Origin: Solirubrobacterales bacterium
GTDB lineage: Bacteria > Actinomycetota > Thermoleophilia > Solirubrobacterales > 70-9
Length of the DNA stretch: 64,000 nt
Assembly (NCBI GenBank): GCA_017304845.1
Contig: JAFKLL010000024.1
Location: 1-64,000, forward strand
Reading direction: 5' to 3'
The notes below the pieces were generated by a model, which saw only the letters and a program-made list of their open reading frames with translations, made no database searches and was not told where the DNA came from. How positions within the stretch are numbered: position 1 is the first letter of the stretch; each line of letters begins with the position of its first letter. A program made the translations under genes and the position numbers. Below are positions 1 to 64,000 of this stretch, in pieces.

Positions 1-375
1 ATGACGCTCGTCTTCTCGCCCAACCAGGCGCTGCTGGCCGCCTCCGCCGGAGCGACCTTCGTCTCCTGCTTCATGGGTCGCCTCGACGACATCTCGGTCG
101 ACTCGGCCAAGGTGCTCGAGGAGATCGTCGACGTGCTCCGGGCCCGAGACCTCCAGTCGAAGGTGCTCGCCGCCTCGATCCGCCATCCCGAGCACATGGT
201 CGTCGCCGCCTCGCTGGGCTGCGACATCGCGACCGTGCCGGCCAAGGTCTTCCACCAGATGCTGAACCACCCGCTCACCACCGAGGGCGCCGCCAAGTTC
301 GAAGAGGACTGGAAGAGCCGCCCCGAGTTCGGCGAGTGGCTGGCTGGCTTGGTGGCCGCGCGCAAGGCTCAGTAG
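1..375 (+). CDS. tal: Transaldolase / fructose-6-phosphate aldolase family, C-terminal part (5' truncated by window)
   Basis: Only the last 124 residues are present; the gene starts before the window. The fragment begins in the conserved strand TLVFSPNQALLAA followed by AGATFVSCFMGRLDD, the phosphate-binding end of the small (about 215-220 aa) TalC/Fsa-type transaldolase barrel. The Schiff-base lysine lies upstream and cannot be checked. The family moves a dihydroxyacetone unit between sugar phosphates in the non-oxidative pentose phosphate pathway, which fits the transketolase and glucose-6-phosphate isomerase genes at the other end of the window. The stop codon is 2 nt before the start of the Rho-like gene, so the two are probably cotranscribed. 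The first ATG of the window is probably an internal Met, not the true start. Confidence 0.88.
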   Translation: MTLVFSPNQALLAASAGATFVSCFMGRLDDISVDSAKVLEEIVDVLRARDLQSKVLAASIRHPEHMVVAASLGCDIATVPAKVFHQMLNHPLTTEGAAKFEEDWKSRPEFGEWLAGLVAARKAQ

Positions 376-377
376 AC

Positions 378-1757
378 ATGGCCGATCTCAAGTCGAAGTC
401 ACTGGCCGAGCTGCATGAGCTGGCCGGCGAGGCGGGCATCGAGAAGTTCCGCCTGCTGCGCCGGGAAGAGCTGATCGAGAAGCTCGGCGATTCGAAGGAT
501 TCCTCCGACGATTCCGGCGAGTCGGGCGGGCGCGACGGCGGTTCGTCGCGGCGGCGGCGGCGCGGCGGCGATCGTGATCGCGATCGTGACCGTGACGGCG
601 ACCGCGATCGTGGCAAGGGCCGCGAGCGCCGCGGCGACCGTGAGCGCCGCAGCGGCGGCGACCGGGACGAGAAGACCGACGAGCGCGAGGACAAGGATTC
701 CGGCCCGGAGCCCGAGCTGACCGAGATCACCGGCGTCCTCGACGTCCTGCCCCGGGGCAGCGGCATCATCCGTTCCGAGGATGGTCCCTCCGCCGGCATC
801 TACGTCTCGCCCGCCCAGATCCGCCGCTGCGAGCTGCGCTCCGGCGACGAGGTGAGCGGCCCGGTCCGTCCCGCCCGCCGTGGCGAGCGTCGCCCCTCGC
901 TGGTCCGGGTCGAGCTGGTCAACGGCGAGCCGCCGGTCGACGAGCGCGCCCCCCGGTTCGAGAGCCTGACCCCGGTCGCGCCGCACCGTCACATGCCGCT
1001 CAGCGGCGACGGCGACGACATCCTCGCCCGTTCGGTGGACCTCCTGGCTCCGCTGGCCTTCGGTCAGCGCGTCCTGGTCGAGGCCCAGCCCCGGTCGGGC
1101 CGGACCAGCTTCCTGCGGTCGCTGGCCAAGGCGATCGCCAAGGGCGCCGGCGACGAAGCCGAGATCATCGTCCTGCTGATCGACGAGCGGCCGGAAGAGG
1201 TCACCGCCTGGAGCCGCGAGGTTCCCGAGGTGGAGATCGCCGCCGCACCCGCCGATCTCGGTGCCCACGAGCAGGTTCGAGTGGCCGAGCGGATGCTGGC
1301 CAAGGTCAAGCGTCAGGCCGAGGCCGGCAACGACGTGGTGATCATCGTCGACTCGCTGACCAGGCTCGGCAACGCCTACGGCGATCCGGGTGCGGTCAAG
1401 CCCTTCTTCGGGGCCGGCCGCGAGCTGGAAGAGGACGGTGCCGGTTCGGTGACCGTGATCGCGACCGCGCTCTGGGGCGCTCCCGGCGACCAGGACGTGA
1501 TGGATGCGGTCCACACCACCGAGAACGCGACGATCCGCCTCGATGCGGGTCTCGCTGCCGCCGGCGTGGTGCCTTCGCTCGACGTGACCTCATGCGCGGT
1601 CTCCGGTCAGGAAGCCGTGCTGGATCAGGCCGGGGTGGACGCGGTGCGTCGCCTCCGGGCCGAGCTCAAGGACATGGAGCCGGTTCCGGCCGCCAACCGT
1701 CTGGCCGAGTTGATCAAGGGCTCCGCCAGCAACGAAGAGCTGCTGAACCGCCTGTAG
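378..1757 (+). CDS. rho: Rho-like transcription termination factor with degenerate ATPase and RNA-binding residues
   Basis: 459 aa from ATG 378; the in-frame ATG at 336 lies inside the transaldolase gene. Order: Rho_N helices (about 1-40), an Arg/Asp/Gly-rich insert (about 50-105) typical of actinobacterial Rho, an OB-fold with IYVSPAQIRR (about 110-190), then a RecA-like domain. The family is a hexameric RNA helicase that ends transcription. Kept: LLIDERPEEVT (catalytic Glu) and Walker B VIIVDSLTRL. Changed relative to E. coli Rho, compared from memory: P-loop PKAGKT is PRSGRT (Arg at about 239 and 242, so the Walker A Lys is lost); RNP1 GFGFLR is GSGIIR; about 15-20 residues covering the Q-loop are missing before KPFFGAGRE; the R-loop Lys and the Arg finger (SGTRKE) are lost. 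It may be an inactive or repurposed Rho. Confidence 0.85.
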   Translation: MADLKSKSLAELHELAGEAGIEKFRLLRREELIEKLGDSKDSSDDSGESGGRDGGSSRRRRRGGDRDRDRDRDGDRDRGKGRERRGDRERRSGGDRDEKTDEREDKDSGPEPELTEITGVLDVLPRGSGIIRSEDGPSAGIYVSPAQIRRCELRSGDEVSGPVRPARRGERRPSLVRVELVNGEPPVDERAPRFESLTPVAPHRHMPLSGDGDDILARSVDLLAPLAFGQRVLVEAQPRSGRTSFLRSLAKAIAKGAGDEAEIIVLLIDERPEEVTAWSREVPEVEIAAAPADLGAHEQVRVAERMLAKVKRQAEAGNDVVIIVDSLTRLGNAYGDPGAVKPFFGAGRELEEDGAGSVTVIATALWGAPGDQDVMDAVHTTENATIRLDAGLAAAGVVPSLDVTSCAVSGQEAVLDQAGVDAVRRLRAELKDMEPVPAANRLAELIKGSASNEELLNRL

Positions 1758-1765
1758 AACTGAAG

Positions 1766-1808
1766 GAAACGACGATTTTCCCCGGTTGACGGGGGAGATC
1801 GTCGTTTC
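1766..1808. terminator. Bidirectional hairpin terminator between the Rho-like gene and the convergent hypothetical gene
   Basis: An 11-bp perfect stem (1766-1776 with 1798-1808) encloses a second CCCCG/CGGGG stem (1780-1784 with 1790-1794). The outer arms start GAAACGACG and end CGTCGTTTC, so A- and T-rich ends serve both strands. It sits between two convergent stop codons. Confidence 0.7.
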
Positions 1809-1826
1809 TGTCTGGTCCGGGTCCGG

Positions 1827-2345
1827 CTAGCGGCGGAAGGCGACTCGCCGCCAGGAGGGTTCCTTGGCGAGTTCGATCATCTCCGGCCCGCGTTCGGGCT
1901 GGATGTAGCCGAAGGTCTGGCGCTGCTCGTCGAAGACGATGTCGAGCTCGCCCTCTTTGACGCGCTGGTCGAGCCAGGCGCCACGGAAGACGAGGCGGCG
2001 GAGCCAGTGGACGAAGCTCTGGTTGGAGGGGCCGGTGAGGTCCTCCCAGTGGTGGGTGACGTGGACGCCCAGCTCGGAGGAGGGCTCGTCGATCTCGCCG
2101 CTGACCGCCAGGTGGAGCAGGTCGTTGATCTCGGCGAAGGTCAGCCCGGGCGTGACGAAGCCCAGCCGCACGGCGGCCTGCTCGACTCTCTGGCTGAAGT
2201 CCCGTTCGTTGAACGAGAATCGGAGATTGCCGTACTCGAGCACATAGTCGGTGCCCGACTCGTAGTTTCCTCTGCGGGTTTTCTTGCGTTCCACGGTTGA
2301 AGCCTTGAGCGCCCGCGGCATGGTCCTTGGGCACTCGGGCATCAT
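1827..2345 (-). CDS. Hypothetical protein, 172 aa
   Basis: Not recognised. The protein is soluble, with no signal peptide or membrane segment. The N-terminus is basic (ERKKTRRGNY), followed by a mixed region with NERDFSQRVEQAAVRLGF and a Trp-rich middle (THHWEDL, FVHWLRRLVF), ending in WRRVAFRR. It is a single gene, convergent with the Rho-like gene and divergent from the DUF192-Tad operon. The start is uncertain: ATG 2345 gives the full ORF, while an in-frame ATG at 2322 has AAGGA just upstream. GC-rich codon use like its neighbours supports a real gene; the function is unknown. Confidence 0.6.
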   Translation of the reverse strand: MMPECPRTMPRALKASTVERKKTRRGNYESGTDYVLEYGNLRFSFNERDFSQRVEQAAVRLGFVTPGLTFAEINDLLHLAVSGEIDEPSSELGVHVTHHWEDLTGPSNQSFVHWLRRLVFRGAWLDQRVKEGELDIVFDEQRQTFGYIQPERGPEMIELAKEPSWRRVAFRR

Positions 2346-2397
2346 GCCTTGAGGTTCCGTTTAGGGACTTCGCGCCGGGTGGCCTGAACGGGCGGTT

Positions 2398-2456
2398 GCA
2401 CCTGGAAACCTTTGTTGCAGAGCCAAGCCGTGTCTGCGGGGGAGAGTTTCCTGTGC
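2398..2456 (+). promoter_or_regulatory. Possible structured 5' leader of the DUF192-Tad operon
   Basis: Paired arms: GCAC (2398-2401) with GTGC (2453-2456), GGAAAC (2404-2409) with GTTTCC (2446-2451), and GCAGA (2417-2421) with TCTGC (2433-2437), separated by internal loops. The element ends 17 nt before the DUF192 start. I compared it from memory with c-di-GMP-I, glycine and cobalamin riboswitches and found no match to their conserved cores. It could be regulatory RNA or chance pairing. Confidence 0.3.
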
Positions 2457-2473
2457 CCGTCGCTTACGGAGGC

Positions 2474-2806
2474 ATGGACGAGAGCACCGGATCGAGGGTT
2501 CAGGCGAGGCGGTTTCGACGGCTTGGCACCGAGGTCGTCCACGGCTTCGAGGTCCCGGTCGCGGGGGATCCTTTCTCGAGGCTGGTCGGGCTCTCCTTCC
2601 TCGATCGGGACCGGGCGCCGGAGGGATTGCTGATCCCGGCCTGCCGTTCGGTCCACACCTTCGGCATGCGGTTCCCGCTCGACCTCCTGTTCCTCGGGTC
2701 GGGGCACCGTCCCCTGGTCGCGGTCCGTGCGGTCGGGCCGGGCCATCGGGTCCGGGTGCCGCAGGCGGAGGCGGTGCTGGAGCTGCCGAGCGATTGGGAT
2801 GCCTGA
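2474..2806 (+). CDS. DUF192 family protein, first gene of the Tad operon
   Basis: 110 aa from ATG 2474. A GGAGG lies at 2468-2472 but only 1 nt from the ATG, so spacing is unusual; the longer reading frame from 2327 has no family support. The DUF192 core is visible: an N-terminal basic segment, LVGLSFLDRD, then ACRSVHTFGMRFPLDLLFL, the signature with conserved His and Met, and a C-terminal beta segment PGHRVRVPQAEAVLEL. DUF192 is a small beta domain of unknown biochemical role and is sometimes encoded beside Tad pilus genes. The stop overlaps the response-regulator start (TGATG), so it opens a translationally coupled operon. Confidence 0.75.
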   Translation: MDESTGSRVQARRFRRLGTEVVHGFEVPVAGDPFSRLVGLSFLDRDRAPEGLLIPACRSVHTFGMRFPLDLLFLGSGHRPLVAVRAVGPGHRVRVPQAEAVLELPSDWDA

Positions 2807-3516
2807 TGCTTCCGGATCCCGAGGAGATCGCCCGCATCGTCGTCTGCGAAGACGACCAGTCGACTCGTGAACTGCTCTGCGATCACCTCACCGCCGACCG
2901 CTTCGGGGTGCTGGCGGCACCGACGGCCGGTGACGCACTGAGGTTCTGCACCTATGACCGGCCGGATCTCCTGCTGCTCGACCTGTCCCTGCCCGATGCC
3001 TCCGGCCTGGATCTCCTCGGTGAGATACGAGAGCCGGATCGGAGCGTGAACCGGATCGATCCGACGCTGGGCGTGATCATCGTCAGCGGCCGCGGTACGG
3101 AGCGCGACCGCGTGCGGGGGCTCAGCCGTGGAGCGGATGACTACCTTCTGAAGCCCTTTGCCTACGGGGAACTGTTGGCCCGGATCAACGCGGTGCTGAG
3201 GCGTCGCCGGGCCGCGCATCCGATGCTCCACGTCGCCGGGATCCGGATCGACGATGCCGAACGTTCGGTCAACGTCGGCGGCAGGCCGGTGCAGCTGTCG
3301 ATCAAGGAGTTCGAGCTGCTCCGCGTTCTCGCGACCGAGCCGACTCGGGTCTTCTCGAAGGAGGAGTTGCTTCGGGACGTGTGGGGGTACAGGTCGATCG
3401 GGCACACCAGGACCTTGGAAGCTCACTGCAGCCGTCTGCGTCGCAAGCTCGATCCGGACGAGGGCAGGTTCGTCGTCAACTGTTGGGGTGTCGGCTACAG
3501 GTTGGTGGGGCCGTGA
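2806..3516 (+). CDS. OmpR/PhoB-type response regulator
   Basis: 236 aa. Receiver domain about residues 5-125: acidic pair CEDDQ, phospho-acceptor Asp in LLLLDLSLPD, switch Ser in IIVSGRG and Lys in YLLKPF. The C-terminal winged helix (about 135-232) has IKEFELLRVLATEPTRVFSKEELL written in two runs, IKEFELLRVLA and RVFSKEELL, then TRTLEAHCSRLRRKL, the recognition helix. It is a DNA-binding regulator, activated by phosphorylation from the kinase encoded next (GTGA overlap). The target is unknown; position suggests the Tad operon itself. The start was chosen at the ATG overlapping the DUF192 stop; the upstream Met at 2794 lies inside DUF192. Confidence 0.93.
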   Translation: MLPDPEEIARIVVCEDDQSTRELLCDHLTADRFGVLAAPTAGDALRFCTYDRPDLLLLDLSLPDASGLDLLGEIREPDRSVNRIDPTLGVIIVSGRGTERDRVRGLSRGADDYLLKPFAYGELLARINAVLRRRRAAHPMLHVAGIRIDDAERSVNVGGRPVQLSIKEFELLRVLATEPTRVFSKEELLRDVWGYRSIGHTRTLEAHCSRLRRKLDPDEGRFVVNCWGVGYRLVGP

Positions 3517-4238
3517 ACGACGTGCCGGCCTTCGCGCTCCTGGTCGTCCTGCTGGTCCTGCTCATCAGGGAGGCGTGGAACCTCCGTCGGCGGAGCCAGG
3601 TCAACCGGGCTCTGCACGAGGCGAGGCGGCCCCTGCAGGTTCTGGCTCTGGCCAGTCCGGGGTTTGGCCGGTCGCAACCCGGGCAGCCCCTCTGGCAGGC
3701 GATCCGCGCCCTGAGCGAGGTCGACCGCCGGGTCAACGGCGGCGGCCCGGAGCCGGTGCCGCCACAGCCGATCGCCTGTCGATCGCTGGTCGAGGCATGC
3801 GTCGAGCGGTGGCGCCCGCAGGCGCGACGTTCCGGTGGGGAGATCCGGCTCCGCTGGGTTGGGCCGGACGCGATCGTCGCCGGTGACGGCGACAGGTTGG
3901 CGGCCGCGGTCGAGAACCTCCTCGCGAACGCTGTCGAGCACGGTGGGGCCGTCGTCTCCGTCAGGGCACTCGTACTCGGCAAGCGGCTTCGGCTGGAGAT
4001 CACGGACGGCGGCCGGGGGCGGGATTCCGCCCGTCGGCTCGACAGGGCAGGGGCGTTGGCGCGGATGCGGGGCACCAACCGGCACGGGCATGGGCTCGGC
4101 GTGGTGCGCCGGACGATCCGGGAGCACGGTGGGCGGTTCGACCTGTGCCTGGACAGGCGGGGCTCCACCGCGTCGATCGTGCTGCCCTGCGATTCCACGG
4201 CACCGACGAGATCGGAGCCGACGGAGGACCGGGGATGA
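3513..4238 (+). CDS. Sensor histidine kinase, minimal, one membrane segment
   Basis: 241 aa from GTG 3513, which overlaps the response-regulator stop by 4 nt. One hydrophobic helix (about residues 4-20, FALLVVLLVLLI), then the phospho-acceptor box LHEARRPLQVLALA (H-E-x-R-x-P-L), then a HATPase_c domain with N box NLLANAVEHGG, G1 box ITDGGRG and G2 box GHGLGVVRRTIREHGG. No extracellular sensor, PAS or HAMP domain is present, so what it senses is unclear; it could respond to membrane or protein contacts. It should phosphorylate the response regulator encoded directly upstream. The stop overlaps the next start (ATGA). Confidence 0.9.
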   Translation: MNDVPAFALLVVLLVLLIREAWNLRRRSQVNRALHEARRPLQVLALASPGFGRSQPGQPLWQAIRALSEVDRRVNGGGPEPVPPQPIACRSLVEACVERWRPQARRSGGEIRLRWVGPDAIVAGDGDRLAAAVENLLANAVEHGGAVVSVRALVLGKRLRLEITDGGRGRDSARRLDRAGALARMRGTNRHGHGLGVVRRTIREHGGRFDLCLDRRGSTASIVLPCDSTAPTRSEPTEDRG

Positions 4239-4876
4239 GCCGGAAGACCCGGGCGCTCATCTTCCTCTTGGCGGCGGGAGCCGCGGGCCTGCTGGCGGTG
4301 AGCCTGATCGGGGGTTACTCATCCTCGGTGGCCGACAGCTACGGCCGGCTGAGGACCGTCATCGCCCTGACGCACGGCCTCATGCCGGGGCAGGTGATCA
4401 CGCCGCGTGTCGCCGCCACGAGTTTCGAGCTGCGTCGGGTCCCGGCCCGGTTCGTGCCGGTCGCGACCCTGGACGATCCGCGCCGGGCCATCGGTCTCGA
4501 GCCGGTGGCGCCGATGCCCGCCGGCAGCTACCTGACCGAGCCCGGGCTGCGCCCGCCGCCGCGGCCGGACCGTGCGCGGTCGAGAATGGTCCGGGGCAGG
4601 CACGCGGTGGCGATCTCGGTCGCGGGCGCGGGAGCGCTGGCCGGCCCGGGAGTGGTCGACGTGCTCGTGACATCGGAGGGCGACCGGGGTCACGGACGGA
4701 CCAGGCTGGCCGCGCGCGGAGTTCCCCTGATCTCATTGGGGCAGACGGGCCAGAGCGACGCCGGGCCGGGCCTGACCGAGGTGACCCTCGGCCTGAGCAG
4801 GTCGCAGGCGATGGAGCTGATCGATGCGGAGAGCTTCGCCCGTCGGATCACCGTTTTGCCGCGGGCCGGAGGCTGA
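4235..4876 (+). CDS. cpaB: CpaB/RcpC-like Tad pilus assembly protein (SAF domain)
   Basis: 213 aa from ATG 4235, with GGAGG at 4223-4227 and an ATGA overlap with the kinase stop. An N-terminal membrane anchor (about 6-24, ALIFLLAAGAAGLLAVSLIG) is followed by a SAF-like segment (about 45-110: LTHGLMPGQVITPRV, then GLEPVAPMPAGSYLTEPGL) and a C-terminal RcpC-type beta domain (VAISVAGAGAL, GVVDVLVTSEGD). CpaB proteins are periplasmic or wall-side components of the Flp/Tad secretion machine that guide pilus assembly. Placement directly before the TadA ATPase is typical. Confidence 0.85.
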   Translation: MSRKTRALIFLLAAGAAGLLAVSLIGGYSSSVADSYGRLRTVIALTHGLMPGQVITPRVAATSFELRRVPARFVPVATLDDPRRAIGLEPVAPMPAGSYLTEPGLRPPPRPDRARSRMVRGRHAVAISVAGAGALAGPGVVDVLVTSEGDRGHGRTRLAARGVPLISLGQTGQSDAGPGLTEVTLGLSRSQAMELIDAESFARRITVLPRAGG

Positions 4877-5947
4877 ATGGATCCCCACGAGGCTCTCGCC
4901 GAGGAGATCCGGTCCGGGCTGGTCGAACGGCGTCGCGCCCGGGGCGGCGGGGGCACCGGCGTCGAGACGGCGATTCGCGAGGAGGTGGAGGAGCAGGCGG
5001 CGATGCTCTCTCCGGCCACCAGAGAACAGCTGGTCCAGGTCCTGCTCCGGGAGGCGTCGGGTCTCGGGCCGCTCGAAGTTCTCCTCGACGACCCGTCGGT
5101 TCAGGAGGTGATGGTGAACGGGCCCGATCTCGTCTACGTCGAGCGAGCCGGCCGGATCGAACCGGCTGGCATCCGCTTCGAGGACGAGGAGGATCTGCGG
5201 AACACGATCGAGAGGATCCTCGCTCCGCTCGGGCGGAGAGTCGACGAGTTGAGCCCGATGGCGGATGCCAGGCTGCCGGACGGCTCCCGGGTGAACGTGG
5301 TGATCCCGCCGCTCTCGGTCGACGGCCCCGCGGTGTCGATCCGGAGGTTCCCGGCCGACCGGCCCACGGTGGAGGATCTGGTCGATTGGGGGACTCTCGG
5401 CCAGGAGCAGGCCGAGCTGCTGAGAGAGCAGGTCAGGCGGCGTCGGAGCATCCTGATCAGCGGTGGGACGGGATCGGGCAAGACGACCCTCCTCAACGCG
5501 CTTTCCGGCTTCATAGAACCGTCCGAGCGGATAGTGACCATCGAGGATGCGGCCGAGCTGAGCCTGGCGCAGCCCCATGTCGTGAGGCTCGAGTCGCGGC
5601 CCGCGAGCATCGAGGGCCGGGGTCAGGTCACGATCCGCGACCTGCTCAAGAACGCATTGCGGATGAGGCCGGACCGGATCGTGATCGGCGAGGTCCGTGG
5701 GGCGGAGGCTCTCGACCTGCTCACCGCCCTCAACACAGGCCATGACGGTGCCCTGTCGACGGTCCACGCCAACTCGCCGGAGGATGCCCTCGCCCGGATC
5801 GAGGTGTTGGCGCTGATGGCCGACGTCGGGCTGCCGCTGGACGTGATCGCAGCGCAGCTCAGGCGCGGCGTCGACCTGGTGGTCCACATCTCGAGACAGG
5901 CCGACGGGACGCGTCGGGTGACCGCGATCGAAGAGGTCGGGTCGTGA
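4877..5947 (+). CDS. tadA: TadA/CpaF secretion ATPase
   Basis: 356 aa, starting at the base after the CpaB stop. The N-terminal domain (about 1-130) has [24 protein letters not shown], typical of CpaF. The GspE/PilT core holds Walker [17 protein letters not shown] (Gly at about 196), Asp box [18 protein letters not shown]-like [21 protein letters not shown] (split by the Walker B strand) and His box [15 protein letters not shown]. It is a cytoplasmic hexameric ATPase that powers assembly of the Tad pilus through TadB and TadC. It overlaps the TadB start by 4 nt. Confidence 0.96.
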
Positions 5948-6786
5948 ACGGGCTGGGACCGGCGCTGATGGCCGGGCTGGCGGCGATCCTCGCCATCGCC
6001 TCGGTCCGGGAACTGACCTCCGAGGGTGGGCTGCGCCTCGAATCGACTCTTGAACCGCTCCGCCGGGCGCACCGGGAGGGATACCTGCCGACCTCGGACG
6101 AGCGCTTCCGGCTGGCTCTCCTGTTCGCGGTGGCCGCCGCCCTGGGAGGTTGGTGGCTGGTCGGGCCGATCGCCGGCATGTCGTTGGTCGTCGTCTCGCC
6201 CCTCGCGGCGGGTTGGACGATCGCGCGGGGCGCGCGTCGATACCGGCGGGCGGTCGAACGCTCGTTGGCGGACGCGGCGCGGGCGATCGCCGATTGCCTG
6301 AGCGCCGGCCATTCGCCGCGCGGGGCGCTGGTCGCCTGCGCAGATTCGCTCGGCGGGCCGATCCGCAACGAGTTCGATCGCCTCGGGTACGAGCTCGAGT
6401 CGGGTGCGGCCACGGCGGACGCGATCCGGTCTTTCGCGCTTCGCTCTGGCTCGTCGGGAGTCGACGCCTTCGCGACGGCGTTGGTCAGTCAGAGACTGGC
6501 CGGAGGAGACCTCGCCGCGTTGCTCCGGCGTTTCGCCGAGGGCGCGGCCGAACGGGAACGAGTGGCGGAGGACGCCCGTTCGGCGACCGCGCAGGCACGG
6601 TTCACCGGGTACCTCGTCGTGGCGATGCCGATCGGCGGAGCGCTCTTCACCGAGTTGCTGCGGCCGGGTTTCCTGGGATCGATCGTCGATTCGGTCCCGG
6701 CCTTGGTCCTCGTCGCCCTCTCGGCCGGCATGCAGCTCGGTGGCTTCCTCGCGATCTCCAAGCTCGCCCGGATCGGTGGGACATGA
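5944..6786 (+). CDS. tadB: TadB inner-membrane platform protein (T2SSF domain)
   Basis: 280 aa from GTG 5944. Membrane segments occur near residues 4-20, 60-95, 220-240 and 248-270. Between them lies a cytoplasmic T2SSF domain (about 100-215) with [23 protein letters not shown] and [20 protein letters not shown] (two adjacent segments). TadB and TadC form the membrane platform turned by the TadA ATPase. Coding is continuous with TadA and TadC through 4-nt overlaps on both sides, so stoichiometric translation is likely. Confidence 0.9.
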
Positions 6787-7631
6787 GCCCGGTGCCCGCA
6801 CTGGTCGGGATTCTCGCTCTGGCCCTCGGCCTCTGGGGATTGAGGGAGCTGGCCCGCGAGGGTCACGGCGGCACGAGGTCGAGGGATGGCCGAGTCGTGC
6901 GGCGCGGCCGAGCTTTGCCGCGCGGGCTCGCGGAGGATCCGTTCGGGGTCGGGGAACGGATCAGGCGGGCGGGGCTGACCCGGTCCGTCTCGGTTCGCGC
7001 CGTGCTCATGCTCAAAGCCTTCGGTGCGGTTCTCGGCGGATTGGTCGGCAGCCTCTCGGCGGCGGCTCTGCCCGGGCGTCTCGCGCCACTGGTCCTGCTC
7101 GGATCGGCCGCGGGTGCGTTCTTCCTGCCCGACCTGTTGCTGGTCAGGGCCGGGAGACGGCGCCACCGCGGCATCGTCGCGGCCCTGCCGGACGTCCTCG
7201 ATCTGCTCGCGGTCTCGGTGGCGACGGGACGGGGGCTGGCTGGCAGCCTCGTCGATCTGGCCGGGTCAGGGCGGGGGCCGTTGGTCGAGGAGCTCGCGTC
7301 GGTCGGTGAGGACATGGCCTGGGGGAGCGGCCAGGCCGCGGCCCTGAAGGCGCTTCAGGCGCGGGTGGGAGGCCCCGAGATCGCCTCGTTCTGCTCGACG
7401 CTGGAACGGTCCCGGCGCCTGGGATCGCCGCTCGCGGACCAGTTGCGGCGTCAGTCGTCCACGCTCAGGCAGGATCAACGGCGGGCGATCGAAGAGGAAG
7501 CGGCCCGCGCCGCCCCGAAGATCCAACTGGTCATCGCCCTGATCCTGGTCCCCTCCGTGCTGCTCCTGATAGTCGCCGCTCTGGTCGCGAACGCGGACAG
7601 TCTCCTAAACCCCGCCGGTGCGGTCGATTAA
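6783..7631 (+). CDS. tadC: TadC inner-membrane platform protein (T2SSF domain)
   Basis: 282 aa from ATG 6783 (ATGA with the TadB stop); the ORF is open much further upstream but that part lies inside tadB. The N-terminal membrane helix (about 3-20) and a pair at about 80-120 precede a T2SSF domain with [19 protein letters not shown] and [21 protein letters not shown] final membrane helix ([20 protein letters not shown]) is near the C-terminus. No TadE/TadF, pilin or prepilin peptidase follows, so the pilus subunits must be encoded elsewhere. The last codons lie in the terminator palindrome 7618-7660. Confidence 0.9.
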
Positions 7632-7660
7632 CCGCCCATGTGGTGGTTAATCGACCGCAC
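7618..7660. terminator. Bidirectional terminator palindrome that also encodes both convergent C-termini
   Basis: A perfect 16-bp stem (7618-7633 with 7645-7660) with an 11-nt loop. The arms contain the stop codons of tadC (+) and of the convergent membrane protein (-). Because the arms are complementary, both proteins end in Ala-Val-Asp. Confidence 0.75.
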
Positions 7661-8507
7661 TGGTCTGGGTGGCTTCCTCGCGGAGGCGGGCGGCGACGTA
7701 GGTTCCGACTCGGACCACCTGGTCGAACTCCTCCACCTCGTCGGCGTGGCGCTTGACGTAGGCGACCAGTTGTCCGTTCTCGAGCTCGAAGGCGAAGCTG
7801 TAGGGCGGGTTCTCGGTCAGCCAGACGATGAAACTGGGAGAGAAGAGGCGCCGGACCCAGATCGGATCCTGGTCCTTGAGGACGAAGACCTCGTAGCGGT
7901 CGCGCATCGCCTCGCTCTCCAGCGTCACCCGCTCGTGGTCGGCCCGGAAGGCATCCTCGAACTTCTCGAGGAACTTGAAGCCGGACTGCCCCTGGACCCT
8001 CAGCTCCGGAAGATGGGCGACCGTCTCCGGCAGCGGGATCTGGACCAGGGTGAAGGGGTAGTCGCTCTCATGCCGGTTGCCCTTCGCGTCATGGGTCACG
8101 ACCGTGTAGGTGAAGAGGGCGAGGTTGCCCTCGATCCCCGGGGCGAGCTCGCCGGCGAACATCTCCTTGGTCTTCCGCTCGTCGCCCTTGCGGAGCAGCG
8201 GGGTCAGCTCGCCCAGGTCCGGGTCCTCGATCCGGGTCAGCCCATGCGCCTCGCAGTAGGCGTCGTAGAAGGCGTCCTCGGCCCGGTTGTCGGCGATCCA
8301 GAAGGCGACCAGGACACCGAAGATCACGATCAGGGCCGCGATCGGCAGACCGACGAACCAGGCGCCCTTGATCCCGAACAGCAGCCCGAGCGGGACGGCG
8401 AAGCCGAGGATCCAGAACCAGGTCTTCCGCTTCCCGAGCAGCTCGTTGAACTTCTGGCTCCGCAGCTGGTTCGCGTGTCGGATCTTGGGCTCTGTCGACT
8501 CGGTCAC
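7647..8507 (-). CDS. Hypothetical membrane protein, paralogue A (286 aa)
   Basis: Family not recognised. Two adjacent hydrophobic helices (about 30-50 and 53-72: ILGFAVPLGLLFG and GLPIAALIVIFGVLVAFWIA) follow a short polar N-terminus. A long soluble domain comes next with LTPLLRKGDERKTKEMFAGEL, FKFLEKFEDAFRADHERVTLE and VRRLFSPSFIVWLTENPP (each shared with paralogue B). The soluble part is mixed alpha/beta and probably cytoplasmic. The start overlaps the stop of the upstream paralogue by 4 nt (ATGA), so this is the second gene of a two-gene operon. The C-terminus is in the shared terminator with tadC. Confidence 0.8.
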   Translation of the reverse strand: MTESTEPKIRHANQLRSQKFNELLGKRKTWFWILGFAVPLGLLFGIKGAWFVGLPIAALIVIFGVLVAFWIADNRAEDAFYDAYCEAHGLTRIEDPDLGELTPLLRKGDERKTKEMFAGELAPGIEGNLALFTYTVVTHDAKGNRHESDYPFTLVQIPLPETVAHLPELRVQGQSGFKFLEKFEDAFRADHERVTLESEAMRDRYEVFVLKDQDPIWVRRLFSPSFIVWLTENPPYSFAFELENGQLVAYVKRHADEVEEFDQVVRVGTYVAARLREEATQTSAVD

Positions 8508-9364
8508 TGCTTCGTCTCTCCTTCGGTCGCGGGCGAGGTCTCGGCCACCTCTTCACGGAGCCGGGCGACGACCTGGACGCCGACCTCGGCCATCTCGTCC
8601 AGGCCGACCGCGCTGTCGCGGTGCTTCGGCACGTAGGCGCAGAGATAGCCGTTCTCCAACTCGAAGGCGAACTTCTCCGGCGGGTTCTCGGTCAGCCAGA
8701 CGATGAAGCTGGGGGAGAACAGCCGGCGGACCCAGACCGGATCCTCGTCCTTGCCGACGAAGATCTCGTAGCGGTCCCGCAGGGACTCGCTCTCCAGGGT
8801 CAGCCGTTCGTGGCTGCGGCGGAAGGCGTCCTCGAACTTCTCCAGGGCTTTGAGCCCCGACTTCCGCTGGACCCGCAGGTCCCGCAGATGCTGAAGCGTC
8901 TCCGGCAGGCTGAACAGGGCCAGCGTGAACGGGTAGTCCACCTCGGTCTCGTTGCCCTTCGAGTCCCGGCTCTCGACCACGAAGGTGTAGAGGACCAGCT
9001 GGCCCTCGATGCCGGGCGCGAGCTCGCCCTCGAAGAGGACGTCGACCCGTTGCTTGTCGCCCTTGCGGAGCAGAGGGGTGAGGCCGCCCAGCGACTTGGT
9101 GGTCCACTTGGTCAGCCCGCGCGACTCGGCGTACGCCTCGTAGAAGGCGTTGGCGGCCCGGGTGTCGGCGATCCAGAAGGTGATCCCGACGCCGATCAGG
9201 AAGGCGACCACGAAGGCGACGGCCGCGAGGACGGGGGCGGCGATCGCCCCGCAGGCGGCGGCGACGAGGCTGCCGATGACGATCAGGATCCAGGTCTTCG
9301 GCCTGTGGACGAGCTCTTTGAACTTGGAGCCGCGAAGCGCGTTCGCATCGGCGATCTCAGACAT
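8504..9364 (-). CDS. Hypothetical membrane protein, paralogue B (286 aa)
   Basis: Same length, architecture and motifs as the protein encoded at 7647-8507: N-terminal polar stretch, hydrophobic double helix (about 30-70, rich in Ala and Val), AFYEAYAESRGLTKW, LTPLLRKGDKQRVDVLFEGE, ALEKFEDAFRRSHERLTLE and VRRLFSPSFIVWLTENPP. The pair clearly comes from a tandem duplication; identity is high across the soluble domain and low in the membrane helices. It is first in its operon and appears leaderless: TAGGCT lies 6 nt before the ATG with no Shine-Dalgarno. Function unknown; products may form a hetero-oligomer. Confidence 0.8.
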   Translation of the reverse strand: MSEIADANALRGSKFKELVHRPKTWILIVIGSLVAAACGAIAAPVLAAVAFVVAFLIGVGITFWIADTRAANAFYEAYAESRGLTKWTTKSLGGLTPLLRKGDKQRVDVLFEGELAPGIEGQLVLYTFVVESRDSKGNETEVDYPFTLALFSLPETLQHLRDLRVQRKSGLKALEKFEDAFRRSHERLTLESESLRDRYEIFVGKDEDPVWVRRLFSPSFIVWLTENPPEKFAFELENGYLCAYVPKHRDSAVGLDEMAEVGVQVVARLREEVAETSPATEGETKQ

Positions 9365-9370
9365 GGCGGG

Positions 9371-9376
9371 AGCCTA
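9371..9376 (-). promoter_or_regulatory. -10 element TAGGCT of a leaderless promoter for the paralogue B gene
   Basis: Minus-strand TAGGCT ends 6 nt before the ATG at 9364, placing the expected transcription start at or next to the A of the start codon. No Shine-Dalgarno is present in the short gap. The -35 region is weak. Confidence 0.5.
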
Positions 9377-9453
9377 GACGACCCGCTCCGGGAAGCCCGT
9401 GGCCCTCAGAGTCGGCGCTCCATGCTCGACGACCGTATTTCGATCGACGTTTG

Positions 9454-9482
9454 TTGACTATTCGTCGGCGCGGCCATACCAT
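9454..9482 (+). promoter_or_regulatory. SigA-type promoter of the SCP2-like/glycosidase pair
   Basis: -35 TTGACT (9454-9459), 17-nt spacer, -10 TACCAT (9477-9482). Expected start of transcription is near 9489, giving a leader of about 70 nt that ends in AGGGAG (9541-9546) before ATG 9558. Confidence 0.6.
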
Positions 9483-9557
9483 CGGTGAAGGGAGGCAGGG
9501 CAGGCATACGCAGGTCGTCTCTCGCAGGCACAAACGATCGAGGGAGAACTCATTCGA

Positions 9558-10163
9558 ATGTCAGCTGACCGAGTTGTGTCCAGGCGTCAACTGCTGTGGC
9601 GCGGTGCCGCGACAGCCGCGGTCGCGGTGGTCCCGTTCGCGAAGGGCGATCGAGCGGTTGCCGCGTCGGATCTGAGCGGTCCCTTCAGCGACGCGGACGA
9701 ACTGCGACACGTGCTGAGCCAGACCTGCCGGTCGGCGGCCGAGGGGATTCCCGGAAACCAGACCGGATACGTCAAGGGAGAGGTCAGGTTGACGGTTCAC
9801 GATCTCGGCCTCTCCGTCTCCTTCAAGGGCCTCGATCAGAACCCATTCGTCGGAGAGCCATCCGGCAAGGCCGGGGCTGGGCTCAGCACGGACAGCCAGA
9901 CGGTGCACGAACTGCTGAGCGGTCTGATCGGAACGCCCGAGGCATTGAGTTCGGGGCGTCTGGTCGCGACGGGCGATACCGAGCTCCTCAGCCGGATGAT
10001 CCTGCTCCTGCCCTGGCTCATCGCGAGCTATCCACAGACGCTTTCGGCGCGAGGACGGAACGATCTCCGGCAGGAAGCCGTCAAAGGGCCTGCCATCCGC
10101 GAGGACCGCGCGCGGCGTCTGAGGGACAAGGCGATGGCTGAGATCCGGAAGGCAGGTGTCTGA
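9558..10163 (+). CDS. Tat-exported protein with SCP2-like domain
   Basis: 201 aa. A twin-arginine signal is visible at the N-terminus (VSRRQLLWRG then a hydrophobic Ala/Val stretch to about residue 36), so the protein is probably folded before export. The remainder resembles an SCP2 lipid-binding fold: a beta-rich part (GEVRLTVHDLGLSVSF), then STDSQTVHELLSGLIGTPEAL, SSGRLVATGDTELLSRM and a hydrophobic helix LLLPWLIASYP. This is recognition by pattern and not certain. It shares a TGATG junction with the glycosidase-like gene downstream, so the two are cotranscribed. Base composition is a little less GC-rich than the dcw genes. Confidence 0.6.
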   Translation: MSADRVVSRRQLLWRGAATAAVAVVPFAKGDRAVAASDLSGPFSDADELRHVLSQTCRSAAEGIPGNQTGYVKGEVRLTVHDLGLSVSFKGLDQNPFVGEPSGKAGAGLSTDSQTVHELLSGLIGTPEALSSGRLVATGDTELLSRMILLLPWLIASYPQTLSARGRNDLRQEAVKGPAIREDRARRLRDKAMAEIRKAGV

Positions 10164-11455
10164 TGCCGATCACACCGCCCCGACGCGGCTACACGCTCTG
10201 GGACCCCGTGCAGCAGCCGGCCAATCCGGCTGATCACTTCGGCATCGCCGACAGCGTCCGGCGTATGGCTTCGATGGGGGCGAACGTGGCGCGAGTGAGC
10301 GTGAGTTGGGGTGGCTCCGTCTTCGAACTCCCGCCCCTCCAAGACGGACCGAACAGCTCCTGGGTTGACGATCAGCTCGAGCACGTACATGAGTTGGTCG
10401 AGGAGGGTCGCAAGGAGCGTGAGGACTTCAAGGCGCTCATCACATTCGACGGTCTCCCGAGCTGGGTCGACGGGGTGTCCCGAAACGGGCACTTCACCTA
10501 CACCGAGGCTGGATGTGAGCAGTACGGTGCGGCCGTGGTCCACGTCCTGAACGTGTTGGGCGAGGACTGTGGTTGGATCGAGATCGGCAACGAGGTCAAC
10601 CAGGTGCAGTGGGTCATGCGACCGGGCGGCGAGCTCGGCCTGGACAGCACGAAGCCGGTCAGTCGCGAGAATCCGCCTCGCAAGGACGTCGCTGACCCTT
10701 CGCAAGGTCCCCGCGACCCCGACAATCCGCATGCCGGTGACGCTCCCAACTTCGAGTACTCACGCATGGTCGCCTATGCGATCGACCGGGTCGACAACTG
10801 TGCGGATCTCCGGCGGGACGACGGCGCGCCCGAGCAGCAGGTCTTGGCGGGCTCGATCGCGATTCGTGGTGGCGCCGATTCGTGGGTGTCGGGCCTCGAT
10901 CCGGAGGACTACGTCGTGATGATGAGGGACAACATCAACTTCGGTCTGTTCATGCTCTGCCAGACCGACAACGCCAGGCGCCTACGAATGCAGCGGTCAT
11001 GGGGACTCTCGACCCATCTCTACCCTCGGCTTGGGCACAATCTGTACGACACGAGCGGCAACCTGGTCTCGTACGCGGTTGGGAACAACACCGGAGACAT
11101 GACCGGAGAGGATGCGAAAGACACCGTCGCCGACAACTATGAGGTGTTCGCGTCGAGCGCCTCTTCGGGCGGGTGGGTCCGAGACGTCTGGATCACCGAG
11201 ACGGGGATCTCGAGCCACAAGGTGGGGCTCACGGAACAGGCGATCTTCCATTCCAGGCTCTGGAACTACCTCTACGACAAGCAGACGCAGTTGCGAGGGG
11301 TGATCAACTTTGGCTTCACCGACCTGGATCCGATGATGGTCGATCCGAACGGCGCCTATCGGGAGATGGGCGTGATCAGTCCCGCGACGGGCCTTCCCCT
11401 GAAGCCTTCGGGCAGCGCGGACACCAACGGTTGGACCTGGGCGGGCTGGATCTAG
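10163..11455 (+). CDS. Clan-A (TIM-barrel) glycoside hydrolase-like protein
   Basis: 430 aa. The sequence has the order expected for GH5/GH39-like barrels: strand one GANVARVSVSWGG, a loop with DGLPSWVDG, acid/base region WIEIGNEVNQVQ (about 136-147, Asn-Glu), a STHLYPRLG strand, and nucleophile region VWITETGIS (about 342-350). Two conserved carboxylates are therefore in place, but the exact family cannot be given. There is no classical signal peptide, which is odd beside a Tat-exported partner; co-export with that protein is a possibility. Shorter than many secreted glycosidases and without a carbohydrate-binding module. Confidence 0.6.
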   Translation: MPITPPRRGYTLWDPVQQPANPADHFGIADSVRRMASMGANVARVSVSWGGSVFELPPLQDGPNSSWVDDQLEHVHELVEEGRKEREDFKALITFDGLPSWVDGVSRNGHFTYTEAGCEQYGAAVVHVLNVLGEDCGWIEIGNEVNQVQWVMRPGGELGLDSTKPVSRENPPRKDVADPSQGPRDPDNPHAGDAPNFEYSRMVAYAIDRVDNCADLRRDDGAPEQQVLAGSIAIRGGADSWVSGLDPEDYVVMMRDNINFGLFMLCQTDNARRLRMQRSWGLSTHLYPRLGHNLYDTSGNLVSYAVGNNTGDMTGEDAKDTVADNYEVFASSASSGGWVRDVWITETGISSHKVGLTEQAIFHSRLWNYLYDKQTQLRGVINFGFTDLDPMMVDPNGAYREMGVISPATGLPLKPSGSADTNGWTWAGWI

Positions 11456-11646
11456 CACCTCGTCGAGGGGCTCCACCGGCTCTCGACCACGATTGACAAG
11501 ACGCTGACGACGCTTCGTTGAGCGTGCGATCAGCCGTGCGCGGATTCGTCCGTTGCGACGGCTCCCGGCTGCCTGCCCGGACGCCGCTGGAACCTCATCT
11601 CGGCCCTGCCCGGGGTGCAAGTGCGGTTGCACATTTTGGTTGGAAG
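11456..11646. other. Intergenic stretch before the dcw promoter, with one small hairpin
   Basis: A GTGCAA/TTGCAC hairpin (11615-11620 with 11627-11632) is followed by ATTTTGG. It could be a weak terminator for the glycosidase gene, though it lies 160 nt after the stop. I see no gene in the rest. Confidence 0.3.
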
Positions 11647-11687
11647 TGGGGGGTTGTGTTGCAAAGTGGGGCGAAGTGGGTTATGTT
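11647..11687 (+). promoter_or_regulatory. mraZ promoter with three in-phase MraZ boxes
   Basis: TGGGN boxes occur at 11647-11651, 11667-11671 and 11677-11681, spaced 20 and 10 bp, on the same helix face. The core promoter is TTGCAA (-35, 11659-11664), a 17-nt spacer, and TATGTT (-10, 11682-11687), so two boxes lie within the spacer. MraZ is known to bind repeated TGGGN motifs with 5-nt gaps upstream of its own operon; occupancy here should block RNA polymerase. Confidence 0.75.
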
Positions 11688-11707
11688 GCCGATCGAGTTG
11701 AAGCCAA

Positions 11708-11751
11708 GGGCCGGGGTGATGGAGCTCCTCCCGCTCTCACCACCCCGGCCC
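11708..11751 (+). terminator. GC-rich hairpin in the mraZ 5' leader (possible attenuator)
   Basis: An 11-bp perfect stem (11708-11718 with 11741-11751, GGGCCGGGGTG and its complement) lies between the promoter and the mraZ start, followed by AACTCTTTC. It may act as an attenuator. Whether it relates to the mraW RNA motif described in actinobacteria needs a covariance search. Confidence 0.45.
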
Positions 11752-11800
11752 AACTCTTTCCCGGTCAACCACAGGCGAGGCGCAGAAAGGACTAGGAGCG

Positions 11801-12238
11801 GTGGCGTTCAGAGGCCAGCACGAACACAGCCTCGATTCCAAGGACCGCCTGACGGTGCCCCGCAAGTTCCGTGACGCGTTGGCCGACGGATACGTTCTCG
11901 CCAAGGGACCGGATGCCTGCCTCTGGCTCTACGCGACCAAAGACTTCGACGCGATGTCTGACAAGTACATCGCGCCCCACAGCCCCTTCGGCAGCGACGC
12001 CCGCAACCTGCGGCGCATGCTGAACGCCAGCGCCGACGAAGGCGACGTCGACTCGGCCGGCCGCATCCGCGTGCCCGAGCCGCTCAAGTCCATGGCCGGC
12101 CTGGACGGCGCCTGCACCGTCGTCGGGGCCGGCGAGTACATCGAGATCTGGGACACCGAGGCCTGGAACAAGATCAACGAGGAGCTCCTGGGCCAGTTCG
12201 CCGAAGTGGCCGAGAACCTCGCGGGAGCGGGAGAGTGA
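11801..12238 (+). CDS. mraZ: Transcriptional regulator MraZ
   Basis: 145 aa from GTG 11801, with AGGAG at 11794-11798. Two SpoVT-AbrB-like halves are visible: FRGQHEHSLDSKDRLTVPRKFRD (two parts) and, in the second, GDVDSAGRIRVPEPLKSMAGL. It forms a ring and binds TGGGN repeats to control the dcw operon; three such boxes lie in the promoter 115-150 bp upstream. The stop overlaps the rsmH start by 4 nt. Length and position as first dcw gene are typical. Confidence 0.95.
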   Translation: MAFRGQHEHSLDSKDRLTVPRKFRDALADGYVLAKGPDACLWLYATKDFDAMSDKYIAPHSPFGSDARNLRRMLNASADEGDVDSAGRIRVPEPLKSMAGLDGACTVVGAGEYIEIWDTEAWNKINEELLGQFAEVAENLAGAGE

Positions 12239-13251
12239 GGGCGGCCGCGCGGCTCGCCCCGACCAGACCGATGGCAGCCAGCCCCGAAATCCCCGGCCGT
12301 CCCGATCAGGGCCCCCGCGGGCACCTGTCCGTCCTCGCCCGTGAGCTGGTCGACCTGATCGGGCCCCAGCCCGGCGAGACGGTCATCGACTGCACCTTCG
12401 GCGCCGGCGGCCACGCCCGCCTCGTCGCCGAACGGATCGGCCCGGAGGGAACCCTGATCGGGATCGATCGCGACCCGGTCGCCCAGGCCCGCTTCCAGGA
12501 GTTCGCGGCCGCCGCTCCCTGCCGCACCAGATTCGTCGCCTCCGAGTTCAGCCTCGCCCTGAAAGCCCTGCAAAATGAAGGAATCCGGGCCTCGGCGCTG
12601 TACATGGATCTCGGGATGTCTTCGCTACAGGTGGACGCCGCCGAACGCGGCTTCTCCTACTCACATGACGCGCCCCTCGACATGCGGATGGATCCGCGAC
12701 AGAGCCTGACCGCCGCGGAGATCCTCAACACCTGGTCCGAGCAGCAGCTCGCCCACATGCTCCGCGAGCTCGGCGAGGAACGCTACGCCGGCGGGATCAG
12801 CCGCCAGATCGTCGCCCGCCGCCCGCTCAACACCACCGCCGAGCTGGTCGACGCGATCAAGGCCGGCATGCCGGCCGCGGCCCGCTTCGGCTCCGGGCAC
12901 CCGGCCCGGCGCAGCTTCCAGGCGCTCCGGATCGCCGTCAACGGCGAGCTGGAGGCGATCGACGCCGCGCTGCCGATCGCCTGGGACACGCTCGAGGTCG
13001 GCGGCCGGATGGCCGTGATCTCGTTCCACTCGCTCGAGGACCGACGGGCCAAGCGCTTCTTCAACGACCTCGCGACCGGCTGCGTCTGCCCGCCCGAGCT
13101 GCCGGTCTGCGTCTGCGGCCACGAGCCGGAGGCCGAGGTCCTTACACGGCGGCCGATCATGGCCGACGAGAGCGAGCTCGAGGCGAACCCCCGCGCCCGC
13201 TCGGCCCGACTGCGCGGGGCGCTCAAGCTGCGAGAAGGGGAGACCGCCTGA
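12235..13251 (+). CDS. rsmH: 16S rRNA (cytosine-1402-N4)-methyltransferase RsmH (MraW)
   Basis: 338 aa from GTG 12235 (GTGA overlap with mraZ, purine-rich GGGAGCGGGAGA upstream); an ATG at 12271 is the alternative. SAM-binding motif I is VIDCTFGAGGHARL, then LIGIDRDPVAQ; the family motifs YMDLGMSSLQVD, RGFSY, LDMRMD and ISFHSLEDRRAKRFF follow. It methylates C1402 of 16S rRNA in the decoding centre. A Cys cluster near residues 282-295 (CVCPPELPVCVCGHE) is common in the family. Confidence 0.96.
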   Translation: MRAAARLAPTRPMAASPEIPGRPDQGPRGHLSVLARELVDLIGPQPGETVIDCTFGAGGHARLVAERIGPEGTLIGIDRDPVAQARFQEFAAAAPCRTRFVASEFSLALKALQNEGIRASALYMDLGMSSLQVDAAERGFSYSHDAPLDMRMDPRQSLTAAEILNTWSEQQLAHMLRELGEERYAGGISRQIVARRPLNTTAELVDAIKAGMPAAARFGSGHPARRSFQALRIAVNGELEAIDAALPIAWDTLEVGGRMAVISFHSLEDRRAKRFFNDLATGCVCPPELPVCVCGHEPEAEVLTRRPIMADESELEANPRARSARLRGALKLREGETA

Positions 13252-13730
13252 TGGGCGCCCCCGCACGAGTACCCGTCCTGCCCGCCCGACGGCCCGCCCG
13301 CCAGGTTCCGCGTCGGCGCCCGTCGACCCGCCGGCGCCCCGGCAGCCGCTCCCATTCGCGCCTGCGGCTGATCGGGCGCACCGCCCACGTCGTCACCCAC
13401 CTGCCCGAATCGGGGGTGGTCAGGACGGCCGCCACCGGCCGGCGCTGGATCGCCGTGATCGGGGTCCTGCTGATGATGATCGTCGGCATCAACGTGGTCA
13501 CGGTCAGCTACGGCGCCATGTCCAGCAAGATCGAGACCCAGATCGAGGGCCTCGAACGGCAGAACGCGATCCTCAAGTCCTCTGAGACCGCGGCGCTCTC
13601 GATGCCCCGGGTCCAGAAGCAGGCCCAGGCCGACGGCATGGCGCTGCCGGCCCCGGACGAGATCAACTACCGCAACTTCTCACCCTCCGACTACGCGGCG
13701 GCCGCCCAGCGTCTGGCGGCCGGGGGCTGA
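13251..13730 (+). CDS. ftsL: FtsL-like cell division protein
   Basis: 159 aa. A long basic, Pro/Arg-rich cytoplasmic N-terminus (1-62) leads to one membrane helix (about 65-86, RWIAVIGVLLMMIVGINVV) and an extracytoplasmic coiled coil (about 90-125, IETQIEGLERQNAILKSSE). This is the FtsL bitopic architecture, and the position between rsmH and ftsI is the usual one. FtsL links FtsQ/FtsB to the FtsW-FtsI synthase. Sequence conservation is low in this family, so the call rests on topology and context. Start and stop overlap both neighbours (TGATG). Confidence 0.82.
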   Translation: MGAPARVPVLPARRPARQVPRRRPSTRRRPGSRSHSRLRLIGRTAHVVTHLPESGVVRTAATGRRWIAVIGVLLMMIVGINVVTVSYGAMSSKIETQIEGLERQNAILKSSETAALSMPRVQKQAQADGMALPAPDEINYRNFSPSDYAAAAQRLAAGG

Positions 13731-15388
13731 TGCGCCCCCGCCTCCAGAAGCGCACGGGAATCCTCTTCGCGTTCTGCCTCTTCCTGCTCTTCGGGCTGTT
13801 CGCGCGCGCGTTCCTGCTCCAGGTCGTGCAGGGCTCCTCGCTCGCCTCGCAGGCGGCCAGCCAGCAGCAGGACATCGTCGAGGTGCCCGGGCTGAGAGGG
13901 TCGATCCTCGATCGCAACGGGCAGCCGTTGGCCGGATCGGAGCCGGGAGCGAGCATCTACGCCACCCCGTACCAGGTCAAGGACGCCCCGGAGGAGGCCA
14001 AGCAGATCGCCGGCGCGCTCGACGCCGACCCCGACGACGTGCTCGACGCGATCACCCAGCCGGGCGGCTTCTCCTACGTCGAGCGCAAGGTTGACCTCAA
14101 GCATGCCGACCGGGTCGAGAAGCTCGGCCTCGAAGGGGTGGGGCAGATCCCGGACACCCTCCGGGTCCGGCCGCAGGGCGACATCGCCTCCCAGGTGATC
14201 GGCGCGGTCAGCGACGAAGGCGAGGGCCTGACCGGCCTCGAAGCCTCCGAGAACGACGTCCTCAAGGGGCAGAACGGCGAGCGACGGCTGGTCAAGGACG
14301 CGCTCGGCGACCCGATCAGGCTCGACAACGTGCGTGACGCCAAGGACGGGGAGCCGGTCCAGCTCACCCTGGACGCGACGATCCAGGCCGAGGCGGAGAA
14401 GGTCCTCTCCGAGATCGCCGACCAGCATGACCCGGTCAACGCCTCGGCGATCGTGATGGACGCCAAGAACTCCAACATCCTCGCGATGGCGAACTGGCCG
14501 CCGGTCAACCTCGACGATCTCGGCGACGCCGACCCGGAGGACCTGCTCAACGTCGGCACCTCATACACCTACGAGCCCGGCTCGACCTTCAAGGCCTTCA
14601 CCGTCGCCTCGGCGCTCGAGAACGGCACGGTCACCCCGTCCAGCACCTTCACCCTGGCCCCGTCGATCCAGGTCTACGACCGCACGATCGAGGAAAGCCA
14701 CCCGCGCGGCACCGTGAACCTCAGCGTCGGCGACATCCTCGCCCAGTCCTCCAACGTCGGCGCCGTGACGATCGGCCTGGAGATGGGCGGGCGCAAGTTC
14801 AGCAAGTGGATCGGCCGCTTCGGGTTCGGCCAGAAGACCGGGATCTCCTACCCGGGCGAGGAGCAGGGAATCGTCCTGCCCTACAGCGACTGGTCCGGCT
14901 CGACGATCGGCAACGTGCCGATCGGCCAGGGCCTCGCGGTCACCCCGATCCAGATGGTCCAGGCCTACGGTGCCCTGGCCAACGGCGGCATCCTCCGCAC
15001 CCCGCGCCTGATCGACAAGGTCGGCGGGCAGACCGTGCCCGAGGACGAGGGCAAGAGGGTGATCTCGCCCAAGGTCGCGGCCGAGGTCCGGGACATGCTG
15101 AAGGGCGTCCTGGCCCCGGGCGGCACCGCCTCCGAGGTCTCGGTCCCCGGCTACACCCTGGCCGGCAAGACAGGCACCGCCCAGATCGCCACCGAGAACG
15201 GCTACTCCGACACCCGTTACGTCGCGTCGTTCATGGGGGTCGCGCCGGCCGACGACCCGGCGATCGTGGTCTCGATCATGGTCAACGAACCCAAGAACGG
15301 GCATACGGGCGCGGAAGCCGCGGCACCGGGCTTCGGCGAGCTCGCCGCCTTCACGCTGCCTTACCTCGGCGTTCCCACCGACCAGTGA
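13730..15388 (+). CDS. ftsI: Septal peptidoglycan transpeptidase FtsI (class B PBP)
   Basis: 552 aa. One N-terminal membrane helix (about 11-30), then the PBP dimer region (RGSILDRNGQPLAGS), then the transpeptidase. The three active-site motifs are present: SxxK at S285 (PGSTFKAF), SxN in QSSNVGAV (about 339-342), and KTG at K480 (LAGKTGTAQIA). No C-terminal PASTA domain is present, unlike several other actinobacterial class B PBPs. It cross-links septal peptidoglycan with FtsW. Cotranscribed with ftsL (TGATG). Confidence 0.95.
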   Translation: MRPRLQKRTGILFAFCLFLLFGLFARAFLLQVVQGSSLASQAASQQQDIVEVPGLRGSILDRNGQPLAGSEPGASIYATPYQVKDAPEEAKQIAGALDADPDDVLDAITQPGGFSYVERKVDLKHADRVEKLGLEGVGQIPDTLRVRPQGDIASQVIGAVSDEGEGLTGLEASENDVLKGQNGERRLVKDALGDPIRLDNVRDAKDGEPVQLTLDATIQAEAEKVLSEIADQHDPVNASAIVMDAKNSNILAMANWPPVNLDDLGDADPEDLLNVGTSYTYEPGSTFKAFTVASALENGTVTPSSTFTLAPSIQVYDRTIEESHPRGTVNLSVGDILAQSSNVGAVTIGLEMGGRKFSKWIGRFGFGQKTGISYPGEEQGIVLPYSDWSGSTIGNVPIGQGLAVTPIQMVQAYGALANGGILRTPRLIDKVGGQTVPEDEGKRVISPKVAAEVRDMLKGVLAPGGTASEVSVPGYTLAGKTGTAQIATENGYSDTRYVASFMGVAPADDPAIVVSIMVNEPKNGHTGAEAAAPGFGELAAFTLPYLGVPTDQ

Positions 15389-15426
15389 GGCGCCGTGCGG
15401 CAGCCTTTTCCGGGGACAGGTCCATC

Positions 15427-15432
15427 TAGAAT
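15427..15432 (+). promoter_or_regulatory. Internal -10 element TAGAAT of a leaderless murE promoter
   Basis: TAGAAT matches the consensus at 5 of 6 positions and ends 7 nt before ATG 15440. No Shine-Dalgarno precedes that ATG. It suggests a separate promoter inside the dcw cluster, in one of its few gaps (ftsI to murE). Confidence 0.5.
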
Positions 15433-15439
15433 CATGGCC

Positions 15440-16894
15440 ATGCGGCTGGACCAAATCGCCCGGAATCTAGCCTCGTCCGAACTCGTCGGCGACCCGGGCA
15501 CCGAAATCGCGTCCCTGGCGTTCGACAACCGGAAAGTGACTCCGGGAGCGCTTTTCTTCTGCGTGCGCGGACTCGCCAGCGATGGCCACGAGTACGCGCC
15601 GGCCGCGGTCGAGGCGGGGGCGGTCGCTCTGGTCTGCGATCACCGGCTCGAGCTCGACGTGCCCCAGGTGGTCGTCGCCGACACCCGAGCCGCGATGGCG
15701 CCGTTCGCGGCCGCCTTCAACGACGAGCCGACCCGGGAGATGAAGGTGGCCGGGGTGACCGGCACCAACGGCAAGACCACGACCGCCTTCCTGCTCCGCG
15801 ACGTGCTCGAGTTCGCCGGGTTGCCGAGCGGCCTGATGGGGACCGTCAAGCAGGTGATCGGCGGGGTCGAGGAGGAAGTCGTGCGGACGACCCCGGAGGC
15901 GATCGATCTCCAGGCCGCCTTCCGCCGCATGGTCGATGCCGGCGACGAGGCCTGCGTGATGGAGGTCTCCTCCCACGCGATGGTCATGCACCGGGCTGAC
16001 GCGATCGATTTCGATCTCGCGATCTTCACCAACCTGACCCAGGATCACCTGGACTTCCACACGGACATGGAGGACTACTTCCAGGCCAAGCGGCTGCTGT
16101 TCGCGGCCGGTCCGGGCGCGTCGGTGGTCAACCTCGACGACGAGTACGGCCAGCGGCTGGCCGCCGAGTTCGACACCCTGACCTACTCCGCCACCGGCAA
16201 CGCGGCGGACTTCACCGCGGTCGACGTCGGCTTCGACGCCTCCGGGGCGAGCTTCACGGTCCAATCCGCCTACGGCGACCTTCCGGTCCGGACCGGGCTG
16301 CCCGGCTCCTTCAACGTCGCCAACGCCCTCGCGGCCCTGGCCGGGGCGATCTCGCTCGGGGTCGATCCCGACGAGGCGGTCGAGGGTCTGGCCGGCGCGG
16401 GGCGGGTCCCGGGCCGTTTCGAGCCCATCGACGAAGGCCAGGAGTTCGCGGTGCTGGTCGACTACGCCCACACGCCGGACTCGGTCGAGAACGTGCTGCG
16501 CGCCGCCCGCGACCTCACGCCCGGCCGTCTGATCTCGATCGTCGGCGCGGGCGGGGACCGTGACCGGGCCAAGCGGCCGCTGATGGGCCGGGCCGGGGCG
16601 GAGCTCTCCGATCTCGCGGTGATCACCTCCGACAACCCCCGATCCGAGGATCCCGCCGCGATCATCGAGGACGTGCTCGCCGGGATCGAGGACCGGGACG
16701 CCGTGCTGGTCGAACAGGACCGGGACGAGGCGATCAGGTTGGCGATCGAAGAGGCCGGGCCGGGCGACACCGTGGTGATCGCCGGCAAGGGCCACGAGCA
16801 GGGCCAGGAGTTCGAGAACGGGCGGAAGATCCCCTTCGACGACCGCGAGGTGGCACGCCGCCACCTGCGTGAGCGCTCCGGAAAGACGTCGTGA
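15440..16894 (+). CDS. murE: UDP-MurNAc-L-Ala-D-Glu:meso-diaminopimelate ligase MurE
   Basis: 484 aa from ATG 15440, chosen because TAGAAT ends exactly 7 nt upstream; ATG 15434 (two residues longer) is the alternative. Mur ligase layout: N-domain (about 1-100) with LAFDNRKVTPGALFFCVRG; central ATPase with VTGTNGKTTTAFLL (P-loop near 110) and EVSSHAM; C-domain with the DNPRSED motif (about 398), which selects meso-diaminopimelate over lysine. KGHEQGQEF lies near the end. It adds the third residue of the cytoplasmic stem peptide. A GTGA overlap joins it to murF. Confidence 0.96.
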   Translation: MRLDQIARNLASSELVGDPGTEIASLAFDNRKVTPGALFFCVRGLASDGHEYAPAAVEAGAVALVCDHRLELDVPQVVVADTRAAMAPFAAAFNDEPTREMKVAGVTGTNGKTTTAFLLRDVLEFAGLPSGLMGTVKQVIGGVEEEVVRTTPEAIDLQAAFRRMVDAGDEACVMEVSSHAMVMHRADAIDFDLAIFTNLTQDHLDFHTDMEDYFQAKRLLFAAGPGASVVNLDDEYGQRLAAEFDTLTYSATGNAADFTAVDVGFDASGASFTVQSAYGDLPVRTGLPGSFNVANALAALAGAISLGVDPDEAVEGLAGAGRVPGRFEPIDEGQEFAVLVDYAHTPDSVENVLRAARDLTPGRLISIVGAGGDRDRAKRPLMGRAGAELSDLAVITSDNPRSEDPAAIIEDVLAGIEDRDAVLVEQDRDEAIRLAIEEAGPGDTVVIAGKGHEQGQEFENGRKIPFDDREVARRHLRERSGKTS

Positions 16895-18234
16895 TCGAGC
16901 TACCCGTCGAGGCCATGGCCGCCGCCATGGGCGCGGAGATCGTCGCCCGTGGCACCGGGGGATTCCCCGAGCGCGGCGAGATCGATTCGCGGAGCGTCGA
17001 AGGCGGCGAGCTGTTCTTCGGCCTGACCGGCGGGCAGACCGACGGCGGGGCGCATGCCGCCTCCGCGATCGAATCGGGGGCCTGGGGAGTGGTGGTGACG
17101 CCGGAACGGGCCGCCGCGCTGGCCGACGCGGGGGCATTCGTCTTCGCCTCGTCGGATCCGCTGCTCTCGCTTCAGGCCCTGGCGCGGGCCTGGCGCCGGG
17201 AGTTGGACGCGACCGTGATCGGCATCACCGGCTCGGTCGGCAAGACCTCGGTCAAGGACATCACCCGGGCGATCCTGCCCGGGGCGGTCCACGCCTCCGC
17301 CGAGAACTTCAACACCGAGATCGGCCTGCCGCTGACCATCCTCGAGGCCCCGGCCGGGACCGAGACGCTGGTACTCGAGATGGCGATGCGGGGGGCCGGT
17401 CAGATCGCGGAGTTGGCCGCGATCGCGGAACCCGACATCGGCGTGATCACCAACGTCGGCCCGGTCCACGTCGAGCTGCTCGGCTCGATCGAGGCGGTGG
17501 CCGCGGCGAAGGCCGAGCTGATCGGCGGCCTCGGGGACGGGACCCTGCTGGCGCCGTTCGAGGCCGGTCCGCTCGAACCTCATCTCGAAGGGGTCGCCGG
17601 AGTGATCCGCTTCGGCGGGGAGGGCGAGGTGCGGGTCACCGAGGTCGAGACCGGGGACGGTTCCGCCAAGGTCCGGATCGAGACCCTCCAGGGAGGCCAG
17701 GATTTCGAGTTCCCCTTCGCCGAGCCCCACAACCTGGTCAACGCGACCGCCGCGGTGGGAGCTGGTGTAGCGGCCGGGTTCACCCCGTCAGAACTGTCTT
17801 CCAGAGCCGGAAACGTCGCTTTTTCTAAGTTCCGGAACGAACACATCGACCTGGGCGGGCGCGGTCTCATCATCAACGACTGTTACAACGCCAATCCAGT
17901 CTCGATGCGCGCCGCCCTCCAGTACCTCGACCAGATCGACCGCGAACGCAAGCTCGCGGTCCTCGGCCTGATGGCCGAGCTCGGGCCGGACGAACGCCGG
18001 TTCCACGAAGAGATCGGCCAGATCGCCCGCAACATGGGGATCGAGACGATCGGCGTCGGCGAGCTGGCCCGCGCCTACTCGCCCGACCATGAGGTTGCCG
18101 ATGCCGACGAGGCGGCGGAGCTGCTGGCGAGCCGACTCGGCCCCGACGTCGCGGTCCTGATCAAGGGCTCCCGCGCGGCCGGCCTGGAACGGGTCGCCGA
18201 GCTGATCACCGCCGGCGAGGGGAGCGCCGCCTGA
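16891..18234 (+). CDS. murF: UDP-MurNAc-tripeptide:D-Ala-D-Ala ligase MurF
   Basis: 447 aa from GTG 16891. N-domain with EIDSRSVEGGELFFGLTG, P-loop GITGSVGKTSVKD (near 112-124), the nucleotide/substrate segment AEAFNTEIGLPLT-like ENFNTEIGLPLTIL, VLEMAMRGAGQI and a C-domain with LIINDCYNANPVSMRAAL and ALLKGSRA-like VLIKGSRAAGLE. It completes the pentapeptide by adding D-Ala-D-Ala in the cytoplasm. No ddl gene is in this cluster, so the dipeptide ligase lies elsewhere. Overlaps murE (GTGA) and mraY (TGATG). Confidence 0.95.
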   Translation: MIELPVEAMAAAMGAEIVARGTGGFPERGEIDSRSVEGGELFFGLTGGQTDGGAHAASAIESGAWGVVVTPERAAALADAGAFVFASSDPLLSLQALARAWRRELDATVIGITGSVGKTSVKDITRAILPGAVHASAENFNTEIGLPLTILEAPAGTETLVLEMAMRGAGQIAELAAIAEPDIGVITNVGPVHVELLGSIEAVAAAKAELIGGLGDGTLLAPFEAGPLEPHLEGVAGVIRFGGEGEVRVTEVETGDGSAKVRIETLQGGQDFEFPFAEPHNLVNATAAVGAGVAAGFTPSELSSRAGNVAFSKFRNEHIDLGGRGLIINDCYNANPVSMRAALQYLDQIDRERKLAVLGLMAELGPDERRFHEEIGQIARNMGIETIGVGELARAYSPDHEVADADEAAELLASRLGPDVAVLIKGSRAAGLERVAELITAGEGSAA

Positions 18235-19208
18235 TGGGCGAGATCGTGATCGGCGCCATGGCCTCGATGCTGATCTGCCTGTTCCTCTCGCCGAGGTTCA
18301 TCGAGTTCCTGCGCGGCCGCGAGTTCGGCCAGCACATCCGTGAGGAAGGCCCCGCCGCCCACCAGACCAAGGCCGGCACCCCGACCATGGGCGGTCTGAT
18401 CATCTTCACCTCGATCATCGTGCCCTTCCTGGTCCTCTCCGACCGGGACGTGGCCTCGATCACCGTCTTCGGGGTCGCGCTCGGCTGCGCCGCCCTCGGC
18501 TTCGCCGACGACTTCATCAAGATCGTCAAGCGCCGCTCGCTGGGCCTGCCGGGGCGTTACAAGCTGCTGGGCCAGGTCGTGCTCGCCCTGATCCTCTGGT
18601 GGGTCGCCCGCCACGAAGTGGGGCTCGAGCCGGTGATCCACTTCCGGATCGCCGACCTGACCTGGGACATCGGGCCCGTCGCCTACTTCATCCTCGTCTT
18701 CCTGGTCCTCGCCGGCGCGACCAACGGGGTCAATCTCACCGACGGGCTGGATGGCCTGGCGGCGGGCTCCAGCGCGATCGTCCTGCTGGCCTACACGGCG
18801 ATCTGCTTCATCACGGTCGGCCAGCACGATCTCGCCCTGTTCGCGGTCTGCCTGGTCGGCGGCTGCATCGGCTTCCTCTGGTTCAACGCCTTCCCGGCCA
18901 CCATCTTCATGGGGGACACGGGCTCGCTCGGGTTGGGGGGCGCCATAGGCGCGTTGGCGGTGATGACCCAGACCGAGGTGCTGCTGATCGTGATCGGCGG
19001 CATCTTCGTGATCGAGGCGCTCTCCGTGCTGATCCAGGTCTTCAGCTTCAAGACCTTCGGCCGCCGGGTGCTGATGATGGCACCGCTCCACCATCACTTC
19101 GAGATGATGGCCTGGTCGGAGACGAAGATCATGCTCCGCTTCTGGATCATCGCCGCCGTCTGCAGCGGCATCGGCTTCGCGATCTACCAGCACTCGATAG
19201 GCCGCTAG
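18234..19208 (+). CDS. mraY: Phospho-MurNAc-pentapeptide translocase MraY
   Basis: 324 aa with about ten membrane helices. Family motifs: EGPAAHQTKAGTPTMGGLI (substrate loop), GFADDFIKIVKRRSLGL (catalytic Asp pair), NLTDGLDGLAAGSS, FPATIFMGDTGSLGLGG and the His-rich APLHHHFEM. It transfers phospho-MurNAc-pentapeptide to undecaprenyl phosphate to make lipid I. The gene is followed by a 101-nt gap with a long hairpin, the largest break in the murE-ftsQ run. Confidence 0.96.
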   Translation: MGEIVIGAMASMLICLFLSPRFIEFLRGREFGQHIREEGPAAHQTKAGTPTMGGLIIFTSIIVPFLVLSDRDVASITVFGVALGCAALGFADDFIKIVKRRSLGLPGRYKLLGQVVLALILWWVARHEVGLEPVIHFRIADLTWDIGPVAYFILVFLVLAGATNGVNLTDGLDGLAAGSSAIVLLAYTAICFITVGQHDLALFAVCLVGGCIGFLWFNAFPATIFMGDTGSLGLGGAIGALAVMTQTEVLLIVIGGIFVIEALSVLIQVFSFKTFGRRVLMMAPLHHHFEMMAWSETKIMLRFWIIAAVCSGIGFAIYQHSIGR

Positions 19209-19213
19209 CGACG

Positions 19214-19269
19214 GATCCGCGACGCGTTGCTGCATCCTGAGGGCAGCAATGCGTCACGGGGTGCGGATC
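19214..19269 (+). terminator. Long hairpin between mraY and murD
   Basis: Inner stem of 13 bp (19221-19233 with 19243-19255, one G-T pair) and outer stem GATCCGC/GCGGATC (19214-19220 with 19263-19269), with an asymmetric 7-nt bulge. No T-run follows, so it may be a processing or attenuation structure instead of a full terminator. Confidence 0.45.
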
Positions 19270-19309
19270 TCCGGGCAGGGATTCGGGTCTCGTTGGGGAA
19301 GACCTCCGA

Positions 19310-20677
19310 GTGGAGTATGTCCGCTCATCGAAGGTTCGCCCGTCGCTTCCTGCCGGGCCGTTCCTCGTGGTCGGGCTGGCGCGTTCCGGCGTCGCCGCCG
19401 CTCGGGCTCTGAAAGCCAACGGCCAAGTCGTTTTCGGCGTCGACTCCGGTGAGCCCGGGGGGACCGCCGTGCTGCGTGAGTCCGGCATCGACTTCGAGAC
19501 CTCGACCAGTGGGGTGGATCGCCTCGACGGCGTCGCCACCGTGGTCAAGAGCCCCGGCGTGCCCGCCACCGCCGAGGTGATCCGGGCCGCCGAGGAACGC
19601 GGCATCGACGTGATCGGCGAGCTCGAGCTGGGATGGCGGCTGACGCCGGCCCCGGTGGTCGCGGTGACCGGCACCAACGGCAAGACGACCACCACCGAGC
19701 TCACCACCCACCTGATCCGCTCGGCCGGACGGCCCGCCTCCGCCGCCGGCAACGTCGGCCATCCGCTCTGCGAGGTCGCGATGGAGCATGCCGCCGGCGA
19801 GGACGTCGGGACCGTGGTCTGCGAGTGCTCCAGCTTCCAGCTCGAGGACTCGGAGCTCTTCTCGCCCGAGGTCGCGGCCTTCCTGAACCTGCGTCCGGAC
19901 CATCTCGACCGGCATGGCGACATGGACCGCTACCGCGAAGCGAAGCTGCGGATCTTCGCCAACCAGACCGACGGCGACGTCGCCGTGCTCAACGCGGACG
20001 AGCCCGCCCTGGCCGGCGTCAAGACCGACGCGGCCGAGATCCGGTTCACGGTCGCCGGGGCGTCCGACGCGGAGATCACGCTTGAGGGCGAACGGATCAT
20101 GGTCGACGGTGAACCACTGATCGAGACGCGAGAGATGAAGATCCTCGGCCGGCACAACGTCGCCAACGCGATGGCCGGGGCCGCTGCGGCGCTCGCGCTC
20201 GGGATCGAGCCGGCCGCGGTCGCCGAAGGGCTTCGCAGCTTCCCGCCCGTCGCCCACCGCTACGAGCCCGTGGCCGAGATCGAGGGCGTGCTCTTCATCA
20301 ACGACTCGAAGGCGACCAATGTCGACGCCACCCTCGCCGCGCTCGGCTCCTCGGACCGGCGCCTGCACCTGATCCTGGGCGGCAGCTCCAAGGGCGAGTC
20401 CTTCGATGCTCTGGTCCCGGCCGTGGCCGGCGCCTGTCGGGGCATCTACCTGATCGGCGAGACCGCCGACGAGATCGGGGAGGCGCTCGAACCGGCCGGC
20501 GTCGAGATCGTCCGCTACTGCGAGGACCTCGAAGCGGCGGTCAGCGAGGCCGCCGGCGCCGCGATCCCCGGCGAGGCGGTGCTGCTCTCGCCGGCCTGCG
20601 CCAGCTTCGACCAGTTCGCCGACTACGAGGAGCGTGGCGACGCCTTCCGCGGCTACGTGGAGGAGCTCGATGTCTGA
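19310..20677 (+). CDS. murD: UDP-MurNAc-L-alanine:D-glutamate ligase MurD
   Basis: 455 aa from GTG 19310, with GGGGAAG about 8 nt upstream. N-domain Rossmann motif FLVVGLARSGVAAARAL, P-loop VTGTNGKTTTTELTTHL (about 118-134), CECSSFQLED, LRPDHLDRHGD and C-domain VLFINDSKATNVDATLAAL, LILGGSSKGESFD and LLSPACASFDQF. It adds D-Glu to UDP-MurNAc-L-Ala. It overlaps ftsW by 8 nt. Confidence 0.95.
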   Translation: MEYVRSSKVRPSLPAGPFLVVGLARSGVAAARALKANGQVVFGVDSGEPGGTAVLRESGIDFETSTSGVDRLDGVATVVKSPGVPATAEVIRAAEERGIDVIGELELGWRLTPAPVVAVTGTNGKTTTTELTTHLIRSAGRPASAAGNVGHPLCEVAMEHAAGEDVGTVVCECSSFQLEDSELFSPEVAAFLNLRPDHLDRHGDMDRYREAKLRIFANQTDGDVAVLNADEPALAGVKTDAAEIRFTVAGASDAEITLEGERIMVDGEPLIETREMKILGRHNVANAMAGAAAALALGIEPAAVAEGLRSFPPVAHRYEPVAEIEGVLFINDSKATNVDATLAALGSSDRRLHLILGGSSKGESFDALVPAVAGACRGIYLIGETADEIGEALEPAGVEIVRYCEDLEAAVSEAAGAAIPGEAVLLSPACASFDQFADYEERGDAFRGYVEELDV

Positions 20678-22028
20678 CCGGCGCGGCAGCAAGGCCCCGG
20701 CCAAGGCCAAGGGCGGCAGCGCCCTGCGGCCGGCCAAGGTCAAGACCCGCCGTTTCTCCACCGAATACAGCCTGCTGCTGACCGCGACCATGATCCTGCT
20801 CGCCTTCGGCGTGGTAATGGTCTTCTCGGCCAGCTCGACCAGCCGGATCCTCAGCGACGGCAGCCTGGCCGACAGCACCTTCTACCTGAAGAAGACCCTG
20901 ATCGCGGTCAGCATCGGGCTGATCTGCATGTGGTTCGTGATGCGCGGCAGCCTGGCCCGTTTCCGCGAACTGACCCCGAAGTTCATGATCGGCACCCTGA
21001 TCGCGCTGGTCGCGGTGCTCTTCCTCGGCGCCGCGATCAACGGGACCCGGGGCTGGTTCATCTTCGGTCCGATCCAGATCCAGCCGGCCGAGTTCGTCAA
21101 GCTCGGCCTGGTGCTCTACGGGGCGAACCTGCTCGCCGACCGGCCGGACCGGCTCCACTCGGTCCGGGAGATGGGGCCGTATCTCGGCATGACCGCCGTC
21201 GCCTGCTGCCTGGTCCTGGCCCAGCCCGACATGGGGTCGGCGATGATCGCGATATTCGCGGTCGGGATCACCCTCGTCGCGGCCGGCGCGCGGCCCCGCG
21301 ATCTCGGCCTGCTGGCCGGCGGCGTCGGCGGGCTCGCCTTCATGTTCGCCCTGGCGGCCCCGTACCGCCGCGACCGGCTGCTCACCTTCCTCAACCCGGA
21401 CGGCGACGTGACCGGGACCGGGTTCCAGATCATCCAGGCCAAGATCGCGATCGGCTCCGGCGGCTTCGACGGGGTCGGGATCGGCAACGGCGTCCAGAAG
21501 GCCTTCTACCTGCCGGAGGCCCACACCGACATGATCTCGGCGGTGATCGGCGAGGAGTTCGGCTTCCTCGGCATGGTCGCGCTGATCCTGGTGTACGGGC
21601 TGCTCGGCTACGCCGGGTTCCAGATCGCCCGCAAGGCCGAGGACAACTACGGCCGGATCCTGGCCGGCGGCCTGACCGGCCTGATCCTGATCCAGGCATG
21701 CATCAACCTCTACGCCGTGATGGGCATGGCGCCGCTGACCGGCGTGCCGCTGCCGCTCGTCTCCTACGGCAACAACAGCCTGATCGTCAGCCTGATCGCG
21801 ATCGGGCTGATCCTCAACGTGGGGCGGGGCGGGAAGGCCGCGACGCTGCGGAAGCCGGTCACCGGCAGAGGCCCGGGACGGCCTGCAAAACTGCGCCTGA
21901 TCCATGGTGAGCAACAGAACAGAAGACCAGCGAAAAGGACAGCCGGTGCCCAGAGTCGTCATAGCGGCGGGCGGTACGGCGGGGCACGTGGTTCCGGCCC
22001 TGGCCATAGCCGACGAGCTTCGAGATAG
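20670..22028 (+). CDS. ftsW: Septal peptidoglycan glycosyltransferase FtsW (SEDS)
   Basis: 452 aa from ATG 20670. A basic N-terminal tail (about 35 aa) is followed by about ten membrane helices with SEDS motifs: VMVFSASS, GTRGWFIFGPIQIQPAEFVKL (split here as two runs), AQPDMGSAM, LPEAHTDMISAVIGEEFGFLG and PLTGVPLPLVSYGNNSLI. The core ends near 21840; a basic, Arg/Gly-rich tail of about 60 residues continues through the murG start, an 83-nt out-of-frame overlap. FtsW polymerises lipid II at the septum with FtsI. Confidence 0.94.
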   Translation: MSDRRGSKAPAKAKGGSALRPAKVKTRRFSTEYSLLLTATMILLAFGVVMVFSASSTSRILSDGSLADSTFYLKKTLIAVSIGLICMWFVMRGSLARFRELTPKFMIGTLIALVAVLFLGAAINGTRGWFIFGPIQIQPAEFVKLGLVLYGANLLADRPDRLHSVREMGPYLGMTAVACCLVLAQPDMGSAMIAIFAVGITLVAAGARPRDLGLLAGGVGGLAFMFALAAPYRRDRLLTFLNPDGDVTGTGFQIIQAKIAIGSGGFDGVGIGNGVQKAFYLPEAHTDMISAVIGEEFGFLGMVALILVYGLLGYAGFQIARKAEDNYGRILAGGLTGLILIQACINLYAVMGMAPLTGVPLPLVSYGNNSLIVSLIAIGLILNVGRGGKAATLRKPVTGRGPGRPAKLRLIHGEQQNRRPAKRTAGAQSRHSGGRYGGARGSGPGHSRRASR

Positions 22029-23034
22029 AGGGGCGGAGGTGTCCTTCCTCGGTGCCCGCGGCCGCCTCGAGGCGGAGCTGGTACCGAAGGCCGGCTACGA
22101 GGTCGATCTGCTCGACCTATCGGGCATCGATCGCAAGAACCCGATCAAGGCTGCCCGGGCGGCGCTGCAGGCGGCTGCCGCGATCCCTCGTGCCCGCCGG
22201 CTGATCCGCTCGCGCGGCGCCGACGCGGTGCTCGGCGGGGGCGGGTTCGTCGCCGGCCCCGCCGGTGTCGCCGCCCGTCGCCTCAAGCTTCCCCTGGTCC
22301 TGACCGAAGCGGACCGTCATCTCGGCCTCGCCAACCGCCTGCTCGCCCGTCGGGCCGACCGGGTCTGCCTCGCCTTCGAGATCGAGGGGATGGACCGGCC
22401 GAACGTGAAGGTGACCGGGCGTCCCGTCGGCCGTGCCGTGCTGAACGCCGATCGGGACCGGGCCCGCGCCCGGTTCGGGATCGCGCCGGAGGCCCGCTGC
22501 CTGCTGGTCATGGGTGGCAGCCAGGGCGCCAGGACGATCAACCTGGCCGCGGTCGAGGCGCTGGCCGAACGTCCCGGTCGGAGCTTCGACGTGGTCCACG
22601 TCTCCGGCTCCCGCGACTACGCCCAGCTCCGGGAGCGGCTCGACGCGGCGCCCCATCGCGACGGCTACACCCTGCTCGAGTACGAGCCCGACATGGGCGA
22701 CGGCATCGCCGCCAGCGACCTCGCCCTGGCCAGGTCCGGCGGCTCGGTCTTCGAGCTGACCGCCCTGGGCCGCCCCGCCGTGCTCGTTCCCTACCCGTAC
22801 GCGACCGCCGACCATCAGACCGCCAACGCGGAGTGGATGGCCGGGGCCGGGGCTGCCACCGTGGTGCCGGATTCCGAGCTGGACGCCGACCGCCTGCTGG
22901 TCGAGGTAGACGGCATCCTCGGCGACCCGGAGCGGTTGGAGACGATGTCTGAGGCATCTCTGGGCCTGGCCCGGCCGGAGGCCGCGGCCGACGTGGCCGG
23001 CGAGGTCATGAGCCTGATCGGGGGCCGCCCATGA
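21946..23034 (+). CDS. murG: UDP-GlcNAc:lipid I N-acetylglucosaminyltransferase MurG
   Basis: 362 aa from GTG 21946, chosen because AAAAGGA lies 6 nt upstream and the protein then begins directly with the fold (PRVVIAAGGTAGHVVPALA, glycine-rich loop 1). ATG 21904 would add 14 residues without a good ribosome site. Further motifs: VLGGGGFVAGPAGVAARR, LVMGGSQGARTIN, and the UDP-GlcNAc-binding AASDLALARSGGSVFELTAL (split). It makes lipid II at the inner membrane face. It starts inside the end of ftsW and overlaps murC by ATGA. Confidence 0.95.
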   Translation: MPRVVIAAGGTAGHVVPALAIADELRDRGAEVSFLGARGRLEAELVPKAGYEVDLLDLSGIDRKNPIKAARAALQAAAAIPRARRLIRSRGADAVLGGGGFVAGPAGVAARRLKLPLVLTEADRHLGLANRLLARRADRVCLAFEIEGMDRPNVKVTGRPVGRAVLNADRDRARARFGIAPEARCLLVMGGSQGARTINLAAVEALAERPGRSFDVVHVSGSRDYAQLRERLDAAPHRDGYTLLEYEPDMGDGIAASDLALARSGGSVFELTALGRPAVLVPYPYATADHQTANAEWMAGAGAATVVPDSELDADRLLVEVDGILGDPERLETMSEASLGLARPEAAADVAGEVMSLIGGRP

Positions 23035-24338
23035 GCTGGCAGGACCGCCGCATCCACCTGATCGGCGTCGGCGGCGCCGGCATGTCCGGGCTCGCCTGGG
23101 CGGCCAACTCGCTCGGCGCCTCGGTGTCGGGCAGCGACCGGGCCGAATCCTCGTATCTGACCCGCCTGCGCGGGGCCGGGGTCGAGGTGGCGGTCGGCCA
23201 CGATCCCGCCAACCTGCCGGACGGAGCCGAGGTGGTGGTCTCGACCGCGATCGCCGACGACAACCCGGAACTGGCCGCGGCGCGCGAGCGGGGCCTGACG
23301 GTCAAGCACCGATCCGAGCTGCTGGCCGAGCTCTGCTCCGCCCGGCGGCAGATCGCGGTCGCCGGCACCCACGGCAAGACGACCACGACCGGGATGCTGA
23401 CCCATGCTCTGCGCGAGCTGGGCCAGAAGCCGTCGTTCTTCGTCGGCGGCCAGATCCCCGGCGCGGGGCCGGACGGCGAGCCGGCCAACAGCGGCTGGGA
23501 CGAGGGCGAGTGGGTGGTCGTAGAGGCCGACGAGTCGGACGGCAGCTTCCTCACCCTCGACCCCGAGGTCGCGGTGATCACCAACATCGAGATGGACCAC
23601 CACGCCCGCTGGGCCAACCTGGCCGAGCTGCGGGGAGCCTTCGCCGACTTCGCGGCCAAGGCCCGGGCCGCCGTGTTGCCGATCGGCGACACGGCTATGG
23701 CGGAGGTGCTCGCCGGCCGGGGCGCCGAGACAACTCCCTTCGACCTCGATCGGCCCGGGCCGGCCGAACTGGGCCTGGCCGTGCCCGGCGCCCACAACCG
23801 CCTGAACGCAAGGGCCGCGATCGGGGCCCTGACCGCGGCCGGGTTCGATCCGGACGAGGTGACCGAGGCGCTGCGCGGCTTCACCGGCGTCAAGCGCCGG
23901 CAGGAGCTCAAGGGCGAGTGCGAGGGCGCCCGGGTCTTCGACGACTACGCGCATCACCCGACCGAGGTGAGGGCGGCGCTGACCGCGATCCGGGAGGTGG
24001 CCCCGAATCGTCTGATCGCCGCCTTCCAGCCGCATCTGTACTCCCGCACCAAGATCTTCAGCCAGCAGTTCGGCGCCGCCCTGGCGCTGGCCGACGAGAT
24101 CGTCGTACTCGACGTGTACCCGGCCCGCGAGGAGCCGGTCGGCCCGCTCGAGGGAGTCAGCGGCCTCGACGTGCTCCGGGCCGCGGCCGACCGGGCCGGC
24201 GGCCGGGCCTGTTACTGGGCTCCCGACCTCGACTCGGCCGAACGGGTGCTGCGGGGCCGGGCCGGCGAGGACGCGGTGATCGTCACGATCGGGGCCGGCG
24301 ACGTCACCCGCCTCTCCGACAGGTTGGTGGGATCGTGA
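23031..24338 (+). CDS. murC: UDP-N-acetylmuramate:L-alanine ligase MurC
   Basis: 435 aa. Rossmann N-domain IHLIGVGGAGMSGLAWAANS, P-loop VAGTHGKTTTTGMLTHAL (about 110-127), VEADESDGSF, ITNIEMDHH and the C-domain FDDYAHHPTEV with FQPHLYSRT. It adds the first amino acid, L-Ala, to UDP-MurNAc. MurB and MurA are not encoded nearby, so the UDP-MurNAc supply genes are elsewhere. It overlaps both neighbours. Confidence 0.95.
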   Translation: MSWQDRRIHLIGVGGAGMSGLAWAANSLGASVSGSDRAESSYLTRLRGAGVEVAVGHDPANLPDGAEVVVSTAIADDNPELAAARERGLTVKHRSELLAELCSARRQIAVAGTHGKTTTTGMLTHALRELGQKPSFFVGGQIPGAGPDGEPANSGWDEGEWVVVEADESDGSFLTLDPEVAVITNIEMDHHARWANLAELRGAFADFAAKARAAVLPIGDTAMAEVLAGRGAETTPFDLDRPGPAELGLAVPGAHNRLNARAAIGALTAAGFDPDEVTEALRGFTGVKRRQELKGECEGARVFDDYAHHPTEVRAALTAIREVAPNRLIAAFQPHLYSRTKIFSQQFGAALALADEIVVLDVYPAREEPVGPLEGVSGLDVLRAAADRAGGRACYWAPDLDSAERVLRGRAGEDAVIVTIGAGDVTRLSDRLVGS

Positions 24339-25222
24339 GCGCGCGGGTCTCGACCCGGGGCCGGGGCGCCGCCAAGAAGCGGACCCCGGTCAGTCGCACC
24401 GCCGAGCTGGCCCAACGGCGCGAGCGGCGCAGCTTCCGGATCAGGCTGGTCGCCTTCACGAGCCTGATGCTCCTGCTCCTGCTCGCCGCCGGCTACATGT
24501 TCTGGCTGCGGGACTCCTCGCTGGTCGGGATCAAGAACCTCAAGGTCGAGGGCATCAGCGTCCACACCGAGGAGGGCAAGCAGATCGACCAGGCGGTGCG
24601 CACGGCGATGGGGGAGATGACCACCCTCGACGTCAAGCCCGAGATCCTGGACCAGGAGCTGGCCCGCTTCCCCCGGGTCGCCGACGCCGAGATCGAGACC
24701 AAGTTCCCGGACTCCGCCACGGTGACCGTCACCACCAGGGAGAACGGCTCGGTCTACGGAGACGGATCCGACGCCGTGCTGGTCGCCACCGACGGCACCG
24801 TGCTCGGGCCGGCCAACGGCCAGGAGGACTCCCTGCCGAGGATCGAGGGCGTGCCGAAGGACGTGCCGGCCGGTCAGGTCGCCGACGCCGGGGACCTCGT
24901 GCCGCCCGGGCTGCTCAACCAGGCCCTCGTCCTGGGCGCCACGCCCCCCGAGCTGCGGACCTACGTGGAGGGCACCCGCCTGAGCTCGGACGGGGTGCGG
25001 CTGGTGCTCACCAACGGCCTGATCCTGCTCTTCGGGGACGCCTCGCACGTCGACGAGAAGTGGCGGGCGGCGGCGGCGCTGATCGCCGACCCGAGCTTCA
25101 CCGATGCCGGTTATGTAGACCTGACGGTTCCGCGTCGACCAGCCGTGAGTGAGGAAGCTCCGCCCGCTTCGGCCCCGGACGAGGCTCCGGAGGATGCTTC
25201 GACGGCGACCGCGGCCGAGTGA
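24335..25222 (+). CDS. ftsQ: Cell division protein FtsQ/DivIB
   Basis: 295 aa from GTG 24335 (GTGA with murC); the reading frame is open far upstream but that is murC in another frame. A basic N-terminus (about 1-40) precedes one membrane helix (about 44-64, LVAFTSLMLLLLLAAGYMFW), a POTRA domain (LVGIKNLKVEGISVHT, near 72-140) and a beta-rich FtsQ domain. A Pro/Glu/Ala-rich tail ends the protein. It recruits FtsL/FtsB to the septum. Last gene of the overlapping run that starts at murD. Confidence 0.9.
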   Translation: MSARVSTRGRGAAKKRTPVSRTAELAQRRERRSFRIRLVAFTSLMLLLLLAAGYMFWLRDSSLVGIKNLKVEGISVHTEEGKQIDQAVRTAMGEMTTLDVKPEILDQELARFPRVADAEIETKFPDSATVTVTTRENGSVYGDGSDAVLVATDGTVLGPANGQEDSLPRIEGVPKDVPAGQVADAGDLVPPGLLNQALVLGATPPELRTYVEGTRLSSDGVRLVLTNGLILLFGDASHVDEKWRAAAALIADPSFTDAGYVDLTVPRRPAVSEEAPPASAPDEAPEDASTATAAE

Positions 25223-25316
25223 TCCCGGGTCGGGGGATTCGCGCTTCCACGCTGGCCTTCGGGGGCGTGGGAGGGGGCCTTGATCGCCGCCCATGCCTAA
25301 CCCTGCATCACAGCTT

Positions 25317-25334
25317 GAGGGTTACAAAACCCTC
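25317..25334 (+). terminator. Small hairpin after ftsQ
   Basis: Perfect 7-bp stem GAGGGTT/AACCCTC with loop ACAA, no T-run. It lies between the ftsQ stop and the ftsZ promoter and may close the murD-ftsQ transcript. Confidence 0.4.
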
Positions 25335-25379
25335 GAGTGATGGTTGAGGAATCGGTCCTGCAGGATCGCCTGCGGCCCG

Positions 25380-25408
25380 TTGACAGATCGCTCCAAATGC
25401 CCTACGTT
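25380..25408 (+). promoter_or_regulatory. SigA-type promoter of ftsZ
   Basis: Consensus -35 TTGACA (25380-25385), 17-nt spacer and -10 TACGTT (25403-25408). Expected transcription start is near 25415, giving ftsZ its own promoter and a leader of about 90 nt to ATG 25508. Confidence 0.7.
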
Positions 25409-25507
25409 GAGCGCAATTTCCGGGCTTCCGCCAGCTTTGCCAACCCTTAAGCGAGAATGCAGGCTGCGGGCCCCGGAGGCTTCAACTCAAAAAGATTTGG
25501 ATCGAAA

Positions 25508-26590
25508 ATGATGGAGACCACATACCTGGCGGTAATCAAGGTCGTCGGCTGCGGCGGCGGCGGTACCAACGCGGTGAGTCGGATGGTCGACGCGGGAGTG
25601 CGCGGCGTCGAGTTCATCGCCGTCAACACGGACGCTCAGGCGCTGCAGGCCTGTGACGCCGACATAAAGATTTCGATCGGACAGGAACTGACCCGCGGCC
25701 TCGGTGCGGGCGGCCGGCCCGAGATCGGCGCCGGCGCGGCGGCCGAGACCCGCGACGAGATCAAGGAGGCCCTCAAGGGGGCGGACATGGTCTTCGTCAC
25801 GGCCGGCGAGGGCGGCGGCACCGGCACCGGCTCCGCCCCCGTGATCGCCGAGATCGCGAAGGAAGAGATCGGAGCCCTGACGGTCGGCGCGGTGACCAAG
25901 CCCTTCGAGTTCGAGGGCAAGAAGCGCATGCAGAACGCGATGGAAGGCATCGAGAAGCTGCGCAACCACGTCGACACCCTGATCATCGTCCCGAACGAGA
26001 AGCTGCTCCAGGCGGTCGAGCGCCGGACCACGGTCCTCGACGCCTTCCGGATGGCCGACGACATCCTGCGTCAGGGCGTCCAGGGCATCACCGACCTGAT
26101 CACCATCCCCGGCCTGATCAACCTCGACTTCGCCGACGTGCGCACGATCATGCGCGACGCCGGGTCCGCCCTGATGGGCGTCGGGGCCGGCCAGGGCGAG
26201 AACCGGGCGATCGACGCCGCCAAGGCGGCGATCACCTCGCCGCTGATCGAGGAGTCGATCAAGGGCGCGACCGGCATGCTGCTGAACATCACCGGCCCCG
26301 AGGAGCTCGGTCTCTTCGAGGTCAACGAGGCGGCGCAGCTGGTCCAGTCCGAGGCCGACCCGAACGCCAACATCATCTTCGGCTCGGTCGTCGACCAGTC
26401 CCTGGTCGACGAGGTCCGCGTGACCGTGATCGCGACCGGGTTCGAGGGCTTCGAGCTGCTCGCCCGTTCGCCCCAGCGAGTGCGCCGCCGCTACGAGAGC
26501 CGCAAGAGGGTGAGCCCCGAGGACACCGATCTCAGCAACCTCCGGGTCGGCGACAGCGACATCGAAGTACCGCCCTTCCTGAGGGACTAG
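25508..26590 (+). CDS. ftsZ: Cell division GTPase FtsZ
   Basis: 360 aa from ATG 25508, just before the conserved start of the fold ([18 protein letters not shown]); ATG 25457 would add 17 non-conserved residues. GTP-binding motifs: [12 protein letters not shown], tubulin signature [16 protein letters not shown] (about 97-112), NTDAQAL and the T7 loop region [15 protein letters not shown]. The C-terminal peptide [10 protein letters not shown] is the tail that binds partners such as SepF in actinobacteria. The linker is very short (about 25 residues). It polymerises into the Z-ring. Confidence 0.97.
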
Positions 26591-26601
26591 TTGTCTTGGG
26601 C

Positions 26602-26638
26602 CCGGCATGGGGCGTCCCTTTCCGGGCGCCCCATACCG
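26602..26638 (+). terminator. Hairpin terminator after ftsZ
   Basis: Stem CCGG-x-ATGGGGCG ... CGCCCCAT-x-CCGG with an inner CCC/GGG pair; strong and GC-rich, directly after the stop. No T-run follows. Confidence 0.6.
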
Positions 26639-26680
26639 GACCTGCACCAGCCTGAGTGGGCGTCGTTCGGCCCGCTTCTA

Positions 26681-26686
26681 TAAAAT
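26681..26686 (+). promoter_or_regulatory. -10 element TAAAAT of a leaderless gcvT promoter
   Basis: The AT-rich TATAAAATTATT tract stands out in this GC-rich region. TAAAAT ends 6 nt before GTG 26693, so transcription should begin at or beside the start codon. There is no Shine-Dalgarno and no room for a glycine riboswitch. Confidence 0.6.
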
Positions 26687-26692
26687 TATTCT

Positions 26693-27757
26693 GTGGAACA
26701 ATCGTCTCTTCGCCGTACGCCCCTCTACGAAACTCATCTCGAAACGGGGGCGAAGGTAGTCCCGTTCGCCGGTTGGGAGATGCCCGTCCAGTACGACGGG
26801 ATCAAGGAAGAGCACATCGCCGTCCGCACCCACGCGGGCATCTTCGATGTCTCCCACATGGGGCAGATCGAGGTCGAAGGTCCGGGTTCGCTCGCCTTCC
26901 TGCAGCGCCTGGTCACCAATGACGTGGCCAAGGTCCAGATCGGCGGGGCCCAGTACTCGCTGCTGCTGAACGAGGACGCCGGCGTGATCGACGACCTCTT
27001 CGTCTACCGCCTCGGCCACGACCGCTACCTGGTCATCACCAACGCCGGCAACCACGAGGCCGATCTCGTCCAGTTCGGCAAGGTCGCCCGCGACTTCGAC
27101 GTCTACGTGCGCGACGCCAGCGCCAACTACGCGATGCTCGCCGTCCAGGGCCCGAACGCCCGGCGCATCGTCGAGAACACGCTTCACATCGAGCTGCCGC
27201 CGCGGATGCGGGTCGCCGCCCGCCAGGTCGGCCGCCGCCCGGCGATCATCTGCGGCACCGGCTACACGGGCGAGGACGGGGTCGAGATCCTGGTCGACCC
27301 GGAGATCGCCCCCGCGATCTGGACCGAGCTGGTCGACGCGGGCGTCGTGCCCTGCGGGCTCGGCGCCCGCGACACGCTCCGACTCGAGGTCTGCTTCCAC
27401 CTGCACGGCAACGACCTGACCCCGGAGACCGACCCCTGGGCCTGCGTCGAGTCGACCGGGTTCATCGGCGCCGAGAAGGTGGCGGTCCTCAGAGCGAACG
27501 GAACCGAGACCAAGCTGGCGCCGTTCCTGATCGAGGGCGCCGGTATCCCGAGACAGGGCAACCCGGTGATGGTCGGCGACGAACAGGTCGGGACCGTGAC
27601 CAGCGGCACCTTCTCGCCCTCCCTGGAACGGGGGATCGGGATGGCCTACCTGCGGTCCGACCTGGCCGAGCCCGGCACCGAACTGGAGATCGACGTGCGC
27701 GGCAAGCGTCGGACGGCGCGCGTAAGCTCCAAGCCCCTTTACAAGAAGGAGAGATGA
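26693..27757 (+). CDS. gcvT: Glycine cleavage system T-protein (aminomethyltransferase)
   Basis: 354 aa from GTG 26693, the only start that keeps the conserved N-terminus RRTPLYETHLETGAKVVPFAG. Folate-binding domain motifs: WEMPVQY, GIFDVSHMGQIEVEG, and later GTGYTGEDGVEI and LGARDTLRLE. C-terminal barrel GTVTSGTFSPSLERGIGMAYL. It transfers the methylene group from the lipoyl arm of GcvH to tetrahydrofolate, releasing ammonia. First gene of gcvT-gcvH-gcvPA-gcvPB; apparently a leaderless transcript. Confidence 0.96.
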   Translation: MEQSSLRRTPLYETHLETGAKVVPFAGWEMPVQYDGIKEEHIAVRTHAGIFDVSHMGQIEVEGPGSLAFLQRLVTNDVAKVQIGGAQYSLLLNEDAGVIDDLFVYRLGHDRYLVITNAGNHEADLVQFGKVARDFDVYVRDASANYAMLAVQGPNARRIVENTLHIELPPRMRVAARQVGRRPAIICGTGYTGEDGVEILVDPEIAPAIWTELVDAGVVPCGLGARDTLRLEVCFHLHGNDLTPETDPWACVESTGFIGAEKVAVLRANGTETKLAPFLIEGAGIPRQGNPVMVGDEQVGTVTSGTFSPSLERGIGMAYLRSDLAEPGTELEIDVRGKRRTARVSSKPLYKKER

Positions 27758-28146
27758 CCTTGGCGGATGCGAGCTACCCCGAAGACCTGAAGTACCACCC
27801 GGAGCACGACTGGGCCCGGATCGAGGGCGGCGAAGCCACCTTGGGCATCACCTGGTACGCCCAGGACTCGCTCGGCGAGGTGGTCTTCTTCGAGGGCCCC
27901 GAGATCGGCAGCGAGATCACCAAGGACCAGCCGTACGCGGAGGTCGAGTCGGTCAAGGCCGTCTCCGACGTGGTCGCTCCGGTCTCCGGCGAGGTGATCG
28001 CCGTGAACGAGAGCCTGAGCGACGCCCCCGAGGCGATCAACGCCGACCCGTACGAGACCGGCTGGCTGGTCAAGGTGCGGTTGAGCGATCCGTCCGAGGC
28101 GGACTCGCTGATGGACGCGGCGGCCTACGCCGCCAGCCTGGAGTAG
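27754..28146 (+). CDS. gcvH: Glycine cleavage system H-protein
   Basis: 130 aa, ATGA overlap with gcvT and a strong AAGGAGAG ribosome site. The lipoyl lysine is K68 in AEVESVKAVSDV. HPEHDWARIEGGEATLGI and PYETGWLVKVRL are family signatures. It is the mobile carrier that shuttles the aminomethyl group between the P- and T-proteins. Length is typical. Confidence 0.96.
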   Translation: MTLADASYPEDLKYHPEHDWARIEGGEATLGITWYAQDSLGEVVFFEGPEIGSEITKDQPYAEVESVKAVSDVVAPVSGEVIAVNESLSDAPEAINADPYETGWLVKVRLSDPSEADSLMDAAAYAASLE

Positions 28147-28152
28147 TCCGGC

Positions 28153-29570
<1,418 letters not shown>

Positions 29571-29574
<4 letters not shown>

Positions 29575-31091
29575 GCGAGCCGACCCTGATCGAGACCCCG
29601 CAGCAGGCCGACCGCGCGGTGACCATCTACGAGAAGTCGGTGCCCGGCCGTCGCGCCGCGCAGCTGCCCCCGCTGGGCGAGGGCGTCGAGGAGACCCCGA
29701 TCGACCAGCTGATCCCGGCCCACCTCCTCCGCGAGGAGCCGGCCGAGCTGCCGGAGGTCTCCGAGCCGGAGATCATCCGCCACTACAACCGCCTCTCGCG
29801 TCGCAACTTCGACCTGGACACCGGCTTCTACCCGCTCGGGTCCTGCACCATGAAGTACAACCCGCGGCTCAACGAGCGGGTCGCCGCGCTGCCGGGCCAC
29901 GCCCGCCTGCATCCGGCGACCGATCCGGCCGACGCCCAGGGCGCGCTGCAGCTGATGTACCTGCTGCAGGAGTCGCTCTCGGAGATCACCGGGCTTCCCA
30001 CGGTCAGTCTCCAGCCCTCGGCCGGCTCGCAGGGCGAACTGGCCGGTCTGCTCCTGACCCGGGCCTACCACGCCGACCAGGGCCGCAACCCGACCAAGGT
30101 CCTGACCCCCGACACCGCCCACGGCACCAATCCCGCCTCGGTGACGATGGCCGGCTACGAGGTGGTCAAGGTTGCCACCAACGAGAAGGGCGGGGTGGAC
30201 GTCGAGGATCTGCGCTCGAAGATCGACGACGACGTCGCCTGCCTGATGCTGACCAACCCGAACACGCTCGGGGTCTTCGACGAGAACATCCTCGAGATCG
30301 CCGGCCTGGTCCACGAGGCCGGCGGGCTGCTCTACTACGACGGCGCGAATCTGAACGCGATCATGGGGCAGGCTCGGCCGGGCGACATGGGCTTCGACAT
30401 CGTCCACGTCAACCTGCACAAGTCGTTCTCGCAGCCGCATGGCGGCGGCGGCCCGGGCGCCGGCCCGATCGCCGTCTCCGACCGGGTCGAGCCGTTCATC
30501 CCGCGACCCCAGGTGGTGCGGATCGAGGACGAGGAGGGCGTCTTCTACGACCTCGATTTCGACCGGCCCAAGTCGATCGGCAGGCTGCGCGGCTTCCAGG
30601 GCAACTTCGGCGTCTTCGTGCGCTCGCTCGCCTACATCCTCAGCCTCGGCGGCGACGGCCTCTCCGAGGCGTCGCGCCTGGCCGTGCTGAACGCGAATTA
30701 CCTGAAGAAGCGGATGTCGGAGGGCCGGGCGGGCAGGTACCTGCCGGTCGCCTTCGACCGTCACTGCATGCATGAGTTCGTCCTCTCCGGCGCGCCGATG
30801 AAGAAGGAGCTCGGGATCAAGACCCTCGATCTGGCCAAGCGGCTGCTCGACTTCGGCTTCCACCCGCCGACCGTCTACTTCCCGTTGCTGGTCGACGAGG
30901 CGCTGATGGTCGAGCCGGTCGAGACCGAGGCGAAAGAGCATCTCGACGCCTTCGCGGACGCGATCGAGACGATCCTCGAAGAGGCCGAGTCGGATCCGGC
31001 GGTGGCCCAGGCGGCCCCCTACAGCACGCCGGTCAGAAGACTCGACGAGGTCGGCGCCACCAGGCGGCCGGTCATTCGCCAGCCTCAATAG
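29571..31091 (+). CDS. gcvPB: Glycine dehydrogenase (decarboxylating) subunit 2
   Basis: 506 aa from ATG 29571 (ATGA with gcvPA). It carries the PLP site: K284 in HVNLHKSFSQPHGGGGPGAG, with LMLTNPNTLGVFD and LNAIMGQARPGDMGFD upstream. FYPLGSCTMKYNPRLNE is the family N-terminal signature. It is the catalytic subunit of the split P-protein and joins lipoyl-GcvH to decarboxylated glycine. No lpd gene follows, so the L-protein comes from elsewhere. Confidence 0.96.
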
Positions 31092-31138
31092 GCTGTCAGT
31101 CGCAATTTTTCTGACCCTGACCGAAGCGGAGTGACCGA

Positions 31139-32290
31139 ATGAGTGCCGATGCCCAGTACGCCCTGACCCAGGACCAGCTCGATTTCCTCGAGGTGATCCG
31201 GCAGATGGTGGTCGAGAAGGTCACCCCGCGGGCCCATGACATCGACGAGTCCGGCGAGTTCCCGCAGGACATCCGCGAGCTCTTCGCCGAGCACGACCTC
31301 TTCGGCCTGCCCTTCGAGGAGCGCCACGGCGGCACCGGCACAGGCGAGCTGATGCTCTGCGCCGCGATCGAGGAGATCGCCAAGGGTTGCGCCAGCTCCT
31401 CGCTGATGGTCGCCGCTCAGGACCTCTCGTCGCTGCCGATGAAGCTCGCCGCCTCGGACGAGCTGAAGGACCGGATCCTGCCGCGGATGGCTTCCGGCGA
31501 GTGGCTGGGCGCCTTCTGCCTCTCCGAGCCTGACGCCGGCTCCGACCCGGGCGCGATGCGCACCCGCGCGACCAAGACCGACGGCGGCTGGATCCTCAAC
31601 GGCGCCAAGAACTGGATCACCAACTCCGGCGTGGCCGACGTCTACGTGACCTTCGCCGTGACCGACCCGGACGTCAAGTTCTCGCGCGGCATCACCTGCT
31701 TCGCCGTGATGGCCGACTCGGACGGGTTCCGGATCGACGCGCTGGAGAAGAAGATGGGCATGAAGGGCTCGCCGACCGGCCAGCCCGTCTACGAGGACGT
31801 CTTCGTCCCGGACGAGAACGTGATCGGCGAGGTCGGCAAGGGCTTCTCGGTCGCCATGCAGACCCTGGACCGCTCCCGCCTCGGGATCGGCGCGCAGGCC
31901 CTCGGCATCGCCCAGGGCGCGACCGACTACGCGGCCGAGTACGCCAAGGAGCGGATCGCCTTCGGCAAGCCGATCAACCAGCTGCAGGGCATCCAGTTCA
32001 AGCTGGCCGACATGGAGACCAAGACCGCGGCCGCCCGCGAGCTGCTCTACAAGGCCGCCTCAATGGCCGAGACCGGCGACCCGAAGCTCGGCAAGTACTC
32101 GGCGATGGCGAAGCTCTTCGCCTCCGACGTCGCGATGGAGGTCACCACCGAGGCCGTCCAGGTCCTCGGCGGCTACGGCTACGTCCGCGAGTACCCGGTC
32201 GAGCGCATGATGCGCGACGCCAAGCTGACCCAGATCTACGAAGGCACCAACGAGATCCAGCGGGTGGTCATCGCCCGCAATCTGATGTAG
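31139..32290 (+). CDS. Acyl-CoA dehydrogenase
   Basis: 383 aa, ATG 31139 with GGAG about 7 nt upstream. Three-domain ACAD fold: N-helical part, FAD-binding middle with AFCLSEPDAGSDPGAMRTRA and NGAKNWITNSG, and a C-helical part with DRSRLGIGAQALGIAQGA, QVLGGYGYVREYPVERMMRDAK and IYEGTNEIQRVVIARNL. The catalytic Glu in YEGTNE is in the short/medium-chain position. It oxidises acyl-CoA to enoyl-CoA, passing electrons to ETF; the exact substrate (butyryl-like or branched chain) is not clear. Confidence 0.92.
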   Translation: MSADAQYALTQDQLDFLEVIRQMVVEKVTPRAHDIDESGEFPQDIRELFAEHDLFGLPFEERHGGTGTGELMLCAAIEEIAKGCASSSLMVAAQDLSSLPMKLAASDELKDRILPRMASGEWLGAFCLSEPDAGSDPGAMRTRATKTDGGWILNGAKNWITNSGVADVYVTFAVTDPDVKFSRGITCFAVMADSDGFRIDALEKKMGMKGSPTGQPVYEDVFVPDENVIGEVGKGFSVAMQTLDRSRLGIGAQALGIAQGATDYAAEYAKERIAFGKPINQLQGIQFKLADMETKTAAARELLYKAASMAETGDPKLGKYSAMAKLFASDVAMEVTTEAVQVLGGYGYVREYPVERMMRDAKLTQIYEGTNEIQRVVIARNLM

Positions 32291-32314
32291 CCACGGCTGC
32301 CTGAACCGCGTCAC

Positions 32315-32361
32315 AACTGAAACTCGGAACCAGTCGGAGCGACGGGTTCCGAGTTTCAGTT
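32315..32361 (+). terminator. Strong intrinsic terminator after the acyl-CoA dehydrogenase gene
   Basis: Perfect 17-bp stem (32315-32331 with 32345-32361), 13-nt loop, followed by CTTTCT. It also lies just after the convergent HxlR-type gene, so it may serve both. Confidence 0.8.
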
Positions 32362-32365
32362 CTTT

Positions 32366-32845
32366 CTAGGCGGGGATCTTGGGGAGGTCTTCGGTCTTTC
32401 GGCCGGGGCCGGGCTTGACTTTGATGTCGCTCGGCTCGACCTTCTCTCCGCACTTCTCGCAGATCAGGTGGTGGTCGAGGAGGCCGCCGCATCCGCCGTG
32501 GGTGGCGATCGACGGCGCCCCGTTCTCTTCCGGGTAGTAGCGGTCGCCCCACCACATCAGCTGGAGCAGGACGGGGGCGAGGTCGCGGCCCTTGGCGGTG
32601 AGGTGGTACTCGAACCGGGGCGGACGCTCGCTGTACTGGCGCTTCTCGAGGATGCCGTACTCGATCAGGGTGTTCAGGCGGGTGGTGAGGACGCTGCGGG
32701 TGATCCCGAGGTTCTCGCGGAGGGGCTCGAAGCGGTTCAGGCCGAGGCCGACGTTCCTGACGATCAGGAGCGACCACCGCTCACCGACGACCTCGAGGGA
32801 ACGGGCGATCGAACAGACCTGGTTCTCATAGTCGCGATCGAGCAT
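32366..32845 (-). CDS. HxlR-family winged-helix transcriptional regulator with C-terminal Cys motif
   Basis: 159 aa. HxlR domain about residues 8-105: CSIARSLEVVGERWSLLIVR, FEPLRENLGITRSVLTTRLN and the wing with FEYHLTAKGRDLAPVL. A short C-terminal extension has Cys at GGCGG and CEKCGEKV, which could bind zinc or sense redox or thiol stress. It is divergent from an MFS exporter with a shared palindromic operator, so it probably represses that exporter and itself. TACAAT ends 7 nt before its ATG and no Shine-Dalgarno is present: leaderless. Confidence 0.9.
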   Translation of the reverse strand: MLDRDYENQVCSIARSLEVVGERWSLLIVRNVGLGLNRFEPLRENLGITRSVLTTRLNTLIEYGILEKRQYSERPPRFEYHLTAKGRDLAPVLLQLMWWGDRYYPEENGAPSIATHGGCGGLLDHHLICEKCGEKVEPSDIKVKPGPGRKTEDLPKIPA

Positions 32846-32846
32846 G

Positions 32847-32902
32847 TGACCGATTGTAGCGGGTCAGTCTCATGATGAGACCGATTTCTGTTAGGGTCAG
32901 TC
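32847..32902. promoter_or_regulatory. Shared divergent promoter/operator of the HxlR and MFS genes
   Basis: A perfect palindrome GTCTCAT-G-ATGAGAC (32867-32881) sits over the expected -35 positions of both genes. Outward lie the -10 elements: TACAAT for the regulator (minus strand, 32853-32858) and TAGGGT for the exporter (32892-32897), each exactly 7 nt before its start codon. GACCGATT occurs at 32848-32855 and 32879-32886, and GGGTCAGTC at 32861-32869 and 32894-32902, which together make two direct copies of a TGACC...GGTCA-like unit 31-33 bp apart. Confidence 0.65.
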
Positions 32903-32904
32903 GT

Positions 32905-34368
32905 ATGACGCAACTTACTCAGGAGGCGCCGGTCGGCGGCCTGGTCGAGGAGGAGCCGATCCCGGCCGAGATGATCGAGGCCGAGCACGCCTATCGGCCC
33001 GAGACGCTGAGTCGGGTGCTGGCCGTGGTGGCCGCGGCCGTCGCCCTGGCCAGCCTCGACATGTTCATCGTCAACATCGCCTTCCCCGCGATCGAGGCCG
33101 ACTTCGCCGGCAGCTCGATCGGCTCGCTCTCCTGGGTGCTGAACGGCTACGTGATCGTCTTCGCGGCGCTGCTGATGCCGTTCGGGCGGCTGGCCGACCG
33201 GATCGGGCGCAAGCGGATCTTCGTCGCCGGGCTGCTGATCTTCTGCCTCGCCTCCGGGGCCTGCGCGGCGGCCTGGTCGGTGCAGTCGCTGGTCGCCTTC
33301 CGGGTCATCCAGGGGATCGGGGCGGCGATGCTGATGTCGACCTCTCTGGCCCTGCTGCTCCATGCCTTCCCGCCCGAGCGGTGGCCGGTGGTGATCGGGG
33401 TCTGGGCCGCGGCGGGCGGTGCTGCGGCCGCTCTGGGACCGCCGATCGGCGGCCTGCTGGTCGAGGTCTCCTGGCGCTGGGTCTTCCTCGTCAACCTGCC
33501 GGTCTCGCTCGGCGCCTGGTACTTCGGACGCCGCCTGCTGATCGACTCGAAGGATCCCGAGGAGACCCGTTGGCCGGACCCGGTCGGCATGGTCGCGATG
33601 ACCCTCGGGATCGGCGTGATCTGCTGGGGGCTGGTCGAGGCGCCCGACCACGGATGGGGGAGCGCCCGCACGATCGCCGCCCTGGCCGTCGGCCTGCTCC
33701 TCCTCGCCCTCACCTACCTGCGTTCGCGCCGGCCGTCGGATCGGACCATCCCGACCTTGGACGTGGACCTGCTCGGCGCGCGACCCTTCGCGCTGGCCTG
33801 CCTGACCGGGCTGATATTCATGGTCGCCTTCGCGGCGATGCTGCTGGGCGGGGTCCTCTTCTTCACCGGGGTCTGGGGCTACTCGGTCCTCGAGGCCGGC
33901 CTGGCCTTCGCGCCAGGGCCGGCGATGGCGGCCGTGTTCTCGCTGATCGGCAGCCGCATCGGCGGTCGCTTCGGCACCGGGCCGGTCGCCGCGGTCGGCT
34001 GCGCGTTCGTGGTGCTCGGCAGCCTCTGGTGGTTGGTCCGCCTGGGCGACGCGCCGCACTACCTGACCGAGAACCTGCCGGGACAGGTGCTGATCGGGAT
34101 CGGCGTCGGCCTGGTCCTGCCGAACATCGCCGCGGCCGTGGCCTCGACCCTGCCACCGGCCTCGCTGGCCACCGGAACCGCCGTGCTGAGCGCCGGGCGT
34201 CAGGTGGGGGCGGCGCTCGGCGTGGCGATCCTGATCGCGCTGCTCGGCACCGCCGCGATCACCGGCGACGCCGCCGACTTCGACAAGGCATGGCTGATGA
34301 TCGCCGTCTCCGCGGCCCTGGCCGGCGCGGTCGCCCTGGGCATAGGCCGCGTCGGGAGGACCGAATAA
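32905..34368 (+). CDS. MFS multidrug exporter, DHA2 (EmrB/QacA) family, 14 membrane helices
   Basis: 487 aa from ATG 32905; TAGGGT is 7 nt upstream and no Shine-Dalgarno exists, so the longer frame from 32872 is not used. A short polar N-terminus is followed by about 14 helices. Motif D1-like LDMFIVNIAFPAIEADF in helix 1, motif A PFGRLADRIGRKRIF, and GPPIGGLLVEVSWRWVFLVNLPV in helix 5 (motif C) are typical of proton-driven DHA2 drug exporters. The substrate is unknown. It is probably controlled by the adjacent HxlR-type regulator. Confidence 0.92.
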   Translation: MTQLTQEAPVGGLVEEEPIPAEMIEAEHAYRPETLSRVLAVVAAAVALASLDMFIVNIAFPAIEADFAGSSIGSLSWVLNGYVIVFAALLMPFGRLADRIGRKRIFVAGLLIFCLASGACAAAWSVQSLVAFRVIQGIGAAMLMSTSLALLLHAFPPERWPVVIGVWAAAGGAAAALGPPIGGLLVEVSWRWVFLVNLPVSLGAWYFGRRLLIDSKDPEETRWPDPVGMVAMTLGIGVICWGLVEAPDHGWGSARTIAALAVGLLLLALTYLRSRRPSDRTIPTLDVDLLGARPFALACLTGLIFMVAFAAMLLGGVLFFTGVWGYSVLEAGLAFAPGPAMAAVFSLIGSRIGGRFGTGPVAAVGCAFVVLGSLWWLVRLGDAPHYLTENLPGQVLIGIGVGLVLPNIAAAVASTLPPASLATGTAVLSAGRQVGAALGVAILIALLGTAAITGDAADFDKAWLMIAVSAALAGAVALGIGRVGRTE

Positions 34369-34383
34369 ATAGGCTTGCGCCCG

Positions 34384-35376
34384 ATGCGAATCTTTTCGGG
34401 AATCCAGCCGACCGGGCGCAAGCACCTCGGCAACTACATCGGGGCGATCAGGCAGTACGTCGAAAGTCAGGAACGCGGCGACCCCGCGATCTTCTCGATC
34501 GTCGACCTGCACGCCACCACGGTCGCCTACGACCCCGCCCAGCTTCGGACCAACCTCTACGACACCACCGCCACCCTGCTGGCGGCCGGCCTGGAGCCCG
34601 ATCGCTGCGTGCTCTTCCGGCAGTCCGACGTTCCCGAGCACACCGAGCTGACCTGGCTGATCAGCGCCGTCTGCGCCCACGGCGACCTGAACCGGATGAC
34701 CCAGTTCAAGGACAAGTCCGGGCAGCAGAAGGACCTGGTCTCGGCCGGCCTCTTCATCTACCCGCTGCTGATGGCCGCCGACGTGCTCGCCTACCGCACC
34801 GACGAGGTCCCGGTCGGTGACGACCAGCGTCAGCACATCGAGCTGACCCGGGAGATCGCCCGTCGCTTCAACGAGCGCTTCGGCGAGACCCTGGTCGTGC
34901 CCGACCACCGGATCCCGGCGATCGGCGCGAGGATCATGGACCTGCAGGAGCCGAACCGCAAGATGTCGACCTCGGTCGGGGCCGACAGCGGCCGGATCTA
35001 CCTGCTCGAGACCGAGAAGGAGACCCGCAAGAAGCTGGCCAGCGCCGTCACCGACTCGGGCCGTGAGGTCAGGCGGGGCGAGGGCAAGGAAGGCGTCGCC
35101 AACCTGATCGGGATCTACGCGGTCGCCACCGGCAAGACCGAGGACGAGGTCGAGGCCGAGTTCGAAGGCGCCGGCTATGGCGACTTCAAGAAGGCGGTCG
35201 GCGAGTCCGTGGTCGAGTACCTGGCGCCGGTGCGAGAGAGGTACCCGGAGATCCGGGCCGACGAGGCCGGCATGGAGCGGATCCTGGCCGCGGGCGCCGC
35301 CCGCGCGCGGGAATTGGCCGCGGTGACGCTGGCCGCCGTCCGCGCGGCGATGGGCGTCGGAGTGCCGCGCGGCTGA
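34384..35376 (+). CDS. trpS: Tryptophanyl-tRNA synthetase
   Basis: 330 aa from ATG 34384 (MRIFSGIQPTG, the usual start); TTG 34375 is an alternative. Class I motifs: HIGH-like GRKHLGNYIGA (about 12-22) and KMSKS-like NRKMSTSVG. Also DLHATTV, VPVGDDQRQHIELTR and MAADVLAY, which bind Trp and ATP. The Thr/Ser form of the KMSKS loop is also seen in other bacterial TrpRS. TAGGCT ends 8 nt before the ATG, so it may be leaderless. It charges tRNA-Trp. Confidence 0.95.
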   Translation: MRIFSGIQPTGRKHLGNYIGAIRQYVESQERGDPAIFSIVDLHATTVAYDPAQLRTNLYDTTATLLAAGLEPDRCVLFRQSDVPEHTELTWLISAVCAHGDLNRMTQFKDKSGQQKDLVSAGLFIYPLLMAADVLAYRTDEVPVGDDQRQHIELTREIARRFNERFGETLVVPDHRIPAIGARIMDLQEPNRKMSTSVGADSGRIYLLETEKETRKKLASAVTDSGREVRRGEGKEGVANLIGIYAVATGKTEDEVEAEFEGAGYGDFKKAVGESVVEYLAPVRERYPEIRADEAGMERILAAGAARARELAAVTLAAVRAAMGVGVPRG

Positions 35377-35449
35377 AAGGCCGGAACCATCGGGCCGGAT
35401 AGGCCCGCAAATAGCGGAATTCCTGCCGAGGGCCGACCGATGGCCTCTT

Positions 35450-35455
35450 TACGCT
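35450..35455 (+). promoter_or_regulatory. -10 element TACGCT of a leaderless scpA promoter
   Basis: TACGCT ends 7 nt before ATG 35463. No Shine-Dalgarno lies in the gap. The 86-nt gap from trpS supports a separate promoter. Confidence 0.45.
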
Positions 35456-35462
35456 GTTGTGA

Positions 35463-36224
35463 ATGGCTTCCAGACTGGAACTGGACCTCGACCTGGATCT
35501 CGATGTCTTCATCGGGCCGTTCGATCTGCTCCTCAGCATCGTGCTGCGGGAGGAGGTAAGCCTGCTCGAGGTCGAACTCGGTGAGATCGTCGCCACCTAC
35601 GTGACCAGGTTGGAGGAGCAGGGCGAGCTCGAGCTCGAGGTCGCGACCGAGTTCCTGGTTCTCGTCGCCGCGTTGCTCGAGCTGAAGTCCCGTCTGATGC
35701 TTCCGGGCGCGGAAGAGGATCTGACGGACATGGAGCCGGCCGAGGCGGTCGAGGAGCTGGTCGCCAGGATGTTGGAGTACCGCCGCTACCGCGACGCCGG
35801 CCGGGCCCTGGCCGGGCACTTCGAGAGTCAGCGCGGCTACCTGTACAGGTCGGCGCCGCTGCCCTCCGAGTTGCGACGGGTCGAGGTCGAGACCGCGGAA
35901 AAGGTCTACGAGCCCGAGCAGCTGGCCGCCGCCCTCGGTGATCTGCTCGAACCGCCGGCCCGCCCCGACCTCTCCCACATGCGGGCCACCGTCTCGCTGC
36001 GCCGCCGCCTCTCCGTGGTGCGCTCGGTGCTGATGAACCGGCCCGTCTTCGACTTCGACGACGAGTTCGGCGAGGAGGACCGGATGACCCAGGCGGTGAC
36101 CATCTTCGCCCTGCTCGACCTCTACAAGAAGGGCGAGGCGGTCTGGGAGCAGAGCGAGTCCTGCGGCCCGATCACCGTCAAGCGCACCCAGCCCGGCCAA
36201 TCCGAACTGGCCCGCACCGCATGA
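35463..36224 (+). CDS. scpA: Chromosome segregation and condensation protein ScpA
   Basis: 253 aa. The N-terminal kleisin motif is F-I-G-P-F-D-L-L-L (VFIGPFDLLLSIVLREEVSLLEVEL), then EFLVLVAALLELKSRLMLP, and a C-terminal winged helix with TQAVTIFALLDLYKKGEAVWEQ. It bridges the SMC heads and binds ScpB. It overlaps scpB by ATGA. No smc gene lies in the window. Confidence 0.93.
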   Translation: MASRLELDLDLDLDVFIGPFDLLLSIVLREEVSLLEVELGEIVATYVTRLEEQGELELEVATEFLVLVAALLELKSRLMLPGAEEDLTDMEPAEAVEELVARMLEYRRYRDAGRALAGHFESQRGYLYRSAPLPSELRRVEVETAEKVYEPEQLAAALGDLLEPPARPDLSHMRATVSLRRRLSVVRSVLMNRPVFDFDDEFGEEDRMTQAVTIFALLDLYKKGEAVWEQSESCGPITVKRTQPGQSELARTA

Positions 36225-36793
36225 ACGACCTGAGCCGCAAGATCGAGTCGCTGCTCTTCCTCTCGAACCAGCCGGTCACCGAGATGGCGCTGGCCGAGGC
36301 CTGCGAGGTCGAGCTGGAGGAGATCCAGGGGGCGCTCGCCGCGCTCGAGGAGGAGATGGCCCCCGGACGGCGCGGGATCCTGCTGCGGAGGGTCGGCGGC
36401 GGCTTCACGCTGGCCAGCGACCCGGCCGCCGAGGCGGCGGCTAGACGCCTGCTCTCCAAGCCCCGGACCCCGCCGCTGACCCAGGCCCAGGCCGAGACCC
36501 TGGCCATCGTCGCCTACCTGCAGCCGGTCGCGCGCCCCGAGATCGCCCGGATCCGCGGCGTCTCCTCGGAATCGGCGGTGAACAGCCTGGCCGAACGCGG
36601 GCTGATCGAGGAGGCGGGCCGGTCCAGGTTCGGCGCCTCGATCTACCGCACCTCGGCCCTGTTCGAGAAGGTCTTCGGCCTCGACGGCCTCGACGCCCTG
36701 CCCGACCCGTCCCGGTTCGATCCGACCCCGGAGGACGAACGGGAGATCCGGGAACGCCTGCTCGCGGCCGGCGAGCAACGCGCCGAGTCCTGA
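36221..36793 (+). CDS. scpB: Chromosome segregation and condensation protein ScpB
   Basis: 190 aa. Two winged-helix domains: N-terminal KIESLLFLSNQPVTEMALAEA and C-terminal LTQAQAETLAIVAYLQPVARPEIARIRGV (in two runs), then SSESAVNSLAERGLIEEAG. It forms a dimer on ScpA in the SMC-ScpAB condensin. Length and pairing with scpA are standard. Confidence 0.94.
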   Translation: MNDLSRKIESLLFLSNQPVTEMALAEACEVELEEIQGALAALEEEMAPGRRGILLRRVGGGFTLASDPAAEAAARRLLSKPRTPPLTQAQAETLAIVAYLQPVARPEIARIRGVSSESAVNSLAERGLIEEAGRSRFGASIYRTSALFEKVFGLDGLDALPDPSRFDPTPEDEREIRERLLAAGEQRAES

Positions 36794-36799
36794 GAGACC

Positions 36800-36822
36800 A
36801 CGGGGCTCGGACCGGGCCCCGT
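36800..36822 (+). terminator. Hairpin after scpB
   Basis: 7-bp stem ACGGGGC/GCCCCGT with a 9-nt loop, directly after the scpB stop; no T-run. It separates scpAB from the lipoprotein gene. Confidence 0.4.
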
Positions 36823-36882
36823 CGCCCGTCGCTGGTAGCTTTTCGCCGTCCAGTTCGTCCAGCCAGTCCTAGGGAGATCGCC

Positions 36883-38043
36883 TTGAAGAAGCTCGCAGTC
36901 CTGCTCGTAACGCTGCTCGCCGGGTTCGCCGTAACCGCCTGCGGCAGCAGCAACAGCAACAAGGAAGTCACCTCCGACACGCTCGCGTCGGCCATGGACG
37001 AGGTCTGCACCGAGACCAACGCGGACTTCGATTCGCTCGGCGTGCGCGGGCTTTCGAACCCGGCCATCGCGCTCGAGTTCCAGGGCACGGCCGAGGTCCG
37101 CCAGGCGGTGATCGACGGCTTCGAGGAACTCAACGTGAACGACGATGCGCAGGCCGAGCTGGACAAGTACGTCGCCGCCTCCGAGAAGATCATCGCTCAG
37201 GACAAGGCGATCGCCAAGGCCGCCGAGGACGGCGACCAGAAGGCGATGGGCGAGGCCTTCGCCGCCCAGGACGCCGCCTTCAAGGAGCGCGACAAGGTCG
37301 CCAAGGAGCTGGGGACCGAGGTCTGCGGCCAGACGCCTGACATCAAGGTCGAGGACACCGGCACCGCGCCGCCCTCCGATCTCGACGCCGTCGAGCCGAA
37401 GAACACCGTCGAGGAAGCCGCCGACCAGTACCTGAAGGATGGCATCAGCGGAGACTGCGAGGCGATCAACGCCAACCGCCACACCGACGCGGGCGAGCTC
37501 GCCGAGGAGAGTTGCGCCTCGGTCAAGAAGGCGCTGGTCAACGGCAAGGTGGCCGGGACCGAGAGCTACGGCCCGGTCGGTCAGGCGGAGATCGTTGGCA
37601 ACGCGGACATCCACCTGCCGACCTACTTCGTCACCGATCTTGACGGCAACCTCCGTTACGGCGGCGACGCGATCAACGACCAGGGCGGCCTGCGCCCGGC
37701 CCCGGAGGGCAACGACGCCCAGGCCACCGCCGAGGCCACTGTCCAGACGATCCGGGACAACGACGTCGATGCCTTCAACGCGACCCTGCCGGACAGCGAG
37801 AGCGCCTTCTTCGTCAAGGGCGGAGACGTCGCCGACTTCAGCGACGGCAAGTTCACCAAGGAGTTCGTCGCCGACATCAAGGACGGCGACGCCGAGCCCG
37901 TCCAGCTGGGGCTCAACTCGACCTGGGGCTTCTACTTCCTCGAAGGCAGCAAGTACGACTGGGTCATGGCGATGATCCACATCCCCGGCCTGGGTGGCCA
38001 CTACCGCTTCAGCGGCTACTACCCGGTGCCGAAGCCCGAGTAG
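36883..38043 (+). CDS. Predicted lipoprotein, unknown function (386 aa)
   Basis: Starts at TTG 36883 with a good AGGGAGA site (36871-36877). Lipoprotein signal: MKKLAVLLVTLLAGFAVTAC, with Cys20 at the lipobox. The N-terminal half is helical and charged (about 30-150, with paired Cys at CTETN and VCGQ), the C-terminal half has a helix with Cys pair (DGISGDCEAI, EESCASVKKAL) and beta-rich segments, possibly an NTF2-like fold; both are guesses from pattern. A short Thr/Pro linker joins them. It sits between scpB and rluB, which are adjacent in many Gram-positives. Substrate and partners unknown. Confidence 0.75.
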   Translation: MKKLAVLLVTLLAGFAVTACGSSNSNKEVTSDTLASAMDEVCTETNADFDSLGVRGLSNPAIALEFQGTAEVRQAVIDGFEELNVNDDAQAELDKYVAASEKIIAQDKAIAKAAEDGDQKAMGEAFAAQDAAFKERDKVAKELGTEVCGQTPDIKVEDTGTAPPSDLDAVEPKNTVEEAADQYLKDGISGDCEAINANRHTDAGELAEESCASVKKALVNGKVAGTESYGPVGQAEIVGNADIHLPTYFVTDLDGNLRYGGDAINDQGGLRPAPEGNDAQATAEATVQTIRDNDVDAFNATLPDSESAFFVKGGDVADFSDGKFTKEFVADIKDGDAEPVQLGLNSTWGFYFLEGSKYDWVMAMIHIPGLGGHYRFSGYYPVPKPE

Positions 38044-38065
38044 CCGGGCTGACATAGTTCGACCC

Positions 38066-38764
38066 ATGCGGCTGGCCAAGTACCTCGCCCACGCGGGCGT
38101 CGCCTCACGGCGCAAGTCGGAGTCGATCATCGCGGCCGGACGGGTGCGGGTCGGCGGCCGGGTCGTCACCGATCCCGCCCACGGGGTGGAGATCGGCGAC
38201 GACATCCGGGTCGACGGCCACGCGGTCGTCCCGGAGGGCCGCGAGGTCTGGATGGTCAACAAGCCGCTGGACGTGATCTCGACCGCCGACGAGCCCGGCA
38301 AGCGCCAGGCTGTGGTCGACCTGGTCGACAGCACGGCCCGGCTCTACCCGGTCGGCCGGCTCGACGCCGACTCGATCGGCCTGATCCTGCTCACCAACGA
38401 CGGCGAGCTGGCCAACCGCCTCACCCACCCCCGCTACGGGGTGGCCAAGACCTACCGGGCCACGCTCCGCAAGCCGGTCCGGGACGACGACCTCCAACGG
38501 TTGAGGACCGGCGTGAAGCTGGAGGACGGCCCGACCGCGCCGGCCGAGGTGAGGCGGCTCGGGGAGCGGGAGATAGAGCTGACGATCCGCGAGGGCCGCA
38601 ACCGTCAGGTGCGCCGGATGGCGGAGGCGGTCGGCAACCAGGTGGTCGCGCTGCAGCGGATCTCGATGGGGTCGCTGCGGCTCGGTCGGCTCGGCCTGGG
38701 CCGCTCCCGGCTGCTCGACGAGCGTGAGGTCGAGCGGCTCTGGGAAGATGCAGCGGATGAGTGA
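38066..38764 (+). CDS. rluB: 23S rRNA pseudouridine synthase RluB family
   Basis: 232 aa from ATG 38066 (MRLAKYLAHAGVASRR); the longer frame from 37994 overlaps the lipoprotein gene. S4 RNA-binding domain at residues 1-55, then the catalytic domain with GRLDADSIGLILLTNDG (catalytic Asp near 98) and the motif REGRNRQVRRMAEAVG. It isomerises uridine in 23S rRNA. CATAGT lies 7 nt before the ATG and no Shine-Dalgarno is seen, so a leaderless transcript is possible. Confidence 0.92.
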   Translation: MRLAKYLAHAGVASRRKSESIIAAGRVRVGGRVVTDPAHGVEIGDDIRVDGHAVVPEGREVWMVNKPLDVISTADEPGKRQAVVDLVDSTARLYPVGRLDADSIGLILLTNDGELANRLTHPRYGVAKTYRATLRKPVRDDDLQRLRTGVKLEDGPTAPAEVRRLGEREIELTIREGRNRQVRRMAEAVGNQVVALQRISMGSLRLGRLGLGRSRLLDEREVERLWEDAADE

Positions 38765-39146
38765 AGCCGCAGCCGATCAGCCCAGGGTCACCGCCATCCG
38801 CGGGGCCGTCCAGCCGGGCGCCAACGCCGCCGATGAGATCCTCGAAGCGACCGAGCGGTTGATGCGCGAGATCGTCGCCGTCAACGAGCTCGACCCGGAT
38901 CAGATGATCAGCGCGATCTTCACCACCACCGAGGACATCGACGCCGAGTTCCCGGCCGCCGCGGCCCGTCGCATGGGGCTGAACGACGTTCCGCTCATGT
39001 GCGCCCGCGAGATTCCCGTGCCCGGGGCGATGCCGGGCGTGATCCGGGTGATGCTCCACTGCTACCTGCCCGCCGGCCGCAAGGCGCGCCACGTCTACCT
39101 AGGGGAGACGCGTAACCTCAGGGCCGACCTCGACGCCGCCCAGTGA
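38757..39146 (+). CDS. aroH: Chorismate mutase, AroH type
   Basis: 129 aa from ATG 38757, overlapping rluB by 8 nt. The AroH (pseudo-alpha/beta trimer) motifs are visible: VTAIRGAVQ with the active-site Arg, MISAIFTTTEDIDAEFPAAAARRMG (two runs), the second Arg in PLMCAREIPVPG and Tyr in RHVYLGETR. It converts chorismate to prephenate, feeding the TyrA step encoded downstream and the Phe branch. It opens the aromatic amino acid gene group. Confidence 0.93.
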   Translation: MSEAAADQPRVTAIRGAVQPGANAADEILEATERLMREIVAVNELDPDQMISAIFTTTEDIDAEFPAAAARRMGLNDVPLMCAREIPVPGAMPGVIRVMLHCYLPAGRKARHVYLGETRNLRADLDAAQ

Positions 39147-39159
39147 GCCGCAACTCCCG

Positions 39160-40272
39160 ATGACAGTCCGCTTCAACAGCCACCTCGCCTCGATCCCCGG
39201 CTACACCCCCGGTGTGCCGAAGGGCCACACGGCCCAGGACGTCGCCGGATCCGACCTGGCGCAGCTCGCCTCCAACGAGTCGCCGTTCCCGCCGCTGCCC
39301 GAGGTGGTCGACGCGATCGCCGCCGCGGCCGGCTCGATGAACAGGTACCCGGACCCGGACGCCACCGCGCTGCGTCGCCGCCTGGCCGACCGGCACGAGA
39401 TCGAGCCGGGCCAGATCTCGGTCGCCAACGGTTCCTGCGACTTCCTGCTCGCCGCCGCCGAGGCGCTGCTCGAGCCGGGGGCGGAGATCGTGTACGCCTG
39501 GCCGTCCTTCTCGATGTACCCGAACATGGCCGCGATGACCGGCGCCCGCGAGATCCGCGTGCCGCTCCGCGAAGACCAGAGCCACGATCTCGAGGCGATG
39601 CTGGACGAGATCACGGCCGCGACCCAGATCGTGATCGTCTGCAACCCGAACAACCCGACCGGCACCTATCTGCCCTTCGCGGAGATCGCCGACTTCGTCG
39701 CCCGGGTGCCCGACCACGTCACCGTGATCGTCGACGAGGCCTACATCGAGTTCCAGACCCGCGACGATCCGGCGCTCTCGATCGACCTGATCAAGCAGTT
39801 CCCGAACGTGGTGCTGCTCCGCACCTTCAGCAAGACCCACTCGCTGGCCGGCCTCCGGGTCGGGTACGCGATCGGCTCGCCCGCCTTCAAGGCCGCGATC
39901 GACGCGGTCCGCCAACCCTTCAGCGTCAACGCCCTGGCCCAGGCCGCGGCGACCGAGGCGCTCGAGCACGGCGATCAGATCCAGCGTCAGATCGAGACCC
40001 AGATCATCGAGCGGGTCCGGGTCGAGAGCGGCGTCGCCGAGTTGGGCCTGACCTCGGCCGCGACCGAGGCGAACTTCTCCTGGATCTCGCTCGGCGAGAA
40101 CGGGGAGGAGATCGAGGACGCGGTGGTCGGGGTGCTGGCCGAGGCCGGCATCGTCGTCCGCCCCGGACGCCTGCTCGGCGGCCCGGGATGGCTGCGGGTC
40201 TCCTACGGCACGCCCGAGGAGAACGACCGCTTCATCGCCGCACTGGGCGATGCGATCTCCCGTCACGGCTAG
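39160..40272 (+). CDS. hisC: HisC-family aminotransferase, possibly aromatic amino acid aminotransferase
   Basis: 370 aa. Fold-type I PLP enzyme: LASNESPFPPLPEVVDAI, NGSCDFLLAAAEALLEPG, VCNPNNPTGTYLP, IVDEAYIEF, PLP lysine about K225 in RTFSKTHSLAGLRVGYAIG, and the C-terminal Arg in GPGWLRVSYGTPEEN. By sequence it groups with histidinol-phosphate aminotransferase, but it sits between chorismate mutase and DAHP synthase. Inference: it may serve the last step of Phe/Tyr synthesis, as HisC homologues do in several bacteria. Confidence 0.9.
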   Translation: MTVRFNSHLASIPGYTPGVPKGHTAQDVAGSDLAQLASNESPFPPLPEVVDAIAAAAGSMNRYPDPDATALRRRLADRHEIEPGQISVANGSCDFLLAAAEALLEPGAEIVYAWPSFSMYPNMAAMTGAREIRVPLREDQSHDLEAMLDEITAATQIVIVCNPNNPTGTYLPFAEIADFVARVPDHVTVIVDEAYIEFQTRDDPALSIDLIKQFPNVVLLRTFSKTHSLAGLRVGYAIGSPAFKAAIDAVRQPFSVNALAQAAATEALEHGDQIQRQIETQIIERVRVESGVAELGLTSAATEANFSWISLGENGEEIEDAVVGVLAEAGIVVRPGRLLGGPGWLRVSYGTPEENDRFIAALGDAISRHG

Positions 40273-40292
40273 CGCCGGATCGGCGCACCTGA

Positions 40293-40298
40293 TACAAA
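40293..40298 (+). promoter_or_regulatory. -10 element TACAAA before the aro leader ORF
   Basis: TACAAA ends 7 nt before GTG 40306, the same spacing as at the other leaderless starts in this window. The last base departs from TANNNT. Confidence 0.4.
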
Positions 40299-40305
40299 GC
40301 TGTCA

Positions 40306-40407
40306 GTGAAGACGCACTTCGACAGCCGCCTCGCCCTCTCGGGCACGGCCGACCGCGACCGCGGTCCCCTCGGTGCTGCCTTCTATTCCTATTGGCGATT
40401 TATCTAG
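40306..40407 (+). CDS. Aromatic amino-acid leader peptide (33 aa) upstream of DAHP synthase
   Basis: GTG start, 33 codons, stop TAG at 40405-40407. The C-terminal run is AAFYSYWRFI: five of the last eight residues are Phe, Tyr or Trp. The key codons are TTC TAT TCC TAT TGG CGA TTT; TAT and TTT are rare in this GC-rich genome, where TAC and TTC dominate. It lies in a 278-nt gap directly before DAHP synthase, first enzyme of the aromatic pathway. Inference: ribosomes stall here when charged Phe/Tyr/Trp tRNA is short, changing the downstream RNA fold. The ORF is too short for most gene callers. Confidence 0.7.
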   Translation: MKTHFDSRLALSGTADRDRGPLGAAFYSYWRFI

Positions 40408-40550
40408 GCGTCCGTCCGGTGATGCGGGTTCAGACCTGCAGCGATTGATGTAACAGCCGCCGGGCGCCGAGAAGTTCAAGGTCGCCTGCTGCCGTGAGGC
40501 CTGGCGAAAGTAGAGTCTTCAAGCAGTACAGGAAAGGTAAAAGCAGAAAA
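40408..40550 (+). promoter_or_regulatory. Leader RNA downstream of the aro leader peptide, with possible alternative stems
   Basis: Hairpin A: GCGGGT/ACCTGC (40424-40429 with 40434-40439). Hairpin B: GGCGCC with GG-T-CGCC (40463-40468 with 40480-40486). GCAGC (40438-40442), partly inside hairpin A, can pair with GCTGC (40488-40492), which would exclude A. AGGAAAGG (40530-40537) lies before ATG 40551. No U-run follows any stem, so attenuation would have to act on translation or through a factor. Confidence 0.4.
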
Positions 40551-41576
40551 ATGATGATCGTGATGAAAGAAGGGGCGACCGAGGACGAGGTCGCCAAGGT
40601 CGTGGAACGAGTCGAGAGCATCGGCTGCTCGGCTCATGTCTCCAAGGGGGAGCTCCTGACCGTGATCGGCGCGATCGGCGACCGCGGCAAGGTCGCGGAC
40701 CTCGGTCTCGAAGGCACGCCCGGAGTCGACCACGTCACCCCGATCTCGAAGCCGTTCAAGCTCGCTTCCCGTGAGACGAAACAGGGGGCCGATTCGATCC
40801 TCGAGATCGGCGGGCGAAAAGTCGGGGGCACCAACTTCGCCCTGATGGCCGGCCCGTGCACGGTCGAGAACCGCGACCAGATGCTCAACTCCGCCGACGC
40901 CGTCGCGGCGGCCGGGGCGACGATGCTGCGCGGCGGCGCCTACAAGCCCCGCACCTCTCCGTACAGCTTCCAGGGACTGGGCCGTGAGGGCCTCCGTCTG
41001 CTGGACGAGGCTCGTGACCGGACCGGGCTGCCGATCGTCACCGAGCTGCTCGATCTGCGCGATCTCGACGACGTGGTCGAGGTGGCCGACGTGATCCAGG
41101 TCGGCGCCCGCAACATGCAGAACTACGCGCTGCTCTCCGAGATCGGCAAGTCGGGCAAGGCGGTGCTGCTGAAGCGTGGCCTCTCGGCGACGATCGAGGA
41201 GCTGCTGATGGCCTCCGAGTACATCCTCAAGGAGGGCAACGAGAACGTGATGCTCTGCGAGCGCGGCATCCGCACCTACGAGACCGCCTACCGCTTCACG
41301 CTCGACCTGCTGGCCGTGCCGGCTCTGAAGGAGCAGACGCACCTGCCGGTGATCGTCGATCCAAGCCACGCGCCGGGCCGTCGCGACTGGGTCGAGTCGA
41401 TGTCGCTGGCCGCCGCGGCCGCCGGCGCCGACGGGATCATCATCGAGGTTCACAATGAGCCCGAGAAGGCGATCTGCGACGCCGCCCAGCAGGTTCCGAC
41501 CTCCGAGTTCCAGGAGCTGACGGACAAGCTGGAGACCATCACCACGGTGGTCGGCAAGACGATCTCGCGAGCCTGA
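40551..41576 (+). CDS. aroF: 3-deoxy-7-phosphoheptulonate (DAHP) synthase, type I-beta
   Basis: 341 aa from ATG 40551. An N-terminal ferredoxin-like regulatory domain (about 1-70: MMIVMKEGATEDEVAKVVERV) is fused to the barrel, with MAGPCTVENRDQML, RGGAYKPRTSPYSFQGLG, IVTELLDLRDLDDV, LLKRGLSATIEELLMA, and PVIVDPSHAPGRRDWV, whose His and Asp bind the metal. It condenses erythrose-4-phosphate with phosphoenolpyruvate, the first step of the aromatic pathway. Expression is probably controlled by the leader ORF at 40306. The stop is 1 nt before tyrA. Confidence 0.95.
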   Translation: MMIVMKEGATEDEVAKVVERVESIGCSAHVSKGELLTVIGAIGDRGKVADLGLEGTPGVDHVTPISKPFKLASRETKQGADSILEIGGRKVGGTNFALMAGPCTVENRDQMLNSADAVAAAGATMLRGGAYKPRTSPYSFQGLGREGLRLLDEARDRTGLPIVTELLDLRDLDDVVEVADVIQVGARNMQNYALLSEIGKSGKAVLLKRGLSATIEELLMASEYILKEGNENVMLCERGIRTYETAYRFTLDLLAVPALKEQTHLPVIVDPSHAPGRRDWVESMSLAAAAAGADGIIIEVHNEPEKAICDAAQQVPTSEFQELTDKLETITTVVGKTISRA

Positions 41577-41577
41577 G

Positions 41578-42651
41578 ATGAAGCTGGCGGTTCTCGGCGT
41601 CGGGCTGATCGGTGGGTCGATCGGCCTGGCTGCCCGTCAGCGCGGGCTGGCCGAGGTCGTCGGCTGGGTGCGCCGGCCCGAACGGGCGGCGGAATGCGTC
41701 GAGACCGGGGCGGTGGACCGCATGGCCGACTCGATCGAGGAGGCCTGCGCCGACGCCGACATCGTGGTCTGCTGCGCCGCCGTCGGCGGTCTGGTCGAGA
41801 TGGGCCGGAGGGCGCTCGACGCCTCCCCCGAGGGCTGCGTGGTCACCGACGTGGGTTCGACCAAGCGGGAGCTGGTCGAGGCCCTGGCCTCCGACCAGCG
41901 CTTCATCGGCGGCCATCCGCTGGCCGGGGCCGAGACCGCCGGGGTCGCCAACGCGAGGGCGGATCTCTACGAGGGCGCCCGCTGGTACCTGACCCCGACC
42001 TCGGGGTCGTCCGGCATCCTGCTCGACCGTCTGCAGCGCTTCGTCAAGGACCTCGGCGCCCGCCCGACCGCGATCGACGCGGCCGAGCACGACGAGGCGG
42101 TCGCGGTGGTGAGCCACCTGCCGCATGTCTTCGCCAATCAGCTCGCGACCCAGGGGAGGCCCGGCACGGAGCGCCTGGGCGCGCTGGCGCCCAGCCTCAG
42201 AGACGGCACCCGGGTCGCCGGGTCGAACCCCGGCATCTGGGGCGAGATCTTCGCCACCAACCACGAGGCGGTGGTCGCGGCGATCCGGACCTCGATCGCC
42301 GGCCTGGAGGAGGCTGCCGAGGTGATCGGCAGCGCCGACCCCGAGCGGATCGCCGAGTGGCAGGCCGCGGCCGGGCATGAACGAGCGGTGCTTTCCGCGG
42401 CCGAGTCGGAGGCCGGCGCGACCCACGAGCTGCGCGTCCTGGTCTCGAACCAGCCCGGCGTGCTGGCCGAACTGGCCCTGGCCCTGGGCCGCGCCGGCGT
42501 CAACATCACCGACATGTCGCTCGATCCGGCCCCCGACATGAGCTCCGGCGCGATCTCGCTCTGGGTCGCCGGCGACGGCGAGGCCGAGAAGGCCCAGGCC
42601 TGCATCTCGGGGCTCGGGCACTCGGTGACGATGGTGGAGGCCGGCCAGTGA
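41578..42651 (+). CDS. tyrA: Prephenate dehydrogenase with C-terminal ACT domain
   Basis: 357 aa. NAD-binding loop VLGVGLIGGSIGLAARQRG, then VTDVGSTKRELVEAL, catalytic FIGGHPLAGAETAGV (His) and AVVSHLPHVFANQLA. The last 75 residues (ELRVLVSNQPGVLAELALAL, GVNITDMSLDPA) form an ACT domain, likely for feedback inhibition by tyrosine. It oxidises prephenate (or arogenate) to give tyrosine precursors. No pheA-type dehydratase is in the window. The stop overlaps the aroA start (GTGA). Confidence 0.94.
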   Translation: MKLAVLGVGLIGGSIGLAARQRGLAEVVGWVRRPERAAECVETGAVDRMADSIEEACADADIVVCCAAVGGLVEMGRRALDASPEGCVVTDVGSTKRELVEALASDQRFIGGHPLAGAETAGVANARADLYEGARWYLTPTSGSSGILLDRLQRFVKDLGARPTAIDAAEHDEAVAVVSHLPHVFANQLATQGRPGTERLGALAPSLRDGTRVAGSNPGIWGEIFATNHEAVVAAIRTSIAGLEEAAEVIGSADPERIAEWQAAAGHERAVLSAAESEAGATHELRVLVSNQPGVLAELALALGRAGVNITDMSLDPAPDMSSGAISLWVAGDGEAEKAQACISGLGHSVTMVEAGQ

Positions 42652-43976
42652 GCGGCCACGAGGTCGATCTGGACGGCGGCGAACGGGCCACCTTCCGACC
42701 CTCCGGGGCGCTCCGTGGGAGCCTGGTACCGCCCGCCGACAAGTCGATCTCCCACCGGGCCGCGATCATCGGAGCGATTGCCGAGGGCCCGACGGTGGTC
42801 ACCAACTACCTGGATTCGGACGACACCCGCTCGACCCTGAGCGCGGTCGCCGGGCTGGGGGCGATGGTCAACCCGGAGCCGCTCAACGCGATGCCGGAGG
42901 AGTTCACGATCGAGGGCGTCGGGCCGACCGGGCCGCGCAGCCTCGGCCGGATCGATGTCGGCAACGCCGGCACCCTGATGCGTCTGCTGCCCGGCTGGCT
43001 GGCCGGCTGCGACGGCGGGCTCTGGCGGATGGACGGCGACGCCTCGATCCGCAGGCGTCCCGTCGACCGGATCTCGGTGCCGCTGGGCCTGATGGGCGCG
43101 CAGATCGAGGTCACGGAGGAGCGCTTCCCGCCGATCAAGATCGACGGCCGAGTCCTGAAGGGCATCGAGTACGAGCTGCCGGTCGCCTCGGCGCAGGTCA
43201 AGTCCTGCCTGCTCCTGGCCGGGCTGCGGGCCGAAGGGCCGACCACGGTGATCGAGCCGATCGCGACCCGTGACCACACCGAGGTGATGCTCGAGGCCGC
43301 CGGCGCCAGGATCGAACGGGGGGAGGGACGGGTCACCGTCTGGCCCTCCGAGAACCTGAGCCTGGAAAGGGTCGAGGTCCCGGCCGACATCTCGTCCGCC
43401 GCCTTCTTCCTGGTCGCCGCGTCGATCGTGCCCGGATCCGAGGTCGTGATCGACCGGACCGGCGTCAACCCGACCCGGACCGGGATCGTGGATATCCTGC
43501 GCCGCATGGGAGCCGACATCGAGGTCGAGCCGCTGGACGACGGCGCCGGGGAGCCGATCGCCCGGATCACGGTGCGCTCGGCGCCCTTGACCGGCACCAG
43601 GGTCGAAGGCGCCGAGATCCCGCTGGCGATCGACGAGCTGCCGATCGTCGCCCTGGCCGCCTGCTTCGCCGAGGGCGAGACGATCATCGCCGACGCGGAG
43701 GAGCTGAAGGCCAAGGAATCGGACCGGATCGCCGTGGTCGTCGACGCCCTATCCGGGTTCGGAGCCGAGATCGAGGCCCGCGAGGACGGCATGCGGATCG
43801 TCGGGACCGGCGGTCTCCGCGGCGGCTCGGTCGACTCGCATGGCGACCACCGGATCGCGATGCTCGGCGCGATCGCCGGCATCGCCAGCCGCGAAGGCGT
43901 CGTGGTCGACGGGATGGACGCTGCCGCGGTCAGCTACCCGACCTTCCAGCAGGACCTCGGAAGGCTGCTGGGTTGA
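42648..43976 (+). CDS. aroA: EPSP synthase (3-phosphoshikimate 1-carboxyvinyltransferase)
   Basis: 442 aa from GTG 42648. Motifs: LVPPADKSISHRAAIIGAIA (phosphate and substrate binding), DVGNAGTLMRLLPG, SAQVKSCLLLAGL, ISSAAFFLVAAS, PLAIDELPIVALAACFAEGE, LKAKESDRI and DSHGDHRIAM. Two-domain inverted barrel of usual length. It joins shikimate-3-phosphate and PEP. Last enzyme gene of the aro group; the stop overlaps the TTG of a secreted protein. Confidence 0.95.
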   Translation: MSGHEVDLDGGERATFRPSGALRGSLVPPADKSISHRAAIIGAIAEGPTVVTNYLDSDDTRSTLSAVAGLGAMVNPEPLNAMPEEFTIEGVGPTGPRSLGRIDVGNAGTLMRLLPGWLAGCDGGLWRMDGDASIRRRPVDRISVPLGLMGAQIEVTEERFPPIKIDGRVLKGIEYELPVASAQVKSCLLLAGLRAEGPTTVIEPIATRDHTEVMLEAAGARIERGEGRVTVWPSENLSLERVEVPADISSAAFFLVAASIVPGSEVVIDRTGVNPTRTGIVDILRRMGADIEVEPLDDGAGEPIARITVRSAPLTGTRVEGAEIPLAIDELPIVALAACFAEGETIIADAEELKAKESDRIAVVVDALSGFGAEIEAREDGMRIVGTGGLRGGSVDSHGDHRIAMLGAIAGIASREGVVVDGMDAAAVSYPTFQQDLGRLLG

Positions 43977-44917
43977 CGCGCATCCTGAAGCCGCTGCCTC
44001 TGGTCGCGGCCGTTCTGGCGTTCTTCGTCCCCTCGGCCTCCCAGGCCGCTTCACCGAACCGAGAGGTCATCGCGGAAGCGTCGACCCGAGCCGTGACCGA
44101 CGGTGCGCGGTATCTCGCCTACCAGCGGGCCGACGGGGTCTCGGTCGCCCATGACTCCTGGCGGGGCAAGACCGTCGAGATCCTGGGAGCCGAGAACTGC
44201 GAGCCCGCCACCGTCGGCGCCGGGCAGGTGGGATTGGACTGCGCCAAGTCGGAGAACGCCAGATGGACGAACGGCAGGCCACGGATCGCCTCCGTGCTGA
44301 CCGGGAAGTCCAGGCCCGTGCTCGGCGCCCTCGACGGCGACGTGCTCTGGAGGATCGGTTCCCGCTGGATAGCCGGCGTCCATCCCTGCCACGCACCGTC
44401 GCCTCACTGCAGCGGGCAGTGGTTCCTGATCAATCGCAGGACCCATGCGCGAATCAGGACTGACGAGGCCGAGTACTCGCTGAACCGTCCCCGGCCGAGC
44501 AAGGTGAAGCCGCCGCGGTACTGGCGCGCGATGCCGGGCAAGCTGCGTCGTGGCACCCTCGCCTACTCCGGCAACATGGTCGTCGCCGACGACGGCAAGA
44601 GCCTCTCGCTGTGGAAGGGTCGGAGATCGAAGCTCCGGCTCGCGCCTTCGGCCTGGCGGGCCCAGCGGTTCCCGGTCTGGGACAACTACGGCTCGGTGAA
44701 GATCGCCCAGGGGAGGGTCTTCTGGGAAGACCTCGAAAACCGGGTCCACATCGTGCGCACCGACGGCAGCGGAGCCCAGGTCGTCGCCTTCGAAGGCTCC
44801 AGATACCTCGACCCGAGATCGCTTCGGGACGGGGTCGTGGTCTCCGTGTCGGATCGGCGAGAGGCTTCGGGCGGGGAGCCGACCTTCGAGCTGGTCCTGG
44901 TCCGGGACCTGCCCTAG
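43973..44917 (+). CDS. Secreted hypothetical protein (314 aa)
   Basis: TTG start overlapping the aroA stop (TTGA), with GGAAGG about 8 nt upstream. Signal peptide about residues 1-26 (ILKPLPLVAAVLAFF then SASQAA). The mature part has a run of short beta segments, each with a Trp or Tyr (GARYLAYQRADGVSVAHDSW, VLWRIGSRWIAGV, NMVVADDGKSLSLWKG, KIAQGRVFWEDLENRVHIVR), which look like beta-propeller blades. Cys pairs (CEPA, LDCAK; HPCHA, HCSGQW) could form disulfides. Family not recognised. Its TAG overlaps the convergent plsC TAG in a CTAG. Confidence 0.7.
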   Translation: MTRILKPLPLVAAVLAFFVPSASQAASPNREVIAEASTRAVTDGARYLAYQRADGVSVAHDSWRGKTVEILGAENCEPATVGAGQVGLDCAKSENARWTNGRPRIASVLTGKSRPVLGALDGDVLWRIGSRWIAGVHPCHAPSPHCSGQWFLINRRTHARIRTDEAEYSLNRPRPSKVKPPRYWRAMPGKLRRGTLAYSGNMVVADDGKSLSLWKGRRSKLRLAPSAWRAQRFPVWDNYGSVKIAQGRVFWEDLENRVHIVRTDGSGAQVVAFEGSRYLDPRSLRDGVVVSVSDRREASGGEPTFELVLVRDLP

Positions 44918-45975
44918 AGGGCGTCGAGCTGATCGCCGACCCAGTCGTCGACGATCTGCCACTTCTCATAGAGCCACTCGGTGCGCGCCATCTCGTCCTG
45001 CGGGATGGTGGTGCCGTCGTAGCGCCAGAAGCGGATCTTGATCCGGCGGCCGACCAGGACCCCGGCGAGCACGTCGTTGACGGTGCGGATGCCCTCGAAT
45101 CCGACATGTCCGCAGAAGACCACGTCGGTCCCCCGCGAGGCCTCGTCCAGCATCGCCAAGGGGCCGCCGAGGCGGGGCGGCAGCAGATGGTTCAGGCGGG
45201 CGGCCAGCGGCGCGATCTCGGGCTGGCGCTCGGCGATCACCTCCTGGGCGCGGGCGATCTTGGCCGGGGTGGGTCGGGTCCCCTCCGGGTAGATCGCGGT
45301 GATCTCACCCTCGCTCATGTCATGCATCAGCGAGCGGACCGCCGAGATCTCGGTCTCCGGGTCGAGCGAACCACGGCGGACGAAGACGGTCGGGATCCAG
45401 CGGCCGCCGATGTCGATCGGGGTCAGGGACTGGATCTCCTGCTTGATCACGTACCGGACGCCGATGCCCCGGGGGTGGCCGATGAAGAAGTCGCCGATCA
45501 GGTTGTCGAGGATGCTGACGTGGCGCGGCATCAGGATGTACGGGCCCGGCCCGGTGTGCTCGAAGCCCTCGACCTCGAACTTGAGGCCGAAGAGGATGCG
45601 GATCGCGATCAGGTGGTTGCGGGCCCAGGCGATGCGGAGCGCGTAGACCCAGCGCCGCCGGCGGATCGAGCCGCGGCCCCAGGGGCCGCCGGTGAAGGCG
45701 TAGATGAAGATCAGCTTGAGGAAGGCCTTCATCTCGCCGAACAGGAACCACCAGACCGCGGGCACCATCCGGACCGTGACGAAGGGCCGTCGGCTGCGGA
45801 ACCAGAGCACCAGATCGACGATCAGGGCGGCCAGCATCAGCAAGGGGGAGAGGACGGTCAGCAGCACGAATCCGCCGACTTCGGCGGCGGTGCCGATCAC
45901 CCGGCGGCGGATGCGGGCGCCGAGCGGCCCGCGGTCGGGAAACAGTGGGCCCCGGCCGGGGGTCTGGACGCGCAT
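44914..45975 (-). CDS. plsC: 1-acyl-glycerol-3-phosphate acyltransferase (PlsC) family protein
   Basis: 353 aa. N-terminal membrane segments (about 30-58) and a further helix near 80-95 precede the acyltransferase domain: HX4D motif PRHVSILDNL, a substrate motif VRRGSLDPE, and YPEGTRPTPAKIARAQ. The catalytic His and Asp and the EGTR motif are intact. It probably makes phosphatidate, though other acyl acceptors are possible. It is longer than typical PlsC (about 240). TACGAT lies 6 nt before its ATG: apparently leaderless. It lies on the opposite strand to both flanking operons. Confidence 0.88.
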   Translation of the reverse strand: MRVQTPGRGPLFPDRGPLGARIRRRVIGTAAEVGGFVLLTVLSPLLMLAALIVDLVLWFRSRRPFVTVRMVPAVWWFLFGEMKAFLKLIFIYAFTGGPWGRGSIRRRRWVYALRIAWARNHLIAIRILFGLKFEVEGFEHTGPGPYILMPRHVSILDNLIGDFFIGHPRGIGVRYVIKQEIQSLTPIDIGGRWIPTVFVRRGSLDPETEISAVRSLMHDMSEGEITAIYPEGTRPTPAKIARAQEVIAERQPEIAPLAARLNHLLPPRLGGPLAMLDEASRGTDVVFCGHVGFEGIRTVNDVLAGVLVGRRIKIRFWRYDGTTIPQDEMARTEWLYEKWQIVDDWVGDQLDAL

Positions 45976-45981
45976 CGGCTG

Positions 45982-45987
45982 ATCGTA
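45982..45987 (-). promoter_or_regulatory. -10 element TACGAT of a leaderless plsC promoter
   Basis: Minus-strand TACGAT ends 6 nt before the ATG at 45975; no Shine-Dalgarno in the gap. Its back-to-back neighbour is TAGGAT for the cmk side (46031-46036). Confidence 0.45.
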
Positions 45988-46030
45988 GTCGGCGGCGCCG
46001 GGCGTGGGTTCCCCGCCCGGCCGGTGGCCG

Positions 46031-46068
46031 TAGGATGGGTGCCGATGAATGGAGCCTTCAAATGGTGA
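46031..46068 (+). promoter_or_regulatory. TAGGAT -10 and seven-codon ORF overlapping the cmk start
   Basis: TAGGAT (46031-46036) is 8 nt before ATG 46045, which opens a seven-codon frame (Met-Asn-Gly-Ala-Phe-Lys-Trp-stop, 46045-46068). The frame contains the GGAG ribosome site of cmk and its stop overlaps the first two cmk codons. If translated, it would couple to cmk. It may equally be a chance frame. Confidence 0.4.
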
Positions 46069-46700
46069 TCGCGATCGACGGCCCGGCCGGCGCCGGCAAG
46101 TCCACGGTCGCGCGCGCGCTCGCTGACGAGCTCGGGTTCACCTATCTCGACTCGGGGGCGATGTATCGCTGCGTGGCCCTGACCTGCCTGGATTGGGGAG
46201 CCGACCCGACCGCCTCCGGCGAGGCGACCTCGACCGCGGAGTCGATCGAGATCGGCTTCGAGGACGGGCTGGTGCTGATCGACGGCGTCGACGTCAGCGA
46301 CGAGATCCGCAGCCCCGAGGTGACCGAGGCCGCCTCCCAGGTCTCGGTGCATCCAGGCGTCCGCCAGGCGATGGTCGCCGAGCAGCAGCGCCTGATCGCG
46401 ACCGGCCCATACGTGACCGAGGGGCGTGACATCGGCACCGTCGTCGCGCCCGACTCGCCGCTCAAGATCTTCCTGACCGCATCCCCGGAGGCCCGGGCCG
46501 AACGCCGCTCGGGCCAGACCGGGGAGGACGTGGCCGAGGTGCTCGCCGCCCAGGAGGAGCGCGACCGTCGCGACTCCGAGCGCGAGCACGGCGCCCTCAG
46601 GGCGGCCGATGACGCGATCACGATCGACAGCACGGATCTCACTTCCGAACAGGTGGTCGCGCAGATCGCCGAGCTGGCCCGCGAGCGGGGTCTGGCCTGA
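46062..46700 (+). CDS. cmk: Cytidylate kinase
   Basis: 212 aa from ATG 46062, with GGAG at 46051-46054. P-loop [19 protein letters not shown] (7-15 for the loop), [14 protein letters not shown], the CMP-binding [20 protein letters not shown] and [12 protein letters not shown]. It phosphorylates CMP and dCMP. In many Gram-positives cmk is fused or linked to der, as here (TGATG to der). The longer frame from 45945 runs through the plsC promoter and is not used. Confidence 0.95.
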
Positions 46701-48040
46701 TGGAAGCCGCCTCCGGCCCCGCGTCCTCGGGCGCGGTGCCGACCGTCGCCGTCGTCGGCTTCCCCAACGTGGGCAAGTCGACCCTGGTCAATCGCCTGGC
46801 CGGGGGCCGCGAGGCCGTGGTCCACAGCGAGGCCGGCGTCACCCGCGACCGCAAGCGGGTCAGGTGCGAGTGGAACGGCCGCGAGTTCGATCTGCTGGAC
46901 ACCGGCGGCATCGACCTCGACGACGCCTCGGAGATGGCGGCCGACATCCAGCGGCAGGCCCGCCTGGGCATGGCCGAGGCGGACGCGATCGTCCTGGTCG
47001 TCAACGGCCAGGCCGGCCTGCGGACCGGCGACGACGATCTCGCCCGCGAGCTGCGCACCTCCCCGGTGCCGGTGATCGTCGCCGTGAACAAGTCCGATCG
47101 CCCCGACGACGAGTTCGCCGCCGCCGAGTTCCACGCGCTCGGCCTGGGGGACCCGATCGCGGTCTCCGCCACGCACGGGCTCGGCACCGGCGACCTGCTC
47201 GACCGGATCACCGACGCGCTCGGCGATCGGCCGGCCCGCGTCGAGGAGTCGGACTCGGTCCGCATCGCCATGATCGGGCGGCCCAACGTCGGCAAGTCCT
47301 CGCTGGTCAACCGCATCCTCGGCGACGACCGGGTGATCGTCTCGCCGATGGCGGGCACCACCCGGGACACGATCGACACCGAGATCGAGGTCGACGGCCG
47401 CAGGGTGACCCTGGTCGACACGGCCGGTCTCCGGCGCCGTTCCAAGGTCGCCGGCTCGGTCGACCACTACGCCCAGCTCCGGTCCGAGCGAGCCATCGAG
47501 CGGGCCGACGTGGCGATCATCGTCTGCGATGCCCATGAGGGCGTGCGCTCCGAGGACCTGAAGGTCGGCGAGGTGGCGATGAAGGCCGGCTGCGCCACGA
47601 TGATCGTGATGAACAAGTGGGACATCACCGAGACCGACATCGACGACACCCGCGCCCGGGTCGCCCGCAAGCTCCGGCTCCGTCCCGACGTCGTGACCTG
47701 CTCCGCCAAGTCGGGCCGCAACGTCGCCGGCCTGATCTCCCGCGCGGTCGCCCTTGACGACCGGGCGCATCAGCGGATCCCGACCCCGCAGCTCAACCGC
47801 TTCATCTCCGAGGTGGTCACCACGACCCCGCCGCCCTCGCGCCGGGGCCGTCGCCTGAAGCTGCTCTACGCCGCCCAGATCGAGGTCGCGCCGCCGCGCT
47901 TTTCGATCCAGGTCAACGACCGTCGCCTGATCTTCAGGGATTGGGCCTACCACCTCGAGAACCGGCTGCGGGAGCAGTGGGGGCTCGACGGCGTCCCGCT
48001 GGTGATCGACTACATCCCGCGCAAGGGCCGGGATGACTAG
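46700..48040 (+). CDS. der: Ribosome-associated GTPase Der (EngA)
   Basis: 446 aa. Two G domains: the first with [17 protein letters not shown] (G1, about 20-36), DTGGIDLDD (G3) and NKSD (G4); the second with [18 protein letters not shown] (about 192-209), DTAGLRRR and NKWD. A KH-like C-domain follows, with [19 protein letters not shown] and FQVNDRRL-like [20 protein letters not shown]. It helps 50S subunit assembly. Complete and typical. Confidence 0.96.
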
Positions 48041-48125
48041 GATTTCCGATCAGATTTCCAGCATTCACAGAATCTTCACCAGACCAGCACGCTGATCCGC
48101 GATAGCGCAAGGAGAAACAGTCCGA

Positions 48126-49355
48126 ATGACCCAGCTGAAGCTCGCAGAGGGTGAACACCTCTTCACCTCCGAATCCGTAACCGAAGGCCATCCCGACAAG
48201 ATCGCCGATCAGATCTCGGACTCGGTCCTCGACGCATGCCTCAGCCAGGACCCGAACTCCCGGGTCGCCTGCGAGACCCTGGTCAACACCGGCATGGCGG
48301 TCATCTCCGGTGAGCTGACCACCAGCGCCCAGATCGACATCCCCGAGCTGGTCCGCGAGACGATCTGCGGCATCGGCTACGACAAGGGCGAGTACGGCTA
48401 CGACGGCAACCACATCTCCGTCCTGGTCTCGCTCGACAAGCAGTCGCCCGACATCGCCCAGGGCGTCGACACCGGGATCGAGACCCGCACCGGCGGCTCC
48501 TCGGACCAGTTCGACCTCGACGGCGCCGGCGACCAGGGCATGATGTTCGGCTACGCCACCAACGAGACCGAGGCCCTGATGCCGATGCCGATCCAGATCG
48601 CGCACCGGCTCTCCGAGCGGCTCTCGCTGGTCCGCAAGAACGGCACCCTCGACTACCTCCGGCCCGACGGCAAGACCCAGGTCACCGTCCGTTACGCCGA
48701 CGGCAGGCCGGTCTCGATCGAGCAGGTCCTGATCTCGACCCAGCACGCGCCGGACATCGACAACGAGAAGACGATCCGCCCGGACCTCTGGGAGAACGTG
48801 ATCCTGCCGGTGCTCTCCGAGGAGTACGGCGACCTGCTGGACGAGAACGCGCTCTACGAGTCGCTGCTGATCAACCCGACCGGCATCTTCGTGATCGGCG
48901 GCCCGGTCGGCGACGCCGGCCTCACCGGCCGCAAGATCATCGTCGACACCTACGGCGGCGCCGCCCGCCACGGTGGCGGCGCCTTCTCCGGCAAGGACCC
49001 GTCGAAGGTCGACCGCTCGGCCGCCTACGCCGCCCGCTACGCGGCCAAGAACGTGGTCGCGTCCGGCCTGGCCGACCGTTGCGAGGTCCAGGTCGCCTAC
49101 GCGATCGGCGTCGCCCGCCCGGTCTCGATCATGGCCGAGACCTTCGGCACCGGGAAGAAGAGCGACTGGGAGATCTCCCAGCTGATCGCCGACAACTTCG
49201 ACCTGCGTCCCGGCGCCTTCCGCCAGTACCTCGACCTGCACCGGCCGATCTACAAGGACACCGCCGCCTACGGCCACTTCGGCCGCAGCAACGAGAACTT
49301 CACCTGGGAGCGGACCGACCGCGCCGAGGTCCTGAAGGACGCCGCCGGCCTCTAG
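48126..49355 (+). CDS. metK: S-adenosylmethionine synthetase
   Basis: 409 aa, ATG 48126 with AAGGAG about 10 nt upstream. Motifs: [20 protein letters not shown] (ATP, metal), [49 protein letters not shown] (two runs), [23 protein letters not shown] (two runs). It makes SAM from methionine and ATP; SAM is used by RsmH, also in this window. The 85-nt gap from der has no SAM riboswitch that I can recognise. A double hairpin terminator follows. Confidence 0.97.
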
Positions 49356-49387
49356 CCCGTAGCGCCCCGGCCACCGCCGGGATCCAC

Positions 49388-49468
49388 GCGAGATGCAGAT
49401 CGAGTGCGCCATGTGGCGTCGATCTGCATCTCGCGACCTGTGAAGGGAACGACCTGGTCGCTCCCTTC
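49388..49468 (+). terminator. Two strong hairpins after metK
   Basis: First: perfect 16-bp stem (49388-49403 with 49419-49434) with inner CGCC/GGCG. Second: GAAGGGA-x-CGAC with GTCG-x-TCCCTTC (49442-49453 with 49457-49468), loop of 3. No long T-run, but the stems are very stable and end the metK transcript. Confidence 0.75.
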
Positions 49469-49507
49469 AGACTTCCTAAAATCCGCACCTTTTCGGTTTT
49501 TCGGTGT

Positions 49508-49689
49508 TACGATTTCCGTTGAATCCAAGAGGAATGGGTGGATGCCATGCGGCAGGATCTCGCCTCCGGAGGCCCAGAGAGAGGGGCTGCGGGGCGTAAA
49601 GCGCGTCCAGCGATTCAAGCGTCCGGCGGAGCTGCCGTAGCCACCCCAGCGTCTCGCACCACCTCAGAACCACCCCCGGCGGTGGCGGC
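49508..49689 (+). promoter_or_regulatory. Candidate promoter and structured leader RNA upstream of the LuxR gene
   Basis: A -10-like TACGAT (49508-49513) is followed by a sequence with two coaxial long-range stems: GGGTGG (49536-49541) with CCACCC (49641-49646), and CGGCAG (49550-49555) with CTGCCG (49632-49637). Inside is GCCT-CCGG-AGGC (49562-49573). Closed outer stems around about 75 nt of inner sequence are like a multi-branched riboswitch, but I cannot assign a class. Confidence 0.4.
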
Positions 49690-50436
49690 ATGTTGACCCT
49701 CCTCGTCAACGTCGATGCGATCCGGGCCCGCGATCCCGTCGCCCAGACCGGCGGCCTCGCCCTCGACTTCGTGACCAAGATGATCAACGCCTCGCTGGCG
49801 CTGTTCCTCGTGGTCAGGGACGTCGACGACTACGTGCTGGCGACCGTGAAGGCCGACCCGATCCTCGACGCCGACCCGGACACCCTGGCCCGGGACTACC
49901 TGGCCTGCGTGAGCCACGAGAGCGACCCGCTGCTGAGCTGCGTCAGGGACCAGACCCGGGCCAACCTGGTCGAGACGGAGCAGCTGACCGCGACCCCCGG
50001 GTTCGAGACGAGCCGGCTGAACGAGGATTTCTTCGGCGGCCACGGCCTCGGCCCGGTCCTGGCGCTCTCGACCTGGGACGAGTCCTCGCACCAGCGCTGC
50101 ATCCTGCTGCTGGCCAGGCTGCGGGAGGAGAGCGAGTTCAAGGACCGGGAGAAGATCTTCCTGCGGCAGGTGGCGCCGCTCCTGACGCAGTCCTACCACT
50201 GCGCGATGGGATTCGGCGGGACCGCGGCCCCGATGCCGGGATCGGTGGCGGCGAAGCTCACCCCGCGGGAGATGGAGATCGCGCGCCTGGCGGCCAGCGG
50301 AGCGCGCAACTGCGAGATCGCGGAGAGCCTCCACATCGAGTCGGGCACGGTCAAGGTCCACATGCACAACGTGTACGCCAAGCTCGGCATCAACTCGCGG
50401 GTCCACCTCGCCCTCGTCCTAGGCGTTTCGTACTAG
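49690..50436 (+). CDS. LuxR-type transcriptional regulator
   Basis: 248 aa from ATG 49690; no clear Shine-Dalgarno. The first 175 residues are a sensor-like domain of unknown family (possibly GAF/PAS-like: ALFLVVRDVDDYVLATVKAD, GLGPVLALSTWDESSHQRCI). The C-terminal LuxR HTH (about 190-243) is clear: LTPREMEIARLAASGARNCE, IAESLHIESGTVKVHMHNVY, AKLGINSRVHLAL. It lies just before the giant DUF11 gene and may control it through the repeats at 50437 and 50470. Confidence 0.88.
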   Translation: MLTLLVNVDAIRARDPVAQTGGLALDFVTKMINASLALFLVVRDVDDYVLATVKADPILDADPDTLARDYLACVSHESDPLLSCVRDQTRANLVETEQLTATPGFETSRLNEDFFGGHGLGPVLALSTWDESSHQRCILLLARLREESEFKDREKIFLRQVAPLLTQSYHCAMGFGGTAAPMPGSVAAKLTPREMEIARLAASGARNCEIAESLHIESGTVKVHMHNVYAKLGINSRVHLALVLGVSY

Positions 50437-50603
50437 ACCCCCGGATATAGGCCTTTTCGAGGCCCGTATACCCCCAGATATGTCTGTCTTGACGCCGGCG
50501 CGGGCACGGAAGAGCTTCCCGTCGACAGCCGGGCTCCGGGCATCAAGTCCCAGTGAACCGGGCATGAGAGGCGCCACAGGCAGCGTCGTACAGGAAGGGA
50601 ACC
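50437..50603 (+). promoter_or_regulatory. Upstream region of the giant surface protein gene, with two direct repeats
   Basis: ACCCCCGGATATAG (50437-50450) and ACCCCCAGATATGT (50470-50483) are direct repeats 33 bp apart, about three helical turns; these may be regulator sites. GGCCT-TTTCG-AGGCC between them may be the terminator of the LuxR gene. TTGACG at 50489-50494 could be a -35, but no good -10 follows at 17 nt. AGGAAGGGA precedes ATG 50604. Confidence 0.4.
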
Positions 50604-53600
50604 ATGTCCGATTGGTTGAAGGGTCATTCAAGGGGGTTTCTCGTCGCGATCGTCTTGGCGTTCGCCATGGGAGCGATGGGGTTCGTCAGCGTCTCGGCGG
50701 CGAGCGCCGACGGCACGATCGTCGCCATGAAGGGCGGGGACAGATCCGCCTCGAACTCGGTCTCCGGCGCGACCAACTACGCCACCGGGGTCTCCGGCGC
50801 GACCTTCGAGTACACCACCGGGGATCCGACCCAGCCGGCCACCACGTGGACGGCCTTCCCGGCTGCGACCAATGCCTCCGGGCTGGCCTCGGTCTCGGTC
50901 CCGGCCGGCACCTACTACGTGAGAGAGGCCGGGGCGGGCCCCGGGTTCACCAACTTCGGGCCGGTGCGGACCCTCTCCTACAACGGGTCGCAACCGTACG
51001 TGGCGCGGGTCACGGTCCAGAACAACCAGACCACCTACGCGTTCCCGCACTCGAACACGAACTCGAGCCCGTCGAGTTGGACGCCGACCAACTCCGGCAG
51101 CGCCTCCAACAACGGTTCCCCCTTCATCAACGTCCGTGACAACGCGGACCTGCCCAACGGCTGCGGCATGAACATCCTGCTCGTGCTCGACCGCTCCGGC
51201 TCGATCGATCCGTACAAGGACGAGTACGAGGCGGCGGCGAAGGAGTTCGTCTCCCAGCTCAACGGGACGCCGACCCAGATCGGGATCATCAGCTTCAACG
51301 ACTCGGTCAACTCGTACCAGCCGTCCCAGGGCAACGCGAGCTTCTACCACTCGCCGCTGAGCCTGGCCAACGCCGGCAGCGCGGCGACCTTGAACACGAC
51401 GATCGAGAACGTCTACGACAACCCGGACAGCCTGACCAACTGGGACGGAGTGCTCCAGGCCGCGGCCCAGTCGAAGTCGTTCACGCCGGACGCGACGACC
51501 GGCCAGACCGCCAACCCGGACATGGTCGTGTTCATCACCGACGGCAACCCGACCACCAGCGAGGCGTCGACCTCCTCCTCCAACGAGGACCTGATCAACC
51601 TCACCTCCGGCATGGCCTCGGCCAACCTCGTCAAGAACCAGGCCTCGCGGCCCGGGGCGAAGGTCAAGCTGATGGCGATCGGCGTCGGCACCGGCGTCAC
51701 CCTGAACAACCTCAAGGCGGTCTCCGGCCCGGATGAGGGCGTGGACGGCGACTACGCCGCCCCGACCATCCCCGAGCTCGGCGACTTCCTCAGCGAGCTG
51801 GCCGCCTCCCAGTGCGGCGCCCGCGTCTACGTCAGGAAGCAGGTCACGGGACAGTCCGGCAACCAGTCCGGCTGGTTCTACACGGGGGTCGACTCGAGGC
51901 CGGGCAAGACCCCGACCTACCTCGACGGCAACCGGGCGACCCACAGCAGCGGCAACCCGCCGGTGATCGAGACCGGGGCGTTCTTCTCGCAGCTGCCCTC
52001 GACCCCGACCACGGTCAACGTCAACGAGGACGCTGCCGGCCAGCCGATCAGCAACTTCAGCCTGACCAACGTCGACTGTCGCTACGACGCCTACGACGGG
52101 AGCAACCACGTCCAGGGCGGCGTGCAGAACGGCCTCCAGTACAGCCTTCCGGTCAATCGCGGCGACGCGATCTACTGCACCTACACGAACACTCCGAAGA
52201 CGACCCTGAGCGTCAGCAAGACACCGGACAACCAGGTCGTGAACGCGGGCGACGACGCCGAGTTCACGATCCAGGTGACGAACACGGGCGGGAACACAGC
52301 GACCGGGGTGACTCTGAGCGACGCCCTGCCCGCGCCCGGCGTAGGGGGGTGGACCATCTCCCAGCAGCCGGCGGGCAACCCCTGCCAGATCAACGCCGGC
52401 ACCCTGAGCTGCTCCTTCGGGAACCTGAACGCGGGCCAGTCGACCAGCGTGAAGGTGAAGACAGGAACCTCCTACGCGCAATGCGGCACCTATGACAACC
52501 CCGCCGCGCAGGCCGGCGCCACCAATGCGAACACGGTCTCCGACGGCGGCAAGATCACCTGCCAGAAGCCGAACCTGAGCATCACCAAGACCGGCAACGG
52601 GCCGATCGACGCCGGGCAGGACGCCAGCTTCACGGTGACCGTGGCCAACGCCGGTCCCGGCATGGCGAAGTCCGTGACCCTGGCGGACCCCCTGCCCGGG
52701 GGCACGGCCGGCGCCTGGACCATCTCCTCCCAGCCGGCGGGCAATCCCTGCCAGATCGTCGGCGGCAACCTGAACTGCAGCTTCGGCAACCTGAACTCGG
52801 GCCAGCAGGCCCAGGTCACGGTGAAGGCCCCGACCGGGAACACGGCCTGCACCGTCTACAACAACCACGCCACGGCCAGCTCGACCAACGCTCCGGACGT
52901 CTCAGCCGACGCCTCGGTGACCTGTCGCAAGCCGAGCCTGGGAACCCTGAAGACCGCCGTGCAGGCGAGCATCTCAGCGGGCGACATGGCCCAGTACGAG
53001 ATCACGGTCTCGAACGCCGGGCCGGGCACCGCCACCGGGGTCACCTTGAGCGACCCCCTGCCGACCGGGGTCGCCGGACCCTGGCAGATCATCTCCCAGC
53101 CGGCCGGGAACCCCTGCTCGATCGCCGGTGGGACCCTGACCTGCAACTTCGGCGACCTGGCGGCCGGCGGCTCGAAGACGGTGAAGGTGGGAGCACCGAC
53201 CGACTTCGCCGACTGCGCCACGCTCGTGAACACGGCGACGGCATCGGCGACCAACTCGCCGAGCTCCTCCGATGACGCGACCATCCAGTGCAACAAGCCC
53301 AACCTGACGGTGCAGAAACAGGGTGGGGGCACCGTCAGCGCGGGCAGCCCGGTCAGCTTCACGATCAACGTGGGCAACGGCGGGCCGGGCATCGCCCGCA
53401 CGGTCACGCTCGACGACCCGCTGCCGACCGGGACCGCCGGCGCCTGGGCCATCACCTCGCAGCCGGCGGGCAATCCCTGCCAGATCACGGCAGGCCATCT
53501 CCAGTGCGCCTTCGGCGATCTCGGAGCGGGGGAGAACCGGACCGTGGCGATCCAGGCGGCGACCGACTTCGAGCACTGCGCGAAGTACGACAACACCGCC

Positions 53601-56240
53601 ACCGCCAGCTCGGGCAACGCTCCCGACGCGACGGGCATGGCTTCGGCCGAGTGCCAGAAGCCGGGCCTGGACGTCACCAAGTCCGGCAACGGGCCGATCA
53701 ACGCGGGTGAGGACGCCTCCTTCACGGTCGCCGTCTCCAATCCCGGCCCGGGCACGGCCAAGTCGGTGAAGTTGAGCGATCCGCTGCCGACCGGGACCGC
53801 GGGCGCCTGGACGATCTCCTCGCAGCCCGCCGGGAACCCCTGCCAGATCAACGGGAACCAGCTCGACTGCGACTTCGGCGACATGGCCGGCGGAACGTCG
53901 AACACGGTCACCGTCAAGGCTCCGACCAGCGCGGCCGACTGCGTCAAGTACGACAACACGGCCACGGGCTCGGCCGACAACGCGCCGGACGATCAGGCAT
54001 CCGCCTCGGTCCAGTGCCTGAAGCCAGACCTTTCCATCTCCAAGTCCGGCAACGGTCCGATCGATTCCGGCGACAACGCCGAGTTCGGCCTGACCGTGTC
54101 GAATGGTGGCCCTGGGGTGGCCAAGTCCGTGAAGCTGAGTGATCCCCTCCCTTCCGGGACAGCCGGGTCCTGGACGATCACGTCCCAGCCCGCGGGCAAT
54201 CCCTGCGCGATCGTCGCGGACCAACTCCAGTGCGACTACGGCGACCTGGCAGCCGGTGAGTCGAGGACCGTGACGATCAGCGCGGCCACCAGTTACGAGC
54301 AGTGCGCCTCGTACGACAACACGGGCACCGTCGCGGCCGACAACTCCGCCTCCGATCAGTCCGAGGCGACCGTCGACTGCGAGAAGCCCGACCTGAAGCT
54401 GACCAAGACCGGCAACGGCCCGGTCAACGCCGGCGATGACATCGAGTTCACCCTGGACGTCTCGAACGGCGGCCCCGGGGACGCGAAGTCGGTGACATTG
54501 AACGATCCGCTGCCGACCGGGGTGGCCGGAAGCTGGGCGATCTCCTCCCAGCCCGGCGGCAACCCCTGCAGCATCGCCAGCGACACCCTGAGCTGCGACT
54601 TCGGCGACATGGCCGCCGGGGCCTCGGCTCAGGTCAAGGTGAAGGCGCCGACCAGCCACGACGCCTGCAAGCTCTTCGAGAACACGGCCACCGCCACCGG
54701 AACAGGCCTCCCCGAGATCGATGCGGACGCCTCGGTCTCCTGCCTGAAGCCCGAGTTGGGACTGCTCAAGACGGCGGTCCAGGGCACCATCTCGGCCGGT
54801 GACAAGGCCGCGTTCTCGATCACCGTCTCGAATACGGGCGAAGGAGTGGCCAAGGGCGTCGAGCTGGACGACCCACTCCCGCAGAACGTAGGAAGCTGGT
54901 CGATCACGTCGCAGCCGGCCGGGAATCCCTGCCAGATCACTGGCGGGCATCTCCAGTGCCAGTTCGGCGACATGCAGCCGGGGGCGAGTGCAGTGGTCAA
55001 GGTGGAAGCGACGGTCGACTTCGATCAGTGCGCGACGATGGTGAACGTCGCGACCGCCTCGGCCGACAACTCTCCCTCGGCTGACGGCCAGGCCACGATC
55101 AACTGCCAGAAGCCCAGCCTCACCCTTTCCAAGAGCGGCAATGGGCCGGTCAACGCTGGATCTGACGTCCAGTTCCAGTTGACGATGTCGAACGGCGGCC
55201 CAGGTGTCGGAAAGGCAGTGGTGATGACCGACACCCTGCCTTCCGGCACCGCCGGACCCTGGCAGATCGTGTCCCAGCCGGCCGGCAACCCCTGCACGAT
55301 CCAGGCCGGCAAGCTCACCTGCCAGTTCGGGGACATGGCCGCCCAGAGTCAGAAGACCGTGACCGTGAAGGCCCCGACCGACGCGGCCGACTGTGGCACC
55401 TACGACAACACCGCGACGTTCACGGCGAGCAACGCGCCGACCGGCGAGGACAGCGCCACCGTGGCCTGCCAGAAGCCGGGCCTGACCGTGACCAAGACCG
55501 GCAACGGCCCGATCGACGCGGGCCAGAAGGTGGTCTTCGACATCACCGCCGCGAACTCCGGTCCCGGGACCGCGGAAGGAGTGAAGATCACCGACCCGCT
55601 CCCGGGCGGGACCGCCTCCGCCTGGGAGATCGTCTCCCAGCCGAAGGGCGCGACCTGCGCGATCGCCGACCGGACGCTGAACTGCGACCTGGGCGACATG
55701 GCGACCGGGGCGACGGCCACGATCCGGGTTTCGGCGGACACCAACAAGAACAGGTGCACCAAGTACGACAACGAGGTGACGGAGACCGCGGACAACGCCG
55801 AGACGATCAGCGCCACGGCGACGGTGGGCTGTGTCAAGCCGCCGGAGCCGAAGCTGAGGCTGAAGAAGACCGCCGACAAGCGGAAGGCCTTCCCCGGCGA
55901 GCTCGTCAAGTACAAGATCTGGGTCCGTAACGCGCAGAAGGGCTCGGTTGCCACGAACGTCAAGGTCTGTGACCGGATCCCCAGCCACATGACGATCGCG
56001 GGCCGCAACCAGAACAACTCCTTCTTCGAGAACGGCAAGCTCTGCTGGACGATCAAGCGGCTGCCGTACAGCAAGGGCTGGAGGACCTTCAACTACGTGG
56101 CCCGGGTCGACCAGGACGTCCGGGCGGGCGAGAGGTTGAGGAACGTGGTGATCCTCGGGCGTCTGCGGGCCCATTGGACGGTCGTGGTCCGGGCGCCCGA
56201 GGTCAGCCCGGCCCGCCGGGTCACGCCGGTCACCGGATGA
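50604..56240 (+). CDS. Giant secreted VWA-DUF11 repeat surface protein (1878 aa)
   Basis: Signal peptide about 1-36 (FLVAIVLAFAMGAMGF ... ASA). A beta domain with PAGTYYVREAG (about 45-130) is followed by a VWA domain (about 188-400): MIDAS LVLDRSGSID, VVFITDGNPT. From about residue 532 come ten DUF11-type repeats of about 121 aa (starts near 532, 656, 777, 899, 1020, 1141, 1262, 1382, 1503, 1624), each with P-x-L-x-x-x-K, DPLP, SQPAGNPC and a C-x-FGDM motif; an eleventh, divergent repeat (about 1747) ends the protein. Cys pairs in each repeat could form disulfides. No membrane anchor; the C-terminus ends ...TPVTG without the tail needed for sortase. Likely adhesin or wall-associated stalk. 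Confidence 0.9.
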   Translation: MSDWLKGHSRGFLVAIVLAFAMGAMGFVSVSAASADGTIVAMKGGDRSASNSVSGATNYATGVSGATFEYTTGDPTQPATTWTAFPAATNASGLASVSVPAGTYYVREAGAGPGFTNFGPVRTLSYNGSQPYVARVTVQNNQTTYAFPHSNTNSSPSSWTPTNSGSASNNGSPFINVRDNADLPNGCGMNILLVLDRSGSIDPYKDEYEAAAKEFVSQLNGTPTQIGIISFNDSVNSYQPSQGNASFYHSPLSLANAGSAATLNTTIENVYDNPDSLTNWDGVLQAAAQSKSFTPDATTGQTANPDMVVFITDGNPTTSEASTSSSNEDLINLTSGMASANLVKNQASRPGAKVKLMAIGVGTGVTLNNLKAVSGPDEGVDGDYAAPTIPELGDFLSELAASQCGARVYVRKQVTGQSGNQSGWFYTGVDSRPGKTPTYLDGNRATHSSGNPPVIETGAFFSQLPSTPTTVNVNEDAAGQPISNFSLTNVDCRYDAYDGSNHVQGGVQNGLQYSLPVNRGDAIYCTYTNTPKTTLSVSKTPDNQVVNAGDDAEFTIQVTNTGGNTATGVTLSDALPAPGVGGWTISQQPAGNPCQINAGTLSCSFGNLNAGQSTSVKVKTGTSYAQCGTYDNPAAQAGATNANTVSDGGKITCQKPNLSITKTGNGPIDAGQDASFTVTVANAGPGMAKSVTLADPLPGGTAGAWTISSQPAGNPCQIVGGNLNCSFGNLNSGQQAQVTVKAPTGNTACTVYNNHATASSTNAPDVSADASVTCRKPSLGTLKTAVQASISAGDMAQYEITVSNAGPGTATGVTLSDPLPTGVAGPWQIISQPAGNPCSIAGGTLTCNFGDLAAGGSKTVKVGAPTDFADCATLVNTATASATNSPSSSDDATIQCNKPNLTVQKQGGGTVSAGSPVSFTINVGNGGPGIARTVTLDDPLPTGTAGAWAITSQPAGNPCQITAGHLQCAFGDLGAGENRTVAIQAATDFEHCAKYDNTATASSGNAPDATGMASAECQKPGLDVTKSGNGPINAGEDASFTVAVSNPGPGTAKSVKLSDPLPTGTAGAWTISSQPAGNPCQINGNQLDCDFGDMAGGTSNTVTVKAPTSAADCVKYDNTATGSADNAPDDQASASVQCLKPDLSISKSGNGPIDSGDNAEFGLTVSNGGPGVAKSVKLSDPLPSGTAGSWTITSQPAGNPCAIVADQLQCDYGDLAAGESRTVTISAATSYEQCASYDNTGTVAADNSASDQSEATVDCEKPDLKLTKTGNGPVNAGDDIEFTLDVSNGGPGDAKSVTLNDPLPTGVAGSWAISSQPGGNPCSIASDTLSCDFGDMAAGASAQVKVKAPTSHDACKLFENTATATGTGLPEIDADASVSCLKPELGLLKTAVQGTISAGDKAAFSITVSNTGEGVAKGVELDDPLPQNVGSWSITSQPAGNPCQITGGHLQCQFGDMQPGASAVVKVEATVDFDQCATMVNVATASADNSPSADGQATINCQKPSLTLSKSGNGPVNAGSDVQFQLTMSNGGPGVGKAVVMTDTLPSGTAGPWQIVSQPAGNPCTIQAGKLTCQFGDMAAQSQKTVTVKAPTDAADCGTYDNTATFTASNAPTGEDSATVACQKPGLTVTKTGNGPIDAGQKVVFDITAANSGPGTAEGVKITDPLPGGTASAWEIVSQPKGATCAIADRTLNCDLGDMATGATATIRVSADTNKNRCTKYDNEVTETADNAETISATATVGCVKPPEPKLRLKKTADKRKAFPGELVKYKIWVRNAQKGSVATNVKVCDRIPSHMTIAGRNQNNSFFENGKLCWTIKRLPYSKGWRTFNYVARVDQDVRAGERLRNVVILGRLRAHWTVVVRAPEVSPARRVTPVTG
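52200..55842 (+). repeat. Ten tandem repeats of about 363 bp encoding DUF11 domains
   Basis: Repeat unit about 363 bp (121 aa). Units 2, 5, 6, 7, 9 and 10 start KxGNGP[IV][ND]AG, units 3 and 8 share LKTAVQ...ISAGD, and unit 4 has its own form, so the array probably grew by duplication of one or a few units, in some cases of multi-unit blocks. Such an array can expand or contract by recombination. Confidence 0.85.
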
Positions 56241-56258
56241 CCCCGCGATCGGTCGACC

Positions 56259-57056
56259 GTGAAACGGCGCGCACGCCAGACACTGGTTGCCCTGGCCCTG
56301 GCCCTGGCCGTGGCATCGACCCTGACTCCCACGATCGGAGGGGTCGGTGCGACGGCGCAGGGTGAGGTCCAGGTCTCGACCCGGGGCATCGAGGTCAGTT
56401 CGCTCCCGGAGCGAAAGGTCCCCGGGCCGTCCCGATCCACTGGGACCTATACGGCTCGCATCCTGGTCACCACGCCGATCCGCCGCCGCCCCGGGAAGCC
56501 GGCCACCGAGTGGCTGGCCCGGACCACCACCAAGTGGTCGGGCGACTCGCAGAAGCTGATGGTGCTCAGGTCACGTCGGGTCGACGGCAAGACCTGGCTC
56601 AAGGTGCGCCTCCCGACCCGCCCGAACGGGTCGGGAGGGTGGCTGCCGCGGGACCGGGTCATCCTCGGCCACAGCCACTACTTCATCCTGATCGACACCT
56701 CGAGGCGGCGGCTCTGGCTCTACAGGTCGGGGCGGAAGGCGGCGACCTGGAGGGTGGTGGTCGGCGCCCCGGCGACACCGACCCCGACCGGCCTCTTCGC
56801 CCTCTACGACCGGGTCAAGCAGAAGGATCCGCATGGCTTCATCGGGCCCTGGGCGGTGCCGCTGACCGCCCACTCGAACAAGCTGCGCCGCTACGACGGA
56901 GGGCCGGGCCTGGTCGCGATCCACGGGCGGGACGGGGCGAGCCTCCTGGACCCGCTCGGCACCGCCGCGTCGCATGGATGCATCCGGATGAACAACAGCC
57001 GGGTGCGCCGGCTGATCGGGACCTCGATGGGCACGGCGGTGAAGGTCCGCCGCTGA
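56259..57056 (+). CDS. Secreted L,D-transpeptidase (YkuD family)
   Basis: 265 aa from GTG 56259, 18 nt after the DUF11 gene stop, so probably cotranscribed and coupled; no Shine-Dalgarno is clear. Signal peptide about 1-34 (LVALALALAVASTLTP). A middle part with an SH3-like segment (TWLKVRLPTRPNGSGGWLPR) precedes YkuD (about 138-265), with HYFILIDTSRRRLWLYRSG, ATPTPTGLFALYD, and the catalytic IHGRDG...GTAASHGCIRMNN (His and Cys near 240). It cross-links peptidoglycan by 3-3 bonds or links proteins to it. Adjacency suggests it could attach the DUF11 protein. Confidence 0.93.
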   Translation: MKRRARQTLVALALALAVASTLTPTIGGVGATAQGEVQVSTRGIEVSSLPERKVPGPSRSTGTYTARILVTTPIRRRPGKPATEWLARTTTKWSGDSQKLMVLRSRRVDGKTWLKVRLPTRPNGSGGWLPRDRVILGHSHYFILIDTSRRRLWLYRSGRKAATWRVVVGAPATPTPTGLFALYDRVKQKDPHGFIGPWAVPLTAHSNKLRRYDGGPGLVAIHGRDGASLLDPLGTAASHGCIRMNNSRVRRLIGTSMGTAVKVRR

Positions 57057-57065
57057 ACGCCCGGG

Positions 57066-57782
57066 TCAGACCGGGAAGCCGCGCTCGACCGTCTCCAGCG
57101 CCCACTCGGGGCCGGAGGCCTCGAGGGTCTGGAGGTCGAAGAGCGCCGTGGCGACGCTGACCACGCGGATGCCCGCCCCGTGGGCGGCGGTGACGTCGCG
57201 GGGGGTGTCGCCGACCGCGATGAAGTCATCGGGGGAGAGCACGGTCGGGCCGCCGTTCGGGTGGCGGCCGGTCGCCGCGGCGACGATGCCGCGCTTGACC
57301 GCGTGCCGGGTCAGGTCGGTCCGATCGGTGGCGTCGGAGCCGTAGCCCCCGAAGGCGAAGAAGCGGTTGAGGTCGCCGCGCTGGAGCTTGATCTTGGCGG
57401 CGGGCTCGATGTTCCCGGTGGTGATCCCGAGCGGGAACCCTTCCTCCGAGAGGCGCTCGAGCAACTCGACTATGCCGGGCTCGATCCGGTAGCCGGCCGA
57501 CTCGGCGACAGCCTCCGGCAGATGGCGCAGGTAGGGGGCCGTCACCTCGGCCACGTCGGCCTCGGTCGGCTCCCGGTCCATCACCGTCCGCAGCGCCGTG
57601 GTCGCGACGTCGAAGTCGGTCATCCCGGACTCGGTCACCTTGGCGATGTCGACCGGCACCCCGTGCACCTCCTCGAAGGCCTGGCGCCAGGCGACGCCGC
57701 CGGCCCCGCCCGTGGTCAGCAGAGTGCCGTCCACGTCGAAGATCACGGCACCGATCGGAGCCTCGGCCGGGACCCGGGTCAC
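57066..57782 (-). CDS. HAD-family phosphatase (phosphoglycolate phosphatase-like)
   Basis: 238 aa from GTG 57782, overlapping the pgi stop by 4 nt; the reading frame is open much further upstream but that is pgi in another frame. HAD motifs: I, FDVDGTLL (nucleophile Asp16, acid Asp18); [12 protein letters not shown], Lys in [26 protein letters not shown] helical cap sits between motifs I and II. Phosphoglycolate or a sugar phosphate is the likely substrate. Third gene of tkt-pgi-HAD. Confidence 0.9.
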
Positions 57783-59410
57783 TGGCGCCCGTTCGCGCGG
57801 CGGTAGCGACGGATCAGCTCGCCGGTCGAGCTGTCGTGGGCCGGTTCGGGGGGCGTCTCCGACTGGAGCTCGGGGATGATCGCCTGGGCCAGGGCCTTGC
57901 CCAGCTCGACGCCCCACTGGTCGAAGGAGTCGATCTCCCAGATCGCGCCCTGGGTGAAGACCGAGTGCTCGTAGAAGGCGACCAGGGTGCCCAACGTCCG
58001 CGGGGTGAGCCGGTCGGCCATGATCGTCGAGGTGGGCCGGTTGCCGAGGAAGGTCTTGTGCGGGATCAGGCGGTCCTCGACCCCTTCCGCCTTCAGCTGC
58101 TCCACCGTCTTGCCGAAGGCCAGCGCCTCGGTCTGGGCGAAGACGTTCGAGACCAGCAGGTCCTGATGGTCGCCGAGGGGGTTCAGGGCGTGGTTGAAGC
58201 CGATGAAGTCGGCCGGGATCAGCTCCGTGCCCTGATGGACCAGCTGGTAGAAGGAGTGCTGCCCGTTGGTGCCCGGCTCGCCCCAGAAGATCGCCCCGGT
58301 GCCGTAGTCGACCCGCTCGCCGGCGCAGGTCACGCCCTTGCCGTTCGACTCCATGGTCAGCTGCTGCAGGTAGGCGGGGAAGCGGTGGAGGTACTCGCTG
58401 TACGGGAAGACGGCGTGGGTCTCGGCCTCGAAGAAGTTCCGGTACCAGACGGTCAGCAGGCCGTGGATCGCCGGCAGGTTCGTCTCCAGCTTCGTCTCGA
58501 GGAAGTGCTGGTCCATCTCGTGGAAGCCCTCGAGCATCTCGTTGAAGCGGTCGGGGCCGATCGCCAGCATGGTGGAGAGGCCGATCGCCGAATCCATCGA
58601 GTAGCGGCCGCCGACCCATTCCCAGAAGCCGAACATGTTGGCGGTGTCGATCCCGAACCCGGCCACGCCATCGGCGTTGGTCGAGACCGCGACGAAGTGC
58701 TTGGCGATCGCCGACTCGTCGCCGCCCAGGCCGTCCAGCAGCCACTCGCGGGCGGTATGCGCGTTGGCCATGGTCTCCAGGGTGGTGAAGGTCTTCGAGG
58801 AGACCACGAACAGGGTCTCGGCGGGGTCGGCGTCGAGGGTCGCCTCGTAGAAGTCGGTGCCGTCGACGTTGGAGACGAAGCGGAACTCGATGTCGCGGCG
58901 GGAGTAGTCCTTGAGCGCCTCGTAGGCCATGACCGGACCGAGGTCGGAGCCGCCGATGCCGATGTTGACGATTCGCTTGATCGGCCTGCCGGTATGCCCC
59001 TTCCACTCACCGGAGCGGACCGACTCCGCGAAGGCGATCATGCGGTCGAGCACGCCGTGGACCTCGCGGACCACGTCGACCCCGTCGACCACCAGGGAGC
59101 GGCTGCGGGGCATGCGCAGGGCGACATGCAGCACCGCCCGGTCCTCGGAGCCGTTGATGTGCTCGCCCCGGAACATCGCGTCGCGGCGTTCCGGCATCCG
59201 CTGCTGCCGGGCCAGGTCGGTCAGCAGGCCGATCGTCTCGCGGTCGATCCGGTTCTTCGAGTAGTCGAAGTAGAGGCCGCAGGCCTCGGCGACCAGATCG
59301 GTGCCACGTGAGGGATCCTCCGCGAAGAGGTCCCTCAGGTGGAGATCACCTATGTCAGCGCGATGACTTTCGAGGGTCTTCCAGGCGGCGGACTCTCGAA
59401 GCGCGCTCAT
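57779..59410 (-). CDS. pgi: Glucose-6-phosphate isomerase
   Basis: 543 aa, ATG 59410 with GGAGG 7 nt upstream. Family signatures: [68 protein letters not shown] (active-site Glu and His) and [11 protein letters not shown] (Lys). This is the long, proteobacterial-type Pgi. It converts glucose-6-phosphate and fructose-6-phosphate. It starts 2 nt after the tkt stop; operon tkt-pgi-HAD. Confidence 0.96.
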
Positions 59411-59412
59411 GG

Positions 59413-61455
59413 TCAGCCTCCGAGCAGGTCCTTGGCCTCTTCGACCACCCGGTCAGGGGTGAAGCCGAAGTGTTTCTGGAGGTCCTTGAACGGGGCGGAG
59501 GCGCCGAAGGTGGTCATGCCGATGATCCGACCCTCCTCGCCGACGTAGCGCTCCCAGCCGAAGGTCGAGGCCTGCTCGATCGAGATCCGCTTGGTGACCG
59601 AGGCGGGCAGCACCGACTCGCGGTAGCCCTCGTCCTGGCTCTCGAAGAGGTGCCAGGAAGGCAGCGAGACGACGCGGGACCTGACGCCTTCCACGACCAG
59701 GGTCTCATGCGCCTCGAGCGCGATGTGGACCTCGGATCCGGTGGCGATCAGGATCAGCTCCGGCTCTCCGTCGCAATCGGCGATGACGTAGCCGCCGCGG
59801 GCCAGGCCGGAGGCGTCCGCGTACTTGGAGCGGTCGATCACCGGCACCTTCTGGCGGGTCAGGACCAGGGCGGTGGGGTGCTCCTTGCGGGGCATGATCA
59901 CCTTGAAGGCCTCGGCGACCTCGGCCGCGTCGGCGGGCCGGATCACGTCCAGGTTCGGCATCGCCCGCAGCGAGGCGAGCTGCTCGACCGGCTGGTGGGT
60001 CGGGCCGTCCTCGCCGAGCCCGATCGAGTCGTGGGTCAGCCAGTGGACCACCGGCTGCTCCATCAGAGCCGAGAGGCGGATCGCCGGCCGGGCGTAGTCG
60101 GAGAAGATCAGGTAGGTCGACCAGAAGGGGCGGAGGCCGCTCAGGGCCATGCCGTTCGAGCTGGCGGCCGACTCGTGCTCACGCACCCCGAGGTGGAGCA
60201 TGTGGCCCGAGCGGTTGCCGGGCTCGAAGACGCCGGAGACGTCCTCCTTGAGGCCGCTGGAGGCGGAGCCGGTCAGGTCGGCCGAGCCGCTGATCGCCCA
60301 CGGCACCTTCGGCGCGATCGCCTGCAGGGTCTTCTGGGCGGCGGAGCGGGTAGCGACCTGCTCGCCCGCCTCGAAGGAGGGGATGTCGGCGTCCCAGCCC
60401 GAGGGCAGGTCGCCGGCCAGCATCGTCTCGACCAGCTCGCGCCGATCGGCCGGGGCAGCCGCGAAGCGTTCCTTCCAGGCCGCGTTCAGCTCGGCGCCGC
60501 GCTTGCCGACCCCGTCGGCCCAGGTCTCGTAGACGCCGTCGGGGATCAGGAAGTGCGCGTCGACCGGCCAGCCGTAGGCCTCCTTGGTCAGCTTGGTCTC
60601 CTCGGCGCCCAGCGGGTTGCCGTGGACGTCGGCCGTGTCGACCTTGTTCGGCGAGCCGTAGCCGATGTGGCTGTGGATCACGATGAAGGTCGGGCGTTCC
60701 TTCTCGGCCTTGAACTTGTCGAGGGCGGCGCCGATCTCGTCGAGATCGTTGGCGTCGTTGATGTGGTGGACGGCCCAGCCGTTGGCGTGGAAGCGCTCCT
60801 CGACGTCCTCGGTGAAGGTGAGGTCGGTCGAACCGTCGATGGTGATCCGGTTCGAGTCGTAGATCCAGCAGAGGTTGTGCAGCTTCTGGTGGCCGGCCAG
60901 CGAGGCGGCCTCCTGCGAGACGCCTTCCATCAGGTCGCCGTCGCCGCAGACCGTGTAGACGTCGTAGTCGAAGACTTCCTCGCCGAAGGCCGCGCCCTTC
61001 CAGAGGCCGGCGATCGCCATGCCGACCGAGGTGGCGACACCCTGGCCGAGCGGGCCTGTGGTGGTCTCGACGCCGGTGGTCAGGTGCGACTCCGGGTGGC
61101 CCGGGGTGGAGGAGCCGAGCTGGCGGAAGTTCTCGATGTCCTCCAGGGTGACCGAGAGGCGATCGGCGATCGTGCCGTCGTGCTCGACCTTCTTGACCCC
61201 GGCCAGATGCAGCACGGAGTAGATCAGCATCGAGGCGTGACCCGCCGAGAGCACGAAGCGATCGCGGTTCGGCCAATGCGGATCGGCCGGGTCATAGCGC
61301 AGGTAGTCCTGCCAGAGCTTGTAGGCGAGCGGGGCCAACGCCATCGCGGTGCCGGGGTGACCCGAGTTCGCCTTGTCGATCGCGTCGATCGAAAGGGTGC
61401 GGATCGTGTTGATTGCCAGTTGCTCGGGAGACTGAGAAGCCAGGGAGTCGGTCAC
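59413..61455 (-). CDS. tkt: Transketolase
   Basis: 680 aa from GTG 61455, chosen because TAGGAT (61463-61468 on the plus numbering) ends exactly 7 nt before it; ATG 61464, nine bases upstream, overlaps the TAGGAT itself. The ORF track in this frame is open much further but that covers a divergent gene. ThDP motifs: [79 protein letters not shown] and [20 protein letters not shown]. It transfers two-carbon units in the pentose phosphate pathway and also supplies erythrose-4-phosphate. Confidence 0.95.
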
Positions 61456-61462
61456 AGCCGTC

Positions 61463-61468
61463 ATCCTA
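61463..61468 (-). promoter_or_regulatory. -10 element TAGGAT of a leaderless tkt promoter
   Basis: Minus-strand TAGGAT, 7 nt before GTG 61455. A palindrome GCTGCC/GGCAGC (61475-61480 with 61488-61493) lies just upstream, in the intergenic region shared with the arginase-fold gene, and could be an operator. Confidence 0.45.
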
Positions 61469-61536
61469 CGAAACGCTGCCGCTGCGTGGCAGCACCGAAA
61501 AGCCGGATTTTCCGTCGAAAGCTGGAAGATGTCGCC

Positions 61537-62355
61537 ATGACGGTCGAGATCATCGTTTCCAGGGGACGGGTGGGAGATCGGACCCCGGGCGCGATCGCCG
61601 GGGCCGAACTGACCGCGGCGGCGATCTCCGGACGCCTCGGAGCACCGGCCCACGAGGTGGGTTCTCCGACCCCGCCGGCCCGGGACGACTGGAGCGAGAG
61701 CCTGCCGCAGGCGAGGGAGCATCTGGTCGAGCTCGGGGAGCGGGTCGACGGCGCGATCGGACGGGGGAACCTTCCCCTGCTGGTCACCAACACCTGCTCG
61801 GCCAGCCTGGCGAGCCTGCCGGTCATGGCGCGGAGGCATCCCGAGGCGATCCTGCTCTGGGTGGACGCCCACGGGGACTTCAACACGCCCGAGACCACAG
61901 CCAGCGGATACCTGGGCGGCATGGTCCTGGCCGCCGCCTGCGGCCTGTGGGAGAGCGGCCACGGAGCCGGGCTCGACCCGCGCGACATCGCGCTGATCGG
62001 GGCGCGGGACGTGGATCCGCCCGAAGCGGAGCTGATCCGGCGCCACGGGGTCGAGCTCATCCCGCCCGGCGAAGCGGATCCCGCCCGGATCGCCGAGCTC
62101 TGCGGCGACCGCCCGGTCTGGATCCACATCGACTGGGACGTGCTCGAACCGGGATTCGTGCCGGCCGGCTACCGGGTCCCGGGCGGGCTCGTCCCGCGGG
62201 AGATCGCGAGGCTGCTCGCCGGGCTCGATCCGGATCGAATAGTCGGCCTCGAGCTGGCCGAGTTCGAGGCCTCAGGCGAGGCCGGACGGGACCAGGAAGC
62301 GATCGCCTCGATCCTCGAAGCGGTCGGGGAGCTGCTCGACGGCCTGTCTCAGTAG
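61537..62355 (+). CDS. Arginase/agmatinase-fold (ureohydrolase) protein with incomplete metal site
   Basis: 272 aa from ATG 61537 (GGAAG upstream). Ureohydrolase motifs: WVDAHGDFNTPETTASG (the DAHxD metal motif) and IHIDWDVLEPGFVPA (the S/DxDxDxxDP position). The first motif, normally GGDHS with a metal-binding His, is replaced by VTNTCSAS, so one metal ligand appears lost. LELAEFEAS stands at the final Glu motif. It may be a manganese enzyme with altered chemistry or a non-enzymatic relative. Its stop overlaps the convergent PH-domain gene by 7 nt. Confidence 0.78.
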   Translation: MTVEIIVSRGRVGDRTPGAIAGAELTAAAISGRLGAPAHEVGSPTPPARDDWSESLPQAREHLVELGERVDGAIGRGNLPLLVTNTCSASLASLPVMARRHPEAILLWVDAHGDFNTPETTASGYLGGMVLAAACGLWESGHGAGLDPRDIALIGARDVDPPEAELIRRHGVELIPPGEADPARIAELCGDRPVWIHIDWDVLEPGFVPAGYRVPGGLVPREIARLLAGLDPDRIVGLELAEFEASGEAGRDQEAIASILEAVGELLDGLSQ

Positions 62356-62873
62356 TGCGAGCTGGGCTCGCCCAGCCCATGCGAGCCGGCCGCGTTGAGC
62401 GAAGTCGCCTTGTCGACCTCGGTCACGACCTCCTGCGGGTTGGCCACCCCGTTGAAGACGAAGAGGTTGTCCGCGTCGGAGGCGGCGGTGTCGAAGTCGA
62501 CGTCGCCGACCATTAGCATCCGCTGGAAGACGGTCTGGCTGTAGTTGACGTTCTGGACCCGCTCGAGCCGGGTCTCCTGGATGTCGCGGGCGAAGATGCC
62601 GCGCTTGATGTTGAGACGCCGGTTGGTGATCGTGTAGACCGTCGCCATGCGCCGGATGAAGCCGATCAGGACCGAGATCCCGAGCGCGATCAGGATGATG
62701 ATGAAGACGGTGAAGAAGCCCTCGCCGAGCAGCTTCGCGATCACCGCGACGATCAATCCGATCAGCAGGCCCTTGAGGTAGAAGGCGAGAATCGAGCGCC
62801 AGGACGGATGGCCCTGGAAGATGATCTGTTCGCCGGGACTGGGTGTGAAGGCCACGGCGCGAGCATATTCCAC
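62349..62873 (-). CDS. Membrane protein with bacterial PH domain (bPH_2)
   Basis: 174 aa from GTG 62873; no good Shine-Dalgarno, and a second GTG lies six codons in. The first part has EQIIFQGHPSWRSIL, two membrane helices (about 32-50 and 55-76), then the PH segment VYTITNRRLNIKRGIFARDI, ETRLERVQNVNYSQTVFQRM and VGDVDFDTAASDADNLFVF. This is the bPH_2 (YdbT/DUF304) type. Role unknown; such proteins sit in the membrane and are often linked to stress. The tail SLNAAGSHGLGEPSSHY is not conserved. Confidence 0.85.
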   Translation of the reverse strand: MEYARAVAFTPSPGEQIIFQGHPSWRSILAFYLKGLLIGLIVAVIAKLLGEGFFTVFIIILIALGISVLIGFIRRMATVYTITNRRLNIKRGIFARDIQETRLERVQNVNYSQTVFQRMLMVGDVDFDTAASDADNLFVFNGVANPQEVVTEVDKATSLNAAGSHGLGEPSSHY

Positions 62874-62904
62874 CCGGTTGGACCCGTGTGACCGGGAGGT
62901 CCCG

Positions 62905-62910
62905 TATCTT
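62905..62910 (+). promoter_or_regulatory. -10 element TATCTT of a leaderless priA promoter
   Basis: TATCTT ends 7 nt before ATG 62918. No Shine-Dalgarno is present in the gap. A TTGGAC at 62878-62883 could be a -35 but the spacing (21 nt) is long. Confidence 0.5.
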
Positions 62911-62917
62911 CGGGCCG

Positions 62918-64000
62918 ATGTCCATCGCCAGGGTCGAGCCGCTGACGACGGCCCGCGCCCTGCGGGGCCCGTTCGACTATCTGATCCCGGAGCGCCTGGG
63001 CGAGGTCGGGGTCGGCACCGTGCTCGAGGTCCCCTTCGGCCGCCGAAGGATCACCGGGGTCGTGGTCGAGATGGCCGAGCGCTCCGACCTGCCGCCCGAG
63101 AAGCTGGCCGAGCCGATCCGCGTGGTCGGGACCGGAACCACGCCCGACCTGGTCGACCTGGGCCGCTGGATCGCCGAGGAGTACTGCTCGACCCCCGCCC
63201 GCGGCCTGGGGCTGGTGCTGCCGCCCGGGACCGGCACCGGCGGGGAGCGGACCCGGTTCCGGGTCGAGAAGTCGAGTCGGATCACCGAGGCGGGCCGTGA
63301 GGCCCTCGACAACGGGGCCAGGCTCGGCGCGAAGCAGAAGCTGGCCCTCACCCAGCTGCTCGAGGGCGAGCTGACCGGCCGCCAGATCGCGGCCCGGGCC
63401 GGGGTCGACTCGAGCACCCTCCGTCGGCTGGAGGAACGGGGCCTGATCGAGCGGCGGAACGTGAACGTGAGAAGGAGGCCGACCGGGGCCGGGGTCGGCA
63501 ACGCCGCGACCGAGGCTCCGGCCCTGACCGGGGACCAGCGGGCCGCCGTGGACGCCCTGGTCGCGAGGCTGGGCGATCTCGCCGCCGGCGAGGGAGTCCT
63601 GTTGAACGGCGTGACCGGGTCGGGCAAGACCGAGGTCTACCTGGCCGTGGTCGAGGAGGTTCTGGCCCGGGGCCGGACCGCGATCGTGCTGGTGCCGGAG
63701 ATCGGGCTCACCCCGCAGGCGGTCGGCCGCTTCCAGGCCAGGCTTGGCGACCGGGTGGCGGTGCTCCACTCGGCGCTCTCGGCGGGGCAGAGGTTCGACG
63801 AGTGGCAGCGCCTGATGAGCGGCGAGGCCACCGTATGCGTCGGTCCGCGTTCGGCCGTCTTCGCCCCGCTGGGGAACCTCGGGCTGATCGTGATCGACGA
63901 GGAGCACGATTCCTCGTACAAGCAGGAGGGCGACCCTCGCTACGACGCCCGTGAGGTGGCCCGCCGGCGCGCCACGGCGACCGGGTCCCTGCTGGTCCTC
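62918..64000 (+). CDS. priA: Primosomal protein PriA (helicase), N-terminal 361 residues; runs off window
   Basis: ATG 62918, open to the end of the window with no stop, so only the first half is seen (full proteins are about 700 aa). N-terminal 3'-binding domain: SIARVEPLTTARALRGPFDYLIP and VEVPFGRRRITGVVVEM-like segments. A winged-helix region (about 120-190) precedes the helicase: Walker A LLNGVTGSGKTEVYLAVVEE (about 232), LVPEIGLTPQ, LHSALSAGQRFDEWQ, GPRSAVFAPL and Walker B VIDEEHDSSYKQEGDPRY. It restarts stalled replication forks. Leaderless start inferred from TATCTT 7 nt upstream. Confidence 0.93.
   Translation, partial: MSIARVEPLTTARALRGPFDYLIPERLGEVGVGTVLEVPFGRRRITGVVVEMAERSDLPPEKLAEPIRVVGTGTTPDLVDLGRWIAEEYCSTPARGLGLVLPPGTGTGGERTRFRVEKSSRITEAGREALDNGARLGAKQKLALTQLLEGELTGRQIAARAGVDSSTLRRLEERGLIERRNVNVRRRPTGAGVGNAATEAPALTGDQRAAVDALVARLGDLAAGEGVLLNGVTGSGKTEVYLAVVEEVLARGRTAIVLVPEIGLTPQAVGRFQARLGDRVAVLHSALSAGQRFDEWQRLMSGEATVCVGPRSAVFAPLGNLGLIVIDEEHDSSYKQEGDPRYDAREVARRRATATGSLLVL

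What the first reader, a model, noticed from the sequence alone, without database searches (positions are those of the whole stretch)
378..1757. Rho homologue with degenerate catalytic and RNA-binding residues
Compared from memory with E. coli Rho, the P-loop PKAGKT reads PRSGRT, so the Walker A Lys is Arg (residue 242) and a second Lys (239) is also Arg. The RNP1 aromatics of GFGFLR are lost (GSGIIR). The Q-loop between the Walker B strand and FFGA is deleted, the R-loop Lys is absent and the arginine finger region (SGTRKE) is SGQEAV. Walker B and the catalytic Glu remain. A Rho that cannot hydrolyse ATP normally could be a regulator, an RNA-binding structural protein, or a fast-evolving paralogue beside a canonical Rho. 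The order tal-rho is a useful anchor for searching.
Basis: partly seen in the sequence, partly recalled or inferred. Interest (0 to 1): 0.75.

Follow-up and report, generated by a model that had tools for sequence, protein, structure and literature searches.

The report
Order-wide Rho without its motor
A whole order of bacteria keeps, as its only copy, a version of the near-universal transcription-stopping motor Rho whose engine parts are gone while its RNA-binding part is kept by selection, which makes the old question of whether Rho needs its motor testable in nature.

Summary
ORF 378-1757 (459 aa) is a Rho homologue with Walker A Lys184 changed to Arg, the Q-loop deleted, the R-loop lysine gone and the Arg finger gone; Walker B Asp and catalytic Glu are kept. 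It is not a paralogue beside a normal Rho: none of 151 genomes of its order (Solirubrobacterales) holds a canonical Rho, ten of them single-contig assemblies. Q-loop, R-loop Lys and finger R366 are missing in all 72 OB-bearing members aligned, while Walker A Lys and catalytic Glu decayed differently in different families. The gene is the direct orthologue of normal Rho: same locus (2-phosphoglycerate kinase-transaldolase-rho), same predicted fold (Z 41 to E. coli Rho), one clade. It is under purifying selection (dN/dS about 0.1), with the RNA-binding OB domain conserved and the motor eroded. Other families of the class have a normal Rho or none. Best reading: Rho was stripped of its translocase in or near the order's ancestor and kept as a motor-less RNA-binding, probably RNAP-associated factor. 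The anatomy is near certain; the retained function is inferred. New variant of a known kind, high interest.

The parts
378..1757 (+). motor-less Rho orthologue, 459 aa, the only rho-like gene found in this genome
384..482 (+). Rho_N helical domain (residues 3-35), the part kept in every family of the order, including the shortened forms
   Evidence: Pfam PF07498; alignments
501..716 (+). Arg/Asp-rich disordered linker (residues 42-113), pLDDT about 50, fast evolving
729..935 (+). OB-fold RNA-binding domain (residues 118-186); R66, Y80, R102, E108 equivalents kept, F62 and F64 lost
   Evidence: PF07497
1089..1106 (+). degenerate Walker A PRSGRT (238-243); Lys184 -> Arg242, Lys181 -> Arg239
1182..1199 (+). 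DERPEE (269-274): catalytic Glu and Arg valve kept in this family; the Glu is lost in the sister families
1341..1355 (+). Walker B strand IIVDS (322-326), Asp kept
1374..1391 (+). site of the 17-residue Q-loop deletion (AYG|DPG, residues 333-338)
   Evidence: 20 residues from D265 to F301 against 37
1467..1490 (+). remnant of the R-loop (ALWGAPGD, 364-371), Lys326 absent
1602..1619 (+). former Arg-finger segment (SGQEAV, 409-414), R366 absent
1..375 (+). 3' part of transaldolase (tal), cut by the contig end; conserved upstream neighbour of rho, also beside canonical rho in another family
1827..2345 (-). conserved convergent downstream gene, no Pfam or NCBIfam match, neighbour of the motor-less rho across the order

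Best explanation
This is the vertically inherited rho gene of the order, converted from an ATP-driven RNA translocase into a motor-less protein. Shown by sequence: the central-channel RNA grips (Q- and R-loop) and the Arg finger were lost in or near the order's ancestor; Walker A and the catalytic Glu then decayed separately in each family; the protein stayed under purifying selection with the OB RNA-binding face and the Rho_N domain kept; no other Rho is present. Inferred: it binds nascent RNA through Rho_N, the basic linker and the OB domain, and acts without translocation, most likely by standing on RNA polymerase or nascent RNA as a pausing, allosteric or coupling factor. It cannot pull RNA out of the elongation complex as E. 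coli Rho does.
For: Order-wide absence of canonical Rho: 0 of 151 genomes over the cut-off, 97 of them at least 90% complete, ten single-contig, while 42 of 119 class genomes and 211 of 246 phylum genomes do pass. Q-loop, K326 and R366 missing in 72/72 OB-bearing members aligned, R353 in 71/72. K184: R 26/27 in the window family, K 26/28 in f2, A/T/R/G/V/I in f3, A in f4; E211: kept 26/27 in f1, V/A in nearly all of f2, f3, f4. Orthology: the order 2-phosphoglycerate kinase-transaldolase-rho is shared by canonical f9 and motor-less f3, and tal-rho by f1 and f2; one clade, support 0.998. Purifying selection: dN/dS 0.09-0.20 over the gene, 0.02-0.12 OB, 0.05-0.14 ATPase scaffold. Of residues invariant in canonical Rho, 26/36 survive in the OB domain and 46/142 in the ATPase (Fisher p 2e-5). 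Confident Rho fold. Walker A/B, Glu, Arg valve and finger are required for catalysis and Q/R-loops translocate RNA (PMC8828861). A stand-by/allosteric route not using motor action has been proposed for E. coli Rho (PMC8964686).
Against: No biochemistry. K->R at Walker A can still allow ATP binding. f2 keeps Lys184 and has an Arg one residue from the finger position (SGTLR), so some nucleotide use is possible there. In genera g9 and g11 of the same family the OB domain itself is gone, so OB-RNA binding cannot be the whole retained function. The RNAP-association step rests on knowledge of E. coli Rho, not on data here. Faster evolution (Rho/RpoB distance ratio 2.9-6.3 against 0.88) also fits slow decay.
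Confidence: 0.62

Rival explanations
1. An RNA chaperone or condensate scaffold: Rho_N plus the Arg-rich disordered linker plus the RecA core hold RNA in condensates or granules, with no link to termination.
For: Long Arg/Asp-rich linker with pLDDT about 50; a poly-Arg stretch is kept even where the OB domain is lost; condensate formation by Rho through a disordered region is known in Bacteroides thetaiotaomicron (PMC13269538, PMC10284900, abstracts).
Against: The linker is the least conserved part (dN/dS 0.23-0.56); canonical actinobacterial Rho also has such linkers; the folded ATPase scaffold is under strong selection, which a pure linker function would not need.
Confidence: 0.2
2. A rewired but still active NTPase or translocase: Arg replaces the Walker A Lys, another residue serves as finger, and RNA is gripped by other loops.
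For: Walker B Asp, Arg valve R212 and catalytic Glu kept in the window family; ATPase scaffold dN/dS 0.05-0.14; f2 keeps Lys184 and has an Arg shifted by one at the finger.
Against: No family keeps a full set: f1 lacks Lys, f2 lacks the Glu, f3 and f4 lack both. Q- and R-loop are gone in all, and f3 ends just after the finger segment.
Confidence: 0.1
3. A vestige on its way out: Rho became dispensable in the ancestor, was lost in families f5, f7 and f10, and is still eroding here.
For: No Rho detected in f5, f7, f10, which group with this order on the RpoB tree; much faster evolution than RpoB; shortened forms in g9 and g11.
Against: dN/dS well below 1 in the window's genus; the frame is open in nearly all members over the age of an order; specific OB and Rho_N residues are invariant.
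Confidence: 0.07
4. A paralogue beside a canonical Rho missed by incomplete assemblies, or an assembly artefact.
For: The window's own genome is only 74.7% complete.
Against: Ten single-contig and 97 at-least-90%-complete genomes of the order show the same; the position is the ancestral rho locus.
Confidence: 0.01

Closest known systems
Canonical transcription termination factor Rho (E. coli; PDB 5jji, 8ptg; TIGR00767)
   Same: Domain order Rho_N-OB-RecA, fold (VIA Z 41.4, rmsd 5.8, 351 residues), Walker B Asp, Arg valve, primary-site residues R66, Y80, E108, ancestral locus
   Different: Walker A Lys, Q-loop, R-loop Lys, R353 and Arg finger lost; below the NCBIfam cut-offs
Mycobacterium tuberculosis Rho (PDB 7oqh)
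   Same: Actinomycetota, charged disordered N-terminal insert; a motor-independent mechanism was once proposed for it
   Different: All catalytic residues are present, and a later study found it to be a true motor (PMC8828861, PMC4499133)
Divergent Rho of actinomycete family f34 and of G442 (f62), found here
   Same: Walker A Lys lost (Arg, Gly, Ala or Val), no second Rho detected
   Different: Arose in a distant lineage (RpoB tree), Q-loop mostly kept or shortened, finger Arg sometimes kept: an independent, milder decay
Rho short-form paralogue Rho2 (NF041509)
   Same: Rho-derived OB plus ATPase domains
   Different: 219 bits against a cut-off of 628; here the gene is the ancestral single copy

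Membership tests
Rho protein family (by descent) | Rho_N, Rho_RNA_bind (OB) and RecA-type ATPase domains in this order | tested here: met
   PF07498 31.9, PF07497 67.9, PF00006 44.3 bits, all over the cut-off
Rho protein family (by descent) | Rho fold | tested here: met
   AlphaFold pLDDT 88; Foldseek 8e-35 and VIA Z 41.4 to Rho chains, next family Z about 26
Rho protein family (by descent) | Position in the ancestral rho locus (orthology) | tested here: met
   2-phosphoglycerate kinase-tal-rho in canonical f9 and motor-less f3; tal-rho in f1 and f2
Termination factor Rho (NCBIfam equivalogs TIGR00767, NF006886) | Curated score cut-off | tested here: not met
   256.8 < 509.45 and 273 < 315 bits; 0 of 151 order genomes pass TIGR00767
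Rho as RNA-dependent ATPase/translocase | Walker A Lys184 | tested here: not met
   Arg242
Rho as RNA-dependent ATPase/translocase | Walker B Asp265 and catalytic Glu211 | tested here: met
   D325 and E270 in the window protein
Rho as RNA-dependent ATPase/translocase | Q-loop and R-loop (secondary RNA site) | tested here: not met
   17 residues deleted; K326 aligns to Pro
Rho as RNA-dependent ATPase/translocase | Arginine finger R366 | tested here: not met
   Ser at the aligned position, no Arg in the segment
Rho as RNA-dependent ATPase/translocase | Hexamer formation and RNA-stimulated ATP hydrolysis | not testable with these tools
   needs purified protein
Rho2 short form (NF041509) | Curated score cut-off | tested here: not met
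   219.1 < 628
Flagellar/type-III-secretion ATPases (FliI, SctN) | Curated score cut-offs | tested here: not met
   these models score 20-42 bits, far below their cut-offs

The most novel reading that the evidence does not exclude
A natural Rho that influences transcription elongation or termination purely by binding RNA and RNA polymerase (the allosteric/stand-by route), with no ATP-driven translocation, serving a whole bacterial order that also shows no excess of intrinsic terminators.
Probability: 0.33. Interest if true: 0.95.

Novelty: new variant of a known kind. Interest (0 to 1): 0.83.

Why it matters
Rho is treated as a near-universal ATP motor, and its catalytic residues as highly conserved across phyla (PMC8828861). 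Whether RNA release needs motor force or allosteric change is debated (PMC8964686), and a motor-independent claim for M. tuberculosis Rho was contradicted by a later study (PMC4499133). Here one class of bacteria has run the experiment: normal Rho in some families, motor-less Rho in the four families of this order, no Rho in three more. It is a natural series for asking which part of Rho a cell cannot do without, and how high-GC bacteria end transcripts with neither a Rho motor nor evident intrinsic terminators. These lineages should also be naturally indifferent to bicyclomycin, which acts on the Rho motor (inference).

Tried and rejected
Second canonical Rho in the genome: searched with PF07497 and TIGR00767, none; the only other hit (C7, 39 bits, ATPase region only) is at the level of F/V-type ATPases. 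Pseudogene: rejected by dN/dS and open frames. The rho of G135 looks split by a frameshift, but its rpoB is split too, so I count it as sequencing error. Degenerate Rho hidden in f5, f7, f10: a profile of the divergent forms (A2) found only ATPase-region matches, E about 1e-7 or weaker. Compensation by intrinsic terminators: not seen; 2.9 per 100 kb against 2.3 expected by shuffling in motor-less genomes, 7.1 against 2.9 in canonical-Rho relatives, 1 against 1.1 in the window (one search agrees). That is a crude scan on a small sample, confounded by G+C. Literature on Rho in Thermoleophilia or Conexibacter: none in the held library; the two surveys that matter most (D'Heygere 2013, Moreira 2024) could not be read, the second being tried and not held, so novelty is checked only in part. 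Organism names are known only for the window's near relatives; families are given as the f-numbers of the genome search. The Rho tree puts f1 outside f2+f3+f4 and the RpoB tree puts f2 outside f1+f3+f4; which branch came first is unsettled. The motif columns were read from one MAFFT alignment; a subset re-aligned separately gave the same residues.

Full report
OBSERVATION. The ORF at 378-1757 is real: 459 aa, open, Rho_N + OB + RecA domains, 257 bits to TIGR00767 against a cut-off of 509 and 273 to NF006886 against 315. Against E. coli Rho (E. coli numbering) the window protein has K181R, K184R, F62S, F64I, a 17-residue gap where the Q-loop lies, K326->P, R347A, K352A, R353G and R366S; it keeps T185, D210, E211, R212, D265, R269, R66, Y80, R102 and E108.

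NOT A PARALOGUE. The genome (a MAG, 2.49 Mb, 59 contigs, 74.7% complete; window = contig C41) has no other Rho. Congeners carry the same gene at 59-87% identity. Named relatives are 'Solirubrobacterales bacterium' MAGs, among them isolate 67-14. In 151 genomes of the order no Rho passes the family cut-off, although the same search passes 8 of 14 control genomes, 42 of 119 genomes of the class and 211 of 246 of the phylum. Ten of the 151 are single-contig assemblies and 97 are at least 90% complete.

PATTERN OF LOSS. I aligned 91 Rho proteins: 27 from the window's family f1, 4 shortened forms from genera g9 and g11 of f1, 28 from f2, 16 from f3, 1 from f4, 14 canonical relatives from f6, f8, f9, and E. 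coli. From Walker B Asp to the FFGA Phe, canonical proteins have 37 residues, f1 has 20 (27/27) and f2, f3, f4 have 15 (45/45). The R-loop segment A317-G339 is 23 in canonical, mostly 21 in f1 without the Lys, and 8-14 in f2, f3, f4. R366 is absent in all 72, R353 in 71. K184 is Arg in 26/27 of f1, Cys in the shortened forms, Lys in 26/28 of f2, Ala/Thr/Arg/Gly/Val/Ile in f3 and Ala in f4. E211 is kept in 26/27 of f1 but is mostly Val or Ala in f2, f3 and f4. So loss of the RNA grips is shared, while the ATP pocket broke in different ways: f1 lost the Lys and kept the Glu, f2 did the reverse, f3 and f4 lost both. f3 proteins end just after the old finger segment. Genera g9 and g11 have lost the OB domain and the C-terminal half. 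Further f4 members agree.

ORTHOLOGY AND HISTORY. The gene order 2-phosphoglycerate kinase-transaldolase-rho is the same at canonical rho of f9 (L146, L152) and at motor-less rho of f3 (L096); transaldolase lies directly upstream of rho in f1 and f2 too. The divergent proteins form one clade with support 0.998. On an RpoB tree f8, f6 and f9 (canonical Rho) are basal; then comes a clade (0.907) of f7+f10 (no Rho found), f5 (no Rho found) and f1-f4 (motor-less Rho; f5+f1-4 support 1.0, f1-4 support 1.0). Absence in f5, f7 and f10 was tested with the divergent profile as well. The likely history is relaxation of the need for Rho in the shared ancestor, two or more outright losses, and retention of a stripped Rho in this order. 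A similar decay arose apart in actinomycete family f34 (5 of 5 genomes below the cut-off, Walker A Lys lost in all five) and in G442 of f62, so Rho motor decay is recurrent.

SELECTION. In the window's genus dN/dS is 0.09-0.20 for the gene, 0.02-0.12 for the OB domain, 0.05-0.14 for the ATPase scaffold and 0.23-0.56 for the linker (some pairs are near saturation of synonymous sites). Rho/RpoB distance ratios are 0.88 among canonical relatives and 2.9-6.3 within the divergent set. Of residues invariant in canonical Rho, 26 of 36 in the OB domain and 46 of 142 in the ATPase domain survive in at least half of the divergent proteins (odds ratio 5.4, p 2e-5). Constraint thus moved from motor to RNA-binding face and core fold.

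STRUCTURE. AlphaFold gives pLDDT 88, Rho fold, VIA Z 41.4 to 5jji (rmsd 5.8, 351 aligned residues), the next family at Z about 26. The f2 form is also well folded (pLDDT 82). The RecA core survives although its catalytic parts do not.

MECHANISM. Shown: loss of translocation and catalysis parts, retention of RNA-binding residues and fold, sole copy, selection. [quoted passage not shown] Inference: the protein holds RNA and probably RNA polymerase without pulling. E. coli Rho has a proposed stand-by/allosteric mode that need not use motor force (PMC8964686); a motor-less Rho would be confined to such a mode. Rival: an RNA chaperone or condensate scaffold. The loss of the OB domain in g9 and g11 warns that the retained function may sit in Rho_N, linker and RecA core.

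WHAT IT WORKS LIKE VERSUS WHAT IT IS. By descent, locus and fold it is a member of the Rho family. As a Rho-type ATPase/translocase it fails tested defining features (Walker A Lys, Q-loop, R-loop, finger, curated cut-offs), so it should not be annotated as a working termination factor.

LIMITS. No biochemistry; hexamer formation untested; the two chief surveys of Rho diversity could not be read; family names beyond the window's near relatives are unknown here; one gene tree for species history.

Noticed in passing
families f5, f7, f10 of the same class (e.g. G156, G158, single-contig genomes): No Rho of any kind detected in about 44 sampled genomes, many over 95% complete: another Rho-less group of bacteria.
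   Followed up: partly
L217, L219, L273, L274, L275 (family f34) and L215 (G442, f62): An independent group of divergent Rho with the Walker A Lys lost and no other Rho found in those genomes; f34 is 5 of 5 genomes.
   Followed up: partly
L110, L112, L141, L161-L166 (genera g9 and g11 of family f1): A further shortened Rho of about 220-280 aa: Rho_N, poly-Arg linker and half a RecA core, with the OB domain and C-terminal half gone and the Walker A motif changed beyond recognition.
   Followed up: partly
window 1827-2345 (-) and equivalents: A conserved convergent gene (no Pfam or NCBIfam match) sits downstream of the motor-less rho across all four families; not seen in the canonical rho loci examined, whose flanks were short.
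   Followed up: partly
window 1-64000 and loci L260-L272: Intrinsic-terminator-like sites are no more frequent than in shuffled sequence in motor-less and Rho-less genomes, but modestly enriched in canonical-Rho relatives; how these cells end transcripts is open.
   Followed up: partly
G135:C1:3013890-3015033 and its rpoB at 4796641-4799953: rho and rpoB are both split by frameshifts in this single-contig genome, which points to indel errors in that assembly.
   Followed up: yes
G160, G175 (genus g58 of f9): No Rho found in two 97-98% complete genomes whose congeners have canonical Rho: recent loss or assembly gap.
   Followed up: no
window 4877-7631: A CpaF/TadA-like ATPase ORF (4877-5947) followed by ORFs that look like TadB/TadC-type membrane proteins: probably a tight-adherence or type IV pilus-like secretion cluster (by eye, no family search run).
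   Followed up: no
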